Positions 1-45,889 of a stretch of 45,889 bases of DNA are shown piece after piece; positions within the stretch are counted from its first letter, which is position 1; each line of letters opens with the position of its first letter. The position numbers were made by a program, and so were the translations under genes. The notes beneath the pieces were generated by a model that saw only the letters and a list, made by a program, of their open reading frames with translations, was not told the DNA's origin and searched no databases. Source of the DNA: a bacterium (lineage in GTDB: Bacteria; Patescibacteriota; Microgenomatia; Levybacterales; UBA12049); assembly GCA_021791545.1 (NCBI GenBank), contig JAJYWL010000011.1:1-45889 (forward strand), given 5' to 3'.

Positions 1-321
1 TCATTTTTTGTCATGTTTATGTTTAATTCCTTTATCATGTTTATCGTTTCACTTTTGATGATGAGTCTTTCCAACTCAATAGTTCAACCTCTTACGGGAG
101 CAATAATTTCATTGGAGACGGATGCCAAATCCCAGGGTTCTATCTTAGGATTAAGTGTCTCGTATAGCAGTATAGGACAGATCTTAGGACCCATTGTTGG
201 AGCGGCTCTTTCCGGAATATCTCTTTCGGTTCCCTTTTTAGCAAGTTCAATCCTTGTTATTATTTGTGTTGCTATTTCTTTTAGGGCAATAAACCTTAAG
301 AGGAGAGAATCTTCTTTTTAA
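1..321 (+). CDS. MFS transporter, C-terminal part (gene enters from the left edge)
   Basis: The frame is open from base 1, so only the last 106 residues are visible; the ATG at 13 is internal. What remains is very hydrophobic, with about three membrane segments and a short Lys/Arg-rich tail (LKRRESSF). The stretch ending SIGQILGPIVGAALSG has the Gly-Pro spacing typical of a late transmembrane helix of Major Facilitator Superfamily exporters. The substrate cannot be told. The gene abuts the convergent methyltransferase gene with no spacer. Confidence 0.7.
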   Translation, partial: SFFVMFMFNSFIMFIVSLLMMSLSNSIVQPLTGAIISLETDAKSQGSILGLSVSYSSIGQILGPIVGAALSGISLSVPFLASSILVIICVAISFRAINLKRRESSF

Positions 322-771
322 TTATTTAATGTAGAGATAAATGTTATCTTTTATTTTCTTTTCTTTCCAATGAAGAAATGGGAAGTAATTAAGAACCACT
401 CTTGCTCCGGGTTTTAGTTCTCTTTTAAGTTTCTCTTCAAGTCTTCCCATTATATCCGGCATGGGGTAGCAGCAGATAATGTCATATTTGGATAAATTGG
501 AAAGCCAAAAATCTTCATTTAATAGATTTATATTTTCTAGTCTTTCTTTTACAATGTTTTCCTTTGTTAGAGCTCTTAGTTTTTCGTCTATTTCAAAAGC
601 ATCCATATTCACGCCTTTTTTGGCAAAAGCTATCGAGATTCTTCCGTCTCCTGTTCCTAAATCTGCGCCAAATTCGCCTTTTTGGGGGTTTGCCAAATCC
701 ACCATTGCACTAACCCTATAACGGGAAGTAGTGAAATATGGAATATGTGGTGCACTCGATACTATATCCAT
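322..771 (-). CDS. Small class I SAM-dependent methyltransferase
   Basis: 149 residues. The SAM-binding motif I is GADLGTGDGRISIA (about residues 34-47). It is followed by the acidic strand-2 end (FEID) that would hold the SAM ribose, an NEDFW segment, and IICCYPMP where motif IV should lie. The short length and GDGRI motif resemble the FAM173-like lysine methyltransferase group, but the substrate is not shown by the sequence. The start is supported by an extended -10 on the minus strand (TGA then TAAAAT at 83-78 of the 700s, i.e. 778-783) six bases before the ATG, implying a leaderless transcript. It converges on the MFS gene. Confidence 0.72.
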   Translation of the reverse strand: MDIVSSAPHIPYFTTSRYRVSAMVDLANPQKGEFGADLGTGDGRISIAFAKKGVNMDAFEIDEKLRALTKENIVKERLENINLLNEDFWLSNLSKYDIICCYPMPDIMGRLEEKLKRELKPGARVVLNYFPFLHWKEKKIKDNIYLYIK

Positions 772-777
772 TGATTA

Positions 778-786
778 ATTTTATCA
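778..786 (-). promoter_or_regulatory. Extended -10 of the methyltransferase gene
   Basis: On the minus strand the sequence reads TGA-TAAAAT, with exactly six bases to the ATG at 771. No Shine-Dalgarno sequence is present. This is one of many copies of the TGnTAWAAT-N6-ATG layout in the window. Confidence 0.5.
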
Positions 787-862
787 TCTTTCTAAATACT
801 TACTTAAAGTTGAATTGTTTCTGTAATTTTAAAGGTAATATTAATCTCAAAGGAGGTGTAGT

Positions 863-1021
863 ATGGTAGACTTTGGAAATATGGTTCAAGGAGGAGAGGA
901 CGAAATAAAAAATCAGATCGATAATTTGCAGCAAAAGCTTGATGATGCAAAAGACGAAGTTGAGAAAGAGCAATTACGGCAGCAAATTGATGATCTAAAA
1001 CAGAAACTTGAGAATATTTAG
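863..1021 (+). CDS. 52-residue coiled-coil protein, unknown function
   Basis: A short gene with a perfect Shine-Dalgarno sequence, AGGAGGTG at 851-858, four bases before the ATG. The product starts MVDFGNMVQGGEDEIK and then is nearly all charged heptads (QIDNLQQKLDDAKDEVEK, then QLRQQIDDLKQKLENI), so it should form a single amphipathic helix or coiled coil of about 35 residues. It has no membrane segment or signal peptide. Its stop shares four bases with the stop of the convergent DUF167 gene. The strong ribosome site contrasts with most genes here and suggests high expression. Function unknown; a dimerising scaffold or small regulator is only a guess. Confidence 0.65.
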   Translation: MVDFGNMVQGGEDEIKNQIDNLQQKLDDAKDEVEKEQLRQQIDDLKQKLENI

Positions 1022-1236
1022 ATTATTTCAAAAGTCTTTATCTTCGAAGTTTCTCCTGACGTCAAAACCAGATTCGATTTTTTAGTATTTAGATATTTCG
1101 CCAGGGCTTCTAGTATGGCATGGTTTGCTTTTCCTTCAAGTGGAGGTTCTTTTACGTATACGTGAATTGTCCCCAAAAGATCTCCTTCCACTCTTGGTCT
1201 TTTGGAACCCGGATGAGCTATTACTGTTATTCTCAT
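1018..1236 (-). CDS. DUF167 (YggU-type) family protein
   Basis: 72 residues. The sequence RITVIAHPGSKRPRVEG at the start and VKEPPLEGKANHAILEALAKYL in the middle are the hallmark of the DUF167/YggU family (the latter matches the family's P-x-x-G-K-A-N core). C-terminal SGETSKIKTFEI is also typical. The biochemical role of the family is not settled. The start is fixed by a minus-strand extended -10 (TGG then TAAAAT at 1243-1248) six bases upstream of the ATG. Its stop overlaps the convergent 52-aa gene by four bases. Confidence 0.85.
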   Translation of the reverse strand: MRITVIAHPGSKRPRVEGDLLGTIHVYVKEPPLEGKANHAILEALAKYLNTKKSNLVLTSGETSKIKTFEII

Positions 1237-1260
1237 TCTTCTATTTTACCACTTAGAGAG

Positions 1261-1902
1261 TTATTTTATGAGGTTTGTAAGAGTATTAAGGATGTCTTGA
1301 AGTCCTTTGACTATGCTACTGAAAGCTGTTTGTGGAACGTTTACTTCAAATTCGGGAGTTGGTGATGCAACTGGTGTTACGGTCGGTGTTGCGGTAGGAC
1401 TGACCGATGGTTCGGGAGTAACAGACGGTTCGGGAGTAACGGTTGGTGTAGAACTTGGTGTAATTGTAGGCGTTATGGTGGGAGTTACTGTTACTTTATT
1501 ATCGTCTTTGTCTTGGTCTTCGTCTTTATCTTCTTTATTTCTATTATCTACAACTATTCTAGTTGCAGTGTAGGTGGAATCTGTTACTGTTCCTTTTATC
1601 ATTGCATACATTCCTGTCGATATGTTTCCTGTTATTTTAGTATTGGAATCTATATTGATCTGAAGAGTACCTAATGTAATAGAGTTGGAAGAGGAAGCAG
1701 TAATCTTTCCTTTTACCATAAAGTTATCATCTTTTATTATTGACTGGAATTTTTCTTTTCCGAAGTCTTCTCTGGAAATCTGTAATCTATCTTGTGTATT
1801 TAATGTAGTTCTTTCCTGATCTTGTGCATACGATGCTGCGCTTATTAAAGAAAGAAATAGTGCTGTAGAGATTGTAAAAATTATTAAATATTTTTTGCTC
1901 AT
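1261..1902 (-). CDS. Secreted DUF5666-like beta-domain protein with Thr-Pro linker
   Basis: 213 residues. A signal peptide occupies residues 1-26 (hydrophobic core then SAASYA before QDQ). Residues about 60-120 form a small beta domain (VKGKITASSSNSITLGTL and the following strands) like the DUF5666 fold. Next come a very acidic patch (KEDKDEDQDKDD), a Thr-Pro-rich repeat linker (about 138-185) and a C-terminal amphipathic helix (residues about 192-213). It probably sits outside the membrane. It is divergent from the ECF sigma operon and shares the palindromic promoter element with it, so it is a plausible target gene of that sigma factor. Confidence 0.65.
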   Translation of the reverse strand: MSKKYLIIFTISTALFLSLISAASYAQDQERTTLNTQDRLQISREDFGKEKFQSIIKDDNFMVKGKITASSSNSITLGTLQINIDSNTKITGNISTGMYAMIKGTVTDSTYTATRIVVDNRNKEDKDEDQDKDDNKVTVTPTITPTITPSSTPTVTPEPSVTPEPSVSPTATPTVTPVASPTPEFEVNVPQTAFSSIVKGLQDILNTLTNLIK

Positions 1903-1910
1903 GTAATATA

Positions 1911-1954
1911 TAACGAAAGTTTAATTTTTTCGTTACATGTATTAGTGATACAAT
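1911..1954. promoter_or_regulatory. Symmetric divergent promoter: ECF-type element plus housekeeping -10
   Basis: TAACGAAA (1911-1918) and its exact reverse complement TTTCGTTA (1928-1935) flank a 9-base spacer. Read in either direction this gives AAC-N16-CGTTA, the usual layout of an ECF sigma -35/-10 pair. It therefore could fire toward the secreted protein (ATG at 1902) and the sigma operon (ATG at 1962). Toward the sigma gene there is also an extended housekeeping -10, TGA-TACAAT (1946-1954), seven bases before the ATG. Confidence 0.5.
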
Positions 1955-1961
1955 ATGCCGA

Positions 1962-2471
1962 ATGAGATTTTCAGAAGATTTCGACGCTATATATATAAGG
2001 TATTCCGACCAGTTATACAGATATATCTATACGAGTGTTAAGGATGCATATCTGGCAGAAGACCTTACGGGAGAAGTATTTCTGAGAGTTTGGAAAAAAT
2101 GGAAAGATATAAAGCAAGACTTTATACAAGCACTTTTATATAAAACGGCAAAGAATATAGTAATAGACTATTATAGAAGCCGTAAAAATAAAAAGAATGT
2201 ATCTTTGGAAGAGACTGTTGAGATGGGTCTTGAACCCTCTTACGACGAAGATCTGATAGAAAAAATTAATAAAGATACAAATATACAAATGATAACCGGT
2301 GCCATGAGTAAATTACCGGAAAATCTAAAAGAAGTTTTAGTTTTAAGATTTGTAAATGATTTATCGGCAAAAGAGGCAGGTGAAATCCTAAACATAAGCG
2401 AAGGTAATGTAAGAGTATTACAGTATAGGGCACTTAATAAATTAAAGGAGGTTTTAAAAAATGGAAAATGA
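1962..2471 (+). CDS. ECF-type RNA polymerase sigma factor
   Basis: 169 residues, the usual size of an ECF sigma factor. Region 2 covers about residues 6-75 (FDAIYIRYSDQLYRYIY, then AYLAEDLTGEVFLRVWKKW for -10 recognition). Region 4 covers about 115-165 (LPENLKEVLVLRFVNDLSAK followed by the helix-turn-helix EAGEILNISEGNVRVLQYRA). There is no region 1.1 or 3. The next gene overlaps its last 11 bases and encodes a membrane protein of the type that often acts as anti-sigma in this lineage. The palindromic ECF-like promoter upstream suggests autoregulation (inference). Confidence 0.88.
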   Translation: MRFSEDFDAIYIRYSDQLYRYIYTSVKDAYLAEDLTGEVFLRVWKKWKDIKQDFIQALLYKTAKNIVIDYYRSRKNKKNVSLEETVEMGLEPSYDEDLIEKINKDTNIQMITGAMSKLPENLKEVLVLRFVNDLSAKEAGEILNISEGNVRVLQYRALNKLKEVLKNGK

Positions 2472-3111
2472 ACTTATTAAAGAATTATTAAAAAGCGGTG
2501 CTTCGTCTAAAGAAGCAGAAGAGCTTAGTCAGTTAACTAAAGTTTTTGACGGGCTAAAAGTAGAAAGAAGCTATCTTCTTAAAAGAAAATTTCTTGAAGG
2601 AGAGATACGGGAACAGAAAAGGTTTATCCCCAGATGGTTTCTTGCTCCTGCCCTTGCTTTTGCATTAGTTATCTTAGTGGGAGGACTTACTGCAGCTAAG
2701 GCTCAGTCAAGTCTTCCGGGAGATCCTCTTTATCCATTAAAAAGAGCAACAGAGGAAGCTATTTCCATAATTGATCCGTCTTTTAATAACCAGATTCTCC
2801 AAAGAAGAAGTGAGGAAGTAGAAAAAGTATCGCAACAAGAAAGTCCTAAAAAACTTAATAAAGCGGTAGGGGAATATAAGAAAGCTCTGGAAAATGAAAA
2901 TGTTTCAGACAAAACGATTGAAGAAAGCCAGAAAAAACTCGAGAAAGTAGAAGAGACTGTAAAAGAGCAGGATAAAGAAAAGATTAAGAATCTCATACAG
3001 GAATCCGAAAAGAAACAAGAGGAAGTTAAAAAGAAAATAGAAGATCAGAATAAAGACAATCAAATAAAAGATAACGAGGATTTAAAAATAAAAAACTCTA
3101 CAGAATTTTAA
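2461..3111 (+). CDS. DUF5667-type membrane protein, probable anti-sigma partner
   Basis: 216 residues. Residues 1-58 are a charged cytoplasmic part; 61-82 are one membrane helix (FLAPALAFALVILVGGLTAA). Directly after it comes the segment SLPGDPLYPLKRATEEA, which is diagnostic of DUF5667 proteins. The rest (about 120-216) is a Lys/Glu-rich coiled coil outside the membrane. It overlaps the sigma gene by 11 bases and has a strong Shine-Dalgarno sequence of its own, AAGGAGGT at 2445-2452. Position and topology fit a membrane anti-sigma factor or sensor; direct sigma binding is inferred, as no ASD or ZAS motif is visible. Confidence 0.7.
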   Translation: MENELIKELLKSGASSKEAEELSQLTKVFDGLKVERSYLLKRKFLEGEIREQKRFIPRWFLAPALAFALVILVGGLTAAKAQSSLPGDPLYPLKRATEEAISIIDPSFNNQILQRRSEEVEKVSQQESPKKLNKAVGEYKKALENENVSDKTIEESQKKLEKVEETVKEQDKEKIKNLIQESEKKQEEVKKKIEDQNKDNQIKDNEDLKIKNSTEF

Positions 3112-3644
3112 ATTGTTCCGCAAAGTTTAAGAAGTTTTTCTACGGTATTGAAATTTCTTATTGTTATTAATTTGTATGTAGGTTTTCCTATGTGTCTTGA
3201 AAGTCTGCTTTTAGTTATTCCTTCTAAGGTCGTAGACATATAGATTACTCCTGGACCCTTGTCTATTGAGTCTACGCCTTCTTTTGTCTCCATTTCTTTT
3301 ATGACATCTTCGGGTTTATTAGGTTTTTTGATAAAAGCTACATATTTTCTTAAATCATTTGTTTCCTTCCAGGTTTTTGGAGCGTTATCTGTTATATTTT
3401 TAAGTTCATCAGATGAGACCGTTACGATTGAAGATGAAACATTAAGATTCTTTAATATTTTTCTTTCTAGCTCTTCTGTTATTTTTTCTATATTCTCTTC
3501 TGTTTCAAAAAGTACATTCCCGCTATTGATATATGTTCTAACGTTTCTTAATCCTTCTTTCTCAAATATTATTTTAAGGTCCGACATTTTCACCTTATTA
3601 TTTCCGCCTACGTTAATGCCTCTTAAAAGTGCTACATATTTCAT
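3108..3644 (-). CDS. DUF1697 family protein
   Basis: 178 residues, full family length. The N-terminus MKYVALLRGINVGGNNKVKM and the following TYINSGNVLFET are the family signature. No catalytic role is established for DUF1697. The start is supported by a minus-strand extended -10 (TGC then TAAACT at 3651-3656) six bases before the ATG. The stop overlaps the stop of the convergent DUF5667 gene by four bases (TTAA). Confidence 0.85.
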   Translation of the reverse strand: MKYVALLRGINVGGNNKVKMSDLKIIFEKEGLRNVRTYINSGNVLFETEENIEKITEELERKILKNLNVSSSIVTVSSDELKNITDNAPKTWKETNDLRKYVAFIKKPNKPEDVIKEMETKEGVDSIDKGPGVIYMSTTLEGITKSRLSRHIGKPTYKLITIRNFNTVEKLLKLCGTI

Positions 3645-3680
3645 ATTTTAAGTTTAGCACACAATTTAAAGGGATCTTTT

Positions 3681-3689
3681 TGCTATAAT
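3681..3689 (+). promoter_or_regulatory. Extended -10 of ychF, leaderless layout
   Basis: TGC-TATAAT is followed by six bases and then the ychF ATG at 3696. There is no Shine-Dalgarno sequence, so the transcript should start at or within a base or two of the start codon. Confidence 0.6.
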
Positions 3690-3695
3690 CTTCAC

Positions 3696-4763
3696 ATGAG
3701 TTTATCTATCGGAATTGTAGGTCTTCCGAATGTAGGGAAGTCTACGTTATTTAACGCCTTATTAAAAAAACAAACTGCTTTTGTTGCTAATTATCCCTTT
3801 GCAACAATAGAACCCAATATTGGGGTGGTTCCTGTGAATGATAAAAGACTCATATTACTTAGCCAAATAACACAATCCGAACATAAAATGTCTACGCCTC
3901 CACCTATAATTCCTGCGACGGTTTCCTTTGTAGATATTGCCGGGTTGGTAAGAGGAGCCGCAGAGGGGGAAGGTTTGGGAAACAAGTTTTTATCCCATAT
4001 AAGAGAAGTGGATGCAATTGCACAGGTCGTAAGGCATTTTAAAAACGAAAACATAATAAGACATGAGAGTTCTGAAAATCCAAAATCTGATTTTGAAGTA
4101 GTAAATACAGAACTCATTCTTGCCGATTTGGAAACATTAAATAAACAACCAGAGCCAAGAGGAAATGCTTCTAAGGAAGATTTACTGCGCTTTTTAGCTG
4201 TTCAAAAACTAAAGGATGCTTTAAATCAGGGAAAACTTGCAAAAGATGTGGAACTTACCGATGACGAAAAAGAAGTGGCAAGAGATTTACATCTTTTAAC
4301 TTCAAAGCCAATGTTTATTATTGCAAACGTTGATGAAGAAGATTTAACAAAAGACTTCGGTCCTGACACTATTGCTGTCTGTGCAAAAACAGAACAGGAG
4401 CTTTCCGAACTTTCGGAAGAAGAGCAAAAAGATTATCTTAAATCTTTAGGAGTCGATGAATCAGGACTGGAAAGGGTAATTGCAGAAGGATATAAAATTC
4501 TTGATTTAATTTCATTCTTAACAGCAGGAGAAAAAGAGGTAAGGGCATGGACAATAAAGAAGGGAACAAACGCGCAAAACTCTGCAGGAGTAATCCATAC
4601 CGATTTCATTAAAGGTTTTATAAAAGCGGAAGTAGTAGCATATGACGACTTTGTAGAAAACAAGGGTTGGAAAGGATCAAGAGAAGCTGGAAAAACAAGA
4701 TTTGAAGGAAAAGAATATATTGTAAAAGACGGAGACGTTATAGAGTTTAAGATCAATTCTTAG
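3696..4763 (+). CDS. ychF: Ribosome-associated ATPase YchF (Obg family)
   Basis: 355 residues, typical for YchF/OLA1. The P-loop is GLPNVGKST (residues 8-16), followed by the switch segment NYPFATIEPNIGVV, the DxxG motif in DIAGLVRGAAEGEGLGNKFL, and NVDE (about residue 211), the family's altered G4 motif that gives ATP rather than GTP preference. The C-terminal 85 residues form the TGS domain ending VKDGDVIEFKIN. It binds ribosomes and is linked to stress and translation control. It has its own leaderless promoter and overlaps the convergent M15 gene by four bases at the stops. Confidence 0.95.
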   Translation: MSLSIGIVGLPNVGKSTLFNALLKKQTAFVANYPFATIEPNIGVVPVNDKRLILLSQITQSEHKMSTPPPIIPATVSFVDIAGLVRGAAEGEGLGNKFLSHIREVDAIAQVVRHFKNENIIRHESSENPKSDFEVVNTELILADLETLNKQPEPRGNASKEDLLRFLAVQKLKDALNQGKLAKDVELTDDEKEVARDLHLLTSKPMFIIANVDEEDLTKDFGPDTIAVCAKTEQELSELSEEEQKDYLKSLGVDESGLERVIAEGYKILDLISFLTAGEKEVRAWTIKKGTNAQNSAGVIHTDFIKGFIKAEVVAYDDFVENKGWKGSREAGKTRFEGKEYIVKDGDVIEFKINS

Positions 4764-5311
4764 GGTTTTTCGAAATGCATGTAGTCAACTCTGTCTGTCC
4801 AATCTCCACCCCATTCCCACCCTCTTTCCTTGAAAAATTTAACAATAGGAGAATCACCAGTAAGTGTTCCAGATAGAGAAGGATTGTATTTTGCTCCCTC
4901 TGGCTTTCTGAAGTCTCCTCTTATGTATGGGTTAGTCATCGGATTGATGTCTATTGCTCGTCCGTACGCATGTTTAGATAATTCATTAGGGTTTGATGTG
5001 TTTACTCTATAAAAAAATCCTGCAGAAGTTTCAGTTGAGGTTGATGTTGGGTCGACAAGGGAGATAGGAAAGTGTGTTTCTCTTATAACCTTGAAAGCCT
5101 CCTTAACGTCTTCAGCAAGATCTTGATCTATCACATATTGTCCTTTATGTAGTTTTCCGTCAAAAGAATAATACTCAACAGGAATGAGTCTTTGTCTTTG
5201 TACTATTTCAATAGGAGGCGTGGAAGTCTGACAGTGAATTATTGCTTCTTCTAATGTGCATGAGGAATCAATTATTACATCTTGTTTTGCAATTTCATCT
5301 TCGGGAGTCAT
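4760..5311 (-). CDS. M15-family peptidoglycan peptidase-like protein
   Basis: 183 residues. Zinc ligands are clear: His114 and Asp121 in SKHAYGRAIDINP and His179 in VDYMHFE, with Asp176 placed as the likely catalytic acid. WEWGGDW before the last ligand fits the M15C (L-Ala-D-Glu or D-Ala-D-Ala carboxypeptidase) branch. The expected role is trimming peptidoglycan peptides. Oddly, no signal peptide is seen at the chosen start, which is supported by a promoter right upstream (TTGACT, 17 bases, TATAGT on the minus strand). It could be exported by another route or act in lysis. It is divergent from the DUF218-like gene. Confidence 0.8.
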   Translation of the reverse strand: MTPEDEIAKQDVIIDSSCTLEEAIIHCQTSTPPIEIVQRQRLIPVEYYSFDGKLHKGQYVIDQDLAEDVKEAFKVIRETHFPISLVDPTSTSTETSAGFFYRVNTSNPNELSKHAYGRAIDINPMTNPYIRGDFRKPEGAKYNPSLSGTLTGDSPIVKFFKERGWEWGGDWTDRVDYMHFEKP

Positions 5312-5319
5312 ATAATCAC

Positions 5320-5348
5320 ACTATAATAAGAGAAATTATTATAGTCAA
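5320..5348. promoter_or_regulatory. Divergent promoter with a perfect 10-bp inverted repeat
   Basis: ACTATAATAA (5320-5329) and TTATTATAGT (5336-5345) are exact reverse complements around a 6-base spacer. On the minus strand TTGACT (5348-5343), 17 bases and TATAGT (5325-5320) form a promoter for the M15 gene. On the plus strand TATTAT (5337-5342) lies six bases before the ATG at 5349. A dimeric repressor could cover both start sites, or the symmetry may just be two overlapping -10 boxes. Confidence 0.5.
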
Positions 5349-6284
5349 ATGACAGAAGATACAGCAGAGCAGCAGAACATATTCTTAACAGAAATAAACC
5401 CTGATCAAAGTAAAGAAGATTATTATAGAGAAAAGCTTGGGGGGATGGTCCCCGAAGCTTTTTTTGTTTTAGGCGGAGGAAACAGAAGAATTGAGGAGAA
5501 AGGGGGAAGAGTGTGGTATAAAACTTCACCTTATAAAGGTGCCTTTTGGAACGGCAATGCAGGTAACGGGAATGGACAAGAAGTTAAACCGAAAGCAGGG
5601 GGAGCAAAACCAAGGCCGATTGCAGCAGTAGAGCTTAGTGGTTTTTATCCTAATGCAAAAATTGTAACAATGAGTCATAGACCGGGAACCTTGTATCAAA
5701 TGTCGGAACAGACAACACAAACTCAAGTGCAGCCTCCTTTTGCAGACGTCCTTGCAAGTGACATGGAAAGACTAGGATTACCTTCGGAGAGAGTAGTAAA
5801 AGAACCGGAATCAACGTCAACATTAACAGAAATGATGGAAGTGTTTAAGCTGGCTGCCGAAAATAATTGGGAAAATGTAGCTGTTATAACTAACGATTAT
5901 CAAATAGAAAGAGCGCAAACAATTATAGATATGCTAAAAGATGAAGGAAAATTACAGGGACTTAGGGATAGACTTGGTACTCTTTTTAACACTCGGGAAG
6001 AACAGGAGGCTTTTATGAGACAATGGCAAAAGCTTGAAGAGGCCATAGGAAAAACACGGGAGAAAGGCCTTAACATAAATTTTATCTCTGCTGAGGATGT
6101 CCTAAGAAAAAGAAATCATTTATATGACAGAATGATTAAAGGATTAATTGAGACTATACAGTATAAAAATGTAGTGGAAGGCGAGAGGGTAGGAAACGAT
6201 AATATCAAAGCAGGAACATATAACTGGGCTCAGCCTACTTTTAAGGAATATATTATGTCTTTGGAAAGCAAGGCATTTAACTAA
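5349..6284 (+). CDS. DUF218 (YdcF/SanA)-like protein
   Basis: 311 residues. The order of elements fits the DUF218 alpha/beta fold: a first strand and loop AFFVLGGGNRR (about 37-47), a middle strand NAKIVTMSHRPG, the helix-start motif ESTSTLTEMMEVFKLA (the family's E-x-x-N/S-T-x-E-N-like region) and VAVITNDYQIERAQ, equivalent to the family's V-T-S-x-x-H-x-x-R-A segment. Bacterial DUF218 proteins are tied to envelope functions, but their reaction is unknown. It lacks a membrane anchor or signal peptide and is longer than usual. The start is supported by the -10 six bases upstream. Family call is by pattern only. Confidence 0.55.
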   Translation: MTEDTAEQQNIFLTEINPDQSKEDYYREKLGGMVPEAFFVLGGGNRRIEEKGGRVWYKTSPYKGAFWNGNAGNGNGQEVKPKAGGAKPRPIAAVELSGFYPNAKIVTMSHRPGTLYQMSEQTTQTQVQPPFADVLASDMERLGLPSERVVKEPESTSTLTEMMEVFKLAAENNWENVAVITNDYQIERAQTIIDMLKDEGKLQGLRDRLGTLFNTREEQEAFMRQWQKLEEAIGKTREKGLNINFISAEDVLRKRNHLYDRMIKGLIETIQYKNVVEGERVGNDNIKAGTYNWAQPTFKEYIMSLESKAFN

Positions 6285-6329
6285 CTTCTTATTGATTTAG
6301 AAGCTCATCTTTGATAACATATACAGGAC

Positions 6330-6605
6330 ATGCGAAAGTACGAATTAGTTTTGGTTTTGAAGACTTCATTGTCTGAAGCACAAAGAAAAAAAGTCATAGA
6401 TACTTTTAAAAGTTGGCTTAAAGACGCAAAGTTTACAAAAGAAGAAGAATGGGGACAAAAAGCCTTGGCTTACCCAATAAATAAAGAAGTTTCGGGATAC
6501 TATGTAGATTTTGTGGTAGAATTGGAAAATATTCCATCCGATTTTGAAAAAAGAGTTCAAACAAATGAAGATGTTTTAAGACATCTTTTGGTAAGAGTTA
6601 AATAA
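6330..6605 (+). CDS. rpsF: 30S ribosomal protein S6
   Basis: 91 residues with the S6 ferredoxin-like pattern: MRKYELVLVLKTSLSEAQRK at the start, EEWGQKALAYPINKEVSGYYVDFVVELE in the middle and LRHLLVRVK at the end. S6 pairs with S18 on the small-subunit platform. It heads the rpsF-ssb-rpsR run, with only one base between its stop and the ssb ATG. Confidence 0.95.
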   Translation: MRKYELVLVLKTSLSEAQRKKVIDTFKSWLKDAKFTKEEEWGQKALAYPINKEVSGYYVDFVVELENIPSDFEKRVQTNEDVLRHLLVRVK

Positions 6606-6606
6606 T

Positions 6607-7080
6607 ATGGCAAGAAGCTTAAATAGAGTCCAATTAATAGGAAACTTAACAAGAGATCCTGAACTCAGGTACACACCTAGCGGATCCGCTGTTTGCTCTT
6701 TTAGTCTTGCAACAAACAGAAGCTGGACAACAGATACGGGTGAGAAAAAAGAAGAAGCAGAATTCCATAGAATCGTTGCCTGGAATAAGTTGGCAGAACT
6801 TTGTTCACAGTTTTTGACAAAGGGAAGAAAAGTATATCTAGAAGGAAGACTTTCAACAAGAAACTGGAACGCACAGGACGGAACACAAAAAACAACGACA
6901 GAGATAATAATAAACGACATGATTCTTTTGGACAATAAAGGAAAATCCGAAGGTGAAACCGAAGTCCATGAAGAACCAGTAGAGAAACAAGAGAAAAAAT
7001 CAAAGAAAGAAGAGGAGCCAGTAGAAGAGCCGGTTGAAACACCCTCGGAAGATATTGCTCCGGATGATATACCTTTCTAA
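6607..7080 (+). CDS. ssb: Single-stranded DNA-binding protein
   Basis: 157 residues. The OB fold spans about 1-108 (NRVQLIGNLTRDPELRYTPS, then FHRIVAWNKLAELCSQFLTKG and KVYLEGRLSTRNW). A Glu/Pro/Lys-rich flexible linker follows, and the chain ends in the acidic tip DIAPDDIPF that recruits replication and repair partners. Lying between S6 and S18 is the common bacterial arrangement. Confidence 0.96.
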   Translation: MARSLNRVQLIGNLTRDPELRYTPSGSAVCSFSLATNRSWTTDTGEKKEEAEFHRIVAWNKLAELCSQFLTKGRKVYLEGRLSTRNWNAQDGTQKTTTEIIINDMILLDNKGKSEGETEVHEEPVEKQEKKSKKEEEPVEEPVETPSEDIAPDDIPF

Positions 7081-7095
7081 TTAAGGAAATAAAAT

Positions 7096-7341
7096 ATGGC
7101 AAAGAAAAAGATAAAAAGAAGATTACAGAAAAATAATGCACCAAAGACGTGTTATTTTGACGTAGAGAAAAAAGAACCTACATTTGCTGATACAGCAGTC
7201 ATACAAAGATTTCTTACCGAAAGGGCAAAGATAATCCCAAGGTCAAGAAGTGGCCTCTGCGAAAAGCACCAGAAAAGATTAACTCTGGCAGTAAAACAGG
7301 CAAGATTTCTTGCTTTACTGCCTTTTGTTGTAAAGGTTTAA
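7096..7341 (+). CDS. rpsR: 30S ribosomal protein S18
   Basis: 81 residues with the S18 core LTERAKIIPRSRSGLCEKHQ (the R-S-x-x-G-x-x-x-x-H-Q motif) and KQARFLALLPFV. A weak Shine-Dalgarno sequence, AAGGAA (7083-7088), precedes it. In most bacteria rplI (L9) follows; here the next gene, three bases on, is an unrelated hybrid-motif protein. Confidence 0.95.
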   Translation: MAKKKIKRRLQKNNAPKTCYFDVEKKEPTFADTAVIQRFLTERAKIIPRSRSGLCEKHQKRLTLAVKQARFLALLPFVVKV

Positions 7342-7344
7342 CAA

Positions 7345-8085
7345 ATGAGTTTACTGCCTATACTTCTCCAAGACGGCGATTATGTTTTGAAAGTTAAAGC
7401 CGGAGATAAAGTTCAAGCCGGAGATATTCTTGCTCTCAAAAAAGCAAAACAAAAGGAAGAAGTAATACATCTTTTCAAAAATTACTCCATAAATCTTCAG
7501 AAAGACAAAAAATCATTAAAGAAAAACCTCGGTGATTTTATTGAAGAAAATGAAATATTAGCCGTAAAATCTTCATTTTTGGGAGGAAAAAAAGTTTTAA
7601 GCCCTTTCTCAGGAACAATAATAAAAATAGATGAAGAGCGCGGAGACGTATATATAAGGACAGCCTCCGAGGAAGTTGCGGAAAAAGTGATTTCTCCTGT
7701 AGACGGAGAAGTAGATTTCTGTAATAATGAAAAAATCGTTATTAAATCCTCGGGAGATGCAATCCATGCAGAGCTTGCGACGGGAGAAGATAGTGAGGGA
7801 GAGACCCAAGTTGTCGATAACGAAGATAAGCTTACAGAAACTTTAAAGGATAAAATAATTCTTGTAAGAAACGGCGGAAGATTGTTAACTTTTAAAGCGA
7901 TAGGAGTAGGGGCAAAAGGTTTAATCTTTGCCGATGCCGACCAGGATATTTTTGAAGAATTGTTGGAAAAGAGAATAAAAATACCTGTCCTTAAAGTCGG
8001 AGAAGAAAATTTTGAAAAATTACAGAAAAAAGCAGGGGAGAAAGTTATACTTAAACCCCAAGAAAAATCAATAACAAGAGTATGA
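7345..8085 (+). CDS. Unknown protein with biotinyl/lipoyl-like hybrid motifs
   Basis: 246 residues, not recognised as a named family. Residues about 10-33 (DGDYVLKVKAGDKVQAGDIL) and 84-128 (VLSPFSGTIIKIDEERGDVY then VISPVDGEVDF) look like barrel-sandwich hybrid motifs, the fold of lipoyl domains and of RnfC/NqrA-type segments. There is no Lys in an MKM-like position, so a covalent cofactor is unlikely. The C-terminal half (LLTFKAIGVGAKGLIFADAD onward) is a separate alpha/beta part. There is no signal peptide. It overlaps the S41 protease gene by four bases (ATGA), so the two are probably co-translated. Confidence 0.5.
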   Translation: MSLLPILLQDGDYVLKVKAGDKVQAGDILALKKAKQKEEVIHLFKNYSINLQKDKKSLKKNLGDFIEENEILAVKSSFLGGKKVLSPFSGTIIKIDEERGDVYIRTASEEVAEKVISPVDGEVDFCNNEKIVIKSSGDAIHAELATGEDSEGETQVVDNEDKLTETLKDKIILVRNGGRLLTFKAIGVGAKGLIFADADQDIFEELLEKRIKIPVLKVGEENFEKLQKKAGEKVILKPQEKSITRV

Positions 8086-9368
8086 AGAATAGAAAAAGAA
8101 TAGGCGTTGCACAAATAGTTTTAATAGTCTTAATTTCGTTATTAGTAGGTTATTGGTTTGGAACAATTAAGGTAAATTTCGATTGGAATAACTATCATCC
8201 CGTCCTCAATGTTATAGGAAAAGAGCCTCCCTCAGGCGTTGTAAACATAGATTTTAACCCTTTCTGGAATGTTTGGGAAAGACTTCAAGCAGGATATTAC
8301 GATAAGTCAAAGTTAGATCAGCAGAAAATGCTCAACGGAGCAATTCAAGGAATGGTCCAAAGTCTGGGAGATCCATTTACCATGTATCTTCCTCCTGTTC
8401 AAAACGACAACTTTAAACAGGGATTAGCAGGACAATTCTCGGGAATCGGGGCAGAGCTCGGAACGGCATCAAATAATAAAGATGTAATAGTAATAGCGCC
8501 TTTGGATGGAAGTCCAGCAGAAAAAGCCGGGATTAAGGCCGGAGACACGATTCTTCGCGTAGACGGACAAATAGTAAACGGTACCGATTTGACTGCTGTC
8601 GTAAATAAGATAAGAGGACCCAAGGGAACAAAGGTTACATTAACTGTTTCGCATAAAGATTCTAACGGTAAGCAGCAGGATATAACTATTACAAGAGACA
8701 CGATAACATTAAAAAGCGTTACAGATTCAATAAAAACCTTTAATTGTTCTCAAACAGAATGTAAGGCCTCCGATGATAAGAGCGCAAACACAAAAATCGG
8801 ATATATAAGACTTTCTCAATTTGGAGATAACACAAACCAGGAATGGCTTGCAGCGGTAAAAGATCTAAATTCGAAAATGGCATCCGATAAAAACGTTAAA
8901 GGGATAATACTCGATTTAAGAAATAATCCCGGAGGATATCTTACAGATGCAACTTTTGTTGCCGGTGAATTCCTTCCACAGGGAACTCCGGTTGTAATAC
9001 AAGATGACGGACAGGGAAATACAAAGACTCTGTCGGTAGATAGAACCGGAACCTTGTTAAATGTACCCTTAATTGTTCTTATAAATAAGGGAAGTGCGTC
9101 AGCAAGCGAAATAGTTTCCGGGGCTTTAAGAGACAATAAGAGAGCCAAGCTTGTCGGAGATACTTCTTTTGGAAAAGGAACGATACAGCAGGCAGAAGAT
9201 TTGGGAGACGGAGCAGGTCTTCACGTAACTATTGCCAAATGGCTTACTCCAAATAAGACTTGGGTAAACGGAAAAGGTCTTACTCCCGATGTTAGTGTTT
9301 CGTTGGATCCCAAAGATCCCTCTAGAGACACTCAGCTTGAAAAAGGCGTTTACGAGTTGGTAAAATAG
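8082..9368 (+). CDS. C-terminal processing peptidase (S41 family, PDZ)
   Basis: 428 residues. One N-terminal membrane anchor (about 6-26) places the rest outside the cytoplasm. A PDZ domain lies at about 115-205 (FSGIGAELG through SPAEKAGIKAGDTILRVDGQ). The S41 catalytic dyad is intact: Ser340 in GSASASEIVSGALRD and Lys365 in DTSFGKGTIQ, the same 25-residue spacing as in E. coli Prc. It cleaves proteins near their C-termini during envelope quality control. It sits between the hybrid-motif gene and htrA, so two envelope proteases are adjacent. Confidence 0.93.
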   Translation: MKNRKRIGVAQIVLIVLISLLVGYWFGTIKVNFDWNNYHPVLNVIGKEPPSGVVNIDFNPFWNVWERLQAGYYDKSKLDQQKMLNGAIQGMVQSLGDPFTMYLPPVQNDNFKQGLAGQFSGIGAELGTASNNKDVIVIAPLDGSPAEKAGIKAGDTILRVDGQIVNGTDLTAVVNKIRGPKGTKVTLTVSHKDSNGKQQDITITRDTITLKSVTDSIKTFNCSQTECKASDDKSANTKIGYIRLSQFGDNTNQEWLAAVKDLNSKMASDKNVKGIILDLRNNPGGYLTDATFVAGEFLPQGTPVVIQDDGQGNTKTLSVDRTGTLLNVPLIVLINKGSASASEIVSGALRDNKRAKLVGDTSFGKGTIQQAEDLGDGAGLHVTIAKWLTPNKTWVNGKGLTPDVSVSLDPKDPSRDTQLEKGVYELVK

Positions 9369-9372
9369 CGCT
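9357..9372 (+). promoter_or_regulatory. Internal leaderless promoter of the HtrA gene
   Basis: The end of the S41 gene contains TGG-TAAAAT (-10 at 9361-9366). The htrA ATG follows after six bases. The promoter partly lies in the preceding coding sequence, so htrA can be expressed apart from the ribosomal-protein cluster. Confidence 0.5.
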
Positions 9373-10515
9373 ATGAGAAGGTTGCTTGTATTACTTGGGG
9401 TTCTTCTAATATTATCAGGCGTCTTAAGCCTCGTATCTGATTACGCACCAAAATTTAACGGTTTCAATCTTAATAAACCACAGGAGCAGAAAGTTAAAGT
9501 AGTTACCGAGGAATCCGTTACTGTAAATGACGTCAAGGAGATAGGACCTTCGGTTGTTACAGTGCTTGAAGAGGCAGCTCCTCAGAGTAGTGGGCAAACC
9601 TTTAATTTCGGACCTTTCGGAATTTTTCAGGTACCTCAGGAAAGTCCAACTCCCGCTCAACCACAGGCAATAGGATCGGGTTTTATAGTTTCGTCTGACG
9701 GAATAGTTGTAACAAATAAACACGTCGTTGCAGACACAAGCGGTACATATCAGGTGGTAACAAGTAACGACAAAACATATACCGTCAAGAATATCTACAG
9801 GGATCCTCTAAATGATATAGCAATATTGAAAATTGATCCTTCTGAAAATCCCGGTCAGAATCTTAAGGCTGCAAAACTTGGAGATTCTTCAAAACTTGAA
9901 GTAGGACAATTTGTTGTAGCAATAGGAACAGCTCTTGGGGAATTTAGAAATACGGTAACTACAGGAGTGATTTCAGGTTTAGGAAGAGGGATCACTGCAG
10001 GAAGTGCTTTTCAGGGTTTTGTGGAAAGGTTGGATAATGTAATCCAGACAGATGCAGCCATAAATCCCGGAAATTCGGGAGGACCATTAGTAGATTCTTC
10101 GGGACAGGTTATAGGAATAAATACCGCGGTTTCACAAAGCGGACAAAACATAGGTTTTGCACTTCCCATAAATATTCTCAAGGATTCTTTAAATAACTTT
10201 AACCAGACAGGACAATTCAATAGGCCTTATTTGGGAATTGCCTATAAGATGGTAACCAAAGATTTGGCGCTAATAAACGGAGTAGCTCAGGGAGCATATA
10301 TTGAGAGCGTTGTTTCGGGATCTCCTGCAGAAAAAGCAGGAATTAAACAAGGAGATATAATTACAAAAATGGATGGGAAGGCTTTGGATGGAACAAAAGA
10401 ACCTTCAACAATAATAGCATCTAAAAAAGTAGGGGATAGTATTTCTATGACTATCTGGAGAAACGGAAAGACATTGGATACAACAGCAACGCTTGTAACT
10501 GCACCGGCTCAATAA
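9373..10515 (+). CDS. HtrA/DegP-like serine protease (S1C, one PDZ)
   Basis: 380 residues. A membrane anchor is at about 3-22. The trypsin-like domain carries the full triad: His117 (NKHVV), Asp148 (NDIAILKID) and Ser235 (GNSGGPL). One PDZ domain follows at about 275-375 (SPAEKAGIKQGDIITKMDG). It is a periplasm-side or surface protease/chaperone for misfolded envelope proteins, here next to an S41 protease. It has its own leaderless promoter. Confidence 0.94.
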   Translation: MRRLLVLLGVLLILSGVLSLVSDYAPKFNGFNLNKPQEQKVKVVTEESVTVNDVKEIGPSVVTVLEEAAPQSSGQTFNFGPFGIFQVPQESPTPAQPQAIGSGFIVSSDGIVVTNKHVVADTSGTYQVVTSNDKTYTVKNIYRDPLNDIAILKIDPSENPGQNLKAAKLGDSSKLEVGQFVVAIGTALGEFRNTVTTGVISGLGRGITAGSAFQGFVERLDNVIQTDAAINPGNSGGPLVDSSGQVIGINTAVSQSGQNIGFALPINILKDSLNNFNQTGQFNRPYLGIAYKMVTKDLALINGVAQGAYIESVVSGSPAEKAGIKQGDIITKMDGKALDGTKEPSTIIASKKVGDSISMTIWRNGKTLDTTATLVTAPAQ

Positions 10516-10518
10516 TTT

Positions 10519-11457
10519 ATGTCAAAAATACAAAAAGACGTTCCTCTGAAAAATTACAGCAATTATAAGATAGGTGGAAATGCTTCATATTTTCTTGATG
10601 TAAGAACTAAGGAAGACCTTATTGAAGGCCTTAGGGAGTGGAGACAGAGGGGGGAGAATAAGGAGATTTTTATTCTTGGGGGAGGAACAAATATTCTTAT
10701 TTCCGATGACGGTTTTGACGGTTTAATAATTCATTGTTCTATAAAAGGTATTGAACTTAACGGTGAAGAGTTAACTGTTGGCGCAGGAGAGTCTATCTGG
10801 GACATAGACAAGTTTCTGGTAGAAAAGTCCCTTTCGGGTATGGAATGGTCTGGTGGACTTCCCGGAACGATAGGTGGAGCTGTGAGGGGCAATGCGGGAG
10901 CTTTTAGTGGAGAAACAAAAGACATTGTTAGTAGGGTGCAGAGTATAGACTTGGAAACTCTTGAGGAAAAAGAAAGAGATAATAAAGATTGCGAGTTTTC
11001 TTACAGGAATAGTATTTTTAAAAAGAATGGAGACAAGGAGCTTATTCTTTCGGTTACACTTTCGCTAAGAAAAGGCGAGAGAGATGAAATAGAGGAAAGA
11101 ACATTAAGAAATGTCCAGTACAGACAAGAAAGACACCCTCTTGAATATCCGAACATAGGAAGTACTTTTAAAAACATTCCTTGGGACAATGTACCGGAAG
11201 ATCTAAAAGTACACTGGAAAGTTTATTTAAAGGATGATCCGTTTCCTGTTGTTCCTGTTGCTAAAATTATTGCTCTTGCAGGATTAAAAGGAACGACTGT
11301 AGGTGAGGCAATGGTTTCCGATAAACACACTAATTTTATTGTTAATCTTGGTGGTGCTAAAGCTTCTGACGTAAAAGGAGTAATAGAAGAAGTGAAGGAT
11401 AAGGTTAAAGATAAGTTCGGAGTAAACCTGGAAGAAGAAGTAATGTATCTTAATTAA
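10519..11457 (+). CDS. murB: UDP-N-acetylenolpyruvoylglucosamine reductase
   Basis: 312 residues, the short (type II) MurB. The FAD-binding segment is FILGGGTNILISDDGFDG, followed by LPGTIGGAVRGNAGAF. SYRNSIFK and the conserved Ser in YPNIGSTFKN (proton donor region) are present, and the catalytic Glu lies near the C-terminus in GVNLEEEVMYL. It makes UDP-MurNAc for peptidoglycan. It follows htrA by three bases and its stop overlaps the convergent reductase stop by four. Confidence 0.95.
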   Translation: MSKIQKDVPLKNYSNYKIGGNASYFLDVRTKEDLIEGLREWRQRGENKEIFILGGGTNILISDDGFDGLIIHCSIKGIELNGEELTVGAGESIWDIDKFLVEKSLSGMEWSGGLPGTIGGAVRGNAGAFSGETKDIVSRVQSIDLETLEEKERDNKDCEFSYRNSIFKKNGDKELILSVTLSLRKGERDEIEERTLRNVQYRQERHPLEYPNIGSTFKNIPWDNVPEDLKVHWKVYLKDDPFPVVPVAKIIALAGLKGTTVGEAMVSDKHTNFIVNLGGAKASDVKGVIEEVKDKVKDKFGVNLEEEVMYLN

Positions 11458-12122
11458 TCGTATCCGGGAAAATAGTCTTTTCTCATATTTTCTTTTTTAA
11501 TTCCTAACCCCAGAAGAATGTTATTTATTTCTTTTACCATTTGTTCAGGTCCCGAGATATAAATAATTCTTTCCTTAAAATCATCGACTGTTTTGATTAA
11601 ATTTTCATCTATTCTTTTTCCTACAACATATTCTATTTTAAGATTAGGATTTTTATAACTATCGAATTCTTCTTTAAAGGCAATATTGTCTGAAGAGTTA
11701 GAGTAAAGAAGAATTATATCTGCATTTAAATCTCCATGATTTAGCTCCGAAAGGATGGATCTGAATGGGGTAATTCCTATTCCTCCGGCAATAAATAGAT
11801 ATTTTTTCCCGGTTCCTTCAAAAATAAAATCTCCGTCAGGACCTTTTGCGTTTATTTTATCTCCTAGTTCTAATTCCATAAGAGCTTTTTTGAAAGTACT
11901 ACCATTCTCGGAAATTCTTGTTGTTATGTTGATTATATTTTCAAAAGGGGCGGAGGAGATGGTAAAAAATCTTTGTCTTCCTCTTACATCTTCATTTTCA
12001 TGTTTTAAAGAGTATATATTGAATTGTCCCGGATCCCAAGTAAAATTTTGAGGTAACTCAAAGGAAAATGTCCAGACGTCATTTGTTTCTTTTTTCTTCC
12101 CAAGAAATTTTAATTCCATCAT
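11454..12122 (-). CDS. FAD/NAD(P)-dependent oxidoreductase, ferredoxin reductase-like
   Basis: 222 residues. The flavin half (1-100) has the R-x-F-T-I-S-S motif (RQRFFTISSAP) that contacts FAD. The nucleotide half has LFIAGGIGITPFRSIL, the NAD(P)-binding GG-x-G-x-T-P motif, and YISGPEQMVKEI near the end. No iron-sulfur or ferredoxin domain is attached and no partner is nearby, so the electron acceptor is unknown. Confidence 0.85.
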   Translation of the reverse strand: MMELKFLGKKKETNDVWTFSFELPQNFTWDPGQFNIYSLKHENEDVRGRQRFFTISSAPFENIINITTRISENGSTFKKALMELELGDKINAKGPDGDFIFEGTGKKYLFIAGGIGITPFRSILSELNHGDLNADIILLYSNSSDNIAFKEEFDSYKNPNLKIEYVVGKRIDENLIKTVDDFKERIIYISGPEQMVKEINNILLGLGIKKENMRKDYFPGYD

Positions 12123-12190
12123 CTTATATTAATACAATTTTGTAAGAAAACAATAAGGTTGAGCAAGTCTTGAAAAAGGATTACAAGCTC

Positions 12191-13897
12191 ATGTATGATT
12201 TATTTGTGGAGAACATTTTCCTCGAATTTACGGTAATTATTTGTTTTGCAGCAGTAGTATCGTTGGTCTTCAGATTTTTTAAACAACCTGAAATATTGGC
12301 ATATATTCTTACTGGAATATTGATAGGCCCTTTCGGCTTATTTCATCTGACCAACCAGTCTACTTTCCAGACACTTTCACAGGTTGGAATTACTCTTCTT
12401 TTGTTTATGGTAGGTTTGGAAATAAAGCTTTCCGAGCACTTCCAGATAGGGAAGTCTCTTCTTTTGTCTGCCTTAGGACAGATAGCCTTAACTTTTGCCG
12501 CAGCTTACGGGCTTACTTTTGTTTTTGGCTTCAATCTTATTGAGGCACTTTATTTAAGCGTTGCCCTTACTTTTTCGAGCACCATAATAATTGTTAAGAT
12601 CCTTTCCGATAAAAGAGATCTTCATAGTCTTTATGCAAAAATTTCTCTTGGTATTCTTCTTGCTCAGGATTTGGTAGCGATTTTCATATTGATGTTTCTT
12701 TCGGCATTTAACCATGTAGCAAATCCCGCTGCTGCTCTTGGTCAGTTCGGTTTTGTTTTTCTAAAAGCAGTACTTGTATTCGGTGCGGTCATCTATCTTA
12801 GTAAAAGTGTATTCCCAAAGCTTGTAGAATTAATAGCAAAATCTCCGGAAACCTTATTCCTCGTAAGTCTTGCATGGGTATTTGGTTTCGCAGCTTTCAT
12901 AAGTTCACCGCTTATCGGTTTTTCTATTGAGATAGGGGGATTTTTAGCAGGTCTTGCGCTTGCTAATTCCATAGCAAACTATCAAATTATCGCAAAGGCA
13001 AAAATTTTAAGAGACTTTTTTATAGTTATATTTTTTGTGCTCTTAGGAGTTCAGATGACTTTTGGAAACATAGAAAGAGTCATTGTTCCGGCAATAGTGT
13101 TTTCGCTTTTTGTTCTACTACTTAAACCTCTTTTGGTAATGGGGCTTTTGGGAATTTTAGGATACAGGAAAAGAACTTCATTTTTGACCGGAATTTCTTT
13201 GTCTCAGATTTCCGAATTTTCTCTAATTCTTGTATTTTTAGGAAATAGATTGGGGCATGTCTCAAAAGATCTGGTAACACTTGTAACCCTTATCTGTATA
13301 ATAACATTCGTTGTTTCTACATATCTGATTACAAACGGTAATAAAATTTATCTTTCTGTAGGGAAGTGGTTTACTTTTTTGGAAAGAAAAAACCTTAAAA
13401 AAGATGAAGTAATCGAAGAGTTGGAAAATTTTGATTCTTTGAATGACCATGTGGTAATTATCGGTGGAGACCAGATGGGGCAGAGTATTTTGGACGCATT
13501 GGAAGACGGACATGACGAAGTTGTCGTTATAGACTTTGACCCCGCAATCGTAAAGAAATTGAAAGATAAAAAGATACATAGGTTATTTGGTGATATAGCA
13601 GATATTGATATACAGGAAAGAGCGAAACTTGATAGTGCGAAGCTTGTAATTTCAACAATCCCTGATGTAGAGGACAATCTATTATTGCTTCGTCTTCTTC
13701 ATAAGGAAAATAAAAAAGCAAAAGTAGTAGTGATGGCATTGGACGGAATTGATGCCAAATCATTGTATAAAGCAGGAGCAGATTATGTGGTTCTTCCTCA
13801 TTTAGCAGGAGGAAGACAAATAGCAAAGATAATAAGCGAGAATCATGTAGGCCACATTGAAGACTTGAGAAAGAAAGACAGAGAATACTTACTCTGA
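12191..13897 (+). CDS. Kef-type monovalent cation/proton antiporter with TrkA-N domain
   Basis: About 568 residues. The first 395 are the CPA2 antiporter membrane part with roughly 12 helices ([39 protein letters not shown] are family marks). The cytoplasmic C-terminus is a Rossmann TrkA-N/RCK domain ([20 protein letters not shown], then VVVIDFD and ADYVVLPH). It exchanges K+ or Na+ for protons. I chose the ATG at 12191, which has AAAGGA ten bases upstream; a TTG start at 12170 is an alternative. It overlaps prfA by nine bases at the 3' ends. Confidence 0.9.
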
Positions 13898-14776
13898 GGT
13901 TTCCAGGCTTTTAAGTTCTTCTTCTACTTCGTCTAAATTTCCGTCAAGAATTCCTTCAAGGTTTCTCCAAGATTTGTTTATTCTGTGGTCTGTTAATCTG
14001 TCCTGGGGGAAATTATATGTCCTTATTTTTTCGGCTCTCATTCCGTGTCCTACCTGAGTGGATTTTATAGATGCAATCTCTCCGTGCTGTTTTTCAACTT
14101 CCATTTCCCAAAGCTTAGCCCTTAACATTTCGAGAGCAAGTTCACGGTTCTGGGCCTGGAATCTTTGTGTCTGACAGGATACTACAATTCCGGTAGGTTT
14201 GTGTTTTAATCTTACCGCGGTTGATACTTTATTTACATTTTGTCCGCCGTGTCCTCCCGATCTAAAGGCTTCAAATTCAATATCATCGGGATTAATATGT
14301 AAATCAATATCTTCAAGTTCAGGCAAGATTGATACGGTAGCTGTAGAAGTATGGACTCTTCCTCTTTTTTCAGTTACCGGAATTCTTTGTACTCTGTGTA
14401 CTCCTGCTTCATATTTGAAAGCTTCAAAAGCTCCATGTCCGGAAATCTTTATTACATCATCATCGAGCTGTTCTACCTGGAATCTTAGTTTTTCGGCATA
14501 TCTCATATACATTCTTAAGAGTTCTTCTCCCCAGAGTTTTGCTTCATCTCCACCTGCGGCACCGCTAATCTGAAGAATTACGTTTCTTTCTCCTAAGTCG
14601 TCTCCACCTGATTCTTCTTTTTCTTCCATAGAGGTTAGGATATCCTGTTTTTGTCTTTCGAGTTCTTCTATCTCTGTTTTTGCCATTTCAGAGAGTGAGG
14701 GATCTTCTAAAAGGGATTTTGTCTCTTCAATTTTTCGTTCGAGGTCCTGTATTTGTACTAATCTGTAATCTTCCAT
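13889..14776 (-). CDS. prfA: Peptide chain release factor 1, N-terminally short
   Basis: 295 residues against about 360 in most bacteria. The stop-codon reading tripeptide is PVT (residues 133-135, the RF1 P-x-T form), and the catalytic GGQ is at 177-179 in [11 protein letters not shown]. The missing part is the first 60 or so residues of domain 1. Upstream codons reach an in-frame stop without a usable start, so the shortness is real in this sequence. Release of UAA/UAG-ended proteins should be intact. It lies 33 bases downstream of rpmE on the same strand, probably one operon. Confidence 0.93.
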
Positions 14777-14809
14777 AGGAAGCTTTTCCCAAATATAGGG
14801 ATAGGGTAG

Positions 14810-15103
14810 CTACTTAATTGCTTCGAGCATTTCGCGGAGTGTCTTTGGTCCTTCGGATTTTCTTTTTTCTTCTTTTTCTTTTTTCTTTGCAACATGAAGC
14901 TGTGCTACCTGTTGTTTCTTCTGGAATTTATCAATTCTTGAAGCACTGTCTACAAATCTTTGTTCTCCTGTATAGAAAGGATGGCATTTAGAGCAAAGTT
15001 CAACTCTAATTTCCGGCACAGTTGCACCTACGGTAAATGTATTTCCGCATGCGCAAACAACTTTAGCATCATCAAAATATTGTGGATGTATTGCCTGTTT
15101 CAT
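14810..15103 (-). CDS. rpmE: 50S ribosomal protein L31 with C-terminal extension
   Basis: 97 residues; ordinary L31 has about 70. The zinc-binding Cys pairs are present (CACGNTF and [12 protein letters not shown]), so this is the zinc (C+) form. Residues about 66-97 are an added Lys/Glu-rich tail ending [14 protein letters not shown]. It is followed by prfA, a pairing known in many bacteria. TATAAT on the minus strand nine bases before the ATG suggests a very short leader. Confidence 0.93.
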
Positions 15104-15126
15104 AACCTAATAATTATACAAGATTA

Positions 15127-15136
15127 TTGAAGCTAA
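15127..15136. repeat. Isolated copy of the TTAGCTTCAA motif
   Basis: TTGAAGCTAA here is the reverse complement of TTAGCTTCAA, a 10-base motif with six further copies in the gap at 34.3-35.1 kb. It lies about 30 bases upstream of the -10 of the gene at 15179, in intergenic DNA. Confidence 0.35.
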
Positions 15137-15163
15137 TACAAGTTAAAAACTGAAGAATCTTTT

Positions 15164-15172
15164 TGATATAAT
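15164..15172 (+). promoter_or_regulatory. Extended -10 of the first orphan-cluster gene
   Basis: TGA-TATAAT lies six bases before the ATG at 15179. The promoter is of the leaderless kind and has no Shine-Dalgarno sequence. Confidence 0.6.
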
Positions 15173-15178
15173 CTTTTT

Positions 15179-15751
15179 ATGGTAGAAATTACAGGAAGCG
15201 GTCCAATTCTGGGTCATGAATCTGTTTTAACAAGACAAACTGCAACTCCAAAATCGGGAGTAAGACATCTAGAACCTGTCGAGAATTACGATCCCAATAC
15301 TTATGTAGAGAAGGGGAGAACTGGAACTCTTGAATATTTTCAGCAGAAATTGGGAGAAGAAAGCCACAGTTTTCTTTGGAGAGGGTATGTTGCAGATGGA
15401 GCTAGAAGCGTTACGGGGGCAGTTATTCAAAGAGATGAAGGTAAATTTTTAATGTGGATTCCTCTAGAAAAATATACCTTGGGAAGTGCTCACTTACTTA
15501 ATTTAATTAGTAGAAAATATCCTACTGCGGAGGTAGTTGCTAAGTTTTATCTTTCCCGTGGAGGAGAGGGAACAAAGCCACTTTTATCGGTTGAAGCTGC
15601 AAGGGGAACCCAGGCAGAAGAGACAGAAGAGGTCGTAGATTATTTTGGAAGAAGTCTTAACTGGAATCAAAATGCAGCAAATCTGAGAGTAAGCTATGCA
15701 AACGAACAAAAACCATTTACTGGAGATTTACAGGGATTTTTAGCTAAATAA
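15179..15751 (+). CDS. Orphan alpha/beta protein, unknown function
   Basis: 190 residues, no family recognised. It has no signal peptide or membrane helix. The C-terminal 110 residues alternate strands and helices: GAVIQRDEGKFLMWIPLEK, a helix AHLLNLISRKYP, a strand VVAKFYLS, then LLSVEAA and a helix TEEVVDYFGRSL. A similar order (strand with K-x-x-x-W, later strand, acidic T-E-x-V-x-x-x-x-YF helix) is seen in the next gene, so the two may be diverged paralogues (inference from eye alignment). It starts from a strong leaderless promoter and is followed after four bases by that gene. Confidence 0.55.
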   Translation: MVEITGSGPILGHESVLTRQTATPKSGVRHLEPVENYDPNTYVEKGRTGTLEYFQQKLGEESHSFLWRGYVADGARSVTGAVIQRDEGKFLMWIPLEKYTLGSAHLLNLISRKYPTAEVVAKFYLSRGGEGTKPLLSVEAARGTQAEETEEVVDYFGRSLNWNQNAANLRVSYANEQKPFTGDLQGFLAK

Positions 15752-15755
15752 CAAA

Positions 15756-16421
15756 ATGGCAGAGCAAATTGGTCAGCCGGATTCCCCGGTAAAAACATCT
15801 ATAAAACCTTCAACTGGTCTTTTAGGACAAAGGATAGAGGTTATAAAAGGTATGCCCGGAATTACACCTGAAAAAGCAAGAGAAAGACTCTCTCTTCTTG
15901 GTTATACTCCCGAACTTTGTGATCAAATGTTTGAGAGAAATTTAGGAAGCCATGAGACACGAGCTTTGATATATATATCAAGAGGTAAAAAACGTCAGAA
16001 ATTGGAAGATGTTTATAGAAAGCTTTTTCCGGAAACAGAAGAGCGTGAAGGACAACGTTTCCCATATAAAAGAGAAGAATTTACCGGTGAGAGTATCTCG
16101 GATGATTGGGAAAAAATTCTTGCAGATAGTGAAAGAGATCACATGGTTAAGGGAGTTCTCTGTAAGGGAGTAAGAGATAAAAGAGTAATTGCGTGGACAG
16201 AAGAGGGTGGTCATGGTTCACTTCTTGCCGAAGTAAAACTTCCTTCAGTTATAGATTTTACTTTACTGACAAACTTGAATGGTAGAAATTATTTAGAATT
16301 TAGGCAATTTCCTGAAGCAACAACAGAAGACGTAGAAAATCTTGTTAATTATTTTAAACAAAGTGCAGGAAGTCAAAGAGACAGTTTAGATATTAGAACA
16401 GGGGATCTTACTTTGCGCTAA
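15756..16421 (+). CDS. Orphan two-part protein, unknown function
   Basis: 221 residues, no recognised family. The N-terminal half is helical; KGMPGITPEKARERLSLLGY reads like a short helix-hairpin segment and SHETRALIYISRGKKRQKLEDVYRKLF is a basic helix pair. The C-terminal half (about 130-221) resembles the end of the previous protein: KGVRDKRVIAWTEE, a strand YLEFRQF, and the helix TTEDVENLVNYFKQS. It is soluble by prediction. It probably shares a transcript with the gene at 15179. Its 3' end overlaps the convergent membrane-protein gene by 14 bases. Confidence 0.55.
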   Translation: MAEQIGQPDSPVKTSIKPSTGLLGQRIEVIKGMPGITPEKARERLSLLGYTPELCDQMFERNLGSHETRALIYISRGKKRQKLEDVYRKLFPETEEREGQRFPYKREEFTGESISDDWEKILADSERDHMVKGVLCKGVRDKRVIAWTEEGGHGSLLAEVKLPSVIDFTLLTNLNGRNYLEFRQFPEATTEDVENLVNYFKQSAGSQRDSLDIRTGDLTLR

Positions 16422-16758
16422 TGTGGATTGCAAAGCCGGGGGCACCTTCCTGAACTCCAATTATTCCCATTTCACATCCTTCAATATTCCAAACAGTTGT
16501 TGTCATGGTGTGATTCATAAAATCATTATTGGAGGCAATTCTTGTTGCCGCATAAGAGGGGAGAGAAGCGATAGCTTTGTTTTTCTCACCTAGGCAACCC
16601 ATAAGTGTCAGGTTGGCTTTAGTAGTGGGAATTCTAAAAGTTAAACCCAAGGATAGGCCTACATTCATTAAGAGCAAAACAAAACCTAGGGTTATTACTA
16701 CAAAAAAACCCGCAAATCCGAAATGTATATTTGAGTTATAACTACTTTTGTCTGCCAT
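16408..16758 (-). CDS. Small single-helix membrane protein, unknown function
   Basis: About 116 residues from MADKSSYNSN. One membrane helix lies at about 13-38 (FAGFFVVITLGFVLLLMNVG), followed by an outward domain with two Cys (LMGCLGEKN and IEGCEMG) that could form a disulfide. I chose the ATG at 16758 rather than one 39 bases upstream because a promoter (TTGACA at 16797-16792, 17 bases, TATTCT at 16774-16769) leaves only about four bases of leader before 16758. The longer start would lie inside the promoter. No family recognised. Confidence 0.6.
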   Translation of the reverse strand: MADKSSYNSNIHFGFAGFFVVITLGFVLLLMNVGLSLGLTFRIPTTKANLTLMGCLGEKNKAIASLPSYAATRIASNNDFMNHTMTTTVWNIEGCEMGIIGVQEGAPGFAIHISAK

Positions 16759-16768
16759 ATATAGCTTA

Positions 16769-16830
16769 AGAATATATTTTCTTGTATTAGTTGTCAAACT
16801 TACCTTTCTTTAATAGAGATGTTATATAAT
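16769..16830. promoter_or_regulatory. Divergent promoters for the membrane and HTH genes
   Basis: Minus strand: TTGACA (16797-16792), 17-base spacer, TATTCT (16774-16769), start codon at 16758. Plus strand: TATAAT (16825-16830), seven bases, ATG at 16838. The two promoters are back to back within about 80 bases. Confidence 0.55.
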
Positions 16831-16837
16831 TTAACTG

Positions 16838-17299
16838 ATGACAGAAATAATTCCTCCATCGAGTCCTGAAAAGCCTAGTTCATACTGGGAGTCTAATCCT
16901 CAACTTTTGGAACAAGTAAGAGAAACTGCACAAAGAGCATATTATGTTGATGAGACTATGGTTGAAAGAATGTCTTTGATATTTGGTAATTACCCAAGGG
17001 TAAGGATAGAAATGGCCCAAAGAAGGGGAGTATTTAACGAGATGTCAAAAAGACAAATTGATACGATGATTTCAATGTATTTTACTATTCCTCCCAAAAC
17101 ATCCGAGGAAATGGCAAGAATTTTAAGGGTATCGCCGGAAAGAGTAGGAAACATAGTATCAGGAATTTCAAGAAAACTGAGTATCGTCCGAAACAGAAAT
17201 CTTAAATATTTAGATGATGAAATGTCTGCTTTAAGAGCCCAGGAGGGTATGGATTTAATTAGAGGAAGACAGATTAGAAAAGCAGAATTGGGAGAATAA
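16838..17299 (+). CDS. Helix-turn-helix protein, sigma-70 region 4-like
   Basis: 153 residues. Residues about 70-112 (SKRQIDTMISMYFTIPPKTS, then EEMARILRVSPERVGNIVSG) match the region 4-like helix-turn-helix in which a Y/F-x-x-x-x-P segment precedes a recognition helix and an ISRKL end. There is no region 2, so it is a DNA-binding regulator or adaptor rather than a full sigma factor. It has its own leaderless promoter, divergent from the membrane-protein gene, and is a candidate local regulator of this orphan block (inference). Confidence 0.6.
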   Translation: MTEIIPPSSPEKPSSYWESNPQLLEQVRETAQRAYYVDETMVERMSLIFGNYPRVRIEMAQRRGVFNEMSKRQIDTMISMYFTIPPKTSEEMARILRVSPERVGNIVSGISRKLSIVRNRNLKYLDDEMSALRAQEGMDLIRGRQIRKAELGE

Positions 17300-17354
17300 G
17301 TCAAAACTTACTTTTTTCTAATAGTCCTTTAGTTTTTTACTTTCATTTTTGAAA

Positions 17355-17360
17355 TATACT
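17355..17360 (+). promoter_or_regulatory. -10 of the gene at 17368
   Basis: TATACT is followed by seven bases (containing AGGG) and the ATG. The layout is leaderless or nearly so. Confidence 0.45.
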
Positions 17361-17367
17361 AGGGAAA

Positions 17368-17850
17368 ATGAAAGAGTATAGCCCTCAAACCGCAATTAAA
17401 ATAGGTGAAATGCCCAGGCCTTACTATTATGCAAGGGAAAGACCGGGAAAACCTCAAAAGAGAATAGGAGTAGAAACTTTTTCCAGCGACGGAGAAATAA
17501 GAAGATTTTTCTTTTGGAGAAATTTTCATTTAGATTTGTCTTTTCAAGCAGGAGTTCATGATGCGGCAGCCTTTATTGCAAGATTAAAATTGGAAAAAGG
17601 TGTTGATTCTGCGGTAGGACCAGCAATAAATATTACTGATAGTGATCCAAGGGTAAATTATGTTGCCTTAAAAGAAGAGCATGGATTGATAGGAGTGTAT
17701 ATAAGAGAGGACCAGGGTGTACTTTTTGATTTTTCTTCTGATATAAATAAAATAAGGTCAGAGCAAGAATTAAAAGATATGTTTCCAGACAGATTTGAAG
17801 AGGAGTATGTAAGAGCTGCTATTTTTCTTCCGTCAGTCAATCCCTCTTGA
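17368..17850 (+). CDS. Orphan alpha/beta protein, unknown function
   Basis: 160 residues, no recognised family, no membrane segment. It contains EIRRFFFWRNFHLDLSFQAG followed by an alpha helix HDAAAFIARLKLEKG, two strands (NYVALKEEHG, IGVYIREDQG) and a terminal helix pair. The aromatic strand followed by an H-containing helix is loosely like the gene at 15179. The 32 bases after its stop hold the promoter of the next gene. Confidence 0.5.
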   Translation: MKEYSPQTAIKIGEMPRPYYYARERPGKPQKRIGVETFSSDGEIRRFFFWRNFHLDLSFQAGVHDAAAFIARLKLEKGVDSAVGPAINITDSDPRVNYVALKEEHGLIGVYIREDQGVLFDFSSDINKIRSEQELKDMFPDRFEEEYVRAAIFLPSVNPS

Positions 17851-17883
17851 CAAATAGTTAAGTATACGTATAATATACGTATA
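17847..17883 (+). promoter_or_regulatory. Promoter with two perfect 10-bp palindromes (likely operator)
   Basis: TTGACA (17847-17852), 16 bases, TATAAT (17869-17874), ATG at 17883. Two identical self-complementary decamers TATACGTATA lie at 17863-17872 and 17874-17883, 11 bases apart. The first covers the upstream half of the -10, the second the start of transcription and the A of the start codon. Tandem palindromes at one-turn spacing are how ribbon-helix-helix repressors bind, and the gene encodes one, so autorepression is likely. Confidence 0.6.
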
Positions 17884-18392
17884 TGCCTAATAAAACTATT
17901 TATGTGAGTAAGGAAGATACCTCAATTTTTGAAGAAGCAAAACAAATAGCTGGAGAAGCGTTATCCTCTGTTATTGCAAAAGCCGTAAGAGAGTTTGTTG
18001 CCAATACTAAAATACAAAGAAAAGGAATGAAAGAAGTTTCACTTCTTGTAGGTCCAAACAACAATGAAAGAACTAAAAAATTTATCGCTTCCTTTGTGGG
18101 TGAGTGGAAGGGTTTTAGTGATGATAAAGAATGGTTTCAAAGGGCAGATATTTACAGGACACAAAAAGGTAATTGGGTAGTATATTTGGTGACAGTATGT
18201 AAGGCAAGTTTACTGACAGATAAGGGTAAATGGAAGACTAATGGAGATTATTTGGTTGATTCAAAAAGAAGCGATTTATATGTTGGTGGTTCTTTGGAAG
18301 AGTTTAAAAATAAACTTCCTGAAAAACTGTATTCTACACTTGAAGAACTTTTTGAAAAAGAAAAAAATCCAGTTGAATTTTTAGACATTTAA
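17883..18392 (+). CDS. EXLDI-type protein with N-terminal ribbon-helix-helix
   Basis: 169 residues. Residues 1-42 (KTIYVSKEDTSIFEEAKQIA, then EALSSVIAKAVREFV) have the strand-helix-helix pattern of an RHH DNA-binding domain. The remainder is a mixed alpha/beta domain (KEVSLLVGP, WFQRADIYRTQKGNWVVYLV) and the chain ends exactly in EFLDI, the C-terminal signature that names the EXLDI family. The family's function is unknown. The tandem palindromes over its own promoter support a self-repressing regulator. It is followed after 14 bases by a 51-aa membrane protein, likely co-transcribed; the pairing suggests a regulator-effector unit (inference). Confidence 0.68.
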   Translation: MPNKTIYVSKEDTSIFEEAKQIAGEALSSVIAKAVREFVANTKIQRKGMKEVSLLVGPNNNERTKKFIASFVGEWKGFSDDKEWFQRADIYRTQKGNWVVYLVTVCKASLLTDKGKWKTNGDYLVDSKRSDLYVGGSLEEFKNKLPEKLYSTLEELFEKEKNPVEFLDI

Positions 18393-18406
18393 AGGAGGTG
18401 AGTAGG

Positions 18407-18562
18407 GTGGCAGATAAAGATTTTGATGATATAGCAAAGTATAATTCTTTAAGACACATGGGTAAATGGTATAGCTGGGATTCACCGGTAGGACTCTCAA
18501 TTTTCTTTTTAACATTGGTCTTAATGGCAGTATTAGTTAAATTGGTTTTCTTTGCGAGGTAA
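18407..18562 (+). CDS. 51-residue single-pass membrane protein
   Basis: A GTG-started gene with a perfect Shine-Dalgarno sequence AGGAGGTG (18393-18400) six bases upstream. The product begins VADKDFDDIAKYNSLRHMGK, has a Trp-rich juxtamembrane segment (WYSWDSP) and one membrane helix (about 27-49, ending LVKLVFFAR). It follows the EXLDI gene closely and is probably in the same transcript. Unknown function; small membrane effectors of this size include toxins and membrane-protein regulators, but nothing here decides. Confidence 0.62.
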   Translation: MADKDFDDIAKYNSLRHMGKWYSWDSPVGLSIFFLTLVLMAVLVKLVFFAR

Positions 18563-18566
18563 GATA

Positions 18567-18582
18567 AAACTCGGCCGAGTTT
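18567..18582. terminator. Bidirectional hairpin terminator
   Basis: AAACTCGGCCGAGTTT is a perfect palindrome (6-bp stem with a GGCC loop, or 8 bp fully paired) followed on the plus strand by ATTTAAATTTTT and on the minus strand by TTTTATC. It separates the convergent 51-aa gene and hisS; it overlaps the hisS stop codon. Confidence 0.6.
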
Positions 18583-19783
18583 ATTTAAATTTTTCTACAA
18601 CTTGTTCTAGTGTCAATGTTTCCTGTTTCCCCGTAGTCATGTCTTTAAGTAAAAATTTATCTTCATTTAAAATTAAGACATAGGGAATTCTTTTTTTATC
18701 CGCATATTTAAGTTGTTTTTCCAAATCCTTTTCATCAAGATAAAGTTCAGTGTTAATTCCTTCTTCTCTTAAAGTATTAACAATAGTTGGAGCGTAGTTA
18801 TTTGTATTAGTTACTAAGATTTTTGTCGAAGGTAACTCAGAGGGGAAGAGCTTAAATTCTTCCATTGCCTCCATTAATCTATCAAAGCCGAAAGCAAAAC
18901 CGACTGCGGGAACATCCTTTCCGGCAAAAATTCCAATCAAATTATCATATCTTCCTCCGCCGGCTACCGATCCAGTGTCATATCCGTCAATTTCTACTTC
19001 AAAAATCATTCCCGTGTAGTAATTCAATCCTCTTGCTAAGGTTGGTAAAAATTCTATAAATTTTTTGTCTACTTTCATTTTCTCCAAAGCTTCTAAAATG
19101 TCGTTGATTCTTTGGGTCGGTTTTTCATTTTCAAGAGTGTCTAAAGTATACGAGGCTTTCTGAGAATCGATTCCGTTTCTAACCAATTCTTCTATGACTT
19201 TTTCTCTTCCTATTTTCTTTAGCTTGTCTATAGCTCTTACAAACATTGGAACCTCTTCGTCGTTTATTCCAAGATTCGGAAGATTTGTAAAAAGCATCCT
19301 ATCATTTATTAATATTTTAAATTTCTTAAATCCTAATTCCTTTAAAGAAGTAATCGCTAAAGATATTATTTCGGCATCTGAAGTAGGGGAGTAACTTCCT
19401 ACTATATCTGCGTCGCATTGTAAGAATTCTCTGTATCTTCCTTTTTGGGTATTTTCCGCTCTCCAAACATTTTGCATTTGGTATCTTTTGAAAGGAAGAG
19501 GTAAATCATTTTGATATTGAGATATTACGCGAGCAAGGGGAACGGTCTGGTCATATCTTAATGCAACTTTTCTTTCTCCCTTATCCTGGAATTTGTACAT
19601 TAGTTGATCGCCTTCGTCTCCGTATTTTCCTGTCAATATTTCTTCATATTCTATTGCAGGAGTTTCTAATGGTTCAAAGCCATATAATTGAAACACCTTT
19701 TTCAAGGTGCTTATTACATAATCTCTTTTTCTGGCTTCAAAAGGTAAAAAATCCCTGAAGCCTTTAAGTGTCTGTACTTGCAT
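18581..19783 (-). CDS. hisS: Histidyl-tRNA synthetase
   Basis: 400 residues from MQVQTLKGFRDFLP. Class II motif 2 (FKRYQMQNVWRAENTQKGR), the histidine-specific segments (YYTGMIFEV) and motif 3 (VGFAFGFDRLMEAM) are all present, with a C-terminal anticodon-binding domain from about 320. I moved the start 18 bases downstream of the first in-frame ATG. TATAAT (19795-19790, minus strand) lies six bases before the ATG at 19783, so an upstream start would fall in the promoter. Confidence 0.95.
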   Translation of the reverse strand: MQVQTLKGFRDFLPFEARKRDYVISTLKKVFQLYGFEPLETPAIEYEEILTGKYGDEGDQLMYKFQDKGERKVALRYDQTVPLARVISQYQNDLPLPFKRYQMQNVWRAENTQKGRYREFLQCDADIVGSYSPTSDAEIISLAITSLKELGFKKFKILINDRMLFTNLPNLGINDEEVPMFVRAIDKLKKIGREKVIEELVRNGIDSQKASYTLDTLENEKPTQRINDILEALEKMKVDKKFIEFLPTLARGLNYYTGMIFEVEIDGYDTGSVAGGGRYDNLIGIFAGKDVPAVGFAFGFDRLMEAMEEFKLFPSELPSTKILVTNTNNYAPTIVNTLREEGINTELYLDEKDLEKQLKYADKKRIPYVLILNEDKFLLKDMTTGKQETLTLEQVVEKFK

Positions 19784-19789
19784 GAGTAT

Positions 19790-19795
19790 ATTATA
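19790..19795 (-). promoter_or_regulatory. -10 of hisS, leaderless layout
   Basis: TATAAT on the minus strand, then six bases and the ATG at 19783. It decides the hisS start. Confidence 0.55.
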
Positions 19796-19809
19796 TAACA
19801 AAGAGGCTT

Positions 19810-20826
19810 TTATTGCTTCTGGAGACCACTAATAAAATGGTGACCTAATTCTCTTATTATTACTCCTATTATTCCGAGGACCGGGACTGCAAAGATAGAA
19901 CCGATTGGTCCTGCAACTTTGTATCCTATTAAGAAAGAGAGAAGAACAACGATAGGATGGAGTTTGAACGCTCTGCCCATGAGTTTAGGGCCTATGATAT
20001 TGTAAGCAAGTTGCTGCAAGAGAATAAGGATTCCTAAAATTATTACGGCCATTGTAGGATTGGAAGGATTAAATATTAACGTGATAACGGTGGGAGGAAT
20101 AACCGCTAGAACGGGCCCTATTAAAGGAATTACAGTTAATATTCCCGCCACCAGAGCCGTAGATGCAGCAAAGTCTACGTTAAAAATTCTTAGCACAATC
20201 CAAGTTATAAGTCCTGCAACTACTCCAAATATAACTTGAATTCTAAGAAAAGAGGCAAAGGTGTCATCGATAACTTGTTGTATAAACCTCATGTTTTCAT
20301 GCCATTTTTTAGGAGTAAGCTTATACATTTCTTCATTAATTCTTTCTTTATCCACAATAAGGTAGAAGGAAAGTATTAATGCAACGAGAAGGGAAACAAG
20401 AAATGATGCTACGGAAGGAGCATAAGAGAATATATTTATAAGAGATGCGGTGATGGAATCTACCCAGGTCTGGACAAACTTTGGAGCAGTAGCCAGGAAT
20501 ACGGGAAGAATTTTAGAGACCGATTGCAATTGAAAGCTTACCAGAGGAATGAAGAGAAAGATTATTATCGAGAACAAAACTGCAAAGAAAATATAGACTA
20601 AAATCGCTGAATATGTTTTTGAAAGTCTCGTAAATCTGGAAACGAGGTGGACGACCGGCTCGAGCATAAAACTTAGAAGCCAACCAAATACGGCAATCCA
20701 TATAACGTCAGAAAAATTCATTATTGCTTGCCAAATAAATTGGAACAGGTAGATCGATACTGCTACAGTTAGAAGAAGCGCAAGAAGTCTAAAAGAGGTA
20801 AGTTCTTTTTTAAATTCATCTATCAT
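19810..20826 (-). CDS. AI-2E family membrane transporter
   Basis: 338 residues with about eight membrane helices. The family pattern is clear: VIWIAVFGWLLSFMLEPVV near the start, LIPLVSFQLQSV then a long cytoplasm-side segment, and the conserved late region IPLIGPVLAVIPPTVITLIF and PKLMGRAFKLHPIVVLLSFL. Members export small molecules, including AI-2 or Na+ for protons; the substrate here is unknown. Start is supported by a TATAAT six bases upstream. Confidence 0.88.
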   Translation of the reverse strand: MIDEFKKELTSFRLLALLLTVAVSIYLFQFIWQAIMNFSDVIWIAVFGWLLSFMLEPVVHLVSRFTRLSKTYSAILVYIFFAVLFSIIIFLFIPLVSFQLQSVSKILPVFLATAPKFVQTWVDSITASLINIFSYAPSVASFLVSLLVALILSFYLIVDKERINEEMYKLTPKKWHENMRFIQQVIDDTFASFLRIQVIFGVVAGLITWIVLRIFNVDFAASTALVAGILTVIPLIGPVLAVIPPTVITLIFNPSNPTMAVIILGILILLQQLAYNIIGPKLMGRAFKLHPIVVLLSFLIGYKVAGPIGSIFAVPVLGIIGVIIRELGHHFISGLQKQ

Positions 20827-20851
20827 ACTTCCATTATATAATAGTGGAAGT
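20827..20851 (-). promoter_or_regulatory. Leaderless promoter inside a 7-bp inverted repeat
   Basis: Minus-strand TATAAT (20838-20833) lies six bases before the ATG at 20826. ACTTCCA (20827-20833) and TGGAAGT (20845-20851) are exact reverse complements flanking the -10. This could be an operator or, less likely with its 11-base loop, a weak hairpin. Confidence 0.4.
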
Positions 20852-20855
20852 AAAA

Positions 20856-21611
20856 TTACTTGACAATAGGGGTAAGTTTTTTTCCGCTTCCTGTAGAGGG
20901 AACCACGGGTGCTTCAATATTTATTTTTGGATTGAGGGAGATATCAGGAAATACTATTACTCTTCCTGCGGAAATCGTTTTATTATCTTTTTCAAGAAAA
21001 CCGGCTACAATAACATTAAGTCCCGTTGTCAATTTAGAAAATCCTGATTTGGTTAATGTTCCGCTTGAGAAGCTGTATGTTTTTGTTATGTCCTGGATAT
21101 CGACATTTGTATTTTTATTGTTTTCATCTTTAACCGTAAGGGTATAGTTGACTTTATCCATATCGGCTATACCGCCGATTAGAAATTTGGGGAGAGAGGT
21201 TATTTGGTCTACGCTTCTTGCAAGTAATCTTTTTGAATCTTTGTTATAAAGACCTATTACTCCGATAGTTGAACCCTTGGAAATGTCGGATATTCCGTAA
21301 GAATTTGATGACGAAGAATTAAATTTAGTAAGTTCGTCAACGTCTACAAATCTTGTGTTTCCATTTAAATCCGTAAGAGTTATTTGGGTATCCGATATAT
21401 CTGAAACTGTACCTATAATTCCTCTTTTTTCTACCAAATTTAATTGTGCTACTCTTGAAGCGATTTTGTTTTTTAAATCATCAATTTGATTTTGGATGGA
21501 GTCGGTAGGGGAAGGTGCATCTGTTGGTGTTGGGGTTATTGCGGCAAAAGCTTTAGGAAGTGAGATAAGAGAAAAAATTGCTAAAAATAATATAAAAAAA
21601 TATTTTTTCAT
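20856..21611 (-). CDS. Exported protein with two DUF5666-like beta modules
   Basis: 251 residues starting MKKYFFILFLAIFS. The signal peptide ends near KAFAA, followed by a short Thr-Pro linker (ITPTPTDAPSPTDS) and a helix. Two similar beta modules follow: GIIGTVSDISDTQITLTDL (about 65-100) and IGGIADMDKVNYTLTVKD (about 140-175). The start was moved downstream of an earlier in-frame ATG because the previous gene's stop is one base before this ATG (translational coupling) and only this start gives a signal peptide. Function unknown; likely outside the membrane. Confidence 0.65.
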   Translation of the reverse strand: MKKYFFILFLAIFSLISLPKAFAAITPTPTDAPSPTDSIQNQIDDLKNKIASRVAQLNLVEKRGIIGTVSDISDTQITLTDLNGNTRFVDVDELTKFNSSSSNSYGISDISKGSTIGVIGLYNKDSKRLLARSVDQITSLPKFLIGGIADMDKVNYTLTVKDENNKNTNVDIQDITKTYSFSSGTLTKSGFSKLTTGLNVIVAGFLEKDNKTISAGRVIVFPDISLNPKINIEAPVVPSTGSGKKLTPIVK

Positions 21612-21612
21612 T

Positions 21613-22038
21613 TTAAAAATCAGCTGTCGTATATGATACTGTTCTCTCGATTCTTTGTGTCTGACCTGTAGGGGAAATTGCAATTACATCCAAGATATTT
21701 TCTCCGCTTGAAATAGTAACGGTCGTTGAGAAGTCACCTTGAGAAGATGGGTTTACTACTTGCTGGTCGCTTCCTGTTAAAACAACAACGGTTGCTGCCG
21801 GGTCGGTTTTGCCCGAAACAGTTACAGTTCTTGAGGAAGCAAGTGATTCATCGGTAGGTTGACTAAGTGTAAGAAAACCTTGTGGAGCAGGAGTTGGAGT
21901 TACTTGCTGTTTAGTAATGGTATCTTTTGTTCCCTGGGGTATTACCTTGGTGCTTTGGTAAAGAAAAAAACCAATGCCCGCAAATACGAGACCTATTAAA
22001 ATTCCCACAAAAGACAAAATAATTCTTTCTTGTTTCAT
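21613..22038 (-). CDS. Membrane-anchored Ig-like domain protein
   Basis: 141 residues. One N-terminal membrane helix (6-27), a TPTPAP linker, then a single beta-sandwich domain of about 85 residues (LSQPTDESLASSRTVTVSGK, TDPAATVVVLTGS, ENILDVIAISPTGQTQRIER). The pattern is that of bacterial Ig-like or glucodextranase-B-like domains. It is one base upstream of the DUF5666-like gene, so the two exported proteins are co-translated. Promoter: TTGACA (22082-22077), 17 bases, TATCAT (22059-22054). Confidence 0.65.
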   Translation of the reverse strand: MKQERIILSFVGILIGLVFAGIGFFLYQSTKVIPQGTKDTITKQQVTPTPAPQGFLTLSQPTDESLASSRTVTVSGKTDPAATVVVLTGSDQQVVNPSSQGDFSTTVTISSGENILDVIAISPTGQTQRIERTVSYTTADF

Positions 22039-22053
22039 TAGTTGGGCGAAATG

Positions 22054-22082
22054 ATGATACGAAAAATAATTTATCTTGTCAA
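22054..22082 (-). promoter_or_regulatory. Promoter of the Ig-like/DUF5666-like operon
   Basis: TTGACA at 22082-22077, a 17-base spacer and TATCAT at 22059-22054 on the minus strand; the ATG is at 22038, leaving a leader of about 8-10 bases. Confidence 0.5.
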
Positions 22083-22113
22083 GGAAATAAAGATATGATA
22101 GTATTTGACAACA

Positions 22114-22635
22114 ATGGATGTGTTACTTCTTTCAAAAAATGCCATAAAAATCAGGAGCAAAAAAGCTTCATTAATAATTGATCCTGACAAGACAATGCCA
22201 AAAACTCCGGCAGACTGCGTAATACTCATGGACAAGGAAAGCGATGTCTCTAAAGTTTCGGATCAAAGGCTTTTAGTGTCGGGACCCGGTGAGTACGAAG
22301 TAGGAGGACTTAAAATAACGGGTATTTCTTTTGGGGGAAAAACTGCTTATGACTTAAGTGATGAAAATGTTTCTGATCTATTCTTAGCAAGAGCATCAGC
22401 TGTTGAAAATGTTAGTGAAAAAGTAAGAGACTACTCCGTAGCGGTAATAAATGCAGATGCCGCATTAAATCCCACACTTATCACGGCTTTAGAACCAAGA
22501 CTTTTAATTTTATACGGAGAGAAGGCAAGAGAAGGAGCAAAACTTTTGGGAAAAGACGAGTTTACAGTTTCCAATAAGTTTTCATTTACAGAAGATAAGT
22601 TAATGGAAGAAATGCAGGTTGTGGTATTGGAATAA
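22114..22635 (+). CDS. Degenerate metallo-beta-lactamase-fold protein
   Basis: 173 residues. VSGPGEYEVGGLKITGISFG (about 50-70) is the signature of the UlaG/RomA-type Zn hydrolases common in this lineage, and the N-terminus (VLLLSKNAIKIRSKKASLII) gives the first strands of the fold. The H-x-H-x-D-H zinc motif that should follow the first Asp is absent; the place holds CVILMDKESDVSKVSD. So the fold is probable but catalysis is not. A TTG at 22105, five bases after a TATGAT box, is an alternative leaderless start. It sits just upstream of dnaB. Confidence 0.6.
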   Translation: MDVLLLSKNAIKIRSKKASLIIDPDKTMPKTPADCVILMDKESDVSKVSDQRLLVSGPGEYEVGGLKITGISFGGKTAYDLSDENVSDLFLARASAVENVSEKVRDYSVAVINADAALNPTLITALEPRLLILYGEKAREGAKLLGKDEFTVSNKFSFTEDKLMEEMQVVVLE

Positions 22636-22664
22636 TTGAGGGCAGGAACCTCTTATAGTCGAAT

Positions 22665-24026
22665 ATGGCAAATTTAAAAACCCCTCCACACAATGACGAG
22701 GCCGAACAAAGCGTCTTAGGCGCTATTTTAATAGATAAGGACGCAATTGGAACAGTCTCGGAGATCATCTCTAAAGATGATTTTTATAGTGATTTAAACG
22801 GAATAATCTACGAAGCAATGCTTTCTTTATATGAAGAAAGAAAGCCTATTGATATTCTCACTCTTACTTCAAGATTAAAAAAGAATAAGACAGACGATAA
22901 AGTTGACTCATCTTATTTAAGTGATCTTTTAAATGCAGTTCCTACAGCAGCAAACGTTGAAGAATACGCGAATATAATTAAGGAAGCGGCGACAAAAAGG
23001 AATCTTATCTCCATAGGAACCAATATTGCCGAGAATGCATTTAAGGAAGATAAGGAAGTTCCCGAGCTTTTAGACAAAGCAGAGAGTTCAATCTTTGCAA
23101 TTTCTCAGGGGCATAAGATTAAAGGTTTTCAGCCTATCAAGAATAGACTTGCCGAAAGTTTTGACAGAATTGACGAACTTCATAAAAAGGGAGCAGGGTA
23201 TAGAGGAGTACAGACGGGCTTTAATGATTTGGATAATATTCTTTCAGGTATGCAGCCTTCAAATCTTCTAATCCTTGCAGCAAGACCAGGAACAGGAAAA
23301 ACAGCAATGATTATAAATATGGCTCAACACATTTCGATTCATGAGAAAAAAGGAGTTGGTATTTTTTCTTTGGAAATGAGCCAGGAAGAGCTGGTTGATA
23401 GACTTTTGGTGGGAACAGCAGACGTAGACGCCTGGAGACTAAAAACGGGTAAATTAGCAGAACCTGATTTTGCAAAACTTTCTCAGGCAATGGGAGAACT
23501 GGCCGAAGCTCCTATATATATCGATGATACTCCGGGAATTTCAATTTCGGAAATGAGGACAAAGGCAAGAAGACTTCAGATGGAGCATGGAATTTCTCTT
23601 CTGGTCGTAGATTATTTACAGCTTGCAAATCCCGGCAAAAGTTATGACAACAGAGTTCAGGAAGTTTCGGTAATTTCACAGGGATTAAAAAACCTTGCAA
23701 GAGAATTAAAAATTCCTGTCCTTGCAGTATCTCAACTTTCAAGAGCAGTTGAACATAGGGGAGGAGACAGGAAACCGCAATTGGCAGACTTAAGGGAATC
23801 TGGTGCAATTGAGCAAGATGCCGACGTTGTAATGTTTTTATACAGACAAGATGCTGATTTGGTTTCAAATGTTATACCAACAAAACTTTCGATAGCCAAA
23901 CACAGAAACGGTCCAATGGGAGAAGTAGATTTGTTATTTAGAGGAGACAGAATTAGGTTCTACAATGTTGAAAAACAAAGAGCGGGAGAAAGTTCACCTC
24001 CACCTCCTACGCAAGCTTCAATATAA
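22665..24026 (+). CDS. dnaB: Replicative DNA helicase
   Basis: 453 residues. The N-terminal helical domain (PPHNDEAEQSVLGAILIDKD) binds primase; the C-terminal RecA-like domain has Walker A AARPGTGKTAM (about 206-216), Walker B LLVVDYLQL and the H4 segment SQLSRAVEHRGG. It unwinds DNA at the fork. No intein is present. In many bacteria dnaB is near rpsR-rplI; here it is 15 kb away. TATAGT lies five bases before the ATG. Confidence 0.95.
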   Translation: MANLKTPPHNDEAEQSVLGAILIDKDAIGTVSEIISKDDFYSDLNGIIYEAMLSLYEERKPIDILTLTSRLKKNKTDDKVDSSYLSDLLNAVPTAANVEEYANIIKEAATKRNLISIGTNIAENAFKEDKEVPELLDKAESSIFAISQGHKIKGFQPIKNRLAESFDRIDELHKKGAGYRGVQTGFNDLDNILSGMQPSNLLILAARPGTGKTAMIINMAQHISIHEKKGVGIFSLEMSQEELVDRLLVGTADVDAWRLKTGKLAEPDFAKLSQAMGELAEAPIYIDDTPGISISEMRTKARRLQMEHGISLLVVDYLQLANPGKSYDNRVQEVSVISQGLKNLARELKIPVLAVSQLSRAVEHRGGDRKPQLADLRESGAIEQDADVVMFLYRQDADLVSNVIPTKLSIAKHRNGPMGEVDLLFRGDRIRFYNVEKQRAGESSPPPPTQASI

Positions 24027-24096
24027 GTATTGCCTTCCTCAAGGATTTTTGATTACAATGGTAGTATAGTTTTTGTAAAAGAGGAGGTGATAAATA

Positions 24097-24417
24097 ATGG
24101 ATGATCAAAATCAGCAACCAGTAGTAAACCCGGGACAACCAGTTTCTCCAACGGAACCAGTTGTTCCACAACCGGAACCAGTAGCTCCACAAATGCCAAC
24201 AGAGGAACCACAAGTACCAGAAGTTCCTCCAATGCAGGAGCCAGTAGTTCCACAACCGGAACCAACACCTACACCTGAAGTCCCTCCAATGCCAGAGCCT
24301 CAGGCACCAGTTTCTGAACCGACACCAGCACCGGAACAACCAGTTGTTCCACCAGCAGGACCGGTACAAGAACCAGCGCCTGAACAACCAGCACAGGGAA
24401 CAGGTACGGTTATGTAG
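24097..24417 (+). CDS. Pro/Val/Glu-rich low-complexity protein
   Basis: 106 residues, about a third proline. It is built from imperfect units such as EPVVPQPEPVAPQMP and PVVPQPEPTPTPEVPPMPEP. No signal peptide, membrane segment or Cys is present, so it should be an extended soluble chain. It has a strong Shine-Dalgarno sequence, AGGAGGTGA (24082-24090), and a strong terminator right after it, so it is a separate, probably well-expressed unit. No family recognised; the codon frame is clean (no stop for 106 codons in a repetitive sequence), but the opposite strand is also open. Confidence 0.6.
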   Translation: MDDQNQQPVVNPGQPVSPTEPVVPQPEPVAPQMPTEEPQVPEVPPMQEPVVPQPEPTPTPEVPPMPEPQAPVSEPTPAPEQPVVPPAGPVQEPAPEQPAQGTGTVM

Positions 24418-24436
24418 TCCTTGGATTAGACAGGAA

Positions 24437-24487
24437 ATTAAACTAGTCCTTAAGTTAAAAACTTTTGGATTAGTTTAATTTTTTTTA
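24437..24487 (+). terminator. Strong intrinsic terminator
   Basis: A 13-bp stem (ATTAAACTAGTCC pairing with GGATTAGTTTAAT) continues after a TT/TT internal mismatch as AAGTT/AACTT with an AAA loop, and is followed by eight T residues. It ends the Pro-rich gene's transcript. Confidence 0.8.
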
Positions 24488-24524
24488 ATCTACTTTGAAC
24501 TTACTTATTAGGAGAATTAAAGGG

Positions 24525-25157
24525 TTAATTGCTTGTGGTGGCAGAATTTGTGGCGTTTTGAGTAGAACTTTTATAAATAAAATTCCTCGTTAAATCTGTC
24601 TCTTTTTGAACAACCGTACTTTGTACTCTTAAATCAAATTTAACATTACCATTGGGAAGATTATAGATGCATGGGTTGTTACTGTTAAAGTCGGACCATT
24701 GTCCTCCGTTAATCCTATATGACCAAACAACAGAACAAAAATTAGAATCAGAATAATTTATAGTGATGCAAACGGGATTATCCGAAATAGTTTGCCCTTC
24801 GGTAGGAGAGGTAATAGAAACAGGTCCCACATCTTTTTTGCAGGATGGAGCAGGAGTTATGGTTTGTGAATTATCGGTTGTAGGGGTAACAACAATTACC
24901 TTAGTCTCCGGAGTTTGATTTTGCTGAACCATGGGAGTTGGGGTTGGAGTTATTTTTTTAGATTTTTCCATGTTATTTATATTGTTGTAATTAAGGAAAA
25001 TAACAGAAAGAAGAACAGGAATTGTTAATAAGCCGGTTATCAAATCGAGATGTGGCTTGCCTTTGTGAAGCTTGTCCAGATAAACCGCGAATTTATGTAA
25101 TTTTAGTTGAATTTTTCTCTTCATAAGAAACGGAAGTAGTTTGCGGAACACATCCAT
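24525..25157 (-). CDS. Membrane-anchored protein with outer beta domain
   Basis: 210 residues. Residues 1-38 are basic and cytoplasmic, 40-57 form one membrane helix (LITGLLTIPVLLSVIFLN), then comes a Thr-Pro/Gln linker (ITPTPTPMVQQNQ) and a domain with four Cys (about 105-195; VSITSPTEGQTISDNPVCIT, FCSVVWSYRINGGQWSDF) that looks Ig-like. A TATAAT four bases before the ATG supports the start. Function unknown; surface or periplasm-side. Confidence 0.6.
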   Translation of the reverse strand: MDVFRKLLPFLMKRKIQLKLHKFAVYLDKLHKGKPHLDLITGLLTIPVLLSVIFLNYNNINNMEKSKKITPTPTPMVQQNQTPETKVIVVTPTTDNSQTITPAPSCKKDVGPVSITSPTEGQTISDNPVCITINYSDSNFCSVVWSYRINGGQWSDFNSNNPCIYNLPNGNVKFDLRVQSTVVQKETDLTRNFIYKSSTQNATNSATTSN

Positions 25158-25209
25158 TTAGATTATATATTATCAAAGGTTTTTGGGCAAGAACATCAAG
25201 CCTTAATTT

Positions 25210-25218
25210 TGGTATAAT
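25210..25218 (+). promoter_or_regulatory. Extended -10 of the tRNA-Leu gene
   Basis: TGG-TATAAT, with the tRNA 5' end twelve bases after the box, so the transcript would have a short 5' trailer removed by RNase P. No good -35 is visible. Confidence 0.5.
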
Positions 25219-25229
25219 ACTAAGGCTAA

Positions 25230-25312
25230 GGGCAAGTGGCGGAATGGTATACGCGGTAGTCTCAAAAACTACTGGTCGCAAGGCCATGAGGGTTCGACTC
25301 CCTCTTTGCCCA
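25230..25312 (+). tRNA. tRNA-Leu (anticodon CAA)
   Basis: The acceptor stem GGGCAAG pairs with TTTGCCC. The anticodon stem GTAGT/ACTAC encloses the loop CTCAAAA, giving anticodon CAA. A long variable arm (TGGTCGCAAGGCCA) marks a class II tRNA, and the T arm GAGGG-TTCGACT-CCCTC is standard. The discriminator is A, as expected for Leu; CCA is not encoded and must be added. A TATAAT lies upstream and a terminator directly downstream. Confidence 0.95.
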
Positions 25313-25316
25313 CATG

Positions 25317-25351
25317 AAAAGATTTTTGGGATTTCCAAAAGTCTTTTTTTT
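25317..25351 (+). terminator. Intrinsic terminator of tRNA-Leu
   Basis: AAAAGATTTTTGG pairs with CCAAAAGTCTTTT (13 bp, one G-T wobble) around a GATTT loop and runs into eight T residues. It covers the first in-frame ATG region of the following pepA frame, supporting the downstream pepA start. Confidence 0.8.
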
Positions 25352-25393
25352 ATTGGAAGCTTCGGAATATGGGTTTATTTTAGCTTCTTTAAA

Positions 25394-25402
25394 TGTTAAA
25401 AT
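25394..25402 (+). promoter_or_regulatory. Extended -10 of pepA
   Basis: TGT-TAAAAT followed by seven bases and the ATG at 25410. It decides the pepA start. Confidence 0.5.
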
Positions 25403-25409
25403 AGTCACT

Positions 25410-26918
25410 ATGCAATTTGAATATACAAATAATTCTCTGGGTAAAATTTCTTCGGATGCTTTACTTTTTTTCGCCTTTTCTGATGGTAAAAAATATCTTC
25501 CTCTTGGTGAATTTAAATCGATAGACGAAATATTGGATGGGGAACTATCAAAAGTTTGTAATCTTGAAAGATTTAAGGGAGATAAAGGCGAACTTATAAC
25601 GGTAATTCCTGCTAAGGAAACACTTTTTAAAAGAGTCGTTATAGTAGGATTGGGAAAAGAAGATGAATTTATTCTTGATTTCCTAAGGAAAGCAGCCGGA
25701 CACTTTGCAAAGTTTAATAAACATAAGATTGATTCGGTGTCGTTAAAACTTCCAGGTGAACTTGAGAAAGATAATTCCTTAGAGCTTATATCTCAAGTAA
25801 TAGCTGAAGGTTTTATGTTGGGCTCTTATGAATTTAATAAGTATAAGGAGGCAAGGAAAGAGCAAAGAGACTTTTCTACAGTAATAATTTCTACAAAAGA
25901 TCAGGATTCGAAAGCAATTTCAAAAGGAGTAGAAAAGGCAAAACTTTTCTCCAATGCAACCATCTTGGCGAGAGATTTGGTAAATGAGCAAGCAAGTGTC
26001 GCAACTCCCTCATATCTTGCAGATCTTGCAAAACAAATAGCAAAAGAAAATCCTAAAAAAATTTCTTGTAAGGTTCTTGATAAGGGACAGGCAGAAAAGC
26101 TAGGACTAGAGGCGTTTTTATCCATAGCAAAAGCTTCGGATATCCCTCCCAAATTTATAGTTTTAGAATATAAATCACAAAAGAAAGCAAAAAGAAAAGT
26201 CGGAATAATAGGAAAAGGTATTACTTTTGATAGTGGAGGAATAAATGTAAAACCAGGGGATAGTATGCAGACAATGAAGTGTGATATGTCTGGAGCAGCA
26301 GCAGTTTTGGGAGCATTTTCCGTAATATCGGCTCTAGAACCCGAGTTTGACGTAATAGGAATAATCGCGGCAACTCCAAATCTTATTTCCGGCACTTCTA
26401 CTGTTCCGGGGGATGTTGCAAAAGCCTTAAACGGGAAAACTATAGAGATATTAAACACTGATGCTGAAGGAAGAGTAACAATGGCAGACAGTCTTTCATA
26501 CGCGGTGAAAATGGGTGCTACCGAACTTATTGATCTTGCCACCTTAACAGGTGCGGCAGAGGTTGCTTTGGGAACAGATATTACTGCTCTTTTTTCAAAT
26601 AATGCTAATCTGGCAGATAAGGTAAAGGCGGCAGCTTTTACAGCAGGAGAAAAAGTTTGGGAACTTCCTTTGGAAAAAGAATATAAGGATCTAAATAAGA
26701 GTGAAGTAGCTGATGTAGCAAACATTCCAAATACAAGATACGGTGGAGCAATAACAGCTGCTCTTTTTCTGGAAGAATTTGTAGACACAAAACCATGGGT
26801 TCACCTTGATATTGCCGGTCCTGCATTTATTACAAGCGGAAATGAAATAGGGCCAAAGGGTGGAACGGGTTTTGGAGTAAGAACACTACTAAATTTTTTT
26901 ATAGAAAATAAGATATAA
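25410..26918 (+). CDS. pepA: Leucyl aminopeptidase (M17, PepA)
   Basis: 502 residues from MQFEYTNNSLGK, the normal M17 length. Metal ligands and catalytic residues are in place: GKGITFDSGGINVKPG (Lys and Asp), MKCDMSGAAAVLG (Asp) and NTDAEGRVTMAD (the NTDAEGR signature). It forms hexamers that remove N-terminal residues from peptides. The in-frame ATG at 25314 is rejected because it overlaps the tRNA terminator, while an extended -10 precedes 25410. efp follows ten bases on. Confidence 0.94.
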   Translation: MQFEYTNNSLGKISSDALLFFAFSDGKKYLPLGEFKSIDEILDGELSKVCNLERFKGDKGELITVIPAKETLFKRVVIVGLGKEDEFILDFLRKAAGHFAKFNKHKIDSVSLKLPGELEKDNSLELISQVIAEGFMLGSYEFNKYKEARKEQRDFSTVIISTKDQDSKAISKGVEKAKLFSNATILARDLVNEQASVATPSYLADLAKQIAKENPKKISCKVLDKGQAEKLGLEAFLSIAKASDIPPKFIVLEYKSQKKAKRKVGIIGKGITFDSGGINVKPGDSMQTMKCDMSGAAAVLGAFSVISALEPEFDVIGIIAATPNLISGTSTVPGDVAKALNGKTIEILNTDAEGRVTMADSLSYAVKMGATELIDLATLTGAAEVALGTDITALFSNNANLADKVKAAAFTAGEKVWELPLEKEYKDLNKSEVADVANIPNTRYGGAITAALFLEEFVDTKPWVHLDIAGPAFITSGNEIGPKGGTGFGVRTLLNFFIENKI

Positions 26919-26927
26919 TACATAAGT

Positions 26928-27485
26928 ATGATTTCAGTAACTGATTTAAGAGCAGGAACACTTTTCGAAGACCAAGGAAACATTTTCCAGGTTCTTTCCT
27001 ATGAGCATATTAAGATGGGGAGGGGAAGTGCCAATATTAAGGTAAAGGTCAAAAATATAAGGAGTGGCTCAACAACAGATAAATCCTTCATAAACGGAGC
27101 TAGGGTTAATGAAGTTTCAGTATTAAAGAAAGATCTTCAGTATCTCTACAAGGATGACGTAGTAGCTTTCTTTATGAATCCAAAGTCTTTTGAACAGGTA
27201 GAAGTTCCTCTAAAGATAATTCAGAATGAAGAACCATATCTTAAAGACGGAGAAGAATATTCAATAAGTTTCCTTGGAGAAGAACCTCTTTCTATAAATC
27301 TTCCTCCAAAGATGGAATTTGTCGTCGCGGAAGCAGCTCCTGGAGTAAAGGGAAATTCTGCTACTAATATATTTAAGGACGCAATTTTGGAAAACGGAAT
27401 GAAGACTAAAGTGCCTCTTTTTGTTAACACGGGTGACAAAATCCGCGTGGATACAAGAACAGGTGCTTATACCGAAAAAGCATAA
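26928..27485 (+). CDS. efp: Translation elongation factor P
   Basis: 185 residues with all three beta-barrel domains. The N-terminal KOW-like domain has the tip loop HIKMGRGSANIKVKVKN, where Arg stands at the place of the modified Lys/Arg. C-terminal GDKIRVDTRTGAYTEKA is the EF-P signature. It relieves stalling at polyproline, which fits the many Pro-rich proteins of this window. TATAAT (26914-26919) lies eight bases before the ATG, overlapping the end of pepA. Confidence 0.95.
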   Translation: MISVTDLRAGTLFEDQGNIFQVLSYEHIKMGRGSANIKVKVKNIRSGSTTDKSFINGARVNEVSVLKKDLQYLYKDDVVAFFMNPKSFEQVEVPLKIIQNEEPYLKDGEEYSISFLGEEPLSINLPPKMEFVVAEAAPGVKGNSATNIFKDAILENGMKTKVPLFVNTGDKIRVDTRTGAYTEKA

Positions 27486-27487
27486 TT

Positions 27488-28765
27488 ATGAATAATAGAA
27501 TCCTCCAAGCTTTAAGGATAAGGCAATTTTCCTTTCTCCTAGCTGCTGAGTTTTTCTCTCAGATAGCGATGAACGTCTTCAACTTCGCATTGTTAATAGT
27601 AGTTTTTTCGGTTGCTAATTCAAACACTGCTGTATCTATAGTAGTCCTCATGTTCACACTTCCTTCAATTATTTTCGGAATATTTGCCGGAGTACTTGTA
27701 GATACTTGGAATAAAAGGAATGTTTTACTACTTACTAACATTTTAAGAGCACTTGTAATATTTCCCCTTGCTTTCTTTCATTCCAATCTTTTGCTAATTT
27801 ACCTTGCCACTTTTCTCGTGTCGTTAGTTACTCAGTTTTTCATTCCTGCAGAAACTCCAATTATCCCTAAACTTGTTGATAAAGAACTTCTTCTTCCCGC
27901 AAATGCGTTATTCAGTATGGGTATATATGCTTCCTTATTTATAGCTTATGCTTTATCAGGACCGATCTTAGTAGTTTTTGGTAAGTCAAATATATTCTTA
28001 TTCCTTACATCGTGTTTCTTAATTGCTGCGTTTTTTACTTACCTAATAAAAAAGGAAGTTGCTAAAAAAGAATTAAGCGAGAGAAGGGGAGAGAATACGC
28101 TCCCCGACATAATGAGCGAAGCAAAGACAGCTTTCTCACTTATTTCAAAAACAAAGAATATTTATCATGCTTTGTTTTCTCTTGCTCTTGCGCAGATAAT
28201 AATATTATCTCTTGCTGTTGTAGGACCGGGTTACGCAGAACATGTACTTAATATAAAAGTTGAAGATTTTCCTTTATTTTTTGTAACACCGGCAGTTGTA
28301 GGTATTGCAATTGGGGCAGTAATTATTGGTAATTATTTCCATAAACACTCAAAACCGAACCTTACAAAGTTCGGTTTATTAGTTTCGGGGGTAGCTATAC
28401 TTTTGCTTCCGTTTGGAGACAAAGTAGAATCAAGGAATTTCGTACAAGTAATCAATAATTTTCTACCACATTTTCTTACCATAAATATTCTTCATATAAT
28501 GGTTGTTCTGGCTTTTGTTTTAGGCTTTGCTTCGGCTTTTGTCTTTATCCCTGCAAATACAATTCTTCAAGAGGAGACTTCAGATGAAGTTAGGGGAAAG
28601 ATATATGGAGTTCTTAATTCTTTGGTAGGAGCAGTTTCTCTAATTCCAGTATTAATAGTGGGAGGGCTAGCAGATGTTATTGGCGTAAAGGCAGTTATTA
28701 CCGATGTAGGACTTGTTATAATTATGATTGCATTAATAAGAATACTAATTACAGATAGGGGATAA
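27488..28765 (+). CDS. MFS transporter
   Basis: 425 residues with 11-12 membrane helices. The loop 2-3 segment GVLVDTWNKRNVLLL is the MFS G-x-x-x-D-x-x-x-(K/R)-R motif. LVDKELLLPANALFSMGIY and EETSDEVRGKIYGVLNSLVG resemble the multidrug/macrolide-type exporters (MefA-like group). Substrate unknown. Two bases after efp and one base before the next membrane gene, so probably one operon. Confidence 0.88.
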   Translation: MNNRILQALRIRQFSFLLAAEFFSQIAMNVFNFALLIVVFSVANSNTAVSIVVLMFTLPSIIFGIFAGVLVDTWNKRNVLLLTNILRALVIFPLAFFHSNLLLIYLATFLVSLVTQFFIPAETPIIPKLVDKELLLPANALFSMGIYASLFIAYALSGPILVVFGKSNIFLFLTSCFLIAAFFTYLIKKEVAKKELSERRGENTLPDIMSEAKTAFSLISKTKNIYHALFSLALAQIIILSLAVVGPGYAEHVLNIKVEDFPLFFVTPAVVGIAIGAVIIGNYFHKHSKPNLTKFGLLVSGVAILLLPFGDKVESRNFVQVINNFLPHFLTINILHIMVVLAFVLGFASAFVFIPANTILQEETSDEVRGKIYGVLNSLVGAVSLIPVLIVGGLADVIGVKAVITDVGLVIIMIALIRILITDRG

Positions 28766-28766
28766 T

Positions 28767-29453
28767 ATGAACTTTTTGATAATATTTTTAATTTTATGTT
28801 TTATACTTTTTCTATTTGTTCTTTACTCATTGTCAAAAGATGATTTTGTAATTTTGAGGAAAGATATATCAATGGAAACCATTTTTAATACTGCCTTTAT
28901 GGTTTCCTTAATCGCCCTTTTGATGGGAAGAATATTCTTTATATCATTGCACCCAAGACCTGTATTTTTTTCAGTACTGGGTTTTTTGCTTTTCCCATAT
29001 TTCCCAGGACTTTCATTAATCGGAGGAGTTTTGGGAGGAGTTTTCTTTCTCTTTCTGTACGCTACTTATAAGAAGCTTCCTCTTGGAAAGTTTTTTGATC
29101 TTTTTTCATTGAGTTTTCTTTTTGCTCTTCCATTCGGTTCTTTCTTTGTACTTCTTCTAATTCAGAATAGCCTAAAGTTATACGTTGCAATAGAAATGAT
29201 ACTTTTCCTTGTAGTGCTTCTTGTTTTTGTAAAATTGATTCTTCCTCTAAGCAATAGGGGAACCATAAGAGATGGATCTTTGGGTCTATCTTTTATTTCA
29301 GTTTTTTCATTGATCTCTATTTTCGGCTTACTTATAAAAACAGGAAGGTTCATATATTTTGATCCTGAAATAGCAATACTTCTTATTGTTTTTGCATCCT
29401 CATTCTTAGGATTGATAGTAAGAGAAATAAAGGAAAAAGATTCTTCTAAATGA
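28767..29453 (+). CDS. Lgt-like membrane protein without the catalytic residues
   Basis: 228 residues, about seven membrane helices. The order GRIFFISLHPRP, then PGLSLIGGVLGGVFFLFLYATYKK and LPLGKFFDLFSLSFLFALPFGSF follows prolipoprotein diacylglyceryl transferase closely (compare its G-G-x-S-F-H-G-G and its R-I-G-N-F-I-N-G-E regions). The key His is Leu here and the R-x-G-N-x-x-N-G-E segment is absent. So it is a relative that cannot work as Lgt, or has another role. It overlaps the RluA gene by four bases. Confidence 0.55.
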   Translation: MNFLIIFLILCFILFLFVLYSLSKDDFVILRKDISMETIFNTAFMVSLIALLMGRIFFISLHPRPVFFSVLGFLLFPYFPGLSLIGGVLGGVFFLFLYATYKKLPLGKFFDLFSLSFLFALPFGSFFVLLLIQNSLKLYVAIEMILFLVVLLVFVKLILPLSNRGTIRDGSLGLSFISVFSLISIFGLLIKTGRFIYFDPEIAILLIVFASSFLGLIVREIKEKDSSK

Positions 29454-30160
29454 AAGACAAGATTGGGATAATTTTTGAAGACAAAGATATACTGGTTTTG
29501 GATAAGCCTGCCGGAATAACCGTCAATAAATCGGATACTACCAAAGACGAATATACTCTTCAGGATTTTGTTGAAGAAAAATTTAATAAGGACGGAATTA
29601 AACTAAACACCGAAAATATAGATTTCAACCAAAGAGCGGGAATTGTCCATAGAATTGATAAGGAAACTTCAGGGATACTTATTGTTGCAAAAAATGTTGA
29701 ATCTTTTGAAAATTTACAGGCACAGTTTAAAGAAAGAAAAGTAAAGAAAACATATATAGCTCTTGCTCATGGATTGGTTGCTCCCGACGACGGAGAGATA
29801 AGAGTACCTGTCGGAAGACTTCCTTGGAATAGAAAAAGATTTGGTGTTTTGGCGGGAGGAAAAGACGCGATAACAAAGTACAGGGTAATTGAGAAAAAGA
29901 AAGGATTTACTCTTTTGGAGTTAAGTCCGGAGACCGGAAGGACACACCAGATAAGAGTTCATCTTAAATATATTAATCATCCGATTTTTGCAGATTATCT
30001 TTATGCTGGGAGAAAAACATCAAGGGATGATAGAAAAGTCCTGGAAAGGGTTTTTCTGCACGCACATAAAATATCTTTCTATCATCCCAAGACAAATGAA
30101 CTTATTTCTCTCGAGAGCCCCTTACCTTTGGAGTTAACAAATGTTTTAAACTCGATTTGA
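29450..30160 (+). CDS. RluA-family pseudouridine synthase
   Basis: 236 residues. The catalytic Asp lies in IVHRIDKETSGILIVAKN; the family motifs ILVLDKPAGITVNKS and PETGRTHQIRVHLKYINHPI flank it. There is no N-terminal S4 domain. It modifies uridines in rRNA or tRNA; the target (RluA-, RluC- or RluD-like) cannot be told. Four-base ATGA overlap with the upstream gene implies coupling. Confidence 0.92.
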   Translation: MKDKIGIIFEDKDILVLDKPAGITVNKSDTTKDEYTLQDFVEEKFNKDGIKLNTENIDFNQRAGIVHRIDKETSGILIVAKNVESFENLQAQFKERKVKKTYIALAHGLVAPDDGEIRVPVGRLPWNRKRFGVLAGGKDAITKYRVIEKKKGFTLLELSPETGRTHQIRVHLKYINHPIFADYLYAGRKTSRDDRKVLERVFLHAHKISFYHPKTNELISLESPLPLELTNVLNSI

Positions 30161-30161
30161 G

Positions 30162-30204
30162 TTGAACTTTAGGGTTAGTAAAGCTAAAATATAAACAGGA
30201 GGTG
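30162..30204 (+). promoter_or_regulatory. Promoter and Shine-Dalgarno of the 45-aa gene
   Basis: TTGAAC (30162-30167), 17-base spacer, TAAAAT (30185-30190), then AGGAGGTG (30197-30204) six bases before the ATG at 30211. Unlike most genes here this one has a standard leader. Confidence 0.6.
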
Positions 30205-30210
30205 ATTCTT

Positions 30211-30348
30211 ATGGGAAGTTTTGGAGGCTTCTATAAAGGAGAAAAGAAAAAACAAAAAAAAGACAAACAAGGTAAAGGTGCCATTAAGGATGTCTACACA
30301 GTTCAAATGCCTGAACTCGTAAAAAAGAAAAAAGACAGCTGGAGTTAG
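30211..30348 (+). CDS. 45-residue Lys-rich protein, unknown function
   Basis: The product starts MGSFGGFYKGEKKKQKKDKQ and ends DVYTVQMPELVKKKKDSWS; about a third is Lys. It has no hydrophobic segment. The perfect Shine-Dalgarno sequence and own promoter argue that it is real and well expressed. Its basic character suits RNA, DNA or membrane-surface binding (inference). The LytR_C-type membrane gene starts four bases after its stop. Confidence 0.62.
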   Translation: MGSFGGFYKGEKKKQKKDKQGKGAIKDVYTVQMPELVKKKKDSWS

Positions 30349-30352
30349 TCTT

Positions 30353-31126
30353 ATGAAGTCAAAAGATAAAAGTAAAAATATCAATTTAGTCTTTTTATTT
30401 TTTGGCGTAGTTTTTCTGATTATCCTTTCTTCATTCATCTATAAACTTTTTTTAGTAGTAAAAAACAGTAAGTTTGACGGAAGCAATAATTACGTGCTTG
30501 CTTACATGAAAAGCAATGAATCGGATATTGTTTCTTTTTCTCCAAGTGCAAATTCTATTTCTATACTTAAAATAAAGGGCAATTTTAAAGGGAAAATAGT
30601 TTCTCTTGTTAAGGTCCCGGTTGACGGATATGTATATGGAGAGAAAAATCTTGAAAAACAAAATGTTCCAGGATTTATAGATTCCGCATTTTTTATGGAC
30701 AGAAATTCTCTTAATTACGTCGATCTTTTCAGACTTTCAATTTTTGCAAGGGGAGTGCCAAAACAAAATGTAAATCGGGATCAGGTAAATTCTTCTGACT
30801 GGAATAAGATAGAAGAACTTGCTCAAAGTTTATTTTCAGACCCTAAAATAGTATCGGAGAAAGAAAGCGTTGAAATAGTGAACTCGGCCGGGGTTTATGG
30901 TTTGGGAAATTCTTTTGCCCAAATTCTAGGTAACATTGGGGGAGACGTGGTCTTGGTTTCAACGGGAAATGACAGAAATGATAGCTCGATCACATATTTC
31001 GGAGAAAAAACTTACAGTGTAAAAAGATATTCGCAAATATTAGGAGTAGAACCGGTTCAATCCAAAGATAGGGGAATATCTGATATTATAATTACTATCG
31101 GAAAGGATAAGGCTCAAAACTATTAA
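30353..31126 (+). CDS. Membrane protein with LytR C-terminal domain
   Basis: 257 residues. One membrane helix at about 12-35; residues 45-155 are an outside alpha/beta part (VLAYMKSNESDIVSFSPSAN, IVSLVKVPVDGY) reminiscent of a reduced LCP domain. Residues about 172-255 form a LytR_C domain: VEIVNSAGVYGLGNSFAQIL, SSITYFGEKTYSVKRYSQIL and SDIIITIGKD. The LCP catalytic Arg/Asp set is not recognisable, so it may bind cell-wall or glycan polymers rather than ligate them. It is part of a three-gene run with two small proteins. Confidence 0.65.
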   Translation: MKSKDKSKNINLVFLFFGVVFLIILSSFIYKLFLVVKNSKFDGSNNYVLAYMKSNESDIVSFSPSANSISILKIKGNFKGKIVSLVKVPVDGYVYGEKNLEKQNVPGFIDSAFFMDRNSLNYVDLFRLSIFARGVPKQNVNRDQVNSSDWNKIEELAQSLFSDPKIVSEKESVEIVNSAGVYGLGNSFAQILGNIGGDVVLVSTGNDRNDSSITYFGEKTYSVKRYSQILGVEPVQSKDRGISDIIITIGKDKAQNY

Positions 31127-31127
31127 T

Positions 31128-31295
31128 ATGTTTTTATATATAGTTATTATTTTAGCGGTGATATCTGTTTTACTTTCCTTGTTTTCTTTGAGAGAGCTTA
31201 CTGAAAAACCGGGTGTTACTGAGGTCAAAAAGAGCCTAAATAAAAGTAAAATTATCTATATGGGGAAGAATCATTCTTCGTCTTCGGATTCTTGA
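31128..31295 (+). CDS. 55-residue single-pass membrane protein
   Basis: The ATG is one base after the LytR_C stop. Residues 2-19 are a membrane helix (FLYIVIILAVISVLLSLF), followed by a charged tail (LRELTEKPGVTEVKKSLNKS). The last 25 bases overlap the 3' end of the convergent TPR gene. Short and low-conservation by nature, but the coupling to the upstream gene supports it; function unknown. Confidence 0.5.
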   Translation: MFLYIVIILAVISVLLSLFSLRELTEKPGVTEVKKSLNKSKIIYMGKNHSSSSDS

Positions 31296-31996
31296 TAACT
31301 TTCTTCTTCCTCTTCATCTTCTTTTTCCTCGTCTCTTTTCTTAACAGAATTTTTTATTTTGTTGTTTTTGTCAAAAGCGAATGGACCCTGAACGGTAATA
31401 AAAGAGGGCTGGTCCTTATATCTTGCGCATCTTTTTACTTCTTTAATGAATACTATTACTTTATGTGGGGTTGAAGATTTGATGTAAGCCTCATACTTAT
31501 TCCCGCTCTTCATGAATTTTATGAGTCTGTTTCCAATGTCATCGGGAAGTACTCCTACATATTGTTTTTCTCCTTCTATGACAAATACCTTAAGTCTTTT
31601 TGTTACAAGGTTAACCATTTGACCGGTCCTTAAGCCTTCCGTTACGTTTGGTTGAGCAATATTTACGAGTTCTACAACTTTTGTTTTTCCTGTCTCTTCT
31701 AAGAATTTATTGTTTATCTGTGTAATGTTTCCATTTCCGTCAAGAGAGGAGAAGTTTTTATCTTTTACTTTCTTTAAGTTTTTGATTGCTATATGGTTTA
31801 AGGGATCTATGTTCAATACCTTTTGATAGGCGCTTTTTGCTTCTTTTATGTTTCCTGTTACGGTAAAGGCAAGTGCTAGTCTATTTAATGCATCTATGTC
31901 TTGAGGATTTTCTTGTAGAAGTTCTTTGTTTAGGACAATGGCGTTTTGCCAATCTCCTGTTAATGCGGTTTGAATAGCTTGATTTTTTATTGTCAT
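31271..31996 (-). CDS. TPR-repeat protein with acidic tail
   Basis: 241 residues. Residues about 8-76 form two TPR units (GDWQNAIVLNKELLQENPQD, then ALNRLALAFTVTGNIKEAKS and YQKVLNIDPLNHIAIKNLKK). A middle domain (about 95-210; GLRTGQMVNLVTKRLKVFVI, YVGVLPDDIGNRLIKFMKSG) is of unknown type, and the last 25 residues are almost all Glu/Asp. Soluble, with no signal peptide. Likely an adaptor in a protein complex; partner unknown. Confidence 0.7.
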   Translation of the reverse strand: MTIKNQAIQTALTGDWQNAIVLNKELLQENPQDIDALNRLALAFTVTGNIKEAKSAYQKVLNIDPLNHIAIKNLKKVKDKNFSSLDGNGNITQINNKFLEETGKTKVVELVNIAQPNVTEGLRTGQMVNLVTKRLKVFVIEGEKQYVGVLPDDIGNRLIKFMKSGNKYEAYIKSSTPHKVIVFIKEVKRCARYKDQPSFITVQGPFAFDKNNKIKNSVKKRDEEKEDEEEEESYQESEDEE

Positions 31997-32043
31997 GCTG
32001 GGCTTTTTAACTCAACTTAATCAAAAAATTCTACTATTATTTA

Positions 32044-32073
32044 TTGCAAAAGTCAAGGAAGAAAAGGTATAAT
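32044..32073 (+). promoter_or_regulatory. Promoter of yebC
   Basis: TTGCAA (32044-32049), 18-base spacer, TATAAT (32068-32073); the ATG is at 32103, giving a leader of about 23 bases. This is one of the few housekeeping genes here with a leader. Confidence 0.5.
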
Positions 32074-32102
32074 ATGGTGTCGAAAGATAGGGAAATTTAA
32101 AC

Positions 32103-32837
32103 ATGAGCGGACATTCAAAGTGGGCACAAATAAAACGCCAAAAAGGTGTAAATGATCAGAAAAGGGGAGCAACTTTTACCAAGCTTGCCAATGCAATAAT
32201 GATTGCTGTAAGGCAGGGTGGGGGAATAGGCGATCCTAATCAAAACTTCAGGCTAAGGTTGGCAATTGATGCGGCTAGATCCTCAAACATGCCCAAGGAA
32301 AACATAGAAAGAGCAATCCAAAGAGCTATGGGAAAAGAAGCGGGGGCAATGGAGGAAGTTGTCTACGAAGGATTTGCTCCGGGCGGAGTTTCTGTAATAG
32401 TAGAAGCCGCAACAGACAATTCCATGAGAACAACGGCTGAAGTAAAAAGTATATTTAATAAAGCTGGTGCAAGCTTTGGTCAACCGGGTTCTGTCTCTTA
32501 TCAATTTAAACACATGGGAAGAATAATCCTTAAGAAAAATGATAAAGATTTTGACGAGATTTTTATGGAATGCGTGGATAGTGGAGCAGAGGATGTCGAA
32601 GATGTAGGGGATGAAGTATTCGTTTATACAGATATGCCAAGCCTTATGAAAGTAAAAGACGAACTTTCGGGTAAAGGTCTTGAAGTCTTGGAAGCGGATT
32701 ACGTAAGAGAACCTTCTGTGACTATTCCGATTGGAGATAAGGGACAGGCCGAGAAGATACATAATTTCCTCGAGACTTTAGAAAATCTTGACGATGTACA
32801 GAAAGTCTACACGAACATGCTTGAAACTTATGAATAA
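32103..32837 (+). CDS. YebC/PmpR family DNA-binding or ribosome-associated regulator
   Basis: 244 residues, full length. The start MSGHSKWAQIKRQKGVNDQK and NMPKENIERAIQRAMGKEAG are diagnostic. Members were first described as transcription regulators (PmpR) and more recently linked to relief of polyproline stalling on ribosomes, which would match the Pro-rich proteins encoded here. The membrane gene downstream overlaps its last eight bases. Confidence 0.93.
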   Translation: MSGHSKWAQIKRQKGVNDQKRGATFTKLANAIMIAVRQGGGIGDPNQNFRLRLAIDAARSSNMPKENIERAIQRAMGKEAGAMEEVVYEGFAPGGVSVIVEAATDNSMRTTAEVKSIFNKAGASFGQPGSVSYQFKHMGRIILKKNDKDFDEIFMECVDSGAEDVEDVGDEVFVYTDMPSLMKVKDELSGKGLEVLEADYVREPSVTIPIGDKGQAEKIHNFLETLENLDDVQKVYTNMLETYE

Positions 32838-33651
32838 CATATTTGGGAAGCGTTCCCGTTTAAGAAGTTTCCTCAGAAGACTTGCCCTAAGTAAAAGGCA
32901 AAAATTCATAATATCCGTTCTTATACTTTCTTTATTCCTTTTTATATCCGAACACTTTTTTAGCGCAATCGGATTATACTTTGTCTTTTTTCTTTCCTTA
33001 TTCACAGATTTTTTCCTTTTCCTTTCCTTGAGAAACGATCTTAAGGAAAATTTTTCATGGAAGATATTTATTCTTCCATTTTTTTATAGTCTTGCGGTGG
33101 GGATGTTCTACTTACTTGTTCCAGCAAGGTTTCTAACCAGGATAGGAATGACTTCTTTGTATGCCTTGGGACTTTATTCGCTCTTTTTAAGTGAAAATAT
33201 ATTTACCGTATCGGCAATAAGAACGATTCAGCTTCTTTCTGGAGCAAGAACAGTAGCTTTTGCCCTGACTCTTCTTTCATATTTTTTCCTTTCCAATGTT
33301 ATTTTTTCCTTCCATATAAATGTATTTATAACTCTTCTTCTTGTTTTTGGTTACACTTTACCCATGGTAACTCATTCTCTTTGGATGTATACCTTTAACA
33401 AAGATATCCTTTCGGATATATCGTGGATATTTTCCCTTACTCTTTGTCTTGTCGAAGGAGCTCTTCTCCTTTGGTTCTGGCCAAGTACTCCCACGGTAAT
33501 TGCTCTTTTTCTTTCCGGATTTTTCTACATAATCGTAGGGCTTTCCCAGGTCTGGTTTGAAAAAAGATTATTTAGGAGCGTAATCCTAGAATATGCATGG
33601 GTTGCAATAGTTGTATTTGTAGTCCTCGTATTATTTACTTCTTGGAAATGA
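32830..33651 (+). CDS. Polytopic membrane protein, unknown function
   Basis: 273 residues from MNNIFGKRSRLRS. A basic N-terminus is followed by about eight membrane helices spanning the rest of the chain; there is no soluble domain or recognisable motif apart from short Lys/Arg loops. The ATG at 32830 overlaps the yebC stop by eight bases (ATGAATAA), typical of coupling, and avoids reading far into yebC as an earlier ATG would. Family not recognised. Confidence 0.6.
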   Translation: MNNIFGKRSRLRSFLRRLALSKRQKFIISVLILSLFLFISEHFFSAIGLYFVFFLSLFTDFFLFLSLRNDLKENFSWKIFILPFFYSLAVGMFYLLVPARFLTRIGMTSLYALGLYSLFLSENIFTVSAIRTIQLLSGARTVAFALTLLSYFFLSNVIFSFHINVFITLLLVFGYTLPMVTHSLWMYTFNKDILSDISWIFSLTLCLVEGALLLWFWPSTPTVIALFLSGFFYIIVGLSQVWFEKRLFRSVILEYAWVAIVVFVVLVLFTSWK

Positions 33652-33706
33652 TAATAGGGAAGAGTATTGCATCAAAGAGCCTATAGTTATATAATTATTA
33701 AGTTTT

Positions 33707-34330
33707 ATGGAAAGATCAGTAGCACTTATTGAAAATGAAGCTTATCGTATTGGAGAAATGGTAGATTTCATGGAAAGCCATGTAGTTGATATAGGAGGAA
33801 TGGCACAGATAAGGGGGGAGGTTGCTTCGGGAATTAGGCTTAGAGATGCTGCAGGCCTTATGATACAGCAAACTACAGAGCTTGCTATGCAGGATGCTAT
33901 TGCTTGGAGTATTTATTATTCTTCGGCTTATTTAAAACATCCATTGCCGGATGTTGTAAATTTCCTAGAAGATAGGATTGCTAATCCAACTAAAGATAAC
34001 CCTAACTATGTACTTGCTTGTTCATATAAGACAGTAGATCAGCCTAATGGAGTTATAAGTTTTTCTAAATATAATCTTGCTAACGTTGCTGCTAATATCG
34101 AAGGAAGGGGAGTTCCGCAGCATTTACCTCTTGCTAATCTCTCCGCTCATGAAGTTTATCATTTGCTTCAGGTAGACAGGTTTCCTGCTTGCAATTTAAG
34201 ACATACAGCAAAAATTAACTTAGATAATAACGATTATTGGAATAATACTTGGTCCGAAAGAGGAGCAAATATCTTTGGGCGTTATTTTGAAGAGGCAAGA
34301 GAGATTCTTATCGGTAAAATGTCTTTATAA
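33707..34330 (+). CDS. HExxH-containing putative metalloprotein
   Basis: 207 residues, no family recognised. LSAHEVYHLLQVDRFP has an H148-E149-x-x-H152 motif, and Glu184 in NTWSERGANIFGRYFEEA, 32 residues on, could be the third zinc ligand as in gluzincins. The N-terminal 70 residues are helical (RLRDAAGLMIQQTTELAMQD). There is no signal peptide or membrane helix, so it would act in the cytoplasm or be released by lysis. It stands alone, followed by the large repeat-rich gap. Confidence 0.58.
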   Translation: MERSVALIENEAYRIGEMVDFMESHVVDIGGMAQIRGEVASGIRLRDAAGLMIQQTTELAMQDAIAWSIYYSSAYLKHPLPDVVNFLEDRIANPTKDNPNYVLACSYKTVDQPNGVISFSKYNLANVAANIEGRGVPQHLPLANLSAHEVYHLLQVDRFPACNLRHTAKINLDNNDYWNNTWSERGANIFGRYFEEAREILIGKMSL

Positions 34331-34351
34331 ATGATTTCTAAATTTCAATTT

Positions 34352-34372
34352 TTAGCCTCAACTTAGCTTCAT
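34352..34372 (+). repeat. Left pair of TTAGCYTCA repeats
   Basis: TTAGCCTCAA (34352-34361) and TTAGCTTCAT (34363-34372) in tandem. The same pair occurs inverted at 35023-35042; another forward copy is at 34427-34436. Confidence 0.5.
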
Positions 34373-34440
34373 AATCCTTTAAAAAAAACGACATAATTCA
34401 TTGGCAGGGAAGAGGAGAGGGTCATTTTAGCTTCAAATGA

Positions 34441-34471
34441 TATAGTTTGATATATGTTATAGTTTGATATA
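34441..34471 (+). repeat. 14-base direct repeat followed by a 14-base palindrome
   Basis: TATAGTTTGATATA occurs at 34441-34454 and again at 34458-34471 (period 17). Two bases later TTATAGGCCTATAA (34473-34486) is a perfect palindrome, and TTATAGG repeats at 34490-34496. Confidence 0.55.
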
Positions 34472-34515
34472 GTTATAGGCCTATAATAATTATAGGATGT
34501 TTTTCAAATTCAAAA

Positions 34516-34524
34516 TGTGGATAA
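34516..34524 (-). promoter_or_regulatory. Single consensus DnaA-box sequence
   Basis: TGTGGATAA is the reverse complement of the consensus TTATCCACA. It is the only perfect box I found in the gap, next to AT-rich repeats. One box alone does not make an origin, and dnaA/dnaN are not in the window. Confidence 0.3.
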
Positions 34525-35022
34525 CTTATATTAGATTTCACGGAAAATCGGTAATAGTTTTCACGGAGTAGTAGGAAGCCTCTCTAGCCTAGGTATTTGA
34601 GCATAGATTCAAGCATACGAAAAAAATACGAATGTCTCTTTCTCATGTTGCCAGGGCTCCTCCTTAGGGAAGGGCTGCAAGATTTGTTATTAATAAAAAT
34701 TTGTTGTAGACCTCTAGAAGAGGGAGTAAAATTTCTATTTATATATTTAATTGTTCTTATATTTCCTCTCTCGGTGTCTAAGATAAAAAATGACATATTT
34801 GAGCGCTGGGAAAGAGAGAGTGATTATGTCGTACAATAATACTTTTACGACACGACTCATGGCTAGATCCGGGGGGAAGTGGTCTTTTTTGTCCAATTCT
34901 TTATTACATATTTGTTGAATTTTTTTAATGTTTATATTTCCTCTCCTATATATTGCTCTATTTTTCTCCAGGTCCAGAATTCAAGTCCCTCCCCCACTAT
35001 AGGTTATAAATATTTTTATAAT

Positions 35023-35042
35023 TTGAGGCTAATTGAAGCTAA
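35023..35042 (-). repeat. Right, inverted pair of TTAGCYTCAA repeats
   Basis: TTGAGGCTAA (35023-35032) and TTGAAGCTAA (35033-35042) are reverse complements of TTAGCCTCAA and TTAGCTTCAA. With 34352-34372 they bracket about 690 bases as imperfect terminal inverted repeats. A further forward copy with one change, TTAGCCTCGA, is at 35075-35084 by the murI promoter. Confidence 0.5.
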
Positions 35043-35089
35043 TTTTTGTAATTTTTTATGGCTATTGCACACTCTTAGCCTCGAGATAG

Positions 35090-35098
35090 TGGTATAAT
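35090..35098 (+). promoter_or_regulatory. Extended -10 of murI
   Basis: TGG-TATAAT with 11 bases to the ATG at 35110. A TTAGCCTCGA repeat copy ends six bases upstream of it. Confidence 0.55.
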
Positions 35099-35109
35099 CT
35101 ATCTCATCT

Positions 35110-35914
35110 ATGTCTAATTCACTTCCAATAGGTATATTTGATTCAGGCATTGGAGGTCTCACGGTAACTAAGGCCATTATGGAGCTTTTGCCTTCAGAAA
35201 ATTTAATTTACTTAGGAGACACTGCGAGAGTTCCTTATGGAATAAGAGACAAAAAAAACAATTACGGAATTTGCACTGGAGATTACAAATTTTCTTTTAA
35301 AAAAGAAAGTAAAAGTTCTGGTTGTTGCATGTAATACAATTTCTGCAACATCTTTAAATGAGATTAAGAAAGTTTCTAATGTTCCGGTAATTGATGTTAT
35401 CGATCCGACAGTCTGTAAGGCTCTAGAATCGTCTAAAAATAAAAAGATCGGAGTAATTGGTACAAGAGCAACAGTAGATAGTAAGGCTTATGATTTAGAG
35501 TTTGATAAAAAAGGTGCTAAGGTTACTTTTTCAAAAGCTTGTCCATTATTTGTTCCTTTAGCAGAAGAAGGTTTTATAAAACACAAAGCTTCTGAAATTA
35601 TTGCAAAAGAATACCTTTCAATTTTTAGAAAAAAAGTAGATGTTTTAATCTTGGGATGTACCCATTATCCTGTTCTTAAAGAATTAATACAGAAATCTGT
35701 AGGATCTGATATAGCATTGATCGACTCCGCAAATCCCACCGCAGAGGCTTTAAAGAATCTTTTAGAAGAAAAAAATTTATTAAATCCTTCTAAGTTTAAA
35801 GGTAAATTAAAATTTTATGTTACAGATGCCCCAGATCGTGTATATAAAATAGCGAACATATTTTTTAATGGAAATTTCCCTGGTAATTTAGAAAGAATTG
35901 ATCTTTCTAAATAA
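35110..35914 (+). pseudogene. murI: Glutamate racemase gene split by a frameshift in an A8 run
   Basis: Frame 1 gives [20 protein letters not shown] and [13 protein letters not shown], then derails and stops at 35334. Dropping one A from the A8 run at 35251-35258 joins it to an open frame to 35914: the combined 267-residue product is a complete MurI with both catalytic Cys (VVACNTIS and LILGCTHYP) and no other lesion. MurI supplies D-Glu for peptidoglycan and murB is nearby in the genome, so real loss would be surprising. A sequencing/assembly error or slippage on A8 is as likely as a true pseudogene. Confidence 0.85.
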
Positions 35915-35923
35915 TCTTCTTTT

Positions 35924-36544
35924 TTAGTTTTGTTTTCCGCTTTCATCGTGGCATTTGTAGGCTTTCTTATCACACATATTTTGACATGTAGGATCGTTTT
36001 TGAAGGTAGCCGGACATTGACTCTGGGCGGGATTAGAATAGGCTATGCATGAGCCGCTGGGTGAACAAGCATAATATTTAACGCATCCTTCATCAAGTGA
36101 TACATTTGTGCTGGAAGTCCCATAATTGAAAGCGCACTGATTGCCACAGCCAAATCTACATCCGACATCATCTATGCTTTTATCTTTAGTATTTTCCAGA
36201 TTAGCCAGTAGTTTAAACCAGGTATGGCAGGAGTTATTATCTGTTTCGTATTCATAATCTTTTCCGCTGGGATTACAAGGAATTTTAGAAAAATAAGTGA
36301 CATTATTCTTTTCAAAAGCTTGACCACAAGCCGGTAAAGAATCAGGATAACATCCTTTGTTATCATCATTGTAAGCTGTAAGAGCATTCCTAATCTGTAT
36401 AAGATCTTCCTTTACTTTCGCATCTCTGGCTTTAGATATTTGAGGACCTATCGTTATAAAGGTAACAAAAGCAAGTATGGACATTATTCCGAGGGCTATG
36501 AGGAGTTCTATTAAAAGAAAGCCTTTTAAATTTCGCTTCTTCAT
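35924..36544 (-). CDS. Type IV pilin-like (prepilin) protein, Cys-rich
   Basis: 206 residues. The N-terminus KKRNLKGFLLIELLIALGIM is a class III signal: cleavage after Gly8, Phe as first mature residue, Glu at mature position 5 and a hydrophobic helix to about residue 30. The rest has about a dozen Cys (CYPDSLPACG, CRFGCGNQCAF, CVKYYACSPSGSC, CQNMCDKKAYKC), suggesting a disulfide-rich head. It would be a pilus or pseudopilus subunit; no assembly genes are in the window. The start is backed by TGA-GATAAT (36559-36551, minus) six bases upstream. Confidence 0.8.
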   Translation of the reverse strand: MKKRNLKGFLLIELLIALGIMSILAFVTFITIGPQISKARDAKVKEDLIQIRNALTAYNDDNKGCYPDSLPACGQAFEKNNVTYFSKIPCNPSGKDYEYETDNNSCHTWFKLLANLENTKDKSIDDVGCRFGCGNQCAFNYGTSSTNVSLDEGCVKYYACSPSGSCIAYSNPAQSQCPATFKNDPTCQNMCDKKAYKCHDESGKQN

Positions 36545-36581
36545 AGATAAATTATCTCATTATTTATCTTTTCGGACAACT

Positions 36582-37037
36582 TTAATAAATTTTCTTAATT
36601 ATGTAAATCTTTATTTTACTATTGGGAGCCATTATTTCTATACTTTGACTACTTTCTTTGTTCATTAATTCTTTCCCTAAAGGAGAGTTCTGAGATATCT
36701 TTCCTTCCCTTGGATTTGCTTCAAAGTCCCCTACGATTTCAAATTCTTTGGTCTCCCCTTCTGTTTCCAGTAAAATTTTTGATCCAAGATCTATTTTATT
36801 TTTTGAAACTTTTTTGATAGGAGTTGCATAGGTCAGAAAATATTTAATTCTTCTTAATTGTCTGTCTATATCGTAAAGTTCAGATTTAGCGGCTTTGTAG
36901 AGTCCGTTTTCCGAAAGATCTCCCATTTCTCTGGCACGAGAAACACTTTTTACTGTTTCTTTTCTTCTTTGGGTTAGTTCCTCTTGTTCTTTCTTAAGTT
37001 TTTCGAGGCCTTCTTCGGTAAAGGGAATCCTTTTCAT
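36582..37037 (-). CDS. greA: Transcription elongation factor GreA
   Basis: 151 residues. The N-terminal coiled coil (about 5-75) carries the acidic tip MGDLSENGLYKAAKSE that reaches the polymerase active site, with Asp and Glu in place. The C-terminal FKBP-like domain contains ISQNSPLGKELMNKESSQ. It rescues backtracked RNA polymerase. Its ATG is one base after the stop of the upstream SH3-like gene, implying coupling. Confidence 0.93.
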   Translation of the reverse strand: MKRIPFTEEGLEKLKKEQEELTQRRKETVKSVSRAREMGDLSENGLYKAAKSELYDIDRQLRRIKYFLTYATPIKKVSKNKIDLGSKILLETEGETKEFEIVGDFEANPREGKISQNSPLGKELMNKESSQSIEIMAPNSKIKIYIIKKIY

Positions 37038-37038
37038 T

Positions 37039-37665
37039 TCAATTATTCGGAGGCTCTACAGAGACTTTACCAAGCTCATCTTCAGTTAATGTTTCTCCGT
37101 GAATATTGGCGACCATTTTTCCGTCTTGGTCTTGCTGAAGGTTAACAAATTCTCCTCCTTCGGGTTCAACAAAACCTGAAGTCATCTGTCCAATGCTGAT
37201 ATATAAATTTTCCTCTGTATCGATTCCCAGATTGTTTACCACAGCTGGTATAGTGATCCAGAGTCCCTGTTTTCTTGAGTCGGCAGCATTCTGTCCCTTT
37301 GTTATTTCAGGGTGTTCGATATAGAAGGTTGTTGCACCTTTAAGGTCTACGCCGTTCCATGATTTTACTTTCTCCCATGAGACAACATTACTTCCTGATT
37401 GACTACCGCCGGGAATATCGGGGCTTGTTCTTAAGTTAACTCCTTCCGATATTTTGAAATCTCCCGTATATGCTTCGCTTGGTTTTGGATCAAAACCCTT
37501 TAAGACTTCTCCTGCTCCTAACGCTACAGCTGCGGCTACTCCTGCGCCCGCAACTACTTTAAGAGCATTACCCCATCTTCTTCTTGAAAGTTCTCTTCTT
37601 CTTACAGGATCATAAGCATGTTCGCGACTTCTTGGGAGGTCTCTTCTTTCTGCGTATTCAGTCAT
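37039..37665 (-). CDS. Membrane-anchored protein with SH3-like motif
   Basis: 208 residues. An Arg-rich cytoplasmic N-terminus (RDLPRSREHAYDPVRRREL) precedes one membrane helix at about 36-58. Outside it, ISEGVNLRTSPD (about 72-83) is the typical start of a bacterial SH3 domain; the remainder is mixed beta (TTFYIEHPEITKG, LWITIPAVVNNLG) with an acidic end. It may bind cell-wall or surface polymer. TTGACA with a weak -10 (TAGGCT) leaves six bases to the ATG. Co-transcribed with greA. Confidence 0.6.
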   Translation of the reverse strand: MTEYAERRDLPRSREHAYDPVRRRELSRRRWGNALKVVAGAGVAAAVALGAGEVLKGFDPKPSEAYTGDFKISEGVNLRTSPDIPGGSQSGSNVVSWEKVKSWNGVDLKGATTFYIEHPEITKGQNAADSRKQGLWITIPAVVNNLGIDTEENLYISIGQMTSGFVEPEGGEFVNLQQDQDGKMVANIHGETLTEDELGKVSVEPPNN

Positions 37666-37702
37666 ATATTCAGCCTAGCATGAGGCTATAAATTTGTCAA
37701 AC

Positions 37703-39157
37703 CTAATTAAAGAATTTATCTACTAAAAGTTTCTGTAGTTCGGTATCCATTCCGTCATATCCCAATGCCCATATTCCTACACCTTTAAGGGCCTTCTTAT
37801 TTATGAAGTCATATTTTATTCCCAATGACCTTACGTTATCAAAATGGACGACGTGCTGTTGGCCGTCAGTGTCTCTATACGTGTAGAAAGGTGTCTGCGA
37901 TGTGTCATTCCAGGATAGCTGGATATTTTTGCTGTTATCCTCAAGTACGGCATAAGGAAGTATTTGTGTAGTTGCGGCAGAAGGTGAAGCATCCGACGTT
38001 TCAAGCCAGTCATAGCCATAGTAAGGAACCGCAAGGATAAGTTTACTCGGAGGTACTTGTTCCAGATAATTTTGGACGTATCCGATTATATTCGTGTCTC
38101 CTCCCATAGCAGATACAGGTCCCGGGTTTCCTAGTGGCGTATGCATGTCGTAGCCCATTATTACGAATGCATCGATATTTGGTGCTAAAACAGGTATATC
38201 AAAAAGGTCTTTTTCCGAGCCTGATACAAGATACGTATCTACTGTCAAACTTGTGTTTGGGAATTGCCTTCTCATTTCGGCATTAAGATTTGTGATTAGT
38301 CTTGTAAAGCCGCTTCTGACTCCTTCCGAAGGTTCTCCTACATATTCAAAATCAATGTTTATTCCATCAAGGTTCTTGGAATTAAGAAGATATATGGCAT
38401 TTGAGATGAATGCTTTTTGAGAAGTATCGGATAACGAAAGTTTTTCTATATTATCGTTGTTAAAAGATTTGAGAGTAAGATAAACCTTGACGTTTTGGAG
38501 TTTTGCTCTTTTTATGAGTTTATCGACTTCCGGATTTTTCCACATAGCCCAACCGGGGTCCATCTGATCATTATTAGCCTTGGTGACTATATTTCCCTGG
38601 CTATCTGTCTCAAGACCGAAAAGACTTATTGAAGTAACAGTTTGCAGGTTAATTTTATCCTGTTCCGGGATCATCCAATATGGGAAAAATCCTAATACTT
38701 CTTTTTTTGGACTTCCCGTAATGGTAAGTTTAATATTGTTGCTTGGTACAGAAAAAGTTTTTGAAATATCTATTGGCTTAAGGTTTGCATAAACAATAGG
38801 GACAGCATTGGTTTTAAGAGTAATTGAAGTTGTTCCTGTCGTTTCTTGAGCAGGAGAGATGTTAATCTGGTCTTTACCTATGGAAATTTTTATAAAAGAA
38901 GGAATGGCTATAAGAAGTACGATTACGGCTGTTGCTACTATCCATCTTTTATTCAGTTTTATGTTTGGAAGTTTCTTAAATCCGATATGTTTCTCTTCTT
39001 TTTTGGGAGGAAGTGTCGCTCCACTTAGCGCAAGATTAAATTCTTCTTCCGTTGCTCCCACAGCCATCACATGTCTTTTTAATTCTTCTGTGTTTTGAGC
39101 GTATTCCGGCCTTACTTTAAGGTATTCTTTTATGAGCTTGATGTAATCTTCCCGCAT
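37703..39157 (-). CDS. Membrane-anchored GH18-type glycosidase
   Basis: About 484 residues. The cytoplasmic N-terminal 70 residues include a small helical part (YIKLIKEYLKVRPEYAQNTE); one membrane helix follows at about 73-90. The outside GH18 barrel starts near 155 (VLGFFPYWMIPEQDKINLQT) and has the catalytic motif LDGINIDFEYVG, with the acid Glu present. This form (DGxNIDFE) is that of the SleL/YaaH-type peptidoglycan or chitin-like hydrolases. It likely cuts cell-wall glycan. An ATG three bases upstream (39160) is possible; the promoter spacing favours 39157. Confidence 0.85.
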   Translation of the reverse strand: MREDYIKLIKEYLKVRPEYAQNTEELKRHVMAVGATEEEFNLALSGATLPPKKEEKHIGFKKLPNIKLNKRWIVATAVIVLLIAIPSFIKISIGKDQINISPAQETTGTTSITLKTNAVPIVYANLKPIDISKTFSVPSNNIKLTITGSPKKEVLGFFPYWMIPEQDKINLQTVTSISLFGLETDSQGNIVTKANNDQMDPGWAMWKNPEVDKLIKRAKLQNVKVYLTLKSFNNDNIEKLSLSDTSQKAFISNAIYLLNSKNLDGINIDFEYVGEPSEGVRSGFTRLITNLNAEMRRQFPNTSLTVDTYLVSGSEKDLFDIPVLAPNIDAFVIMGYDMHTPLGNPGPVSAMGGDTNIIGYVQNYLEQVPPSKLILAVPYYGYDWLETSDASPSAATTQILPYAVLEDNSKNIQLSWNDTSQTPFYTYRDTDGQQHVVHFDNVRSLGIKYDFINKKALKGVGIWALGYDGMDTELQKLLVDKFFN

Positions 39158-39164
39158 CATATTT

Positions 39165-39235
39165 AGTATGCCTAATTTGATGCTCTTGTGTCAACCTGCT
39201 TGAGCTTGACAAACTTCTCCGCTGTGTCGCACAAT
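39165..39235. promoter_or_regulatory. Divergent promoters for the GH18 and Xer genes
   Basis: Minus strand: TTGACA (39194-39189), 18 bases, CATACT (39170-39165), seven bases to the ATG at 39157. Plus strand: TTGACA (39206-39211), 18 bases, CACAAT (39230-39235), seven bases to the ATG at 39243. Both are leaderless in layout. Confidence 0.5.
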
Positions 39236-39242
39236 TAAATTG

Positions 39243-40217
39243 ATGGACGAGAATAATACGCAGGGGAAAGAAGAAAAACCAAAGCTAAGAAATGAACTTT
39301 CCGGACTTATTGATCAATTTCTCGAATATTTGGAAATTGAGAAAAACTGCAGTAAGCTGACAATACGGGATTATAGGCATTATCTTGAGATATTCAACGA
39401 GTGGTTCTCCTCTACTCTTCCCGATAAATCATATGAAGATCTGGATCTTGCAACCGTTAGAAGATATAGGGTTTATCTTTCAAATAGAGTTGACGAGCAG
39501 GATATTCCTATTAAGCGTGTAACCCAAAATTATTATGTAATTGCCTTAAGATCATTTCTCCGTTTTCTTATAAAAAACGATTTTAAGACTCTTGAGCCTT
39601 CAAAAATTGATCTTCCTAAGACCGAAAGCAGAAGCCTTAAATTTCTGGAAAAAGAACAGGTAGATAGGCTCGTCACAAGTGTGGATACATCAACCGAAGA
39701 AGGAATCAGGGACAGGACAATTCTGGAGCTTCTCTTCTCCACCGGTCTTCGTGTATCCGAGCTTTGCAAATTAAATCATGCCCAGATTAATTTAGAGAGG
39801 CGTGAGTTCGGAGTCATCGGAAAAGGAGGAAGAGCAAGGGTCGTTTTTGTATCTGATAGGGCTGCCGATTGGATCAAAAGATATATGGATAAAAGAGAAG
39901 ATGACTATAAGCCTTTATTCATCAGATACTCTGGGTCTAAAAGTGAAGAGAATAACGGAGAGAAGATGAGACTTACTCCAAGAAGTGTCGAAAGGATAGT
40001 TAAAAAGTACGTGAGAGCAGCGAAAATACCTGTAGATGCGACCGTACATACATTAAGACATAGCTTTGCTACGGATTTGCTTACCAACGGAGCCGATCTT
40101 CGCTCTGTCCAGGAAATGCTAGGTCACAAGAATATCGCCACTACTCAAATATATACTCATATTACAAATAAACAGCTTCACGACGTCCATAAGAACTTCC
40201 ATTCAGGAAATAAGTAG
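39243..40217 (+). CDS. Tyrosine recombinase, XerC/XerD type
   Basis: 324 residues. The SAM-like N-terminal domain covers about 10-110 (LIDQFLEYLEIEKNCSKLTI). The catalytic domain has Arg in FSTGLRVSELC, Lys in GKGGRARVV, H-x-x-R in VHTLRHSFATDLL, His in MLGHKNIATTQ and the nucleophile Tyr in IYTHI. It should resolve chromosome dimers at dif; a lone Xer copy is common in small genomes. No phage or integron context is seen, so it is unlikely to be a mobile integrase. Confidence 0.9.
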   Translation: MDENNTQGKEEKPKLRNELSGLIDQFLEYLEIEKNCSKLTIRDYRHYLEIFNEWFSSTLPDKSYEDLDLATVRRYRVYLSNRVDEQDIPIKRVTQNYYVIALRSFLRFLIKNDFKTLEPSKIDLPKTESRSLKFLEKEQVDRLVTSVDTSTEEGIRDRTILELLFSTGLRVSELCKLNHAQINLERREFGVIGKGGRARVVFVSDRAADWIKRYMDKREDDYKPLFIRYSGSKSEENNGEKMRLTPRSVERIVKKYVRAAKIPVDATVHTLRHSFATDLLTNGADLRSVQEMLGHKNIATTQIYTHITNKQLHDVHKNFHSGNK

Positions 40218-40284
40218 GCCTTTTTAGTAGCTTCCCTTTGCTTCGTATAAGGGTTAATTTACAAACTTATAGTGAAATTACTCC

Positions 40285-40313
40285 TTGCAGTGTCTTTTTT
40301 TGTCTGTTAAGAT
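40285..40313 (+). promoter_or_regulatory. Promoter of the first lysozyme-like gene
   Basis: TTGCAG (40285-40290), 17 bases, TAAGAT (40308-40313) with TG two bases before it. It places the in-frame TTG and ATG codons at 40285 and 40312 inside the promoter and so rules them out as starts. Confidence 0.5.
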
Positions 40314-40341
40314 GCCAAACTTGTGTGCTGCCCGCACATTT

Positions 40342-40914
40342 ATGAGAAGAAAACCTTTTCGGAATATTTTATTAATATTAGCGGTAATTACTTTACTCTT
40401 CAATTCCTTTCAAATTGTTATTCCTCAAGCATCAGCCGATAACGGTGAATCTGCCGTACTTTCTAAAATGGGATCTTTCAATCCAAAATTAACCTCCGAT
40501 GTAAGCATGTATTATCCAATATATAAGGCCGTTGCAGATAAGTATGGAATAGATTGGTACCTTCTTTGGATCGTTCATGAGGCTGAGAGTGGAGCTTCGG
40601 ATTCTGTAAGAGCGTTTAACGGAGGAAGTGCTCCCTATTACGGAGCAATGCAAAGGAATGTTTACATCTGGTCTCAAAGTTATGTTAATACTGCAGCATC
40701 CGGTTTAGATTCTTTGGCTTCCCTTCCTCAAAGACATCCCGACGATTGGAGAGAAATAGCTGCTGCAGGACTTATGATAAGTACAAACATAAAGGATCAT
40801 TCATACTTAGGGCCTAATGGCTCCGTGCTCACTGCTCTTCTTCGGTATTCTGCAGCAGGACCTGCTTATCTTAGGTTCTATAAGTGGGAACAATACAAGC
40901 AAATCTTCGGTTGA
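40342..40914 (+). CDS. Secreted lysozyme-like (transglycosylase-fold) protein, copy 1
   Basis: 190 residues from MRRKPFRNILLILAV. A signal peptide (to about 32, ending PQASA) leads to a domain with YYPIYKAVADKYGIDWYLLW followed by HEAESGASDS, in which the Glu-Ser pair resembles the catalytic Glu of SLT/lysozyme-like domains, then AFNGG, YYGAMQRNV and WSQSYVN. It would act on peptidoglycan. A TTG at 40321, seven bases after the -10, is an alternative start. The next gene is a clear paralogue. Confidence 0.65.
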   Translation: MRRKPFRNILLILAVITLLFNSFQIVIPQASADNGESAVLSKMGSFNPKLTSDVSMYYPIYKAVADKYGIDWYLLWIVHEAESGASDSVRAFNGGSAPYYGAMQRNVYIWSQSYVNTAASGLDSLASLPQRHPDDWREIAAAGLMISTNIKDHSYLGPNGSVLTALLRYSAAGPAYLRFYKWEQYKQIFG

Positions 40915-40916
40915 GC

Positions 40917-40946
40917 TTGACTTTGCTACTCCATTTATCCTATAAT
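40917..40946 (+). promoter_or_regulatory. Promoter of the second lysozyme-like gene
   Basis: TTGACT (40917-40922), 18-base spacer, TATAAT (40941-40946); ATG at 40979, leader about 26 bases without a clear Shine-Dalgarno sequence. So the two paralogues are transcribed separately. Confidence 0.55.
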
Positions 40947-40978
40947 TTTTAACATCCTCTCTCCGGGATCTCACAAAT

Positions 40979-41755
40979 ATGAAAGAAAAACGAGATTTTA
41001 TTCTTATTGGTTCAGAGCTTGCATTTGCGGGTGCTCTTTTATTTACGGCTTCTCAAGTTGCCGGCAAATCTCCTACAAAAGAGCCGATAATTCCTGAAGA
41101 TGCATTCAAGCCTATGATCATGCCTTTGGAAACTGCACCTCCTACGCCGACTTTGGTTTTCGAATCCCCGATTATCTCTTCGGATTCTTCAGACACTTCA
41201 AATAAAAGACCAAGACAAGAAACCCAAGCTCTTTCTCCTACTGATTTAAAGCTGGAGACATATAGAAGTCAGCTTGATGACTTACTAATGCAGATGGAAA
41301 AAAGACCGGATGTTTTTGGGCCAAGACTGATTAAAGATATAACGATGTATTATCCGATGTATAAAGCAGTAGCCGATAAATATAATATTGACTGGAAGCT
41401 TTTATGGATAACTCATGAATATGAATCAGGTGCATCTAATAGCAAGAAAGCTTTCAACGGATCTACTTACCCTTACTTTGGAGGTATGCAAAGAAACGTA
41501 AATACTTGGTCTCAGTCATATGTTAACGGAGCTTTCAATGGTTTGGAATTTCTTAACGAATTACCCATGAGAAATAAGACAGATGCTATGGAAATAGCCG
41601 CAGCGGGAAAAACTCTTGCGGTAAATTATCATCATTATGAAGCAAGCGGAAATCAAAGAGCAATCTTTAATTCATTTAAACTCTACGTAGGTTCTTCTAG
41701 TATGGCTCAACTTCGCCTTGATAGATTGATGCTTTTTGCGGATGCTCTTTCCTAG
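40979..41755 (+). CDS. Secreted lysozyme-like protein, copy 2
   Basis: 258 residues. An N-terminal hydrophobic helix (about 10-28) serves as signal or anchor, followed by a Pro/Ser-rich spacer (about 35-85) and a helix. The C-terminal domain repeats that of the previous gene: MYYPMYKAVADKYNIDWKLL, HEYESGASNS, AFNGS, YFGGMQRNV, WSQSYVN. The Glu in HEYESG is the candidate catalytic acid. The longer spacer could let it reach through the wall. Its stop shares four bases (CTAG) with the convergent SIMPL gene. Confidence 0.65.
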   Translation: MKEKRDFILIGSELAFAGALLFTASQVAGKSPTKEPIIPEDAFKPMIMPLETAPPTPTLVFESPIISSDSSDTSNKRPRQETQALSPTDLKLETYRSQLDDLLMQMEKRPDVFGPRLIKDITMYYPMYKAVADKYNIDWKLLWITHEYESGASNSKKAFNGSTYPYFGGMQRNVNTWSQSYVNGAFNGLEFLNELPMRNKTDAMEIAAAGKTLAVNYHHYEASGNQRAIFNSFKLYVGSSSMAQLRLDRLMLFADALS

Positions 41756-42489
41756 AAAGTTTCGTAGGAGATAGTTACTGTAGTCGATACTGAATTTTCT
41801 CCGGGTTGTAATTGAGTAGGCGCTGAGTTATTAAGGGCTTTCATGTCAGCTGCTCCCATCCCTAGTGGCATTGGTCTTGGTGAGGAACTGTTTTCTGTAA
41901 CGTTAACTATCCTTCCTAAATTTATTCCCGCGGCTTTAGCAAGTGAGCCTGCTTTCTGCTTAGCTTCGGAAACTGCTTCTTCTCTTGCTTTGTTTTCAAG
42001 AGACTTCTGAAGCTCGTCGCTAAATGTAAAGTTAATTCCATTCACAAGATTTGCCCCGTTTGCAGTTGCTCCGTCTATTACGGAGTTTACTTTATCAATG
42101 GGTTTCACTTTAACTTCCAAAGTTGCAGTTACATTATATAGTTTTGTTTGGTAATCCTGATTTATTGAATATTGAGTTGTTTTTATATTTTTGTCTTCTA
42201 TTCCTTTAGATTTGATGTCTGAGATTATTTTATTGATAGAAGTATTTGTCTGGTTTTGTGCATCGAGTACGCTTCCCGATGATTTTGTCACTCCAAGATC
42301 TACGACTGCTTGGTCGGGGGCTGCGGTTTCCTCACCTGTTCCTGAAACACTAAATAGATCTGATTTGGTTGTCTGAACGCTATTGATAAAGAATGGAATT
42401 GGTCCTGCAAGTTTCGTATAAAGAAATAATCCGAGGAAAAGAATTACGATGAAAATAAATGGAGTCTTAATTGCTTCCCAATACTTCAT
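41752..42489 (-). CDS. SIMPL (DUF541) domain protein
   Basis: 245 residues. A membrane anchor at about 8-28 is followed by the SIMPL pattern VSGTGEETAAPDQAVVDLGV, the N-Q-x-x-x-x-I-I-x-x-I-K region (TSINKIISDIKSKGIEDKNI) and KTTQYSINQDY, with the C-terminal part AREEAVSEAKQKAGSLAKAAG. SIMPL proteins lie outside the membrane, form oligomers and are linked to oxidative and envelope stress; the exact activity is unknown. Confidence 0.87.
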   Translation of the reverse strand: MKYWEAIKTPFIFIVILFLGLFLYTKLAGPIPFFINSVQTTKSDLFSVSGTGEETAAPDQAVVDLGVTKSSGSVLDAQNQTNTSINKIISDIKSKGIEDKNIKTTQYSINQDYQTKLYNVTATLEVKVKPIDKVNSVIDGATANGANLVNGINFTFSDELQKSLENKAREEAVSEAKQKAGSLAKAAGINLGRIVNVTENSSSPRPMPLGMGAADMKALNNSAPTQLQPGENSVSTTVTISYETF

Positions 42490-42513
42490 AAAATATATAC
42501 TAGAGCCTTAAAA

Positions 42514-43332
42514 TTATTTTGTCAATTCCGAAGCCTCTACTAAATTCCGCATAAGCATTGTCACATTAACCGGTCCTACTCCTCCGGGTGTGGGAGTATA
42601 ATAGGAAGCAATATCTTTTATTTCATCTTCTTCGTAATCTCCCTTTAATTTACCCATTTCGTTTATATGCATTCCAATTCCAATAACGACAGTTCCTTGT
42701 TTAAGATATTCGGGATTAATTACTTTTTTTCCTACTGCTGAAATTACAATGTCAGAATTTTCCAAGATTTCTTTCTTTTGTTCTTCTGTTGTTTTGCTAT
42801 CAATTACGTTTGGTTCTATTCCAAGTTTTCCAAGATGCTCAATGGTTGGTTTTCCCGCGGTAATCCCCTTCCCTATTACGGTGATTTTTTTACCATCTAA
42901 TTGTTCAATTCCTACGCGTTTGAGAATTTCCATTACTGCTATTGCAACGGGAACTCCAAATCTTGAGGAAGGATTGAAACCGTCTATATCTTTTTCGGGA
43001 ACAACTGCTTCGGCAATTACTTCTTCGTTTATTTGTTTTGGCATCGGCCTTTGAACAATGATTCCGTTAATCTCACTATCTTTATTTGCATTTTCAATAA
43101 TTCTGAGAAGTTCTTCTTGAGTTGTGGTGTTTGGAAGTCTTTTAACAATAGCGACTGCTCCAATTTCTTCTGTTCTCAATAACTTTTGTTTTATATATGA
43201 TTCTGTCTGAGCGTCATCTATTAACATGACAATGAGAAAATGAGGGGTGATCCCTTTTTCTTTTAATTTATCTACTCTTTCCTTAAGTGAGGAAATAATT
43301 TCTGATGCTATTTGTTTGCCGTCAATTCTCAT
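42514..43332 (-). CDS. folD: Methylenetetrahydrofolate dehydrogenase/cyclohydrolase
   Basis: 272 residues. Catalytic Tyr46 and Lys50 are in SYIKQKLLRTEEIG; PEKDIDGFNPSS and the NADP-binding VIGKGITAGKPTIEHLGKLG follow, and the end has PTPGGVGPVNVTMLMRN. It interconverts methylene- and formyl-THF. Some family marks are changed (GKGITAGKP for the usual GRSxxVGxP). A minus-strand TATAAT (43344-43339) six bases before the ATG fixes the start. It is 44 bases downstream of gyrA. Confidence 0.94.
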   Translation of the reverse strand: MRIDGKQIASEIISSLKERVDKLKEKGITPHFLIVMLIDDAQTESYIKQKLLRTEEIGAVAIVKRLPNTTTQEELLRIIENANKDSEINGIIVQRPMPKQINEEVIAEAVVPEKDIDGFNPSSRFGVPVAIAVMEILKRVGIEQLDGKKITVIGKGITAGKPTIEHLGKLGIEPNVIDSKTTEEQKKEILENSDIVISAVGKKVINPEYLKQGTVVIGIGMHINEMGKLKGDYEEDEIKDIASYYTPTPGGVGPVNVTMLMRNLVEASELTK

Positions 43333-43338
43333 TCAAAG

Positions 43339-43344
43339 ATTATA
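43339..43344 (-). promoter_or_regulatory. -10 of folD, leaderless layout
   Basis: TATAAT on the minus strand, six bases, then the ATG at 43332. The box is between the gyrA stop and folD, so folD can be transcribed on its own. Confidence 0.5.
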
Positions 43345-43376
43345 TCTTAAAACCGAGGCTATTCTCAACCTGGATG

Positions 43377-45848
43377 TTATTCGCTTTTTTCTATACAGGC
43401 AGCGGAAGCTACGTGATCACTTGTGTCCGAGAATCTCATTAGGATTACTCCCTGTGTTGCTCTTGATAATCTTGGGACAGAATCTACGGGAATTTTTACA
43501 ACTTGTCCTTTTTTGGATGTCATTAATATGTCTTCGCTATTTGCCGGAATGATTTGAGAGGAAACTACTTTTCCTGTTTTTGCCGTAATTTCTGCGACTT
43601 TTACTCCTTGACCTCCTCTTCCCTGTGCCGGGAATTGATCAACCGATGTTTTCTTTCCAAGACCATTTTCCATTATCGTGAATACGTCAGACTTGTCTCC
43701 CTTTTTGACTACGTCCATTTGTATGACCTGGTCGTCAGAGCCAATCTTTATTCCTCTTACTCCCATTGTGTTTCTTCCCATAGGTCTTACACTCTTCTCC
43801 GAAAATCTTATAGATTTACCGTTTCTTGTTACCAAGAGAATGTCATCTTCTCCACTCGTGAATTTACTCCAGACTAATTCATCATTCTTATCTAGTTTAA
43901 TAGCAAGTATTCCTGTTCTTCTTATATTTTCAAATTCCGATAATTTGGATTTCTTTACTGTTCCGTTTCTTGTTGTAAGGAATACATATTTATTCTCAGG
44001 ATCTTTTGCTTTGTAGTTAATGAATGCCTCAACTTTTTCACCCGATTCAATGTTAAGAAGATTTACTATTGCCGTTCCTTTACTTGTTCTTGAACTCTCA
44101 TCAATTTCAAATGCTCTTAGTTGATAGACTTTACCTTTATTTGTAAAGAAGAGTAAATTGTCATGTGTCTGTGCAGATCTAATATCTGCAATTGTATCCT
44201 CTTCTTTTGTTGTCATTCCCTTGATTCCTTTTCCTCCCCTTTGCTGTGTCTTAAAGGAAAGCATGCTTTGTCTTTTTATGTATCCCGTGTATGTTAATGT
44301 TATTACCGTAGGTTCGTTTGGAATAAGATCTTCCTCCGAGAATTCATCAACTTTACTCTTATATACTTTTGTTCTTCTTGGATCAGAGTATTTTTCTTTT
44401 AATTTATCGAGTTCACCTTTTACAACTTCCAATATTTTTAAAGGATGTGCCAGTAAATCTTCAAGATATGCGATTGTTTCTTTTACCATCTGGTATTCAT
44501 CTTCTATTTTTTGTCTTTCTAATGCAGCAAGTCTTCTTAACTGCAAATCCAAAATTGCTGTTGCCTGGATTTCGGAAAGCTTGAATCTTTCCATCAAGTT
44601 CTTCTTTGCAGTTTCCTGATCTTTTGATTCCCTAATTGTCTTAATTACGGCATCAATATTTTCTACAGCAATCTTTAAACCTTCCAGGATATGAAGTCTT
44701 GCTTTTGCCTGTTTAAGTTCGAATTCGCTTCTTCTTTTAACTACCTGAAATCTATGTTTAACAAACTCTTCAAGGATTGTCTTAAGGTTAAGCGTCTGAG
44801 GAGTACCGTCTACCAGGGCAACTATATTTGCCGGGAAAGATGTCTGAAGCGCGGTGTACTTATATAGATTGTTAAGAACCTTTTTAGGAGATGCGTCTCT
44901 TTTAAGTTCTACTACTACTCTTATTCCGTGCCTATCTGATTCGTCTCTTAAGTCTGAAATTCCTTCAATCTTTTTTTCTTTTGCCAAGTCTGCAATTCTT
45001 GCAACAAGAAGTGCTTTATTTACCTGATAAGGAAGTTCGGTTATTATGATTGCGCTTTTTCCCTGTCCTATATCTTCGATTTCTGCTTTTCCTCTTATTA
45101 ATATTCTTCCTCTTCCCGATGTATATACATTCTTTATTTCTGTCCAGTCGTATATCTGTCCTCCTGTTGGGAAATCTGGGCCTTTTATATACTCCAAAAG
45201 TTCGTCTACTGTTGCTTCCGAGGACATGCTAAAGCTTTCAGGATCTACCTTCATTTTGCTTATAAGAAATTCCGTTGCTTCTATTACTTCTCCAAGATTG
45301 TGTGGAGGGATTTTTGTTGCCATTCCTACAGCAATACCTTCTGAACCCATTAGTAAAAGATTTGGAAGAAGGCTTGGAAGAAAGACAGGTTCTTTAAGAG
45401 TTGCATCAAAGTTATCTGTAAAATCGACGGTATCTTTTTCTATATCCAAAAGCATTTCTGAGGTAATCGCTGCCATTCTTGCTTCTGTATAACGCATAGC
45501 AGCGGGCGGATCTCCATCCATTGATCCGAAGTTTCCCTGTCCGTCAATGAGAGGATATCTCATTGAAAAGTCCTGGGCCATTCTTACTAAAGAGTCATAA
45601 ATTGCAACGTCTCCGTGAGGATGGTATTTTCCCATTACTTCTCCGACTGTTGTTGCACTTTTTGAATACTTTGCGCTGTGAGATAAACCTTTTTCATGCA
45701 TTGCAAAGAGGATTCTTCGGTGAACCGGTTTAAGACCGTCTCTAACATCGGGGAGTGCTCTTGATACTATTACAGACATTGCGTAGTCTAAATACGCACG
45801 CTTCATTTCCGAGGCTATTTCAGCTTTTTGTAGTTTTCCGATATCCAT
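43377..45848 (-). CDS. gyrA: DNA gyrase subunit A
   Basis: 823 residues. The cleavage Tyr120 is in [10 protein letters not shown]. The winged-helix segment [19 protein letters not shown] has Val81 where E. coli has Ser83, while the Asp87 equivalent (Asp85) is kept. The coiled-coil arm runs to about 500. The C-terminal beta-propeller carries the GyrA box as [11 protein letters not shown], which marks gyrase rather than topoisomerase IV. With GyrB it introduces negative supercoils. The start ATG is at 45848; 41 bases upstream remain in the window and contain a small hairpin (TTCCTTA/TGAGGAA) but no gene. Confidence 0.95.
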
Positions 45849-45889
45849 AATTTCCGATTGCCTTCCTCAATCTAAGGAAGATTTAGAGG

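Follow-up and report, generated by a model that had tools for sequence, protein, structure and literature searches.

A palindromic element at positions 1911 to 1935 of the window (the whole 45,889-nucleotide stretch of Patescibacteriota DNA analyzed here) is very probably a bidirectional promoter for the adjacent ECF sigma factor, serving the sigma operon on one side and a secreted protein on the other. Its core is TAACGAAA-N9-TTTCGTTA, which can also be read as TAACG-N15-CGTTA. The preliminary description of this region had reported arms that are perfect reverse complements (1911 to 1918 and 1928 to 1935), an AAC-N16-CGTTA arrangement on both strands, and flanking genes for an ECF sigma factor followed by a DUF5667 protein (plus strand) and for a secreted DUF5666-like protein (minus strand). 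All three statements are borne out: upon checking the sequence, AAC lies at 1912 to 1914 and CGTTA at 1931 to 1935 on the plus strand, with AAC at 1934 to 1932 and CGTTA at 1915 to 1911 on the minus strand, and the arms extend to 1908 to 1918 and 1928 to 1938 at 91% complementarity. The features are as follows.

1261 to 1902, minus strand: gene for a secreted DUF5666 protein, the putative divergent target (Pfam E = 5e-9; signal-peptide-like start)
1909 to 1915, minus strand: predicted DUF5666-ward ECF -10, CGTTATA (its CGT lies 10 nt from the start codon, ATG at 1902)
1910 to 1914, plus strand: predicted sigma-ward ECF -35, ATAAC, with GAAA immediately after it (resembles the family GT[AT]AC plus A-rich stretch)
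1911 to 1935, no strand assigned: putative interleaved divergent ECF promoter, palindromic core (9/9 family loci and L108)
1931 to 1937, plus strand: predicted -10 of the sigma-ward ECF promoter, CGTTACA (invariant in 10/10 loci; AAC-N16-CGT spacing)
1932 to 1936, minus strand: predicted -35 of the DUF5666-ward ECF promoter, GTAAC (exact family consensus GTWAC)
1946 to 1954, plus strand: predicted extended -10 (TGATACAAT) of an additional sigma promoter of the housekeeping type (7 nt before the ATG)
1962 to 2471, plus strand: ECF sigma gene, 169 aa (Pfam, NCBIfam, orthologues)
2461 to 3111, plus strand: gene for a DUF5667 protein with one predicted transmembrane (TM) segment, overlapping the sigma stop codon (Pfam)

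The sigma factor contains only Sigma70_r2 (residues 11 to 75) and Sigma70_r4 (114 to 163) in Pfam, the domain content of ECF (group 4) sigma factors, and it scores 92.1 bits against the NCBIfam sigma70-ECF model (cut-off 42.9). The Pfam match of the protein encoded downstream to DUF5667 falls slightly below the 27-bit cut-off (E = 2.6e-5, 25.0 bits), and a TM protein of this type is encoded next after the sigma factor in most relatives; it is a probable membrane anti-sigma factor. We found no mention of DUF5667 in the literature searched. Across families, proteins of this type carry a motif like SLPGDxLYPxK right after the TM segment, and their cytoplasmic part is very variable.

Symmetry by itself says little about the element. 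The first 6 kb of the window contain 29 inverted repeats, each 8 nt or longer, an 8-base inverted repeat is ordinary in AT-rich DNA, and we dropped symmetry alone as evidence since short inverted repeats are common in the window. Allowing up to three mismatches, chance alone would produce the pattern 0.6 times per window. The 775-kb genome (96% complete, 17 contigs), which has the usual size for Patescibacteria, contains a single exact copy of the palindrome, and a search of the same 775 kb for TAAC-N16-CGTTA yields no second occurrence beyond the palindrome. What excludes chance is the conservation of position and spacing across loci, not the symmetry.

A family search of 73 genomes returned nine close sigma orthologues beyond the window's own (55 to 69% identity). 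Nine loci, the window included, have intact upstream DNA (55 to 100% protein identity, several genera), and TAACG-N15-CGTTA is present in all nine. The preliminary description had proposed looking for the palindrome upstream of orthologous sigma/DUF5667 operons and had held that its loss from relatives that keep the operon would count against a promoter; no such case occurs in the clade. A tenth family contig starts inside the element and still reads TTTCGTTACAT, and the site also lies upstream of the sigma gene of L108, which belongs to another family (E = 2e-59). Throughout, it sits between the sigma gene and the divergent neighbor with invariant spacing, while the central spacer and the flanks vary. 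The columns of TAACGAAA and CGTTACA are invariant over ten aligned loci, and each column of ATAACGAAA, around the sigma-ward -35, is kept in 9 or 10 of them. In the right arm, 7/10 loci retain the inner TTT, inner arm pairs being broken or asymmetric in the other three; since these bases are lost while the boxes are invariant, the conserved entity, as read from the alignment, is two boxes at a fixed distance and not a perfect palindrome. A TAACG-N15-CGTTA site is found in 10/10 genomes with a sigma factor of this clade; among the 63 remaining genomes of the family, 15 have a match somewhere. The genomes are phylogenetically related, and conservation within the clade does not amount to ten independent events. 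A search of genome contigs for close sigma orthologues gave nothing useful, the matches reaching at most 32% identity.

The boxes recur well outside this clade. For 59 more distant sigma homologues (clade excluded), we scanned the 250 bp before the gene for GT[AT]AC-Nk-CGT, with k from 8 to 26. Toward the sigma gene, k = 16 occurs at 24/59 loci and any other k at 0 to 2; away from it, k = 16 occurs at 17/59 loci and any other k at 0 or 1. The looser [ACT]AC-N16-CGT is found at 37 (toward) and 23 (away) loci, versus 6.3 ± 2.4 in shuffles. Because the N16 peak appears on both strands of these non-clade homologues, the motif is best read as an ECF promoter and not as a look-alike operator, and AC-N16-CGT is the probable autoregulatory promoter motif of a large sigma family, often placed before the family's own sigma gene and in many cases divergent, with a secreted-protein gene on the other side. 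AAC -35 and CGT -10 boxes, an adjacent anti-sigma factor and positive autoregulation are hallmarks of ECF systems (PMC8103513); at 9/9 clade loci, AAC and CGT stand upstream of the sigma factor's own gene at the conserved N16 spacing. The -10 varies by lineage (CGTTATA, CGTTTAA, CGTTCTA, CGTAT), and both divergent -10s of a locus can share the lineage type (CGTTTAATA at L102, CGTTTAAA at L104, CGTTCTA at L112), as expected if the same sigma factor reads both sites.

A weight matrix built from 47 non-clade sites only, with GT required in its construction, ranks the palindrome as the top match on both strands at all nine family loci and L108. The score is higher leftward (DUF5666-ward) than rightward at 7/10 loci, and we infer that the DUF5666-ward direction is the stronger. 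The sigma-ward boxes, ATAAC and CGTTACA, compare with a consensus of GTWAC and CGTTATA, and their matrix p-values are modest (0.000 to 0.09), in part because the matrix required GT. At L111, the spacing test found no site of the GT[AT]AC-N16-CGT type upstream of the sigma gene, and we do not count this locus as support; GTAAC-N16-CGTCATA lies directly after that gene (around 1450 to 1520), before the TM-protein gene, which may have an ECF-type promoter of its own.

Both arms appear to be used in two directions. The base after the AC of the -35 is A at 41 of the 47 sites of other families in the weight-matrix set; in the clade it is G, in both arms and at 10/10 loci. On the opposite strand this G pairs with the C of CGT; a one-way promoter, whichever its direction, does not account for it in both arms, so that dual use of each arm as -35 and -10 would be its only explanation. 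Left start codon and left CGT are separated by 10 to 15 nt in the clade (L008 and L010 excepted) and at most loci with the shared -35 layout described below, a distance that predicts a leaderless or near-leaderless left mRNA. On the other side, TGnTAnnAT stands 6 to 8 nt before the sigma start at 11/11 loci, and this extended -10 probably supplies basal sigma factor, also from a leaderless mRNA. A simple sigma70 scan, which is blind to an extended -10 without a -35, did not pick out the palindrome and gave no complete -35/-10 pair for the sigma gene. At L009 the sigma orthologue seems to begin at an ATA (1501), 7 nt past the extended -10, where relatives have ATG; either the start codon is of a rare type or a sequencing error has altered it.

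Three other readings of the palindrome bear consideration. A dimeric repressor or activator might bind it as an operator and control both genes, in which case the likeness of the palindrome to ECF boxes would be incidental, and the perfect 8-bp arms in the window genome and the housekeeping-type extended -10 close downstream would both suit such a role. An operator, however, leaves the pattern of conservation unaccounted for, in which inner arm bases are asymmetric at 3/10 loci while AAC, CGT and N16 never change; homologues that have no palindrome retain the -35/-10 motif with its N16 spacing on at least one strand, and the sigma factor is the sole DNA-binding regulator in the operon. The palindrome is also not positioned as an operator of the extended -10 promoter, because the distance between them ranges from <10 to >90 bp (L011 versus L008). 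We regard this reading as quite improbable. The thought that a short inverted repeat, common as these are in the window, arose by chance or encodes an RNA hairpin or terminator is more improbable by far: a 9-bp fold is possible (-9.1 kcal/mol for the whole stretch, z -1.8), but no terminator pattern was found at the palindrome, its arms are invariant and not compensated, with inner pairs broken at 3/10 loci, and it lies upstream of both predicted starts.

It is likewise unlikely that the DUF5666-ward promoter alone works, with the sigma gene expressed from its housekeeping-type promoter and the sigma-ward boxes a by-product of symmetry. The leftward boxes, closer to the family consensus at 7/10 loci, the tightly constrained leftward start distance and the sigma gene's own extended -10 speak for this arrangement; yet it leaves unexplained why the C of the right-arm CGT (at most sites of other families, GTAAC is followed by A) and the GAAA of the left arm never vary, and non-clade homologues show the sigma-ward site (24) more often than the reverse one (17). 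The promoter anatomy, its conservation, the spacing rule and the dual coding of the arms are evident from the sequence comparisons; from these we infer that transcription does take place and that the adjacent sigma factor is the one that reads the site.

As a two-way promoter, the palindrome would be bound in either orientation by the holoenzyme carrying the adjacent ECF sigma factor. Rightward, from the ATAAC -35 and the CGTTACA -10, it would transcribe the sigma-DUF5667 operon in positive autoregulation; leftward, from the GTAAC -35 and the CGTTATA -10, it would transcribe the secreted DUF5666 gene, probably as a leaderless mRNA. Since the -35 of one direction and the -10 of the opposite direction occupy the same arm, the two bindings should be mutually exclusive, with one polymerase at a time on the palindrome. 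Basal sigma factor would come from the separate housekeeping-type promoter at 1946 to 1954, and the DUF5667 protein, as the putative membrane anti-sigma factor, would hold the sigma factor until an envelope signal frees it.

Divergent promoters of this sigma family come in at least two layouts. In the interleaved one, that of the window's clade, the -35s are 22 bp apart and each lies atop the opposite strand's -10. At 12 other loci the two -35s (GTWAC) coincide centrally, at offset 0, with the -10s outside (for example, TTGTTACAA, read both ways); several of these (L102, L104, L112 and L116) resemble the window in having a homologous sigma factor, a TM-protein neighbor, a divergent secreted-protein gene and the N16 spacing. 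The shared layout is possible because GTWAC is its own reverse complement, and the interleaved one because CGTTAC contains GTTAC. In a 70-sequence tree, the loci with the interleaved form, those of family f1 and L108, make up a single clade (support 100/97), L141 being a doubtful additional case, and the shared -35 form lies inside a separate 21-row group. The loci L135, L138 and L141 (families f5 and f10) have a partly interleaved look, and we left them uncounted, having found no convincing left gene. The interleaved form is essentially confined to one clade. Both layouts should exclude two polymerases bound at once. We lean somewhat toward the view that, thanks to the self-palindromic -35, two-way promoters with mutually exclusive directions could evolve in two or more layouts and that, in the interleaved one, sigma amplification and secreted output compete for one polymerase, with the quality of the half-sites setting the ratio.

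Canonical EcfG promoters consist of AAC and CGTT boxes (PMC8103513), and the window has AAC-N16-CGTT on both strands. Like EcfG and other autoregulated ECF promoters (PMC8103513), the element places the same core boxes beside an operon for a sigma factor and a candidate anti-sigma factor, with positive feedback expected. Unlike them, it reads almost identically on the two strands and would also drive a secreted-protein gene in the opposite direction; its -35 consensus GTWAC is itself palindromic, and the anti-sigma candidate is a DUF5667 protein and not NepR or RseA. Instead of a NepR anti-sigma factor and PhyR, the neighbors of the sigma factor are DUF5667 and DUF5666 proteins. Bidirectional promoters with a symmetric -10 have starts typically 18 bp apart (range, 7 to 25; Warman et al., PMC12825309; PMC10268837). 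They share with the window a pseudosymmetric sequence, RNA polymerase in two orientations and possible competition, but they rely on one shared -10, whereas the -10s of the window (1909 to 1915 and 1931 to 1937) do not overlap, each -35 lies over the opposite -10, an alternative sigma factor would be involved and the predicted starts are about 36 bp apart.

Known bacterial bidirectional promoters rest on the symmetry of the sigma70 -10; here a whole predicted -35/-10 promoter of an alternative sigma factor is nearly a mirror image. Several genera keep it between a regulator and its putative target, and sister sigma factors have the related shared -35 layout. We found no palindromic ECF promoter in the literature searched, though one may still be published. 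To our knowledge, almost no promoter has been studied in organisms of this kind. The arrangement offers a compact, testable model of how very small genomes could tie a feedback loop to its output, and the GTWAC-N16-CGT rule makes regulon prediction possible in these bacteria.

In the window genome, the target set may comprise just the two flanking transcripts. We found no nonpalindromic target of the sigma factor there, for which reason its specificity cannot be read from independent sites, and the one-mismatch sites C13:2968 and C3:33327 were dropped as regulon members, both lying inside long open frames. Some relatives probably have further one-way targets. L169 and L172 encode homologous small proteins (about 66 to 74 aa), each just downstream of a one-way GTAAY-N16-CGTTWTA and a Shine-Dalgarno sequence, which makes this protein a possible conserved regulon member. 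As leads only, L160 has a plausible one-way site before a secreted protein, and at L162 a second palindromic site precedes the gene of a LapA-like membrane protein. At L042 (around 1631 to 1720) and L066 (around 1570 to 1660), peptides of about 29 aa with strong Shine-Dalgarno sequences lie near GTAAC/ATAAC-N16-CGTTAYA and a Crp-family gene.

The left gene encodes a DUF5666-type or other secreted protein at most loci. At L008 and L010 it encodes instead a 24- to 26-aa peptide with a good Shine-Dalgarno site. The proposal that one site could switch on the sigma factor and its envelope target is very probably right, with the qualification that the left gene is not of the DUF5666 type in these two relatives. 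Among 16 divergent secreted proteins, 14 end in a likely amphipathic helix (e.g., FLNQILSFLENLI) whose hydrophobic moment exceeds that of most sequences obtained by shuffling its residues; the proteins otherwise differ in sequence. The C terminus of the window's DUF5666 protein (1261 to 1345) forms a likely amphipathic helix, and the short peptides of L008 and L010 resemble such a C-terminal helix alone.
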